Program-made: the position numbers and the translations under genes
Notes under the pieces: model-generated
Database searches by the model: none
Told to the model about the DNA's origin: nothing
Seen by the model: only the letters and a program-made list of their open reading frames with translations
Shown here: piece after piece, positions 1 to 27,569 of the stretch
How positions within the stretch are numbered: the stretch's first letter is position 1
Layout: every line of letters starts with the position of its first letter
Source of the DNA: Acidithiobacillus ferruginosus
GTDB lineage: Bacteria > Pseudomonadota > Gammaproteobacteria > Acidithiobacillales > Acidithiobacillaceae
Reading direction: 5' to 3'
Length of the DNA stretch: 27,569 bases
Assembly (NCBI RefSeq): GCF_018854495.1
Contig: NZ_JABBDR010000260.1
Coordinates: 1 to 27,569, forward strand

Positions 1-287
1 TTTTCCTCTACCGGCTGCTGCCCGGCCGCCTCGTGAGGTTGAAACAGCCCATAGCCACCGGAGGCGCTATTCGTATTCGTCGGCAACTCGCTGGAAGTCA
101 CCGCCCCCCCCGGTATGGTAACCCCCGGTTGCGGCGCCTGGACCAGTAGGTCCGGCGGGATCTTCAGGGGTTCCATCACCTTGGAATCCTGGTATTGGGG
201 TCCGTTGTTGGACTTGAAGAAGGGAATGTACGAACACCCCCCCAGACCCAGAGTGGCAACCACGGCAAGAGCTACGTAACGGCGCAT
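1..287 (-). CDS. bamC: BamC-like outer membrane lipoprotein, partial (C-terminus off window)
   Basis: This is the N-terminal 95 codons of an exported lipoprotein whose 3' end lies outside the window. The ATG at 287 opens a frame with a short charged n-region (MRRY), a hydrophobic stretch and a lipobox ending GLGGC, so Cys18 should be lipidated. The mature part is Pro/Gly/Ser-rich with an IPPDLL motif near residue 45, typical of the N-terminal lasso of BamC (NlpB), a component of the BAM complex that folds outer membrane proteins. It lies 37 nt downstream of dapA on the same strand, the same order as dapA-nlpB in E. coli, which supports the call. Two G homopolymers fall in the coding strand (7 at the lipobox, 8 near residue 63). 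Without the C-terminal helix-grip domains the assignment rests on the lipobox, the IPPDL motif and the context. Confidence 0.65.
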   Translation of the reverse strand, partial: MRRYVALAVVATLGLGGCSYIPFFKSNNGPQYQDSKVMEPLKIPPDLLVQAPQPGVTIPGGAVTSSELPTNTNSASGGYGLFQPHEAAGQQPVEE

Positions 288-324
288 GCAAAACTCCACT
301 GAACGCGACCAGGCGCGAGAATGA

Positions 325-1200
325 TCAGATACACTGCGCCCGGCGCAAGCTTTCGCGCAGACGCTCATGATGAACGGACGAAAGGGTGGTCAGGGGCAGG
401 CGCAGAGCGGACTCCATGCGGCCCATTTCGTGCAGGGCCCATTTGACCGGGATGGGGTTGGACTCCAGAAAGAGATCCCGGTGTAATCCTGTCAATTGCG
501 CGTTGATCGCACGGGCACCCACAAAGTCTCCAGCCAGTGCCAGGTCACACATCCGTGCCATCAGTCGGGGCGCTGCGTTGGCGGTAACGGAGATCACGCC
601 ACGCGCACCCAACGCCATGGCTGCAAGGGCGGCACCATCATCACCGCTGTAAACCTGCACCTGATCCCCGCACAAGGCCAGAATTTCGGCGACCCGTTCG
701 ACTTTGCCGCTTGCTTCCTTGATGCCGACGATATCCGCACGCGGCGCCAGGCGCGCCACCGTCTCCGGTAAAATATCACCAGCAGTGCGACCAGGAACGT
801 TGTAGAGAATGATGGGAAAATGGCAGTGCTCAGCGATCGCCGAATAGTGTTGGAATAGTCCTTCCTGGGTGGGCTTATTGTAATAGGGGGAAACCAGCAG
901 CGCTGCATCGGCCTTGACTTCCATGGCCGCACGGGTGAGCTCTATGGCCTCATGGGTCGCATTGGCCCCGGTCCCGGCGATCACCGGAACGCGCCCCCTG
1001 GCCTGTTCCACCACCGTCTGGATCACCGCCACATGTTCCCTCATTTCCAGGGTGGCGGATTCTCCGGTAGTGCCGACGGCGACCAGCGCGTGCGTCCCTT
1101 CGGCGATGTGCCACTCCACCAGTTCGCGAAGTGCAACATCATCTATTGCCCCGTCCACCTGCATGGGCGTCACCAAAGCTACCATACTGCCATGAAACAT
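325..1200 (-). CDS. dapA: 4-hydroxy-tetrahydrodipicolinate synthase
   Basis: DapA condenses pyruvate with aspartate semialdehyde, the first committed step of lysine and meso-diaminopimelate synthesis, in the cytoplasm. The 291-residue product is full length and collinear with the E. coli enzyme. Thr44-Thr45 sit in VGTTGES, Tyr107 in SPYYNKP, Tyr133 and Arg138 in YNVPGRT, and the Schiff-base lysine is Lys161 in GIKEASG. The TIM-barrel (beta/alpha)8 pattern is intact. The ATG at 1200 is preceded by a GGGAG Shine-Dalgarno sequence. The upstream 15 nt box at 1207-1221 recurs upstream of the dinG-like gene. Downstream lies the bamC-like lipoprotein, probably co-transcribed. A GC-rich inverted repeat (GCCCG-ACGG-CGGGC, about 1254-1267) lies between the tRNA gene and the start codon, with no T-run to mark it as a terminator. 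Confidence 0.97.
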   Translation of the reverse strand: MFHGSMVALVTPMQVDGAIDDVALRELVEWHIAEGTHALVAVGTTGESATLEMREHVAVIQTVVEQARGRVPVIAGTGANATHEAIELTRAAMEVKADAALLVSPYYNKPTQEGLFQHYSAIAEHCHFPIILYNVPGRTAGDILPETVARLAPRADIVGIKEASGKVERVAEILALCGDQVQVYSGDDGAALAAMALGARGVISVTANAAPRLMARMCDLALAGDFVGARAINAQLTGLHRDLFLESNPIPVKWALHEMGRMESALRLPLTTLSSVHHERLRESLRRAQCI

Positions 1201-1341
1201 GATCCAGCTCCCGCTTTATCGCATGCCATTTCTGCTAGGGATGGTACTTGCCCGACGGCGGGCTTGGCAAGGCAAGAAACCCGCACCGTCCACGGACGGC
1301 CATTCAGCGCATTCGGAATGGGACGATCAGAGAAAAGAAAG

Positions 1342-1417
1342 TGGCGCTCCCAAGGGGGTTCGAACCCCTGTTACCGACGTGAGAGGCCAGTGTCCTAGAC
1401 CACTAGACGATGGGAGC
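1342..1417 (-). tRNA. tRNA-Glu (anticodon CTC)
   Basis: A complete cloverleaf can be folded on the minus strand. The 7-bp acceptor stem starts GCTCCCA, the D-arm is GTCT...GGAC, and the anticodon stem CTGGC/GTCGG encloses the loop CTCTCAC, giving anticodon CTC. The T-arm carries GGTTCGAACC, the discriminator is G and the CCA end is encoded. D-arm and anticodon-arm bases match the bacterial tRNA-Glu pattern. It reads GAG codons, so this is the minor isoacceptor accompanying a TTC species expected elsewhere. Confidence 0.95.
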
Positions 1418-1426
1418 GGAGCGCAA

Positions 1427-1454
1427 ATTATAAGCCCTTTTTTCCCAAAAGCAA
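1427..1454 (-). promoter_or_regulatory. sigma70-type promoter for tRNA-Glu
   Basis: On the minus strand a TTGCTT -35 (1449-1454) is followed after 16 bp by a perfect TATAAT -10 (1427-1432). Transcription would start a few bases before the mature tRNA 5' end at 1417. The sequence is seen directly; promoter activity is inferred. Confidence 0.7.
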
Positions 1455-1472
1455 GACGCAGCCGATGCTCTT

Positions 1473-2150
1473 TCAGCCAGCATATTGCAGAATAGCCCAG
1501 AACTGTAGCGCCGTACCGGCGATGACAAAAACATGCCAGATGGAATGGAAATATTTCCAGCGATCCAGCAGAAAAAAGAGGACACCTATGGTATAGGCCA
1601 GCCCGCCAGCGGCCAGCCACCACAAAAACCAGCCGGGTGCGGAATTATAGAGCGGCACGGCGGCGAACACCGCCAGCCAGCCCATGAGGAGGTAGAGCCA
1701 GAGAGAAATCGATTGCGCGCGCGTCCCAGCCATGGCCAGCAGAGTGATGCCCAGCGCCGCCAGGCCCCACTCCAAGGTCAGCAGCACCCAACCCCACGGG
1801 CCATGGAGCACCATCAGCGTCACCGGGGTGTAAGTGCCGGCAATAAGGAGATAGATGGCGGATCGGTCCACCAACTGAAAAGCCCGTTTTAGTCGCCCCG
1901 ATGGCAGAATGTGATAGATGGTCGACGCACCGTACAGCATCACAATGGTAACCACGAATATACTGATGGTGACTACCGCGAGAGGGGTGCTGTGGAGACC
2001 TGCGCCAACGATCCATAGCACAAAAACCAGCGGGGCACCGACCGCGCCTGCACCATGCAGCAGACTGTTGATCCACTCTTCAACACGGGTCTGATCCCGC
2101 ACCATACCGCCCGAATTCAGCTCCATCACCCGTCCGCCATTCCGCATCAT
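1473..2150 (-). CDS. PAQR / hemolysin III family membrane protein
   Basis: This 225-residue integral membrane protein has about seven hydrophobic helices. It carries the family signature residues: E..NSLLHG in the first helix (residues 25-34), S..YHILP after the second, DRSAIYLL in the third loop, and an H..WHVFV motif near the C-terminus. These His/Asp/Ser residues form the metal-binding site of adiponectin-receptor-like (PAQR) proteins. Bacterial members are annotated as hemolysin III or YqfA, but lytic activity is not established for most and should not be assumed. The ATG at 2150 has no good Shine-Dalgarno; the in-frame ATG at 2126 is preceded by GGCGGACGGGTG and may be the true start. 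It is followed by tRNA-Glu with its own promoter and preceded by the amidase gene with a 49 nt gap containing an AT-rich stretch. Confidence 0.9.
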   Translation of the reverse strand: MMRNGGRVMELNSGGMVRDQTRVEEWINSLLHGAGAVGAPLVFVLWIVGAGLHSTPLAVVTISIFVVTIVMLYGASTIYHILPSGRLKRAFQLVDRSAIYLLIAGTYTPVTLMVLHGPWGWVLLTLEWGLAALGITLLAMAGTRAQSISLWLYLLMGWLAVFAAVPLYNSAPGWFLWWLAAGGLAYTIGVLFFLLDRWKYFHSIWHVFVIAGTALQFWAILQYAG

Positions 2151-2199
2151 CCATTTGAGTTAGTTATAACATAATCATCCAGATTCCCGCCATGACGCG

Positions 2200-3528
2200 T
2201 CAGGCTCCCATGATGGGAACACGCAGATGTACTCCGGGCTGCCCCTCTCCGTGCGGCAGATTGTTGGCCAGACGCAAAGCCTCTACGCTCAGCCCGTAAC
2301 GGTACGCCACATCCGCCAGATTTTCCGCTTTTCCCAGCACATGCCGCGTCGCAGACCACGCGCTATCCGCTGGTGGTGCGTTCACAAAATGGGCGAGGAC
2401 CGCGTCATGCATGGTGCGCGCAAGCAGTTGACGGAAATCCGGATCACGCAGGCGTTGCTCCTCCTGCGGGTTGGAAATAAAGGCAGTCTCCACCAGCATG
2501 GACGGCACATCCGGGGCGCGCAGCACTACGAAATTGGCGTGCTGCACGGCAGCGTTGTGCAAATCCTCCACCCCGGCCAACCCGCGAATCATCATATCCG
2601 CAGCAGCAGCCGCCGCGTTCATGGCAGCCGTCTGGGTCATATTGATGAGTACCTCGTTGAGCATAGGATCATGCACCCCCGATTGTACGTCGCCGAGGAG
2701 AGGATCAGCGGCATTCTGCGTTCTGGCCAGCCAGCGGGCCGCCGCACTGGTCGCCCCCGTTTGCGACAGCGCCCAGACCGTCGAACCGCTCACTGTTCGC
2801 TCCGGAAAGGCGTCCGCATGAATGGAGACGAAGAGATCGGCACGCTGCGCCAACCCCAGGTGCATGCGATCCATGAGCGGCACATAACGATCGGTATCAC
2901 GGGACATGACCAGACGCATTCCGGGGGTGCTGCGGATCAGTCGGGCCAGAGACAGGGCAACATCCAGCACGACATCCTTCTCGCGGGTCCCCCTGGCGCC
3001 GATGGCACCCGGATCGTGGCCGCCATGGCCGGGATCCAGGCAGACCACAATGGGCCGTCCCGCCCCGGCAACGGGGTGCGAACGGGAGGACTCCACCGCG
3101 GTTCCAGCGACGGGCATCAAGTCCAGCACCAGGCGCTGTGAAGCACCACCTCTGGGGCCCAGAGAGAAACTGTGCCAGCGTACCGTTTCCCGCAAAGGCA
3201 AGCGCAGCACCAGCCCGGCGGCGCTCTCGTTCATCTCCGCTCCGCCCTGCAGTGGTCCCAACGCAGGCACCACGGGACGGCCAAGCCAATGCTGTATACC
3301 GGGCAACTCGATATGCAGCACTTCACCCACACTACGGATCACCGGTGCAGCCGTCAAACGCCGGTTGAGATCAAAGACCAGACGCACACCCTGCCCGTAG
3401 CGGCCCACCCGCAGCCCACGGAGCTGCGCGGCGGCGGCCATATTCCAGCCGCACAACAATACGCCGCCCAGCGCAGCCTGTCGCAGGAACTGCCGCCTTG
3501 AGGAACCCGCATCAGATTTCCCGGCCAT
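2200..3528 (-). CDS. amiC: Tat-exported N-acetylmuramoyl-L-alanine amidase (AmiC type)
   Basis: This periplasmic zinc amidase cleaves the peptide stem from peptidoglycan, typically during daughter-cell separation. Domains in order over 442 residues: a twin-arginine signal (SRRQFLRQ, residues 10-17, followed by a hydrophobic stretch); an AMIN septal-targeting domain at about 37-138; the Amidase_3 catalytic domain at about 160-383 with zinc ligands His168 (DPGHGG), Glu183 (TREKD) and His237 (SIHADA) and catalytic Glu347 (LVETAF); and a degenerate LysM-like segment at about 395-440. The region at 275-335 resembles the regulatory helix insert of AmiB/AmiC that is relieved by EnvC/NlpD. A Tat signal matches E. 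coli AmiA/AmiC. The gene stands alone; a weak TTGACT element lies at 3592-3597 upstream. AmiB is the alternative name; the Tat signal favours AmiC. Confidence 0.93.
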   Translation of the reverse strand: MAGKSDAGSSRRQFLRQAALGGVLLCGWNMAAAAQLRGLRVGRYGQGVRLVFDLNRRLTAAPVIRSVGEVLHIELPGIQHWLGRPVVPALGPLQGGAEMNESAAGLVLRLPLRETVRWHSFSLGPRGGASQRLVLDLMPVAGTAVESSRSHPVAGAGRPIVVCLDPGHGGHDPGAIGARGTREKDVVLDVALSLARLIRSTPGMRLVMSRDTDRYVPLMDRMHLGLAQRADLFVSIHADAFPERTVSGSTVWALSQTGATSAAARWLARTQNAADPLLGDVQSGVHDPMLNEVLINMTQTAAMNAAAAAADMMIRGLAGVEDLHNAAVQHANFVVLRAPDVPSMLVETAFISNPQEEQRLRDPDFRQLLARTMHDAVLAHFVNAPPADSAWSATRHVLGKAENLADVAYRYGLSVEALRLANNLPHGEGQPGVHLRVPIMGA

Positions 3529-3612
3529 AGCGCCCCCACTATCCCTTATAAATGTTGAGTTATAGTGGTAAGTTAGAGCTTATCCGGAAGAAGTCAAGGT
3601 AATGCCCTGGTC

Positions 3613-4047
3613 TCAGACCCCCTGTCCTGCCAACCAGCGCTGAAGTTCCGCCGCACCCACGGCGCCGCTCATCCGCGCCAGCTCTTTTCCGGCCTTGAAA
3701 AGCACCATGGTGGGGATGGAACGAATCTGGAAGCGGCTACCGATTTGCTGTTCATCTTCGGTATTCACCTTGGCAAAGAGCACACGCCCCCGCATCGCCC
3801 GACCAGCCTGCTCAAACTGCGGTGCCATGGTTCGGCAGGGCCCGCACCAAGGGGCCCAGAAATCGACCAGCACCGGCAATTCGTTTTTCTGAATATACTC
3901 GGAAAAACTGCTACTGCTGAGATTGACGGGATGGTCAGGAAAAATCTGTGCGTGGCATTTGCCACACTTGGGGTTTTCTCCCAGACGCTCTTTGGGCACC
4001 CGATTGACGGCGCCGCAGGCAGGACAAAGCAATATCACGGATGTCAT
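3613..4047 (-). CDS. trxC: Thioredoxin 2 with N-terminal zinc ribbon
   Basis: This is a cytoplasmic disulfide reductase. The 144-residue protein begins with a zinc-finger of two CxxC pairs (Cys8/Cys11 and Cys28/Cys31), followed by a thioredoxin fold with the canonical WCGPC active site (Cys68, Cys71) and the cis-Pro loop RSIPTMVLF. This architecture is diagnostic of TrxC, which in E. coli is oxidative-stress inducible and zinc-regulated. The ATG at 4047 has a strong GGGGGAAG ribosome-binding site. It is the last gene of the efflux/thiol block, 30 nt after grxC, so it likely supplies reducing power to the module, reducing mixed disulfides or persulfides. No obvious terminator hairpin follows before the amidase promoter region. 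Confidence 0.95.
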   Translation of the reverse strand: MTSVILLCPACGAVNRVPKERLGENPKCGKCHAQIFPDHPVNLSSSSFSEYIQKNELPVLVDFWAPWCGPCRTMAPQFEQAGRAMRGRVLFAKVNTEDEQQIGSRFQIRSIPTMVLFKAGKELARMSGAVGAAELQRWLAGQGV

Positions 4048-4077
4048 AACTTCCCCCGATGTTTCATCGAACCGCTA

Positions 4078-4359
4078 TTATCCATCCCCCTGGCCATCTT
4101 CCTGCAACAGGGCATCCAGGGCACCGCGACGATCCAGTGCGGCAAGGTCATCATAACCGCCGACATGTCGGCCATTGATAAATACCTGCGGCACCGTATG
4201 CCGCCCATGTGCGAGCTTCAGCATGCTCTGGCGCAGCGCGGGGTCCCGGTCCACCCGGAGGATTTCAGGTGTGACCCCCTTACTGCACAGCAGCGCTTCG
4301 GCGCGCCGGCAATACGGGCAGGTGCCCGTCGCGTACATCCGCACCACCGCCCCTTTCAC
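4078..4359 (-). CDS. grxC: Glutaredoxin 3 (GrxC type)
   Basis: This is a small glutathione-dependent oxidoreductase of 93 residues. A dithiol CPYC active site (Cys14, Cys17) follows the first beta strand AVVRMYAT. The cis-Pro motif HTVPQVFING and the GGYDDLAAL glutathione-binding turn are present. I chose the GTG at 4359 because it retains the first beta strand of the fold; the ATG at 4338 would delete it, and a longer frame from 4395 would overlap the rhodanese gene by 34 nt. It starts 2 nt after the rhodanese stop, which indicates co-translation. In context it may resolve glutathione persulfide or mixed disulfides generated with the adjacent rhodanese (inference). Confidence 0.9.
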   Translation of the reverse strand: MKGAVVRMYATGTCPYCRRAEALLCSKGVTPEILRVDRDPALRQSMLKLAHGRHTVPQVFINGRHVGGYDDLAALDRRGALDALLQEDGQGDG

Positions 4360-4361
4360 GA

Positions 4362-4787
4362 TTACTTCTCTACCGGCAGCCCGGCACTCCGCCACGCGCC
4401 GATCCCGCCTCTCAGACTGTAAATCTTGTCAAAACCGGCTTTTTTCAGGCTGGCCGCGGCGCGCGATGAACGCATGCCACTCGCACACTGACAGATGACA
4501 TGATGGCCACGATGCTTCTCCAGATCCTGCATATATTTGGGCAAGTCACCCAGAGGAATGTGCCGGGCACCGGGCAGATGCCCCTGCGACCACTCTTTCT
4601 GCTCCCGCACATCGATGATTACCGCATCTTCATGGTTGATCAACTGTACCGCAGTCGCCGGGTCTACTTCATGGATACCCGCCGCCCTCCGCGTCAATGG
4701 CCCCTTGAAAATCATGATGATCAACGCCACGGCCCCAAGCAGCAAGGGCCACTGCGACTCGATAAAGAAAAGAATTTTATGGTCCAT
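4362..4787 (-). CDS. Membrane-anchored single-domain rhodanese
   Basis: Rhodaneses transfer sulfane sulfur through a cysteine persulfide. This 141-residue protein has one N-terminal transmembrane helix (about 10-28, LLLGAVALIIMIF), then a single rhodanese domain (about 38-138) with the catalytic loop CASGMR, active Cys101 and Arg106. Other family marks are VIIDVRE (residues 56-62), GHLPGARHIPL and the C-terminal GGIGAW. With the next gene it corresponds to the two halves of E. coli YgaP (rhodanese plus membrane domain), here encoded separately. Spacing is 3 nt from the DUF2892 gene and 2 nt to grxC, so it belongs to the efflux/thiol operon. The domain is probably cytoplasmic, by analogy with YgaP; topology is not proven. 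Confidence 0.92.
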   Translation of the reverse strand: MDHKILFFIESQWPLLLGAVALIIMIFKGPLTRRAAGIHEVDPATAVQLINHEDAVIIDVREQKEWSQGHLPGARHIPLGDLPKYMQDLEKHRGHHVICQCASGMRSSRAAASLKKAGFDKIYSLRGGIGAWRSAGLPVEK

Positions 4788-4790
4788 GGC

Positions 4791-5012
4791 TTAGCGTCCG
4801 CAGGCCCCGGAACCTGGCACTCCGAACTTGAGCAGGATGCGATCCAGTGGGCAGAAACAGGTGAAACCACTTTGCAGCAGGTTGAAACCCACAAAGAGGG
4901 TGACAACCAAAAACCACTCGCTCACAAAAACCGGACTGCCCGGAGCACCCAGCACCACGCTGAGCAATACAAAAAAACCGGCAACCACCCGCACCCAACG
5001 TTCAGTATTCAT
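4791..5012 (-). CDS. YgaP-like DUF2892 inner membrane protein
   Basis: This is a 73-residue protein with two hydrophobic helices (about 6-23 and 32-49). It contains the motif FNLLQSGFTCFCPLDRIL, characteristic of the DUF2892/YgaP membrane domain, with paired cysteines Cys52 and Cys54. In E. coli YgaP this segment is fused to a rhodanese; here the rhodanese is the next gene, 3 nt away. It begins 6 nt after the RND pump stop codon, with AAGGAG as ribosome-binding site overlapping the pump's last codons. The function of the domain is not firmly established. Roles in persulfide handling or thiocyanate release have been proposed for YgaP. The position between a pump and a rhodanese suggests it helps hand sulfur species to or from the membrane (inference). 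Confidence 0.88.
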   Translation of the reverse strand: MNTERWVRVVAGFFVLLSVVLGAPGSPVFVSEWFLVVTLFVGFNLLQSGFTCFCPLDRILLKFGVPGSGACGR

Positions 5013-5018
5013 CCGCAG

Positions 5019-8000
5019 TCAAGCTCCTTGTGTATGTTTTTCCAAGCGCCGCTCCCAGAGGAAATAGAGCAGCGGAATCACGATCAATGTCAGCAATGTG
5101 GAGGCGAAGGTGCCAAATATCAAGGAAACTGCCAGCCCGCCGAAGACCGGGTCGGTCACCATGATGGCAGAGCCGAACATGATGGCCAGCGCTGTCAGGA
5201 GAATGGGGCGGAAACGCACCGCACCGCCCTGCAGCACAGCCTCTTCCAGGGCGTAGCCCTGGCGCCGGTAGTCTATAATAAAGTCAATCAACAACAACGA
5301 GTTGCGCACAACGACACCGGCCAGGGCGATGACCCCGATCATGGAGGTGGCGTTAAACGGCGTGTTCAGCAGCCAGTGCCCGGGAAAAACCCCGATCAAG
5401 GTCATCGGAATGGCGCCCATGACGATCACCGGCATCATGAAAGACTGGTAGTAGGCCACCAGCATCAGGTAGATGAATACCAGGGCAACGATAAAAGCGG
5501 CGCCGAGGTCACGGAAGACGTCGAGGGTCAGACGCATGTCACCGCCCCAGAGAATCTGGTAATGGGTAATATCATCGGGCTGCGCAGGCGAAAAACCCAA
5601 ATTGGCGGTACTGAGATGCACACCGTCGATGGTCTTGCCGTCCAGCCAGTGATTCAGCGATAACACCGCGTAGACCGGGCTGGAACCCATCAGATCTCCG
5701 GTCACGTATACCACGGGATGTTGATCACGGTCATAAATTGGCTTGGCCTGCGTCGTCCTTTCGATCCGCACAATACTCGCCAGAGGCACCTGCTGCCCGC
5801 TTCGGCTCTGCACATGCAGGTCGAGTATCTGCTGCTGCCAGGCGCGATCCGTCTGAGGCATGCGGAGGACGATATCCACCGGTTCGCGGGCATTTTTCAC
5901 ATGCAGGGCACCCAGTTTGGTACCTGCCACGTAATCATGCACCAGCGCAGCTACCTGAGCCGGTGCGACCCCGGCCAACATGGCCTTCTGCCGATCCACA
6001 TGCAGCAGGTATTCAGGTACCGTCGCCGTCACCGAGTCATCCACATTGATCATGTCGTAGACTTTACGGAAATATTGCTCGACCGAACCCGCTACCTGAC
6101 GCAGCTTCCCATAGTTCGGCCCGTAGAGTTCCGCCACCACCTGAGCACGTACCGGGGGCCCCGGCGGCACCTCGAAAATCTTGATGACGGTGCCCGGAAA
6201 ACGCTCCCGGACGGGCTGCAGCGCCTTATAGATTTCCACGGACACGGCATGGGACATGGGTCGCTCATCCCGCGGCACCAGGTTGATCTGAATTTGCGCG
6301 TAATTGCTGCCTTCGCGCATCATGTCACCGCGCACCAGTCCCGCGAAGTCCACAGGTGCAGAACGGCCCAGATAGGTCTGAAAATTTTCGACATAGCGAT
6401 TGCGGCTGAGCACATTGCCGATCGCTTCCGTGACCTGTCCGGTCTCGGCCAGCGCGGTACCCGCTGGGGTATCTACCTGTATCATGAAATCACTGACATT
6501 ACCCTCCGGCAGCATCTTCAGGTTCACCCCGAGGGCACTCAGGGGACCATTCATGCCCTGAGGGCGGGTAAACTGCCACATCGGCATCAGCATCGCCAGC
6601 AGAAGTAGCACCACCACCACAATGAAAAAGACATTGCGACGCGCGGAGGATTTCAGCAGGGGCGTAAACACCCGGAGGTATCCACGCTGCAGAGCGTCCG
6701 GCCGCATCGCATGCCCACCTTTCTCACCGCCGACCTGCCGGTCGGCTTTGCCCCGCAGAAAGCGGTACGCCCCCCAGGGCACCACGGTATAGGCGAGCAG
6801 AACCGACGCAATCATGGCAATTGGCACAAAAATAGGGATGGGCAACATGAAGGGCCCCATCATCCCGGTCACAAAGGCCATCGGCACGAAGGCGAGAATC
6901 ACCGCCAGCGTGGCTATATTCGTCGGATTGCCGATCTCATTGCTGGCAGTGATGATACAGCGAGCGAAACCATCCTTGCCGCAGCCATGCAAATGGCGAT
7001 GTATGTTTTCGATGACAACGATACCGCCATCCACCAGCAATCCCAGCGACAGAATGAGCGCGAACAGGGTGATCCGGTTGATGGTCTGCCCGAGCAGCCA
7101 GCCGATGCCCAGCACCATACCCAGGGTAAGCGGCACCGTCAGAATAACGATACCCGCCTCCCGCCAGCCGAGGAATATCATCAGGATAACCGCGACGACC
7201 GCGACCGCGATGCTGAGGTGCTCGAAAAGGGTACTGACTGCATCATCGGCACGGGCGCCGTAATCACGGGTGACAGAAACATGCACACCTTCCGGCAGCA
7301 CCTCCCGCTCCAGACGATCCAGTTTCGCCTTGATCGCGTCCGCGACGGTCACGGCATTGGTCCCCGGGCGTTTGGCGAGGGTAATGGTAACGGCCGGCAT
7401 GGTCGTACCCGCCGGCAGGCCGACCCGGTTTGCACGCCCAAGGGTATTACTGGTCGCAATGTGATTTTCCGCGGCACCTTCTTCCACCCGGGCCACGTCC
7501 TTCAGAAATATCGGTTGCCCGTCATGGCTGCCGATAATGAGGTCACCGACTCCCCGCGCCGAACCTATCGCCCCATTGATGCGCAGGGGAATTTCCTGAT
7601 TGTCGTGCACCAGGTGGCCACCCGGAAGAATGACATTGCTCCCCCTCAGCGCCTGCTGGATATCCTGCAGACTGAGGCCGACACCGGAGAGCTTGGCTGG
7701 ATTCAGCCACACATTGATGGCCAGAGGGCTGCCGCCGATCACTTCGGCGTTCGCCACATCCGGCACACTCTGTAGCCGGTTCATCAGCCGCACGCCGACC
7801 TGGCGCAATGCCAGAGGCGTCATCTGGCTGGAGCTCAGAGTCACCGACATGATCGGAACATCATTGATGCCTATGGATTTAACCAGGGGCTGTTCCGTAC
7901 CGGGGGGCATTTTGTCCATATTTCGGCTCAGCTGGTTGTAGACTTCCAGCAGGCTTTTTTCTTCATTGGCGCCGACCTGAAACTCGACGGTGACCACCCC

Positions 8001-8294
8001 CATATCATTGATTGCGTAACCATAGGTGTGATGGACACCAGGCAGGGATGCCATCAGCGCTTCCAGCGGCCGTATCACCAGATGGTGGATCTCCTCGCTG
8101 TCAGAGCCGGGCCGCATGATGAATATTTCAGCAGCGGGCACCACGATTTCCGGGTTATACAGACGCGGCGTGACAAGAATCGCCAAGGCCCCAAACAGGG
8201 CAATGGCCACCATGATCAACACCGTGATCTTGGATCGATAAAACGACTGAGCGAGCCGCCCCGCCAGATTTTGCCGCTGCTCGGACTCAGCCAT
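5019..8294 (-). CDS. RND-family efflux pump, inner membrane permease
   Basis: This 1091-residue pump is of full RND length. It has an N-terminal helix (about 22-41), a large periplasmic loop (about 45-355), a first helical bundle (about 358-508), a central helix near 555-573, a second periplasmic loop (to about 925) and a C-terminal bundle (about 930-1080). TM4 reads LLVDGGIVVIEN: Asp422 is kept, the second Asp of AcrB-type pumps is Gly423, and Glu429 is retained, as in heavy-metal RND pumps. TM10 reads VVVRNSLLLIDF, so Arg997 replaces the usual Lys of AcrB. The pump is therefore neither a typical drug nor a typical metal exporter by its proton-relay residues. Its ATG overlaps the adaptor gene stop by 8 nt, indicating translational coupling. 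The substrate is unknown; thiol and sulfur genes immediately downstream suggest a sulfur-linked or electrophilic compound. Confidence 0.92.
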   Translation of the reverse strand: MAESEQRQNLAGRLAQSFYRSKITVLIMVAIALFGALAILVTPRLYNPEIVVPAAEIFIMRPGSDSEEIHHLVIRPLEALMASLPGVHHTYGYAINDMGVVTVEFQVGANEEKSLLEVYNQLSRNMDKMPPGTEQPLVKSIGINDVPIMSVTLSSSQMTPLALRQVGVRLMNRLQSVPDVANAEVIGGSPLAINVWLNPAKLSGVGLSLQDIQQALRGSNVILPGGHLVHDNQEIPLRINGAIGSARGVGDLIIGSHDGQPIFLKDVARVEEGAAENHIATSNTLGRANRVGLPAGTTMPAVTITLAKRPGTNAVTVADAIKAKLDRLEREVLPEGVHVSVTRDYGARADDAVSTLFEHLSIAVAVVAVILMIFLGWREAGIVILTVPLTLGMVLGIGWLLGQTINRITLFALILSLGLLVDGGIVVIENIHRHLHGCGKDGFARCIITASNEIGNPTNIATLAVILAFVPMAFVTGMMGPFMLPIPIFVPIAMIASVLLAYTVVPWGAYRFLRGKADRQVGGEKGGHAMRPDALQRGYLRVFTPLLKSSARRNVFFIVVVVLLLLAMLMPMWQFTRPQGMNGPLSALGVNLKMLPEGNVSDFMIQVDTPAGTALAETGQVTEAIGNVLSRNRYVENFQTYLGRSAPVDFAGLVRGDMMREGSNYAQIQINLVPRDERPMSHAVSVEIYKALQPVRERFPGTVIKIFEVPPGPPVRAQVVAELYGPNYGKLRQVAGSVEQYFRKVYDMINVDDSVTATVPEYLLHVDRQKAMLAGVAPAQVAALVHDYVAGTKLGALHVKNAREPVDIVLRMPQTDRAWQQQILDLHVQSRSGQQVPLASIVRIERTTQAKPIYDRDQHPVVYVTGDLMGSSPVYAVLSLNHWLDGKTIDGVHLSTANLGFSPAQPDDITHYQILWGGDMRLTLDVFRDLGAAFIVALVFIYLMLVAYYQSFMMPVIVMGAIPMTLIGVFPGHWLLNTPFNATSMIGVIALAGVVVRNSLLLIDFIIDYRRQGYALEEAVLQGGAVRFRPILLTALAIMFGSAIMVTDPVFGGLAVSLIFGTFASTLLTLIVIPLLYFLWERRLEKHTQGA

Positions 8295-9369
8295 GGGTAG
8301 CTCCCGCTGGCTCGATGTGATCTCCGTTATTCACGGCGGCGAGATTGCCCACGACCACCGTCTCTCCCGCACTCAGCCCCGAAAGAATTTCCACACCCTC
8401 CGGCGTGCTCGGACCCGGTCGCACCATGCGATAATGCGCGACACCTTGGGCGTCAACGACAAAAACACCGGGGATTCCGGCCCGATCCAGCAAGGCAACC
8501 GCTGGCACTGTCATCACCTGCCGCTGGGTGACCGGCACTTCCACGCTGACATAGTCGCCAGCCTGTAGCGTACTGTCGGCGGGTAGGCTGAGCTTGACCG
8601 TATGGGCATGGGTCATCGCGTCTGCAGCCCCGACCAAATCCAGAACCGTTGCGGGAACACGTTTTCCCTCGGCGAGGACCGCGACTTTCTGACCGATCTG
8701 GAGGCTGTGATACAGCGTCCCGCTGACACTGCACTGGACTTCCAGTCGCGAGGTGTCCGCGAGGGCCAGAATGGGCTGACCGGGTGACGCGAGGTCTCCG
8801 TTCTGCAGGAACTTGCGCGTGATGATCCCGGAGAAGGGCGCCGTTACCCGGGCGTAGCGCAGTTGTGACCGCGCCGTGCCGACCCCGCCGCGGGCGGCTG
8901 CAACACGGGCCTGCGCCATGCCATAGGCCGACTTTATCTGGTCCCACTGTTGCTTGGGAATAGCCTTCTGAGCGTACAGGATCTTGAACCGCTCATAATT
9001 GGAGCGGGCGTCGGTGAGCGCCGACTGAGCCTCAGCCAGCCCCGCCTGCGCCTGCTGCACCTGCCCTACGACATCCGTCGGATCTACCTCAAAAAGCAGT
9101 TGTCCCGCCTGCACCGACTGTCCGTCACGCACACTCATGGAGTGGATGTAACCACTCAGACGCGAGCTGAGCTGCACCTGCTGGCGGGCAACGACCGTAC
9201 CCGGCACACGGGCGAAGGCAGCCATACTTTGATTCCGCGTCTGCAGGACGGGCGCAGAGACTTTACCCTGCGCCAGGGGCGCCTCGGGAGGCGATTTACC
9301 GCAGGCGGCGAGGCTTGCCATAGCGAATATCAGGGCCGCAATCCGCGCGGTACGCTTCCGGGTGTTCAT
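8287..9369 (-). CDS. RND periplasmic adaptor (membrane fusion) lipoprotein
   Basis: This adaptor links the inner membrane pump to the outer membrane channel. The 360-residue precursor has a lipoprotein signal ending SLAAC, so Cys23 should be lipidated. It is followed by a beta-barrel/lipoyl half (SGYIHSMSVRDGQSVQAGQLL, given here by position 72-92), an alpha-helical hairpin (about 103-170), the second lipoyl half (VTAPFSGIITRKFLQNGD at 175-192) and a C-terminal beta-barrel and membrane-proximal domain. The start at 9369 is set by the signal peptide, a GGAG ribosome-binding site, and an ATGA overlap with the tolC-like stop codon; a longer in-frame extension upstream merely reads through the neighbouring gene. 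It belongs to the HlyD/AcrA family and its partner is the adjacent RND pump. Confidence 0.93.
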   Translation of the reverse strand: MNTRKRTARIAALIFAMASLAACGKSPPEAPLAQGKVSAPVLQTRNQSMAAFARVPGTVVARQQVQLSSRLSGYIHSMSVRDGQSVQAGQLLFEVDPTDVVGQVQQAQAGLAEAQSALTDARSNYERFKILYAQKAIPKQQWDQIKSAYGMAQARVAAARGGVGTARSQLRYARVTAPFSGIITRKFLQNGDLASPGQPILALADTSRLEVQCSVSGTLYHSLQIGQKVAVLAEGKRVPATVLDLVGAADAMTHAHTVKLSLPADSTLQAGDYVSVEVPVTQRQVMTVPAVALLDRAGIPGVFVVDAQGVAHYRMVRPGPSTPEGVEILSGLSAGETVVVGNLAAVNNGDHIEPAGATHG

Positions 9370-10787
9370 TGGGAGACTCCTTCCGCGGTGGGCACACTGC
9401 TCACACCGACGATTTCCTGAGGGTTCAGTTTGCCGATGGCCAGCAACAGGGCACCACGGTCTGTCGCTTCCGCATAACGGGCGGAGACAAGCTCGGCACG
9501 CGTCTGATCCAGCTCCGCCTGTCCGCGCAGCAGGCCCGTCACAGTCTCTATGCCATTTTCGTAACGCAGGCGCACCATATGCTGCGCCTCCTCCATCTGC
9601 CTGACCGCAAGCTCCCGCATCCTGACCCGCAACGCGGCCTCCCGCGCGCTGCGCCAAACCTGCGCTACCTCCAAACGCAACTTATCCTGCGCCTCCTGTA
9701 ACGCAGCCAGAGTCTGCTCGTGCTTCGCCCGGGCGCGATCCAAACTGCCGCCCCGCGCGAAGTCGAGCACATTCCAGGTTACTTCTCCACCTACCGTGTA
9801 GGACGGCGCCGCATTGCCGAGAGTGCGGCCATTCCATTCCTGATTGGCCATCGCATTGATATGCGGCAGATAGGCGGCGCGGGCGATGCCGATACCTTCC
9901 TGCGCCGCTTTGACCTGATGGCGGAGGGCGACGATACCCGCATTCTGGGCCATCGCATCGCTCTGCAGGCTGCTGAGCGGCGCCGCAGGCAATATGGGCC
10001 GAACAGGGCCGTCCACGGTGAGCGTTTTTTCTTCCGGCCAACCGATCAACGTGGCAAGATTATCCAGGGCATTAGCCCGAGCATTCCGCGCACTTTCGAT
10101 GGCCAGTTCCGCCTTTTCCAGATAGACCTCCGCGGACAACAGATCGCTTTTTATCAGCACCCCGCGCGCCAGCAGGGAGCGGCTGGTTTTGACATACGAT
10201 GCGGCTGCCCGCTTGGCTTTATCCGCTACCTCAATAGCCGTGTCCGCGGCGACCACACCGTCATAGGCCTTGAGGACGGCATAGACCAGCTTCTGCCGGG
10301 CCATGGTATTTCCGCTCCGGGCGGCCTCCAGCATGGCCCGCGCCTGATCGATGCGCCCCCGGATTTCCCCGCCATTCCAGATCGGAATTTCCATTTGCAG
10401 CTTGGTACCGAAATTATGGTAGCCACCCGGTTGATCCAGCCCTGTCGGCGCCACACCCAGCGCATTCGGGCTGAACTGTCCCGCGCCAAAATCGTTGAAC
10501 GTTGCCTGCCGCTGCGACAGCTTCATGCCGAACACCGTCAGGGCATTGTTCGACTGGCTGGCAGAGAAAGAGGCCGCGAGCTTAGGAAGCAGATGACCAC
10601 GCGCCTCGGAAACTGCGCCCTGGGCTTCTGCTTGTCGGGCATGGGCCACGAGCATCTCCGGATTTTGTCTGAGGGCAAGATCAACGCACTGATTGAAGTC
10701 CAGGGCTGCGGCGGGTAGCGACGCACCGGTACCCATGAGCAGGACGATTAAAATGGAGCGTGTTTTTTTATGAGGACGAAAGGGCAT
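9366..10787 (-). CDS. TolC-family outer membrane efflux channel
   Basis: This 473-residue outer membrane factor forms the exit duct of the tripartite pump. The ATG at 10787 is preceded by GAGGAAAG at good spacing and opens a classic Sec signal (basic MPFRPHKKTR, hydrophobic ILIVLLMGTGASL, then PAAA before ALDFNQ). A longer frame exists upstream but lacks a ribosome-binding site. Two repeats of the OEP domain follow, each with long Ala-, Gln- and Glu-rich helices (for example around LALRQNPEMLVAHARQAEAQ, and near the C-terminus VRLRYENGIETVTGLL, a typical TolC-family signature). It is the first gene after the candidate regulated promoter at 10948-10976, and its stop overlaps the adaptor start by ATGA. 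A 161-nt or so untranslated leader is predicted. Confidence 0.92.
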   Translation of the reverse strand: MPFRPHKKTRSILIVLLMGTGASLPAAALDFNQCVDLALRQNPEMLVAHARQAEAQGAVSEARGHLLPKLAASFSASQSNNALTVFGMKLSQRQATFNDFGAGQFSPNALGVAPTGLDQPGGYHNFGTKLQMEIPIWNGGEIRGRIDQARAMLEAARSGNTMARQKLVYAVLKAYDGVVAADTAIEVADKAKRAAASYVKTSRSLLARGVLIKSDLLSAEVYLEKAELAIESARNARANALDNLATLIGWPEEKTLTVDGPVRPILPAAPLSSLQSDAMAQNAGIVALRHQVKAAQEGIGIARAAYLPHINAMANQEWNGRTLGNAAPSYTVGGEVTWNVLDFARGGSLDRARAKHEQTLAALQEAQDKLRLEVAQVWRSAREAALRVRMRELAVRQMEEAQHMVRLRYENGIETVTGLLRGQAELDQTRAELVSARYAEATDRGALLLAIGKLNPQEIVGVSSVPTAEGVSQ

Positions 10788-10939
10788 ATCTTTCCTCGCC
10801 GCGACAGGCGACACCAAAGCTCGGACAACCCAATGCTGCAAAGTCCGGGCAATACCAGCACGAATCCCCACTGCGGACGAACCGTCGATCCCGACCGGGC
10901 ATCAATGGCCGCGCCCTCAGTGGCGCACATAAGAACATC

Positions 10940-10952
10940 AGAATATTATTCT
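10940..10952. promoter_or_regulatory. Candidate ArsR-type operator (13-bp perfect dyad)
   Basis: AGAATATTATTCT is a perfect inverted repeat (6-bp arms, one central base) lying over the downstream half of the -10 box of the efflux operon promoter. ArsR/SmtB regulators commonly bind AT-rich dyads of this kind and repress by blocking polymerase. The dyad is seen directly; binding by the adjacent regulator is inferred. Confidence 0.45.
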
Positions 10953-10976
10953 ATAATGCAACCTATGCACATTCAA
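10948..10976 (-). promoter_or_regulatory. Candidate promoter of the tolC-RND-thiol operon
   Basis: On the minus strand TTGAAT (-35, 10971-10976) and TAGAAT (-10, 10948-10953) are separated by exactly 17 bp. The same TAGAAT -10 is used by the predicted tRNA-Gly promoter. The start point would be near 10941, leaving a long leader before tolC. The -10 overlaps the 13-bp dyad. Confidence 0.5.
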
Positions 10977-11034
10977 GCGCCCCCTAACGGCCGAGGGTCC
11001 ATCCTTCCCGCCACTCGGTACTATGCGGCAGTAT

Positions 11035-11337
11035 TCAACGGACGCTGCAGAAAACATCGCTCATCATGGAAATCAGGCGCAGGGTACGGGGGTCACCTAC
11101 GCGGTAATACACCTTGTTGGCATCCTTACGGGCACGAAGAATATCTTTCTCACGCAAAATAGCGAGATGTTGGGAGATGTTGCTCTGAGTAGTGCCGACG
11201 GCGGACACGATATCCTGCACACTCATCTCATCCGATCCCAGCACGCACAAAACCTTGAGGCGCAGCGGGTGCGCCATAGCCTTCAGGGAACGGGAGGCCT
11301 GTTCAATATCCTCTTCACGGGTTGGTAACTGTTCCAT
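11035..11337 (-). CDS. ArsR/SmtB-family regulator with SqrR/BigR/YgaV-like cysteine pair
   Basis: This is a 100-residue winged-helix repressor. The core AMAHPLRLKVLCVL (about 20-33), SVQDIVSAVGTTQSNISQHLAIL (about 39-61) and DANKVYYRVGD wing define the ArsR fold. I prefer the ATG at 11337 because AAGAGG sits 7 nt before it; an in-frame ATG at 11343 lies too close. There is no ELCVCDL metal box. It has only two cysteines, Cys31 in helix 2 and Cys97 in the C-terminal helix (DVFCSVR), spaced 66 residues. This matches, from memory, Cys41/Cys107 of SqrR, where the pair forms a polysulfide bridge. The protein ends at the second Cys as E. coli YgaV does. It lies upstream of the efflux operon on the same strand, separated by 247 nt containing a dyad/promoter, and likely represses that operon until reactive sulfur or oxidant appears. 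Confidence 0.9.
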   Translation of the reverse strand: MEQLPTREEDIEQASRSLKAMAHPLRLKVLCVLGSDEMSVQDIVSAVGTTQSNISQHLAILREKDILRARKDANKVYYRVGDPRTLRLISMMSDVFCSVR

Positions 11338-11412
11338 AATCATGCCTCTTGGTGTATAGTATCTTGTTGACTTCGCTTATAATTACCAAAAACCGCGGTG
11401 CTTGCGGTCACC

Positions 11413-11441
11413 TTGCCTTTTTTTGGCCATCCGCATAGAAT
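11413..11441 (+). promoter_or_regulatory. sigma70-type promoter for tRNA-Gly
   Basis: TTGCCT (-35, 11413-11418), a 17-bp spacer, and TAGAAT (-10, 11436-11441) place the start within a few bases of the mature tRNA 5' end at 11451. Sequence seen; activity inferred. Confidence 0.6.
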
Positions 11442-11450
11442 CCACCACAA

Positions 11451-11524
11451 GCGGGTGTAGTTCAATGGCAGAACCTGAGCTTCCCAAGCTCATGGCGTGG
11501 GTTCGATTCCCATCACCCGCTCCA
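11451..11524 (+). tRNA. tRNA-Gly (anticodon CCC)
   Basis: A complete cloverleaf: acceptor GCGGGTG pairs with CACCCGC, D-arm GTTC...GAAC, anticodon stem TGAGC/GCTCA enclosing TTCCCAA (anticodon CCC), T-arm TGGGTTCGATTCCCA, discriminator T and encoded CCA. It closely resembles bacterial tRNA-Gly(CCC), which reads GGG codons. It is a singleton gene between the arsR-type regulator and ubiD. No strong terminator hairpin is visible in the 112 nt that follow, up to the ubiD stop. Confidence 0.95.
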
Positions 11525-11636
11525 TTTCAAATGCAAGGTTCAGGTCACCGCCACAACGCCGACTTTAATACCCATCAGTGATTAAGAATAACCCCATATG
11601 AGTATTTAAGGAACCCCGCACCCCTTCCATGCGCAT

Positions 11637-13109
11637 TTAGAACAGCGGCCGATCCAGCGCCAGCAACAGGTCATCCACTCGTTGGCGCACCACGGCAGTC
11701 ATCTGGATGGGGCGGCCCCATTCCCGGGCAGTCTCTCCGGGCAGTTTGTTGGTGGCGTCCATCCCCACCTTACCACCGAGTCCGGCAACCGGCGAAGCGA
11801 AGTCGAGATAATCGATGGGTGTATTTTCGACGGGGGTAATGTCGCGCACCGGGTCCATCCGGGTGGTCATCGCCCAGATCACATCTTCCCAACGGCGCAC
11901 ATCGATGTCTTCGTCCACCACGATGATAAACTTGGTGTACATGAACTGTCGCAAAAAGCCCCAGATACCGAACATGACCCTTTTTGCATGACCGGGGTAA
12001 CCCTTGCGGATACTGACAACGGCCAGACGGTAGGAACAGCCCTCCGGCGGCAGATAAAAATCCACGATTTCCGGGAACTGTTTCTGCAGCAGGGGCACGA
12101 AGACTTCGTTGAGGGCCGCACCCAGTATGGCCGGTTCATCGGGGGGTCGGCCGGTGTAGGTGCTGTGGTAAACAGGATTTTCGCGGTGGCTGATGGTTTC
12201 CACGGTGAACACCGGAAAACGCTCGGCCTCATTGTAGTAGCCGGTGTGGTCTCCAAAAGGCCCCTCCACCGCCATGTCATCCGGATAAATATGCCCTTCC
12301 AGGACGATCTCCGCGCGCGCGGGCACCTGTAGCGGGACGCTCAGGGCATTGGCGAGCTCGGTACGCCCGCCACGCAGCAGACCGGCGAACTGGTGCTCGG
12401 AAATGGTATCGGGAATAGGAATGACCGCCGCCAGGATGGTTGCCGGATCGGCGCCGTAGGCTACGGCAACGGGGAATGGCTCGCCCGGGTGCGCTTTCTG
12501 GAATTCTCGCAGGTCCTGGGCCCCCCCCCGGTGCGCCAGCCAGCGCATGATCACCCGGTTACGACCGATGACCTGTTGCCGGTAGATACCCATGTTGGCC
12601 CGCCGCTTGTGTGGCCCTTTGGTCACGGTCAGGCCCCAGGTCATGAGCGGCGCCGCGTCTTCGGGCCAGCAGGTTTGCACCGGCAGGGCGGCAAGGTCGA
12701 CCCCATCTCCGCGCAGGATGATTTCCTGGCAGGGAGGGCGACTCAGGGTGGTCGGTGCCATGTACAGGATCTTGCGCAGGGTGGGCAATTTGTCCCAGAG
12801 GTCGCGCAGACCGCGGGGCGGGTCAGGTTCCTTGAGATAGGCCAGTAACTGACCGATCTGCCGGAGATCCGCCAGGGATTCGCCCCCCATCCCCAGCGCC
12901 ACGCGTTCCGTCGTCCCGAACAGGTTGCCCAGCACCGGCATGTCGTAGCCAATGGGCTGGGTGAACAGAACGGCCGGCCCTGCCGCCCGCAAGGTTCGGT
13001 CACAGATTTCCGTTATCTCCAGTTTGGGAGAGACGGGCACGCTCAGCCGGCGCAGTAAATCGCGCTTTTCGAGATCGGCCAAAAAGGCGCGAAGGTCACG
13101 GTAGCTCAT
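11637..13109 (-). CDS. ubiD: UbiD-family prFMN-dependent decarboxylase (ubiquinone biosynthesis)
   Basis: UbiD decarboxylates 3-polyprenyl-4-hydroxybenzoate in ubiquinone synthesis using prenylated FMN made by UbiX. The 490-residue product is close to the usual 490-500 and very similar in remembered alignment to E. coli UbiD. Conserved blocks include [13 protein letters not shown] (172-184), the [11 protein letters not shown] loop (189-199), the prFMN/metal motif [13 protein letters not shown] (282-294), [13 protein letters not shown], and [14 protein letters not shown] near the C-terminus. It is the last gene of a minus-strand run, 24 nt after the PhnD-like gene. The coding strand contains a run of nine G (12521-12529) inside the HRGGAQ codons, an unusually long homopolymer for an essential reading frame. 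ubiX is not in the window. Confidence 0.95.
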
Positions 13110-13133
13110 GGGTGCATTGTAACCACAGCCCGA

Positions 13134-14006
13134 TTAGTTTGTCCCGCTATCGGGGTCCTCACGGGCAACGACAAAGGCACTGTCATCGATGGCCAGAGAC
13201 GAAGTCGTGCGCAGATCGATGGCCTCGTGGCCGCTGATGTATTCTTCGGTAAGCATGGTCAGGCACGCCACCTCTTCGGCGCTTACCGGCACAAAACCGG
13301 AAAAGCCGACGTCCTGCAATAATACCTGCCCCCGCGCCTCCTGGTCCATTTGGCAAAGTATCCTGGTAAGCAGATCCCGCTGCGCGGATAATCGTGGGCC
13401 AACACAGAATGCATGGAACGCGAAGGCGTCGTCAGAACGGTCTATAATGCGCAGACTATCGCGAATCAGGCCGCTTGCGCTGGCATAAACTTCGTCAAAC
13501 AAAAAACCGACATCCGCCTGCCCCTGTAATATGGCCTTGAGCACCCCCTGGTAACTGCCAGTAAAGACGAATTCCAGGCGTGCCCGGTCGATCTCCGCTT
13601 TATCCAGCAGAAACAACCCCACCATGTGAACCAGTGTGGCGGGATGGGCGGAGGCTATGCGGATACGCGGCGACAAATCCGCGATCTCCCATACCGGACG
13701 GACCGCCGCGGTGCACAAATATACTTCATCAAAATGATCCCGGGGTTTGGCGATAGGTATAAAGTCCATCTTTTGTACGTATTGCACCCAGTCGAATGGA
13801 TTGGCGTAAACCAGATCGTATTGGTTGTGGAGCACTGCGGCGCGACAGGCATCAAAGCCGTCATACGGCTGAAAATGCATTATCTGACCGAGATGCCGCT
13901 GCAGATAGGTGTTCATCAGAAACCATCCCGGGAGATTCTTTCCGGAGTAATTCGGATCTACCGTAAAGTTCAGGGTGACCGCACTGGAGATTTTAGGAGA
14001 TGGCAT
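13134..14006 (-). CDS. PhnD-like periplasmic-binding-fold protein without signal peptide
   Basis: This 290-residue protein belongs to the phosphate/phosphite/phosphonate (PhnD) solute-binding fold. Typical features are FTVDPNYSG near the N-terminus, the YDLVYANPFDWVQY segment (about 62-76), a hinge with IRIASAHPATLVHMVG, and GSYQGVLKAILQGQADVGFLFDEVY (about 148-172). It lacks any hydrophobic signal or lipobox: the N-terminus MPSPKISSAVTLNF runs directly into the first beta strand, so it is predicted cytoplasmic. No ABC permease or ATPase gene is nearby. GAGGA precedes the ATG. It follows the SCP2-domain gene by 12 nt and precedes ubiD by 24 nt. A ligand-sensing or lipid/quinone-related role with the SCP2 protein is conceivable, but the function is unknown. 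Confidence 0.75.
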   Translation of the reverse strand: MPSPKISSAVTLNFTVDPNYSGKNLPGWFLMNTYLQRHLGQIMHFQPYDGFDACRAAVLHNQYDLVYANPFDWVQYVQKMDFIPIAKPRDHFDEVYLCTAAVRPVWEIADLSPRIRIASAHPATLVHMVGLFLLDKAEIDRARLEFVFTGSYQGVLKAILQGQADVGFLFDEVYASASGLIRDSLRIIDRSDDAFAFHAFCVGPRLSAQRDLLTRILCQMDQEARGQVLLQDVGFSGFVPVSAEEVACLTMLTEEYISGHEAIDLRTTSSLAIDDSAFVVAREDPDSGTN

Positions 14007-14018
14007 ACGTTATTATCC

Positions 14019-14465
14019 TCAGATATCAAAATCTACCGGTATCTCACCGAGAATATTGAGGTGGATATTAAACGGTGTCATATATTTCATGGCCGTCATC
14101 ATGGATCCCTTAAACTTGAGCCGTCGGGTCATCAAGGCCGATTTTCCGCTGATCTCTCCCGACAGGATTTTCTGCCAGTGGTCCATGCTTGTCCACATGA
14201 TGAAGTCGCGGCGCCGCCCGTCGGAAGGTCCGGCATAGATAACCTTCCCCGCCTTGCAGAACAACATGACGTGAGGGATATCAGGGCGATCTTCAATATA
14301 ATACTCCCAGGTGGCATTGAAGTTTTTCAGATCTTTCTGAATTTCCGGGTGGGTATCCCACTGCTTGCCGACGAGACGAATCCACTCTGTACTCATAAAT
14401 TTTGCCACCATAATCAGAGTCCCCGCGCTCAATACCTTGACCATCAAAGCATCCGATGACATCAT
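14019..14465 (-). CDS. SCP2 sterol-carrier-domain protein
   Basis: This 148-residue protein contains an SCP2-like lipid-binding domain. The pattern WEYYIEDRPDIPHVMLFCKAG (strands), DFIMWTSMDHWQKILSGEISGKSALMTRRLKFKGSM (helix then the GDxx-like turn, about 86-121) and a C-terminal hydrophobic tail fit the family. SCP2 folds bind apolar ligands such as fatty acids, sterols or quinone intermediates; UbiJ uses one in ubiquinone synthesis, but this protein lacks UbiJ's C-terminal coiled coil. Two ATGs (14465, 14462) and a GTG (14468) are available; AGGAAA favours 14465. Upstream, three alternating TTTCC/GGAAA half-sites form overlapping dyads that include the ribosome-binding site. It forms a tight pair with the PhnD-like gene. 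Confidence 0.75.
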   Translation of the reverse strand: MMSSDALMVKVLSAGTLIMVAKFMSTEWIRLVGKQWDTHPEIQKDLKNFNATWEYYIEDRPDIPHVMLFCKAGKVIYAGPSDGRRRDFIMWTSMDHWQKILSGEISGKSALMTRRLKFKGSMMTAMKYMTPFNIHLNILGEIPVDFDI

Positions 14466-14468
14466 CAC

Positions 14469-14495
14469 TTTCCTATATTAGGAAATATGATTTCC
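14469..14495. promoter_or_regulatory. Overlapping dyads at the SCP2 gene start
   Basis: TTTCCTA-TAT-TAGGAAA (14469-14485) is a perfect 7-bp inverted repeat. Its right arm is reused in GGAAAT-ATG-ATTTCC (14481-14495), a second perfect dyad. The half-sites TTTCC, GGAAA, TTTCC are spaced 12 and 10 bp, about one helical turn. The first dyad contains the ribosome-binding site. It could be an operator or a pair of mutually exclusive RNA hairpins gating translation. Confidence 0.45.
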
Positions 14496-14520
14496 CCGGA
14501 TGGCCCCTACTGATTCCTAT

Positions 14521-15267
14521 TTAGACGCCGTTGCGGTTTTCGCCAGCTGCCAGCAAATGCTGGAGAACCATACCGGACAATACTACCCCGAAGAGCGCGG
14601 GCATGAAGGAAATGGTGCCGTTGACCGTTTTAGCCCGCCCGCCCGCACCGGATACTTCCGAGGGAGGGGCTTCCCGGCGCGGGGATTCATCGGAAAAGAC
14701 GGTCTGCACGTCGAGGGACGCGCCATTCTTGCGCAGCAGCGCGCGCAACTCACGGGCCAGGGGGCATTTTTCCGTCTGGTTGAGTCTTGCGACACGAACC
14801 CGGCGGGGATCGAGACGATTGCCCGCGCCCATGCTGGAAAAAACCGGTAAGCCCAGGGCCTGCGCCGTCTGGATAAGAATCGCTTTGCAGGCGATGGCAT
14901 CAATGCAATCCACGACCATTTCCGCACCACTGTCCGCCAGCAGGCGTGTGGCATTGTCCGCGCTGATGAACTCCTGACGGGTTTCAAGCACACAATCGGG
15001 ATAAATGTCCCGAATCCGCGCCGCCATTACCGCCACCTTGGGCTGATTCAGCGTGGAATGCAGGGCGACGATTTGCCGGTTGATATTGGAAATGCTGACC
15101 ACGTCGTGGTCGATGAGCGTGATATGCCCTATCCCGGCACGGGCAAGGTTTTCTGCGACATAACCGCCAACGCCACCGACACCGGCAAGGAGCACGTGGC
15201 GGTCACGCAGATTCGCGACAGCGGGAGCGCCCAGGAGAATTTCGGTACGAGCAAAAGGATGGGGCAT
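14521..15267 (-). CDS. tcdA: tRNA threonylcarbamoyladenosine dehydratase (ThiF/E1-like)
   Basis: TcdA (CsdL) uses ATP to cyclise t6A37 of tRNA to ct6A in the cytoplasm. The 248-residue protein shows the E1-like nucleotide-binding motif LAGVGGVGGY (28-37), Asp53 of LIDHD, the NINRQ motif (62-66), Lys77, and VVDCIDAIACK (118-128). Length and the PVFSSMGAGNRLDP segment match the TcdA subfamily rather than ThiF or MoeB, and no C-terminal rhodanese is present. The ATG at 15267 overlaps the TAA of tatD by one base (TAATG), so the two genes are coupled. The last ~55 nt before the SCP2 gene hold the dyads described separately. The window also contains tsaB, an enzyme of the upstream t6A pathway. Confidence 0.93.
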   Translation of the reverse strand: MPHPFARTEILLGAPAVANLRDRHVLLAGVGGVGGYVAENLARAGIGHITLIDHDVVSISNINRQIVALHSTLNQPKVAVMAARIRDIYPDCVLETRQEFISADNATRLLADSGAEMVVDCIDAIACKAILIQTAQALGLPVFSSMGAGNRLDPRRVRVARLNQTEKCPLARELRALLRKNGASLDVQTVFSDESPRREAPPSEVSGAGGRAKTVNGTISFMPALFGVVLSGMVLQHLLAAGENRNGV

Positions 15268-16082
15268 TAGGACACGTCCTGAAGATGAAATAAGGTAATG
15301 GCATTTTGCGCGGTAATCCGGGCAATTTCCTGAACCGGAGTATGGCGCAACTGCGCTATATCAGCGATGATTTCGCGAAGATATGCGGGTTCATTGCGAG
15401 CGCCGGGATGCCCATGGGGCGGTTGCCACGGGGCATCCGTCTCTGCGAGCAGAAATTCCGCCGGAAGTGTGGCCGCTATTGCCCGCAGACGCAGGGCGCG
15501 AGGATGCGTAAAGGCACCGCCGAGTCCCACTAAAAACCCCATATCCGTCAATCGCTGAGCCTGAACGGAGCTGCCTGAGAAGCTGTGCAACACCCCGCGC
15601 AACCGGGGAAAACGGCGCAGGGTCAGGATCATTTCTTCCAGGTTCTGCCGCGCATGCAGAATGACAGGCAAGCCCAGTTGCTGCGCCATGGCGAGCTGAG
15701 TCGTGAAACCGGCACGCTGGCATGCTGCGTCAGGCGCGCCCGCGCTGGCGTCGAGTCCGATTTCCCCCAAGGCGACCGCATCGGCAAGAAAAGTCGCCAG
15801 GCTCGCTTCCCATTGGCCATCCCGATCCTCCAGATAGAGGGGATGCACACCATAGGCCGGATAAAGTCCGGGCCAGCGGCGGCAGGTTTCCCTGAGCCGG
15901 CCCCAATACTTGGGAGTATAGGCGGGGAGGACAATTTTGCGGACCCCGGCCATGTCTGCGCGGCACAAAACCGCATCACGGTCATCGTCGAAGGCTGCGT
16001 CATCCAAGTGGCAATGACTGTCTATCAGACCATGCACGGACAGGTCCGCGATATTTTCGGCGCCAGCATCAAGCGAAGACAT
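15267..16082 (-). CDS. tatD: TatD-family metal-dependent deoxyribonuclease
   Basis: TatD-family hydrolases are two-metal TIM-barrel 3'-5' exonucleases or phosphodiesterases. The 271-residue product has the N-terminal HxH metal motif IDSHCHLDD (His23, His25), the bridging glutamate in ALGEIGLD (about 135-142), His in PVILHAR and VLHSFSG, and the C-terminal aspartate in LLAETDAPW. All metal ligands are present. The ATG at 16082 has a weak ribosome-binding site, and an in-frame GTG 16 codons later, directly before HGLIDSHC, is an alternative start that would better match family N-termini. The gene is first in a minus-strand run and is divergent from ubiH. YcfH/YjjV subfamily assignment was not resolved, so the symbol is used loosely. 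Confidence 0.9.
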   Translation of the reverse strand: MSSLDAGAENIADLSVHGLIDSHCHLDDAAFDDDRDAVLCRADMAGVRKIVLPAYTPKYWGRLRETCRRWPGLYPAYGVHPLYLEDRDGQWEASLATFLADAVALGEIGLDASAGAPDAACQRAGFTTQLAMAQQLGLPVILHARQNLEEMILTLRRFPRLRGVLHSFSGSSVQAQRLTDMGFLVGLGGAFTHPRALRLRAIAATLPAEFLLAETDAPWQPPHGHPGARNEPAYLREIIADIAQLRHTPVQEIARITAQNAITLFHLQDVS

Positions 16083-16149
16083 CTGCCGATCTTACGGTGG
16101 CAGAACTCGGGAGTAAACGTGCCCCTTTCTGGACCAGGAAATTCAGCAC

Positions 16150-16178
16150 TTGCTGCAAAGGGCATCTTGGTCTTAAAT
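16150..16178 (+). promoter_or_regulatory. Candidate promoter for the ubiH operon
   Basis: TTGCTG (16150-16155), a 17-bp spacer and TTAAAT (16173-16178) precede ubiH in the 129-nt divergent region. The -10 matches consensus moderately, so this is tentative. Confidence 0.35.
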
Positions 16179-16211
16179 GGCTGGATAAAGTAGAGACCAC
16201 GCGGGGGGGGA

Positions 16212-17444
16212 ATGATGCGTACGTTGACGGCAGACCTGGCCATTCTGGGTAACGGTCCAGTGGCGCGCAGTCTGATTCTGGCACTGGCGGACAGCCCGCT
16301 GCGGGTGCTGATGCTGGATACCTACCCTCTTGCCCAGGCACGACCGCGGCTGACGGAGCGAACCATCGCCCTGGCCCTTGGCAGTCACCGTCTGCTCCGC
16401 CGTCTGGGGGTGGCCATGCCTCTGACCGACGCCGCCGCTATCCGGACCGTGCAGATCACCCAACAGGGCATCAGTGGACGGGTACTCCTGGAACACAGTC
16501 TGCTAAACGCGCCAGAGCAAAGGCTGGGGGAAGTGGTGGGTCTGGAGACCCTGACTGACGCACTGGCCATGCCACTGGCAACTTGTCGCACCCTTCAGCA
16601 GGAATCGCCGGGGCCGTTGCAGGCCCTACAGTGGTTTCCGGACCGGGTTCAGCTGGACTGGCCGGATTTGCGGGTAGAGGCGGCGCTGACGGTGGTTGCG
16701 GATGGCGGCCATAGCGAGCTCGCACGGCTGGCCGGCCTGCGACGCATGGGCTGGGATCACAACCGCCACGCCATCATTGCCACGGTGACCCCGCAGCAGC
16801 CCCTGCCCGGCATCGCTTTCGAGCATTTTCTGGAGAGCGGACCGCTGGCTTTCCTGCCCATCGGCAAGCACCAATTCTCCATCGTCTGGAGTCTGCGCCC
16901 AGGGGATGCCAGTCGCGTCCTGGATCTCTCCGATGCAGATTTCCTGGTGGCCCTGAACCGCCAGCGACCTTCGTCACTACCGCCACTGGTCACAACCGGT
17001 CCGCGCAGTGTCTATCCTCTGTTTTTCCAGCGGTTCTGGGCCGAACCCGGCCAGCGCCTGGCATTGGCGGGGAATGCCGCACAAACCCTGCATCCTTTGG
17101 CCGGGCAAGGCTATAACCTGGGATTGCGGGATGTGCTGACTTTGGGCGCCCTGTTACGGGAGGCGGCTGAACGCGGTGACGACCCGGGGAGCAGATCCCT
17201 GCTGGCCGATTACTCCCGTACCCGTCGCCGCGACCGGCTGGAGACCATTGCCTTTACCGAGACCATGAACCGTCTGTTCAGCAGTCCACGTCTGCCGCTG
17301 CGCTTGGCACGGGCGGCGGCGCTGACTCTGCTGGACCAGACATCGCTGGGTAAGCGGGAATTGGCGGCGCGGCTGGCTGGCATTCATCTCCCGGTACAAA
17401 GCGCCATACCGGATCTGGTTACGGATGGCTACCATGTCCGATAA
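16212..17444 (+). CDS. ubiH: UbiH-type FAD-dependent ubiquinone biosynthesis hydroxylase
   Basis: UbiH is a flavoprotein monooxygenase that hydroxylates a polyprenyl-phenol ring carbon during ubiquinone synthesis. The 410-residue product carries the UbiH signature GNAAQTLHPLAGQGYNLGLRD (its FAD-binding part, about residues 288-308), identical in pattern to E. coli UbiH including the unusual GNAAQ instead of GDAAH. The N-terminal dinucleotide fold reads ILGNGPVARSL, so the third glycine of GxGxxG is alanine, an oddity. Start: two adjacent ATGs (16212, 16215) follow a run of eight G (16203-16210) that serves as ribosome-binding site; either may be used. Its stop overlaps the next hydroxylase gene, and ubiK follows, forming a quinone operon on the plus strand. 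Confidence 0.9.
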   Translation: MMRTLTADLAILGNGPVARSLILALADSPLRVLMLDTYPLAQARPRLTERTIALALGSHRLLRRLGVAMPLTDAAAIRTVQITQQGISGRVLLEHSLLNAPEQRLGEVVGLETLTDALAMPLATCRTLQQESPGPLQALQWFPDRVQLDWPDLRVEAALTVVADGGHSELARLAGLRRMGWDHNRHAIIATVTPQQPLPGIAFEHFLESGPLAFLPIGKHQFSIVWSLRPGDASRVLDLSDADFLVALNRQRPSSLPPLVTTGPRSVYPLFFQRFWAEPGQRLALAGNAAQTLHPLAGQGYNLGLRDVLTLGALLREAAERGDDPGSRSLLADYSRTRRRDRLETIAFTETMNRLFSSPRLPLRLARAAALTLLDQTSLGKRELAARLAGIHLPVQSAIPDLVTDGYHVR

Positions 17445-18621
17445 TGCTCGTTATGATCTCGTCATTTCCGGCGCCGGCATGGTCGGTGCCAGCCTGGCCC
17501 TGGCAGCCCAGCAGGCGGGTTTGCGCATCGCCGTGTTTGAAAAGCGCAGCGCTGCGGCATGTGCCGCGGCAGACCCCTTCGACCGCGCCAGCTTGATCGC
17601 CACCGGGTCCGTGCGTTTTCTGACCAGCCTGGGTGTTGATCCGGCATTGCTCGGCAGTGCCGTGGAACGCATGCGGGTATGGGATGCGGAAGACTCCGGC
17701 GGTATTCATCTGGACGCCGAAGAAGGTGGGGAAGATCTGCTTGGGTATATTGTCGAGAATCGTCGCCTGGAGCAGGCCCTGCATACGGCGCTGGAAGAAG
17801 CCGGGCTATATATTCACTACGGGCGGGAAATCACCGGCGCTGCCCCCGATGGCAAGGCCATGTACATCACCGATGCCTCTGGAACACCATCCCGCGGCAC
17901 GCTGCTGGCCATTGCGGAGGGTCGGCAGTCGCCGTTACGCAAGGCGCTCATTCAGGCGCCGATATTCCGGGAAAGCTATGGGCAGGACGCCATCACCGCC
18001 ACCGTCTGGATTGAAAAGCCTCATCGCCACATCGCCTATCAACGATTCCTCCCCACCGGCCCGCTGGCGGTACTGCCTTTCAGTGACGACGTCCACGGAC
18101 GTGCCCGCGCCTCCATCGTCTGGAGTGCCAAACAGGCCCGTGCGCGCCATCTGATGGCCCTGAATGATGCGCGGTTTCTGCGCGAACTGCATGAGGCGTT
18201 TGGACCGCAACTGGGGCATTTCCAGGAGATCGGACGACGCAGCAGTTATCCGCTTTCTGGCCTGCACAGCAGCCGTTATATCGGGGAGCGCAGCGTATTG
18301 CTGGGGGATACCGCCCACGGCGTTCATCCATTGGCAGGTTTGGGGGTAAATCTGGGATTTCGTGATGCGGAACAACTGATGGCGGCCATCACCACCGCCC
18401 GTCAGCATCATGAAGACTGGGGCGAAGCCTCCGTACTGCGCCGCTATCAAAGCCTTCGGCGGCCTGATAATCTCGTCACCGTACTGGCTTGCGGCGCCCT
18501 CAGTCACCTCTTCTCCAACCGCAGTCGCGGCCTCGCCCGGCTGCGCGACCTGGGGATGCTGGGAACTGGTGTCATCTCTCCGGTCAAACGTTTTCTCATC
18601 CGTCAGGCCATGGGCCTTTAA
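17434..18621 (+). CDS. UbiH/UbiF/VisC/COQ6-family FAD-dependent hydroxylase
   Basis: This is a second flavoprotein monooxygenase of the ubiquinone family, about 395 residues. It has an intact Rossmann motif ISGAGMVGASLALA and the FAD-binding GDTAHGVHPLAGLGVNLGFRD. The latter differs from UbiF/UbiI proteins, which usually read NPLAGQGVNLG. Together with UbiH it probably supplies the remaining ring hydroxylation(s); which carbon cannot be told from sequence, and a broad-specificity UbiL/UbiM-like role is possible. The ATG at 17434 (MSDNARYD) is preferred; an in-frame ATG at 17425 is also possible. It overlaps the ubiH 3' end and its stop is followed after 11 nt by ubiK, whose product scaffolds such hydroxylases in the soluble Ubi complex. 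Confidence 0.9.
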   Translation: MSDNARYDLVISGAGMVGASLALAAQQAGLRIAVFEKRSAAACAAADPFDRASLIATGSVRFLTSLGVDPALLGSAVERMRVWDAEDSGGIHLDAEEGGEDLLGYIVENRRLEQALHTALEEAGLYIHYGREITGAAPDGKAMYITDASGTPSRGTLLAIAEGRQSPLRKALIQAPIFRESYGQDAITATVWIEKPHRHIAYQRFLPTGPLAVLPFSDDVHGRARASIVWSAKQARARHLMALNDARFLRELHEAFGPQLGHFQEIGRRSSYPLSGLHSSRYIGERSVLLGDTAHGVHPLAGLGVNLGFRDAEQLMAAITTARQHHEDWGEASVLRRYQSLRRPDNLVTVLACGALSHLFSNRSRGLARLRDLGMLGTGVISPVKRFLIRQAMGL

Positions 18622-18632
18622 GGAGATTGCAG

Positions 18633-18896
18633 ATGCAACACCGTATTGCCGACGATATCGCCGCCGCCATTGGCGACACCATTGCCCGACTGGGGACCGT
18701 CAAGGAAGACGTGGACAAGCAGGCGCGTGCCCTGCTTGCCAATGCGCTGGATCGTCTGGATCTGGTCACCCGTGACGAATTTGATGTGCAGCGGGAACTG
18801 CTCTCCCGCCTCGCCACGCGGGTTGCCGCGCTGGAAGATCGCCTCGACGCCCTGACACCCAAGGCCGCTTTGGACGAAGACGCCGGCAAGGATTGA
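18633..18896 (+). CDS. ubiK: UbiK (BMFP/YqiC-family) ubiquinone biosynthesis accessory factor
   Basis: This is an 87-residue, mostly helical protein beginning MQHRIADDIAAAIGDT, with a strong AAGGAG ribosome-binding site at 18620-18625. The pattern DEFDVQRELLSRLATRVAALEDRLDAL near the C-terminus predicts a trimeric coiled coil, as in the BMFP family. UbiK interacts with UbiJ and helps the Ubi metabolon at aerobic ubiquinone synthesis. The start at 18633 is chosen over a longer frame beginning within the hydroxylase gene. Encoded 11 nt after the second hydroxylase and 3 nt before comM, it fits the quinone operon. Confidence 0.9.
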   Translation: MQHRIADDIAAAIGDTIARLGTVKEDVDKQARALLANALDRLDLVTRDEFDVQRELLSRLATRVAALEDRLDALTPKAALDEDAGKD

Positions 18897-18899
18897 GCC

Positions 18900-20411
18900 T
18901 TGCCGCTGGCGATAGTCCACAGCCGCGCCCTGACCGGGATACAGGCAGCAGGCGTCGCCGTGGAATGCGATCTGGGCCCCGGTCTGCCGACCTTTGCCGT
19001 AGTCGGTCTCGCTGAAACAGCAGTCAAGGAAGCCCGGGACCGGGTGCGTTCGGCCATTCAAAACAGCGGCTTCGAGTTTCCGGCAAGACGGATGGTCGTC
19101 AACCTGGCCCCTGCCGACCTGCCCAAGGAAGGTGGCCGCTTCGATCTGCCCATGGCTATCGGTATTCTCGCCGCCAGCGGGCAACTTCCCGCGGCCGCAC
19201 TGGAAAAGCTGGAGATGATCGGTGAATTGGCACTGGACGGCAGCCTACGTCCGGTGACGGGCACGCTCTCCAGCGCACTGGCGGCGGGACAGGCAGGACA
19301 CGCCATTCTGGTGCCGCAAGGCAATGCCCGGGAAGCCGCTTTTGCCCAAAGCACCCCGGTCTTTGCCTGCGCGAATCTGGCAGAAGCCGTCGCCCACCTG
19401 CGCGGCACGGATCGCCTACCTGAAGTCGTCTGCGATGCGGAAAGCCCCGAGTCGGCCCTTCCGTACCTCGATCTGCGCGATGTGCGTGGTCAGGAATCGG
19501 CCAAGCGGGCATTGATCGTTGCGGCGGTGGGTGGTCATCATCTACTCCTATCGGGTCCGCCCGGCACCGGAAAAAGCATGCTGGCGGCACGGCTACCCGG
19601 TCTGCTACCGCCCCTGCACCGCAGCGAGGCGCTGGAAGTAGCCGCCATCCACAGCCTGCAAGGGGACGGCTTCGATATCCGTCAGTGGGGCAGACGTCCG
19701 TTCCGCAGCCCCCACCATAGTGCTTCTTCAGCGGCACTGGTGGGCGGTGGTTCGCACCCCCGTCCCGGTGAAATCAGTCTGGCACATCACGGCATTCTTT
19801 TCCTGGACGAAATGCCCGAGTTCCCTCGCGCGGTGCTGGAAGTCCTGCGCGAGCCATTGGAATCGGGAGAAATCCATATCGCCAGGGCGGCGCGGCGGGC
19901 TACTTTTCCGGCCCGGTTTCAATTGGTCGCAGCGATGAATCCCTGTCCCTGCGGCCATCTCGGTGATCCGCAGCAGATGTGCCGCTGTACCCCGGCACAG
20001 GTCAGCCAGTACCGCAGCCGGCTCTCCGGCCCGCTGCTGGACCGCATCGACATCCAGATGGAAGTGCCCGCCCTGCCGGTGAGCGCCTTACAAGAGGCGG
20101 CACAGGGCGAAAGCTCTGCCTACTGGCGCGGACGCATAGCTCAGGCCGTTGATCGCCAGTGGCAGCGCCAACAGGTGCGCAATGCACAACTTCAGGGCGA
20201 GCTGCTGGATCAATGTTGCGCCCTGGATGCGGTGGGCACCCGCCTGCTCAGCCGCGCCACCGAGACACTGCACCTCTCCGCGCGGGGTTACCATCGGGTG
20301 CTGCGCGTCGCCCGCAGTATCGCGGATCTGGAAGGGAGTGATCCGATCAGTACCCAGCATCTGGCAGAAGCCATCCAGTATCGGCGCTTAGCGCAGATAC
20401 TGGCCCAATAA
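18900..20411 (+). CDS. comM: ComM/YifB-family Mg-chelatase-like AAA+ ATPase
   Basis: ComM is a hexameric helicase that promotes branch migration during natural transformation; YifB homologues occur widely. The 503-residue protein has an N-terminal Lon-protease-like (ChlI-fold) domain (1-170, for example EARDRVRSAIQNSG), Walker A GPPGTGKS (219-226), Walker B ILFLDEMPEF, a zinc-like CPCGHLGDP...MCRC cysteine cluster, and a C-terminal Mg-chelatase lid (STQHLAEAIQYRRL). It starts with TTG at 18900, which matches the conserved MxLAIVHSRA N-terminus, 3 nt after ubiK. It implies possible transformation competence, though no other competence genes are in the window. The gene ends convergently with dsrE, 53 nt apart, with only a weak CCAC/GTGG hairpin between them. 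Confidence 0.95.
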   Translation: MPLAIVHSRALTGIQAAGVAVECDLGPGLPTFAVVGLAETAVKEARDRVRSAIQNSGFEFPARRMVVNLAPADLPKEGGRFDLPMAIGILAASGQLPAAALEKLEMIGELALDGSLRPVTGTLSSALAAGQAGHAILVPQGNAREAAFAQSTPVFACANLAEAVAHLRGTDRLPEVVCDAESPESALPYLDLRDVRGQESAKRALIVAAVGGHHLLLSGPPGTGKSMLAARLPGLLPPLHRSEALEVAAIHSLQGDGFDIRQWGRRPFRSPHHSASSAALVGGGSHPRPGEISLAHHGILFLDEMPEFPRAVLEVLREPLESGEIHIARAARRATFPARFQLVAAMNPCPCGHLGDPQQMCRCTPAQVSQYRSRLSGPLLDRIDIQMEVPALPVSALQEAAQGESSAYWRGRIAQAVDRQWQRQQVRNAQLQGELLDQCCALDAVGTRLLSRATETLHLSARGYHRVLRVARSIADLEGSDPISTQHLAEAIQYRRLAQILAQ

Positions 20412-20464
20412 TCCCAGAAGATGACCACACTGTGGCCAAGCAGTCGCGCCGACAGGGATAGGAT

Positions 20465-20842
20465 TTACCACGTCAGGATGCGCTTGGCCGTGGCCAGCGC
20501 CGGTAATGCCTGCCCCGGCGTCAACATCGGCAACTGCTGGGCAAGGTCTTCTATCGTCATGCCGACGAGGTCCAGAGATTGGACGCAGCCGATGATCCGG
20601 ACACCATTGTCTTCCGCCAGCTTGATGAAATCCGCTACACTCTTGCCGCCGGGGAGTGGATAAATCGTTTCGGACACGCCCTTTTTTAGCAATTCCGTCG
20701 CTGGGCCGGTGAAGTACATGACAACGTTTTGCTCTGCCGCTGCCGCAGTGGCCGCGAGGAAAAAGGCAGAAGGCAGGCGCTTGGGATTTTCGGGACCAGT
20801 AATCAGTATGATGACGAGGTCAGCAGCGTTTTGTTCGGACAT
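20465..20842 (-). CDS. DsrE-family sulfur-relay/thiol protein
   Basis: This is a 125-residue DsrE/DsrF-like fold protein. The start at 20842 is fixed by AAAGGAGA at ideal spacing. Landmarks are DLVIILITGPENP at the first strand, VVMYFTGPATELL, the YPLPGGKSVADFIKLAEDNGV helix region (given by position 61-81) and the conserved single cysteine Cys86 in IIGCVQSLDLVGM, which could carry a persulfide. DsrE-type proteins take part in sulfur trafficking in sulfur-oxidising prokaryotes, with TusA, DsrC and rhodanese partners; none of those is adjacent here. It is the last gene of a minus-strand cassette, 69 nt after the MerR regulator. The specific role is unknown. Confidence 0.8.
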   Translation of the reverse strand: MSEQNAADLVIILITGPENPKRLPSAFFLAATAAAAEQNVVMYFTGPATELLKKGVSETIYPLPGGKSVADFIKLAEDNGVRIIGCVQSLDLVGMTIEDLAQQLPMLTPGQALPALATAKRILTW

Positions 20843-20911
20843 GGCAGTTCTCCTTTCGGTTTGCAGTGAACGGGCAGCTGAGGAGCGCACTCTGTGGGAT
20901 CTGGAAAAGCC

Positions 20912-21433
20912 TCATGACACCCTCCTGGGCGTGTCCTTGTCCCAAATCAGCTGCAGCAAGCGTGAGTCGCCAACGTTGCTGGCGACAGGGCATTGCTCGC
21001 ACCCGAGATGTGTCGGCGGATTCTCGCAACCGAAACATCGTTTCACGAGTCGGGCAGTCGTAGCAATTTGTTCCAGCACGAGCTCGCATTCCTTCTTCTT
21101 CCATTCCATGCTTCGGCGCAATTCTTCAAGCAAGGCGAATACCTTATGACTCGCTTGGTCACCGCTCCGGCTATGGGAACGAATGGTCGTAAGTTCGGCG
21201 ATGTCCCGCAGCGCGACACCTAGGGCCGTCAGGTGCTGAACTACGCGGATGAGCTCGATGTCGTCGTCTGTGTACAGACGCACGCCCTTTGCCGTCTTCA
21301 CCGGCGCCAGAATTCCCTGCTCCTCATAGAAGCGAAGGGTGCGGGTTGAGGTATTGAGCAGGCCTGCCGCCTCACCAATCTTCAGAGGTTTCACCCTCTC
21401 GGTCTGAGCAAGGCCGTGCTTGGCCCTCGGCAT
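20912..21433 (-). CDS. MerR-family regulator with C-terminal four-cysteine motif
   Basis: The 173-residue product has a MerR winged helix-turn-helix (about 16-85; LKIGEAAGLLNTSTRTLRFY, then GVRLYTDDDIELIRVV) and a dimerisation coiled coil (about 98-130). The C-terminal tail carries Cys133-x2-Cys136-x8-Cys145-x2-Cys148, which could bind zinc or an iron-sulfur cluster or act as a thiol switch. The motif does not match SoxR (CxxCxCxxxxxC) or MerR mercury sites. It starts 6 nt after the HMA-like gene. A classic MerR-type promoter with a 19-bp spacer lies upstream of the cassette (21805-21835) and is the obvious target. It probably senses a metal, redox or sulfur signal and controls its own operon. 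Confidence 0.88.
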   Translation of the reverse strand: MPRAKHGLAQTERVKPLKIGEAAGLLNTSTRTLRFYEEQGILAPVKTAKGVRLYTDDDIELIRVVQHLTALGVALRDIAELTTIRSHSRSGDQASHKVFALLEELRRSMEWKKKECELVLEQIATTARLVKRCFGCENPPTHLGCEQCPVASNVGDSRLLQLIWDKDTPRRVS

Positions 21434-21439
21434 TGTGGC

Positions 21440-21673
21440 CTACAACCCTATCAACTGAGCCTGATGACCGAGCTTCAAAACACCGCCCAGCAGCTCCTTT
21501 GACGATGTGGTGTTCGGTTGGTACTGCACGACAACGAGATGCTCCTGTTTGGGATCGAAGCTCACTTGGGTAACCCCTGGGATCTCACGCAGACAGGTCA
21601 GGAGGGGGCGCGCGGTGTCCTCATCCAATGCGTCGTTGACGTGAATCAGGACCTTAACGTGGGACGTAGTCAT
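21440..21673 (-). CDS. Small HMA-fold-like protein lacking CxxC
   Basis: This is a 77-residue soluble protein with a ferredoxin-like beta-alpha-beta-beta-alpha-beta pattern: HVKVLIHVND, then a helix with ARPLLTCLREIPGV, strands TQVSFDPKQEHLVVVQYQP, helix SSKELLGGVLKLGH, and final strand QAQLIGL. This resembles heavy-metal-associated domains, including the PGV-x-x-V turn, but the CxxC metal motif is absent; the only cysteine is Cys27 in the first helix. GGAGATATACCG precedes the ATG. The start overlaps the stop of a possible 39-residue ORF (ATGA). First full-length gene of the MerR-DsrE cassette; exact function unknown. Confidence 0.7.
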   Translation of the reverse strand: MTTSHVKVLIHVNDALDEDTARPLLTCLREIPGVTQVSFDPKQEHLVVVQYQPNTTSSKELLGGVLKLGHQAQLIGL

Positions 21674-21789
21674 CGGTATATCTCCTCATTGTGTCCAGTG
21701 AACAACATCATATCCGCCGCTCTGGCGTACTCGAAAAAGGTTGCCGCTCCGCCCCACCCGATACTGGCTCTTTTATGAGATTCAGCCAT
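21670..21789 (-). CDS. Possible 39-residue leader ORF
   Basis: A 39-codon frame runs from ATG at 21789 (MAESHKRASIGWGGAATF...) to a TGA that overlaps the HMA-like start as ATGA, a hallmark of translational coupling. Its ATG lies only about 8 nt from the predicted transcription start of the MerR-type promoter, and the AAGGG before it is too close to be a normal ribosome-binding site, so initiation would be near-leaderless. No family recognised. It could be a real small protein or a chance frame; the ATGA overlap and the position just after the promoter favour real. Confidence 0.4.
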   Translation of the reverse strand: MAESHKRASIGWGGAATFFEYARAADMMLFTGHNEEIYR

Positions 21790-21804
21790 CCCTTAAATTA
21801 CGTT

Positions 21805-21835
21805 ACCTTTAACGTTAACGTTAATATGGTGTCAA
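21805..21835 (-). promoter_or_regulatory. MerR-type promoter with 19-bp spacer and palindromic operator
   Basis: On the minus strand a perfect TTGACA -35 (21830-21835) is followed by a 19-bp spacer and AAAGGT -10 (21805-21810), close to the TTGACT-19-TAAGGT layout of mer promoters. The 16-bp perfect palindrome TTAACGTTAACGTTAA (21809-21824) occupies the spacer. Elongated spacers that need DNA distortion by an activator are the hallmark of MerR control. It points into the cassette encoding the MerR regulator. Confidence 0.7.
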
Positions 21836-21884
21836 CAGGTGCCGCCTGTCAAGTACGTACACTGGCCAGGAAAATCCACCGATG

Positions 21885-22001
21885 TTTGCTCCTACTGCCT
21901 TTACGCTCCTGCTGGAGCATAGCCAGGGCTTCCGGACTTTTCAAAGCGGTTCAGTATCGGCGCATGACTCAATCTCTGAACCGATGATCGGTCGGAGCAA
22001 A
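21885..22001. repeat. Nested inverted repeats in 178-nt gene-free stretch
   Basis: The segment is bounded by TTTGCTCC (21885-21892) and its complement GGAGCAAA (21994-22001), a match extending to 11 of 13 bases inward. Inside lie GCTCC-TGCT-GGAGC (21905-21918), CGGTTCAG/CTGAACCG (21947-21954, 21976-21983) and ACCGAT-G-ATCGGT (21980-21992). No gene is recognised here. It may be a miniature mobile element remnant or a structured RNA; no target duplication is evident. Confidence 0.35.
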
Positions 22002-22013
22002 AGCTGCCGGCTG

Positions 22014-22475
22014 TTACAGTTGGGGGCGGCTATCCTGGTCCGCGGGGCTACCGGCCTGGTCCGCCGCCGCACCTGCCGGTGATGGCGCTGCCGTCTCGGT
22101 TCTCGCGATGGCCGCCATTCGGGAAAAGTATGCCGCCGCGCGTTGCGGATTTTCAGGCACACCCAGACCCTTCTCATACGCCAGCCCCATATCGAAGTCC
22201 GCCCGGGCGCTGCCGAGCCGGGCCGCCCGGCGATACCAGCGCAGGGCTTCTGGCCAGCCCTTGACGACGGTGCTTTCCTGACGGGTAATCAGGGGAGAGT
22301 AGAGGGTGCCAAGATAAAAAGCCGCGTCGGCATTCTGCGATACCGCTGCCTGCCGCAAACGCGCCAGCGCGGCTGGGTTTTGTTCGGCCTGGTTACGCAG
22401 GGATTCCAGATCTTGCGCCTGGACGGCAAGGGGCCACAGGCCCGCCGCCATCAGGACTATTGCGCGCAGAAACAT
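22014..22475 (-). CDS. Exported Sel1-repeat (TPR-like) protein
   Basis: This 153-residue protein has a Sec signal peptide (MFLRAIVLMAAGLWPLAVQA, cleavage probably before QDLES) and about two Sel1-like helical repeats, the clearest being EALRWYRRAARLGSARADFDMGLAYEKGLGV followed by NPQRAAAYFSRMA (about 75-120). The last 30 residues are Ala/Pro/Gln-rich and probably disordered. Sel1 repeats mediate protein-protein contacts in the periplasm, often in envelope stress or assembly. A GGAGGAGAG ribosome-binding site precedes the ATG. It is the last gene of the dinG-tsaB-rimI-prfC run, 27 nt after prfC. No specific function can be given. Confidence 0.75.
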   Translation of the reverse strand: MFLRAIVLMAAGLWPLAVQAQDLESLRNQAEQNPAALARLRQAAVSQNADAAFYLGTLYSPLITRQESTVVKGWPEALRWYRRAARLGSARADFDMGLAYEKGLGVPENPQRAAAYFSRMAAIARTETAAPSPAGAAADQAGSPADQDSRPQL

Positions 22476-22502
22476 CGGCTCTCCTCCGCCCCGCCCAAGG
22501 CG

Positions 22503-24122
22503 CTATGATCCCGCATGCTCCCGGGTGGCATGAAACACGATTTGCGGCCAGCGCTCCATGGTGAGGTCCAGGTTCACGCGGGAAGGTGCCAGGTAGGCGA
22601 GGCGATTCCCCGCGTCTTCCGCAAGCTGCTCTTCATGCTTTCGGGTAAATTCGGCGAGTATTTTTGGATCCGCGCACTGAATCCATCGCGCCGTCTGCAC
22701 CGTCACCGTCTCAAAAATCGCGTCCACCGTATATTCGGTTTTCAGCCGTTCCGCCACCACATCAAATTGCAGTACGCCCACCGCACCCAGGATCATATCC
22801 CCGCCGTGCAGCGGTTTGAAGACCTGGGTTGCGCCTTCTTCCGCCAGTTGCTGCAAACCTTTTTGCAGTTGCTTGGCCTTGAGCGGGTTCCGCAGGCGCA
22901 CCCTGCGGAACAGCTCCGGCGCGAAGTAAGGAATCCCGGTGAATTGCAACACTTCGCCCTGACTGAAACTGTCACCGATCTGAATGCTGCCGTGATTATG
23001 CAGGCCGATGACGTCACCGGCAAAGGCCTCCTCCACCAGCTCACGCTCCTGAGCCAGGAAAGTAATAGGGTTATGCACCTGGATATCCCGCCCCAGACGC
23101 AACTGTCTGATTTTCATACCCCGTTTGAAATGCCCGGAGCAGATCCGGAGAAAGGCCACCCGATCGCGATGCTGAGGATCCATATTCGCCTGAATCTTGA
23201 ATACAAAACCGCTGAAAGCCTCTTCTTCGGGCATCACGGTCCGACCGGTAGTAGGACGGGGGCGCGGCGAAGGTGCCCAGTCGATAAGCGCCCCCAGCAA
23301 TTCCCGCACCCCGAAGTTGTTGATGGCGGAGCCGAAAAACACCGGTGTCTGCTGTCCCTCCAGAAATTCCTCCAGCGAGAAGGGGTGGGAGGCGCCACGC
23401 AGCAATTCCACCTGTTCCCGCAACTCGGGCATTTCTTCGGGAAAGCGGCGGTCCAGCTCGGGATTTCCGATCCCTGCAATCCGCTCCACCGCCTGCTCCC
23501 GGGTCTCCTCCCCCGCAGCGAAGACCAGCACTTCATCGCGTAGCAGGTGATACACCCCGCGGAAACGCTTGCCCATACCAATGGGCCAGGTGACGGGTGC
23601 ACACCGAATGCCCAGCACCGATTCTACCTCATCCAGCAATTCCGTCGGGTCACGGCTTTCGCGGTCGAACTTGTTCATAAAGGTGATGATGGGGGTATCG
23701 CGCAGACGGCAGACCTCCAGCAGCTTGATGGTCTGCGCCTCGACTCCGTTACCACCGTCGATCACCATCAATGCCGAATCTACGGCTGTCAGTACCCGGT
23801 AGGTATCTTCGGAAAAGTCCTGATGACCCGGTGTGTCCAGCAAATTGATGACGTGCTCATCATACTCGAACTGCATGACCGAACTGGCCACCGAAATACC
23901 GCGACTCTTTTCAATGGCCATCCAGTCGCTGGTCGCATGACGACTGCTTTTACGCGCTTTGACCGTCCCCGCGAGCTGAATGGCACCCCCGAAGAGCAAG
24001 AGCTTTTCGGTAAGCGTCGTCTTACCGGCATCGGGGTGGGAGATGATGGCGAAGGTACGGCGACGCCGAATGGCGTCGGTAAAAGCATTGGCCGGAGCCG
24101 CAGCAACAGGGGATAACGACAT
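22503..24122 (-). CDS. prfC: Peptide chain release factor 3
   Basis: RF3 is a translational GTPase that ejects RF1/RF2 from the ribosome after termination. The 539-residue product (usual ~530) has the G1 motif SHPDAGKTT (28-36), switch [14 protein letters not shown]3 DTPGHQDF (96-103) and G4 NKFDRE (150-155), all characteristic of RF3 rather than EF-G. EF-G-like domains II and III follow, with [17 protein letters not shown] in the C-terminal half. The start at 24122 ([10 protein letters not shown]) is 6 nt after rimI. Not essential in most bacteria but commonly retained. Confidence 0.97.
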
Positions 24123-24128
24123 AAACGA

Positions 24129-24599
24129 TCAACCTTCCTTGACTTGGTTTGCGGACGGCAGGAGCGACAGGGACAAGACCAGCGCATCCTCCCGACCCTC
24201 TCCATTGCGATAATAATTCAGACGCACTCCGATTTCATGAAATCCTTGGGAACGGTATAGATCCTGCGCACCCGCATTGGACACGCGCACTTCCAGAAAA
24301 ACCCTTTGCGCACCCAGTTGCCCGGCGCGGCAGAGGAGATGTTGCAGCATCCGCCGCCCGAAACCGCGCCGACGCAGGTCGGTCGCCACACCGAGGTTCA
24401 GGATATGTGCCTCGGCCGCGCCCGTGGACAGGACGCCAAAGGCTCCCAGCACACCATCATCATTTTCCATAATCCAGGCATCATAACCCGCTTGCAGGCA
24501 TTCGCGGAAAACACCCCGCGTCCATGGCCCCGGGGAGATTTGCGACTCCAGCGCCGCTACCGCGTCCAGATCATCCGCCTGCATGGGGCGCAGATTCAT
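24129..24599 (-). CDS. rimI: RimI-type ribosomal-protein-alanine N-acetyltransferase
   Basis: This is a GNAT acetyltransferase of 156 residues that acetylates the N-terminus of ribosomal protein S18. The acetyl-CoA motif RRRGFGRRML (about 81-90) follows LNLGVATD. The C-terminal YRSQGFHEIGVRLNYYRN.GREDALVLSL matches RimI. Start at 24599 (MNLRPMQADDLDAV) is preceded by GAGGAAA and lies 1 nt after the tsaB stop. A longer frame upstream reads through tsaB and is not the gene. tsaB-rimI adjacency is widespread in bacteria, which supports the assignment. Confidence 0.93.
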   Translation of the reverse strand: MNLRPMQADDLDAVAALESQISPGPWTRGVFRECLQAGYDAWIMENDDGVLGAFGVLSTGAAEAHILNLGVATDLRRRGFGRRMLQHLLCRAGQLGAQRVFLEVRVSNAGAQDLYRSQGFHEIGVRLNYYRNGEGREDALVLSLSLLPSANQVKEG

Positions 24600-24600
24600 T

Positions 24601-25269
24601 TTACGTTTCCTCTGGCAGGGAGGGGCGGATATAGTGCGGCTCCAACAGCGCCGGGAGAATACCCCGGTCTCCCGCCTGACAGCGCGCCTGGGCAAGGCGC
24701 AATACGGCTCCGGCTCGGGGAAAACTGTCGCCGCTCCAGCCCAGTATCCCCGGACCCTGCCAGCGGGCATGATAAGCGTGCCAACCCGTACCGAGCCCCC
24801 ACCACTGACCCTCATCTGGCCAATCCACGGCCTCAGGCGCACAGACTTTTTCGGCGCCCCTTAACCGGGGAATCCCTTGCGCGTCCTGACCGAACACCCC
24901 GGTGTAGACTTCTCCTTTGCGTGCATCCAGCGCCGCGAGCACCAGCGGTTGGGGTACCGTCGCCGCCAGTGCCTGCAGACTGGAAACGGGATAGACCGGC
25001 AGCCCGCGTGCCATAGCCAGTGCCTGCGCCGTACTGACACCGATGCGCACCCCGGTGAAGCCTCCCGGACCTACGCCACAAGCGATGGCCCCTATGTCGG
25101 CGAGGGTAACGCCAGCGCGATCCAAAACCTGCTGAACCATGGGGAGTAGCAACCGGCTGTGGGCATTGGCCGCCACGATAAACGCTTCGACCACTCCGGC
25201 CGAGGTGCTGACGGCCACTGAGCAGGCCTCAGTAGCGGTGTCCATAGCCAGAAAGCGCGGCAATCCCAT
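24601..25269 (-). CDS. tsaB: tRNA t6A biosynthesis protein TsaB
   Basis: TsaB (YeaZ) partners TsaD and TsaE in making threonylcarbamoyladenosine at tRNA position 37. The 222-residue protein shows the ASKHA-fold phosphate-1 motif LAMDTATEACSVAV (7-20), the HSRLLLPMVQQVL helix and the GVGPGGFTGVRIGVSTAQALA segment (about 66-86), all typical. Length matches the family (~220-230). Its ATG shares one base with the stop of the helicase gene (TGATG) and it is followed by rimI after 1 nt. tcdA elsewhere in the window acts on the product of this pathway. Confidence 0.95.
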   Translation of the reverse strand: MGLPRFLAMDTATEACSVAVSTSAGVVEAFIVAANAHSRLLLPMVQQVLDRAGVTLADIGAIACGVGPGGFTGVRIGVSTAQALAMARGLPVYPVSSLQALAATVPQPLVLAALDARKGEVYTGVFGQDAQGIPRLRGAEKVCAPEAVDWPDEGQWWGLGTGWHAYHARWQGPGILGWSGDSFPRAGAVLRLAQARCQAGDRGILPALLEPHYIRPSLPEET

Positions 25270-27194
25270 CAGGCTTCTCCCCGCCAGAACGCATGGATCG
25301 CGTCGAGGCTGGAAACACGCCGCATAGGCGGCAGACTGTCGAGGAAAATACGCCCGTAACCCTTGCTGCGCAGGCGCGGGTCGCAGAGCATCAGCACACC
25401 GCGATCCCTTTCCGAGCGAATCAGCCGCCCTACACCCTGGCGCAAGGCAATCACCGCCTGAGGAATCTGTAACTCGCGGAAGGGTTCACCGCCCGCCGCC
25501 TGACACTGCTCCGTGCGGGCACGCAAAATCGGATCAGAGGGATTGGCAAAGGGCAATTTGTCGATGACGACACAGGAGAGGGCCTCGCCCTGCACGTCCA
25601 CCCCCTCCCAAAAGCTGGCCGCACCCAGCAGAACCGCATTACCCAAACTGCGAAAACGGTCCAGGAGACGGGGGCGCGGCATACTCCCCTGCACCAGAAT
25701 GGGGAAGGACAGCCGCTGCGGCAGGGATGCTGCCGCCTCCTGCAAAGCCCGGTGACTGGTGAAGAGAAAAAAGGTCCGTCCGCCACTGGCCTCGATGACT
25801 GGCGCCGCGGCGTCCAAGCAGGCCCGGGTATAGGAAGGATGACTGGGCTCCGGCATCAGGGGCGGCAGATAAAGCAGGGATTGCCGCGCATAATCAAAGG
25901 GCGAGGCTGCTGTAAGAGTGCTCACCGCCGTCAGACCCAGAGCACGTTCAGTACTGGCGAAACTGTCACCTACCCGCAAGGTCGCACTGGTGAGAATGAC
26001 ACTTTCCACCGGTTCCAGCAGGTGCCGCTGCAAGGGCGCCGCCACATCCAGCGGGGTGGCATGGAGCTGCACCGTGCGTGCCTTCCTCTCGTGCCAGAAC
26101 ACCATGTTCGGGGCGTTGTGCGCGGCAAAAAAATCCACCGTCGCCAGCAGCACTACCCCACGCGCCGCACATTGTTCCAGGCCCTTGCCGCGCGCTGCTG
26201 CGGCACTCAGTGCCTGACCCAGTTCCGCCACCGCCTGACGCAAACGGGCGAAGGCGGAGCCTTCCGCACTATCGGGATCCAAAGCCCAGGAGCCACGCTC
26301 ATCACCCGGACCCAGAACCGTCCGCCACGCCGTCGTCTGCGTTTCCACCTGTGCGGCTGCTGCAAGCAAACATTCGTCATCCCCCGCTTCGGCCAGAGTT
26401 TCGGCGCGGCTATCCCGCCCCCAGTCCCAAAGCTGATGGCTGCTCAGGTGCTGGCCGAAATAACGCCCGGCCAGATCCAGTACTTGATGGGCCTCATCCA
26501 GCACCATGGCGTCGACTCGCGGCAACAGGTCCCCCATACCGTTGGCCTTCAACGCGAGGTCAGAAAATAGCAGATGATGATTCACCACCAGAATCTCCGC
26601 CTCCTGAGCCTGGCGCCGCGCCTCGATGACATGGCAACGCCCATATTCTGGGCATTCACTGCCAGGACAGTTGTCCCGGGTCGACGTTACCAGAGGCCAG
26701 ACCGGCGAATCTTCGGGTACCGAAGTCAGTTCACTGACGTCGCCCTCCCGCGTCCGCCCCGCCCAGTCGGCCACCCGCGCCAGGGGTGCCACCAAGGCTG
26801 GCGCCACACCCTCGGCACTGAAGCGTTGCAAACGATGCCGGCAGAGATAGTTGGCTCGCCCCTTGAGGCGACTCACGCGCAGCGGCCTTCCCGTCGCCCG
26901 CAACAGCAGCGGGATATCTTTCTCCAGTATTTGATCCTGCAGCGCCTTGCTGCCGGTAGAAACCAGCACCTTGCGTCCGGAAAGCATGGCGGGCAGGAGA
27001 TAAGCGAAGGTTTTGCCCGTGCCCGTCCCCGCCTCGATCAGCGCCACCCCCCCGTCGCGCAGGGTATGGGCCACCTGCGCGGCCATAGCCTGTTGCTGCT
27101 CCCGTGCCCTGAATTGTGGCAACGCCCGCGCCAACGCGCCGGCCTCGCCCAACAGCACAGACCAGTCCTGGCCTCCCCCAGTCACGCCCGACAC
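25269..27194 (-). CDS. DinG/YoaA-family Fe-S ATP-dependent DNA helicase
   Basis: This is a 641-residue superfamily 2, XPD-like 5'-3' helicase. Walker A GTGTGKT (56-62) and the DEAH box (233-236) are present. Four cysteines, Cys118, Cys176, Cys181 and Cys187, form the [4Fe-4S] cluster site between motifs Ia and II, as in XPD. C-terminal motifs include SATLRVGDSF and the QGVGRLIRSERDRGVL arginine finger. Length and features fit YoaA (~640) better than DinG (~715), so no symbol is given. It starts with GTG at 27194; GGGAG lies about 10 nt upstream in a 15-nt box identical to one upstream of dapA. It heads the minus-strand run into tsaB. Confidence 0.93.
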   Translation of the reverse strand: MSGVTGGGQDWSVLLGEAGALARALPQFRAREQQQAMAAQVAHTLRDGGVALIEAGTGTGKTFAYLLPAMLSGRKVLVSTGSKALQDQILEKDIPLLLRATGRPLRVSRLKGRANYLCRHRLQRFSAEGVAPALVAPLARVADWAGRTREGDVSELTSVPEDSPVWPLVTSTRDNCPGSECPEYGRCHVIEARRQAQEAEILVVNHHLLFSDLALKANGMGDLLPRVDAMVLDEAHQVLDLAGRYFGQHLSSHQLWDWGRDSRAETLAEAGDDECLLAAAAQVETQTTAWRTVLGPGDERGSWALDPDSAEGSAFARLRQAVAELGQALSAAAARGKGLEQCAARGVVLLATVDFFAAHNAPNMVFWHERKARTVQLHATPLDVAAPLQRHLLEPVESVILTSATLRVGDSFASTERALGLTAVSTLTAASPFDYARQSLLYLPPLMPEPSHPSYTRACLDAAAPVIEASGGRTFFLFTSHRALQEAAASLPQRLSFPILVQGSMPRPRLLDRFRSLGNAVLLGAASFWEGVDVQGEALSCVVIDKLPFANPSDPILRARTEQCQAAGGEPFRELQIPQAVIALRQGVGRLIRSERDRGVLMLCDPRLRSKGYGRIFLDSLPPMRRVSSLDAIHAFWRGEA

Positions 27195-27263
27195 CTCATC
27201 GCTGCTCCCGCTTTATCGTCAGTCCTGCTATTTTTACACAAATCATGGGGAAAGAGGGCATTC

Positions 27264-27569
27264 ATGTATAAACGGCGTGCACGCATCCTGTTCTGGCATC
27301 CGACCGATCCGGCAAAGGCCCGCTATGCCGCGACGCTGGCGGAATCCCTGGGCGCCGACTGGCTGGAGGCGAGGGCAGAGGAAACCGACCATGACTGGCC
27401 CGATCTCCTCATCGCCCTTGACTGCCACGCCGCACCGCCCATTTTCCGCGCGGCGCATACCCAGTGCAAATGCTGGCCCCTGGTGGCCCAGGACCTCTGG
27501 GAGGACGCCGTGCACCAACGCATCCTCGGCATTATCGGCGGTCTGCATTTGCTCGCCCGCATGGATCGG
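27264..27569 (+). CDS. LMW-phosphatase/arsenate-reductase-like protein without catalytic Cys, partial (runs off window)
   Basis: The first 102 codons of a gene opening with ATG at 27264 behind a GAGG ribosome-binding site. The layout resembles the low-molecular-weight phosphatase/ArsC fold: a first strand ARILFWH, a helix ARYAATLAESLGADWLEARA, then DWPDLLIALD and CKCWPLVAQDLW, comparable with the DLVITV...HWxxxDP region of ArsC. However, where ArsC has the CX5R P-loop, this protein reads HPTDPAK (from His12), lacking both Cys and Arg, and about 40 residues between the helix and the second strand are missing. If the fold call is right, it is a catalytically dead or repurposed paralogue. It diverges from the helicase gene across 69 nt. 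The 3' end is outside the window. Confidence 0.4.
   Translation, partial: MYKRRARILFWHPTDPAKARYAATLAESLGADWLEARAEETDHDWPDLLIALDCHAAPPIFRAAHTQCKCWPLVAQDLWEDAVHQRILGIIGGLHLLARMDR

Follow-up and report, generated by a model that had tools for sequence, protein, structure and literature searches.

A candidate sulfane-sulfur-responsive efflux and repair operon joining an RND pump to a rhodanese and thiol reductases in Acidithiobacillus ferruginosus

How bacteria dispose of surplus reactive sulfur other than by oxidation or reduction is poorly known, and we know of no natural substrate for most RND efflux pumps. Both questions meet in a stretch of Acidithiobacillus ferruginosus DNA of 27 569 nt (hereafter the window; contig NZ_JABBDR010000260.1, GCF_018854495.1), in which the genes of an RND pump adjoin those for a DUF2892 protein, a rhodanese, a glutaredoxin and a thioredoxin, behind a gene for an ArsR-type regulator. 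The host is an acid-loving mine bacterium. What might such a pump expel, and do the thiol genes belong with it? The best explanation, which we consider somewhat probable, is a sulfane-sulfur-responsive efflux and repair operon that is derepressed by persulfides.

All eight genes lie on the minus strand and belong to the families named in an initial annotation of the sequence (Table 1). The seven-gene order given there, tolC, adaptor, RND permease, DUF2892, rhodanese, grxC and trxC, was borne out, and the spacing of -8 to 30 nt matched the junctions measured, which are overlaps of 4 nt (tolC/adaptor) and 8 nt (adaptor/RND) and gaps of 6 nt (RND/DUF2892), 3 nt (DUF2892/rhodanese), 2 nt (rhodanese/grxC, with grxC starting at GTG 4359) and 30 nt (grxC/trxC). 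The arsR gene is upstream, as claimed, and on the same strand, but is not tightly joined to the seven genes, a 247-nt spacer with a promoter-like site and a dyad separating it from tolC. The most likely tolC start is ATG 10787, which aligns in relatives and follows a GAGGAAA-like site; GTG 10871 was disfavoured by comparison. The adaptor lipobox was read off the translation. Terminator-like sites numbered five between 3300 and 5100 (2.0 expected), but the interval that follows trxC had none, so that the operon could read on.

Table 1. Features of the operon and their positions in the window
Feature	Position	Strand	Basis
arsR, ArsR/SmtB-family repressor	11035..11343	-	Pfam HTH_5; NCBIfam ArsR/SmtB score above cut-off
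Operator-like dyad ATAGAATAATATTCTGATGT	10935..10954		Motif discovery on 31 arsR-tolC gaps
Promoter-like site TTGAAT-17-TAGAAT	10948..10976	-	Promoter scan; position
tolC-like outer-membrane channel	9366..10787	-	Pfam OEP 184 bits; start by alignment
RND periplasmic adaptor, lipobox LAAC	8287..9369	-	TIGR01730 228 bits (cut-off 94.9)
RND permease, 1091 aa	5019..8294	-	Pfam ACR_tran 519 bits
DUF2892/YgaP-like two-helix membrane protein	4791..5012	-	PF11127 45.6 bits
Membrane-anchored rhodanese, YibN-like, loop CASGMRS	4362..4787	-	Pfam Rhodanese 80 bits
grxC, dithiol glutaredoxin 3, CPYC	4078..4359	-	TIGR02181 106 bits (cut-off 90)
trxC, thioredoxin 2 with zinc ribbon	3613..4047	-	NF008229 159.7 bits (cut-off 125)

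The ArsR protein contains two cysteines only, Cys33 and Cys99, 66 residues apart. Read against the CxC or His/Asp motifs that we take to mark the metal sites of ArsR/SmtB sensors, its sequence has no CxC and no histidine in the last helix, and a metal-sensing ArsR was rejected on this reading. The cysteine pair aligned with that of solved SqrR-like and BigR chains, the best solved relatives being 13ct/6o8l, BigR, NolR, HlyU and YgaV. The score against the BigR equivalog NF040642 was 73 bits, under the cut-off of 155, and the protein was classed as a relative of BigR instead of BigR proper. Its cysteine spacing equals that in BigR (42/108; excerpt of PMC5823870) and sHdrR (50/116; excerpt of PMC12423496). 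Both cysteines were kept in 33/33 loci, the window included, and in 23 of 24 loci from a second set; the exception, L153, has the operon with an ArsR lacking the first cysteine, and the pair is thus nearly always, not always, kept in pump-linked ArsR proteins. As judged by alignment, the regulator carries the cysteine pair of the persulfide-sensing repressors (SqrR/BigR/YgaV/sHdrR/HlyU), in keeping with the SqrR/BigR/YgaV character first ascribed to it, and the pair supports the proposed link of the operon to reactive sulfur.

The promoter-like site ahead of tolC runs into an AT-rich dyad, which contains the -10, and a second, overlapping match is shifted by 8 nt (10927-10946). The promoter scan of 10700-11640 gave a single site on the minus strand (2 on both strands, 1.0 expected); weak on its own, this candidate promoter rests on its notable position. 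As motif discovery forced one site per sequence, its 31/31 sites (31 of 33 arsR loci, L068 and L083 omitted) hold by construction. A matrix built from betaproteobacterial sites ranked the arsR-tolC gap first in 16/17 Acidithiobacillus loci, and the cross-predictions together ranked it first in 16/17, 12/16 and 8/24 loci and among the top three in 17, 15 and 18, with the scored gap taking in 160 nt of the tolC frame and with L068 and L083 included, the latter failing (rank 9). At 42 pump loci without arsR the dyad before tolC ranked first in 26, with scores of at least 15 in 21 and below 15 in five; the four Thiomonas loci with a tolC flank had no convincing dyad. A plausible site also lies upstream of arsR itself in many beta- and zetaproteobacterial loci, while matrix ranking gave none there in Acidithiobacillus and a motif search upstream of arsR returned the tRNA gene. 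The motif ATTC-N8-GAAT, presumably that of SqrR, was rejected as the operator after patterns containing it gave scattered matches; GAAT-N3-ATTC in the window is the core of the dyad later found without it. Regulation of the operon is well supported by sequence, with ArsR as the predicted repressor at this putative operator. BigR binds the -10 region of its own operon (excerpt of PMC5823870).

Gene neighbourhoods were compared in the loci from a scan of genome contigs (best 80 of 327 confirmed stretches), 18 of 81 loci being short of upstream and 12 of 81 of downstream sequence. The search, which the initial annotation had called for, found the operon order again in Acidithiobacillaceae and betaproteobacteria. 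Among the 55 fully flanked loci of the RND clade, 27 were flanked by arsR on the upstream side and by a rhodanese on the downstream side, 23 by neither, four by the rhodanese alone and one by arsR alone; 31 loci of a second set (36 of 40 genomes with at least 45% identity, the window's excepted; G036, G153, G084 and G056, the last three partial, left out) had both in 21 cases and neither in 10. The two genes therefore go together in this clade, in counts that are not independent, the loci being related to each other. Rhodanese, grx and trx accompany the pump in 19/19 Acidithiobacillaceae loci. Seven other RND regions of the same genome, four of them fully flanked on both sides, had no downstream rhodanese, and an arsR match beside one (L230, 26 bits) was spurious. 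Since the order is kept across Acidithiobacillaceae and betaproteobacteria and is absent at these other regions, it is more than chance, and the early view of one regulated unit is supported. In Zetaproteobacteria the unit recurs with other rhodaneses, arsR-pump-DUF2892 standing with three rhodanese genes in 19 of the 26 loci with downstream sequence. Mariprofundus, an iron oxidiser, has it, so sulfur oxidisers are not the only bacteria with the system. An outgroup of 24, taken from the more distant matches that remained, included several pumps combining DUF2892 with a divergent arsR (L157, L220, L222, L224 and L229), the cysteine pair being seen by eye in L157 and L222 alone of these and also in L218, which has a same-strand arsR, and four pumps with a downstream rhodanese; the link thus extends past the clade in looser form.

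The rhodanese proved to have a different kinship from that first proposed. The description 'split YgaP' was abandoned, because the rhodanese aligns end to end with Escherichia coli YibN, membrane helix included (74.7 bits, 138 residues), and with YgaP in the rhodanese domain only (48.1 bits, 103 residues). The DUF2892 protein, which scores above the PF11127 gathering score of 25.3 bits and matches the membrane portion of E. coli YgaP with 35 bits, is the only truly YgaP-like member of the operon. The motif CxxGxR[ST] occurs in 102/102 rhodanese frames of pump loci. GrxC scored 99 bits with a second glutaredoxin 3 model, under its cut-off of 129, and the next best match in the genome had 49.9 bits and 36% identity. 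In betaproteobacteria rhodanese-grxC is yibN-grxC of the gpmI-envC/secB-gpsA locus, and the pair belongs to the old yibN-grxC-secB-gpsA locus. The window's genome has rhodanese-grxC only, without the four-gene adjacency and with secB at C127; L023 retains trx-secB-gpsA. In a rhodanese tree, short and weakly rooted, betaproteobacterial pump-linked rhodaneses were intermixed with secB-linked ones, and Acidithiobacillus was not placed.

It is accordingly fair to ask whether the thiol genes are passengers, a pump operon having landed before the housekeeping yibN-grxC-secB-gpsA locus, with rhodanese, GrxC and TrxC merely sharing its promoter and the pump the only sulfur-stress gene. The flanks of the betaproteobacterial loci, ctpA-envC-gpmI and secB-gpsA, are what this would predict, E. 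coli having envC-gpmM and secB-gpsA, and in Halothiobacillus and Guyparkeria the pump has no adjoining rhodanese, grxC or trxC, although the operator-like dyad is still present; coupling of pump and thiol genes is not universal. We nevertheless regard such passengers, and the mere sharing of a promoter, as unlikely. In Acidithiobacillaceae the thiol genes stay by the pump in all 19 loci although the window's genus has its secB-gpsA elsewhere (16/16 secB loci without rhodanese or grx within about 1.5 kb). In a survey covering 30 secB genomes, the best of 196, with flanks of about 1.5 kb and a bias to the query's relatives, trxC was found at 4/6 pump-linked and 0/24 other secB loci. Other rhodaneses or trxC are joined to the pump in Zetaproteobacteria and L153, and in L251, L254 and L266 an ArsR with the cysteine pair directly precedes rhodanese-grxC-secB.

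The tripartite system itself is complete, with permease, periplasmic adaptor and outer-membrane channel. The permease has 7637 homologues at E<=0.001 among 8000 scored and falls below every NCBIfam RND subfamily cut-off, the best score being 446 bits (cut-off 1250). In the RND tree, made by a quick method with a midpoint root and long branches flagged, Acidithiobacillus formed one clade beside Halothiobacillus and Guyparkeria and not within the betaproteobacterial loci; a recent move of the complete operon out of betaproteobacteria was therefore rejected. Acid-mine bacteria face high metal loads, and the pump might instead expel metals, or metal-sulfide or metal-thiol complexes formed when sulfide meets metals, the sulfur sensor serving as a proxy. 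Induction of an RND system by sulfide was so read by the authors of a study of Azospira suillum under H2S (excerpt of PMC5358917). We find this less probable still than the passengers, as the permease scores higher with multidrug-type models (446 bits) than with that of CusA/CzcA (290), its family profile is nearer to the MexK (305 bits) and MdtB (289) chains than to ZneA (235) and CusA (217), the operon encodes no metal-binding protein and its ArsR, with two cysteines only, lacks those of a metal site. Polyspecificity is common among RND permeases, and the pump might serve against electrophiles or drugs in general, under a sensor of thiol redox state for which sulfur is one inducer among several. 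The derepression of ygaVP by tributyltin (excerpt of PMC9774250) would suit this, the least probable of the readings, but the pump's neighbours are sulfur-transfer and thiol-reducing enzymes and not electrophile-detoxifying ones.

The efflux and repair operon that we favour would work in four steps. As the sequence supports, the repressor would occupy the dyad over the tolC -10 and keep the operon off. By homology, persulfides or polysulfides, which abound in a cell that feeds on sulfur and metal sulfides, may then link Cys33 with Cys99, upon which the repressor would come off. In the cytosol GrxC and TrxC could serve as reductants of protein and glutathione persulfides, or of mixed disulfides, and the membrane-anchored rhodanese, beside the DUF2892 protein, could take up sulfane sulfur at the inner membrane. 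Least certainly, the RND-TolC complex might expel from the periplasm or membrane a small molecule bearing sulfane sulfur, candidates being an organic persulfide or polysulfane, a long-chain polysulfide or sulfur itself. The initial annotation proposed that a sulfur or electrophile-derived compound is exported, and we too infer the substrate. RND pumps take up their substrates from the periplasm or the outer leaflet, whereas a cytosolic place is predicted for GrxC, TrxC and the rhodanese domain, so that the model lacks a hand-over step. Same-clade pumps without arsR and rhodanese (23/55 and 10/31 loci) also count against it, as do the L153 ArsR, the occurrence of the system in Mariprofundus, the Thiomonas loci and, as described below, chance matches to the dyad and the unchanged H2S oxidation after an operon deletion in Azospira.

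Known systems share parts of this arrangement. E. coli ygaVP combines a cysteine-pair ArsR-type repressor with rhodanese function and a membrane domain of YgaP type; as initially noted, its annotated stretch has no pump, GrxC or TrxC, and YgaP is a rhodanese-DUF2892 fusion, whereas in the window the rhodanese stands as a YibN-like protein of its own, complete with a membrane helix. The E. coli yibN-grxC-secB-gpsA locus beside gpmM-envC (the operon also appears in an excerpt of PMC12282094) has a membrane rhodanese followed by grxC, with flanking genes matching those of betaproteobacterial pump loci, but no ArsR or pump; in the window's genome secB-gpsA lies elsewhere and trxC is added. The bigR operons of Xylella and Agrobacterium (BigR, Blh and a TauE-type exporter), as described in part of PMC5823870, combine a cysteine-pair repressor over the -10 with a sulfur transferase and an exporter; that exporter is a TauE-type sulfite transporter and not an RND-TolC complex, and the window operon has no persulfide dioxygenase. 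In A. suillum, Dsui_3440-3443, an operon with RND permease and adaptor and a Bar-seq pick, was highly expressed under H2S, and deleting the H2S-induced RND operon left the rate of H2S oxidation unchanged (excerpt of PMC5358917); the likeness is that of an RND permease and adaptor in an H2S-expressed operon, which differs in containing SQR. The general ArsR-RND link is already in print, PMC12423496 stating in general terms that sulfane-sulfur repressors seem to regulate genes of RND pumps; its section 2.1 describes neither an operator nor the anatomy, thiol module or history of the operon. Excerpts of PMC12053936, PMC10128140, PMC7315123 and PMC10451225 hold nothing on this operon, and our literature search did not find the operator, the operon history or the possible wider regulon (sulfur reductase, bo3 oxidase) in print.

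The similar gene sets in distant bacteria suggest what may be a dedicated way of dealing with surplus reactive sulfur. By joining a persulfide sensor, a probable operator, an RND pump and rhodaneses, the operon is a testable candidate for it, and gives YibN- and DUF2892-type membrane proteins a candidate role; in bioleaching sulfur- and metal-oxidising bacteria it may set sulfide and polysulfide tolerance. The repressor may reach further. The dyad occurred at five places in the genome with at most two mismatches (none with the reversed-pattern control), the pattern being built from the operon's own sites, whose recovery is no test, and across 17 genomes it gave 110 matches against 37 with the reversed control, chance sites therefore included. 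Dyads lie ahead of the sulfur reductase operon in the three of the 17 genomes having that operon. Among 13 of 28 dyad loci read, cyoA was found at six and sulfur reductase at two, the CyoA proteins tested at two of the six cyoA loci scoring under model cut-offs. Similar dyads suggest that the repressor may have further targets, the sulfur reductase operon in some species and that of the bo3 quinol oxidase in others. Tentatively, and with less confidence than for the operon itself, we envisage a widespread class of RND pumps with a sulfane-sulfur small molecule as natural substrate, in which rhodaneses of the membrane or periplasm would do the loading and a persulfide-sensing repressor would act through one kind of operator (approximately ATATTAG-N6-CTAATAT), common to Acidithiobacillia and beta-, gamma- and Zetaproteobacteria, the Acidithiobacillus repressor possibly also switching a sulfur reductase or terminal oxidase.

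The seven tightly spaced genes reported by the initial annotation are borne out by the window sequence: tolC to trxC overlap or are separated by 2–30 nt, and arsR lies upstream at a distance of 247 nt from tolC (Table). Upstream, the operon neighbours a tRNA-Gly gene and ubiD; downstream lies an N-acetylmuramoyl-L-alanine amidase-like gene, its identity read from its sequence. The RND permease is 98% identical to a permease annotated A. ferridurans. At residues 422–423 (window 5019–8294) it has VDG versus VDD in MdtB, that is, one Asp where MdtB has two, and Asp422 and Arg997 showed no variation in 18 aligned sequences. Lys is the usual residue at the position held here by Arg997, and an altered proton relay is possible in a permease with VDG and Arg997.

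Features of the operon, of its candidate regulatory sites and of related loci
Feature	Location	Strand	Remark
arsR	11343-11035	-	
tolC	10787-9366	-	
Adaptor	9369-8287	-	Lipoprotein-like
RND permease	8294-5019	-	
DUF2892 protein	5012-4791	-	
Rhodanese	4787-4362	-	
grxC	4359-4078	-	
trxC	4047-3613	-	
Dyad	10935-10954		Covers -10 of promoter-like site
Promoter-like site	arsR-tolC gap of window		TTGAAT-17-TAGAAT
Two dyads before reductase operon	G000:C298:8786-8805 and 8875-8894		L107, L158
Zetaproteobacterial pump operons with three rhodaneses			L143-L148, L150, L152, L190, L191, L193-L197, L202-L204, L207

Assignment of the regulator to the SqrR/BigR/YgaV type agrees with both its nearest solved relatives and the spacing of its cysteines. 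The best solved relatives were the ArsR chains 13ct/6o8l, which we take to be SqrR, together with BigR, NolR, HlyU and YgaV. Its two cysteines are 66 residues apart, the same spacing as in BigR (cysteines 42/108; PMC5823870) and sHdrR (50/116; PMC12423496). Both cysteines were kept in all 33 arsR loci, window included, and in 23 of 24 ArsR proteins of a second, phylum-wide set. The exception, L153 (13782–14132), has Asp at the first sensing-cysteine position and another cysteine farther upstream, so that its sensing may differ; the gene order at this locus is arsR-tolC-adaptor-RND-rhodanese-trxC. A second ArsR of the same genome as the window (L231:647–1090, G000:C181) has a similar DNA-binding region and keeps the first cysteine, the last being missing.

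Named genomes were scanned with the permease alignment, the best 80 of 327 loci were kept, and neighbouring genes were called with profiles made from the window's own proteins. This gene-neighbourhood search, suggested by the initial annotation, recovered the full arsR-tolC-adaptor-RND-DUF2892-rhodanese-grxC-trxC order in Acidithiobacillus species and in betaproteobacteria including Sulfuriferula, Sulfuricella, Parasulfuritortus and Thiobacillus. Among the 81 loci (best 80 of 327 plus the window), arsR was upstream of the pump in 31 of the 63 whose flank on that side was long enough, and the 69 with enough downstream sequence contained DUF2892 (48), rhodanese (38), grxC (38) and trxC (34). Both flanks were readable in 55 loci: arsR occurred together with a rhodanese in 27, neither gene occurred in 23, and rhodanese stood alone in 4 and arsR in 1; in the second set (36 loci, n=31) the figures were 21 with both, 10 with neither and none mixed. 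Because the loci share common ancestry, these co-occurrence counts are descriptive and do not test independent events. Twenty-four more remote RND loci served as a control; of the 23 with flanks on both sides, 18 lacked both genes, 4 contained just the rhodanese and 1 just arsR. A downstream rhodanese was absent from all seven other RND regions of the window's genome. Three of the more distant RND pumps (L157, L218, L222) are accompanied by DUF2892 and an ArsR with the cysteine pair, judged by eye, and read as a looser version of the same association.

Zetaproteobacteria (Mariprofundus, Ghiorsea; family f48) contributed 29 of the 36 loci of the second set, and DUF2892 with three rhodanese genes was found in 19 of the 26 zetaproteobacterial loci with downstream sequence. 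As read from the six of these loci available in full, the trio comprises an apparently membrane-anchored rhodanese, another bearing a lipoprotein-like signal and a third that is apparently soluble. Such operons were unexpected in iron oxidisers.

A palindromic motif search over 31 arsR-tolC gaps returned ATATtAgaATATtcTaATAT, an operator-like dyad that is a putative ArsR site; cross-prediction between groups was taken as its fair test. With a matrix of betaproteobacterial sites, the highest-scoring match anywhere in the locus fell in the gap for 16 of 17 Acidithiobacillus loci. The window is among these, its match being offset by 8 nt in register. In the reverse direction the gap ranked first in 12 of 16 other loci and in the top three in 15. 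With a combined matrix on the phylum set it ranked first in 8/24 and in the top three in 18/24, a candidate site upstream of arsR often ranking equally well. Among 42 pump loci without arsR, the motif was the first match before tolC in 26, scoring at least 15 in 21 of those (including Halothiobacillus, Guyparkeria and Zetaproteobacteria); convincing dyads were absent from the Thiomonas loci. The position of the window dyad resembles that of BigR, which recognises the -10 region of its own operon (PMC5823870).

The DUF2892 protein and rhodanese had been described as a split YgaP. The former is a genuine relative of the YgaP membrane part, but the rhodanese matches YibN over its full length, membrane helix included, and YgaP in the rhodanese domain only. 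Betaproteobacterial operons are flanked by ctpA-envC-gpmI at one end and by secB-gpsA at the opposite end (families confirmed on L138), and in E. coli K-12 envC-gpmM adjoins yibN-grxC-secB-gpsA. The full-length match and these flanks speak against the split, and the simplest reading is therefore that rhodanese-grxC is the old yibN-grxC pair, preceded by the pump operon. In the 30 top-ranked secB loci of 196 genomes, each read with roughly 1.5 kb on either side, grxC was found in 23 and rhodanese in 15, with trxC in 4/6 pump-linked loci versus 0/24 others. L251, L254 and L266 have rhodanese-grxC-secB-gpsA immediately behind an ArsR that carries the cysteine pair, with no pump within the fetched stretch; here the yibN locus may be under the control of the sensor by itself. 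In Acidithiobacillus sulfuriphilus (L023) the pump operon is still followed by trxC-secB-gpsA. At 16 secB loci of the window's genus (best match per genome, 16/17 genomes), the fetched flanks of secB-gpsA contained neither a rhodanese nor a grx or trx gene. In the permease tree Acidithiobacillus stands beside Halothiobacillus and Guyparkeria, outside the betaproteobacterial loci, a position that disfavours recent transfer and fits better with an old shared arrangement and later losses, or with early exchange.

Gene order, the cysteine pair, the operator-like dyad on a promoter-like site and their conservation are documented in sequence. By homology, persulfide would free the repressor. The further steps are inferred: GrxC and TrxC would reduce persulfides, the membrane rhodanese would take up sulfane sulfur and the pump would export a sulfur-bearing compound. 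Hand-over from the cytosol to a periplasm-loading pump is a gap in this model, and the lipoprotein-like rhodanese of Zetaproteobacteria hints at a periplasmic carrier. Indirect data come from an Azospira RND operon with SQR, whose permease may or may not be of the same clade: it was highly expressed under H2S and a Bar-seq hit, but its deletion left H2S oxidation unchanged (PMC5358917). The RND protein AFE_2367, increased in pyrite biofilms of A. ferrooxidans (PMC6450195), and the rhodanese AFE2364 (PMC2621215) have numbering that would fit membership of this operon type. A general ArsR-RND link is already in print, sulfane-sulfur ArsR repressors apparently acting on RND pumps (PMC12423496); in the open-licence literature we found neither the operon nor its operator described, nor the link between it and yibN-grxC-secB, though the supplement of PMC12423496 may list the operon.

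Searching the window's genome for the dyad pattern with at most two mismatches gave five places (reversed control, none), and the 17 genomes of the genus gave 110 matches versus 37 in the control, so that perhaps a third are due to chance. Two of the five places are in the window gap and two immediately precede a four-gene operon encoding a molybdopterin reductase, an Fe-S subunit, a polysulfide-reductase-type NrfD subunit and a delta-type chaperone. The reductase is closest to thiosulfate reductase PhsA (308 bits, below the cut-off). The operon is most likely the sulfur reductase sreABCD, a name taken from the literature. It was present in 3/17 genomes of the genus, all three with dyads. In other species, dyad sites precede cyoA of a bo3-type quinol oxidase in 6/13 loci read (two tested). 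The sre operon is expressed only without oxygen, as shown earlier according to PMC12016491, where transcripts of sreA, sreC and cyoBCD were higher in anaerobic wild-type A. ferrooxidans and sreB was undetected. The sre and cyo operons are possibly part of a wider regulon; the AT-rich sites before them could be bound by another regulator. At L170, L178, L181, L183, L185 and L187, from other Acidithiobacillus genomes, a similar dyad separates cyoA from a divergently oriented HchA/DJ-1-like gene, behind which lies a probable rpiA (identity by reading). Another dyad of the window's genome (G000:C281:102219–102238, L108) lies between two genes that read as TonB-receptor-like, and its 20 bases are identical in genomes G399 and G403.
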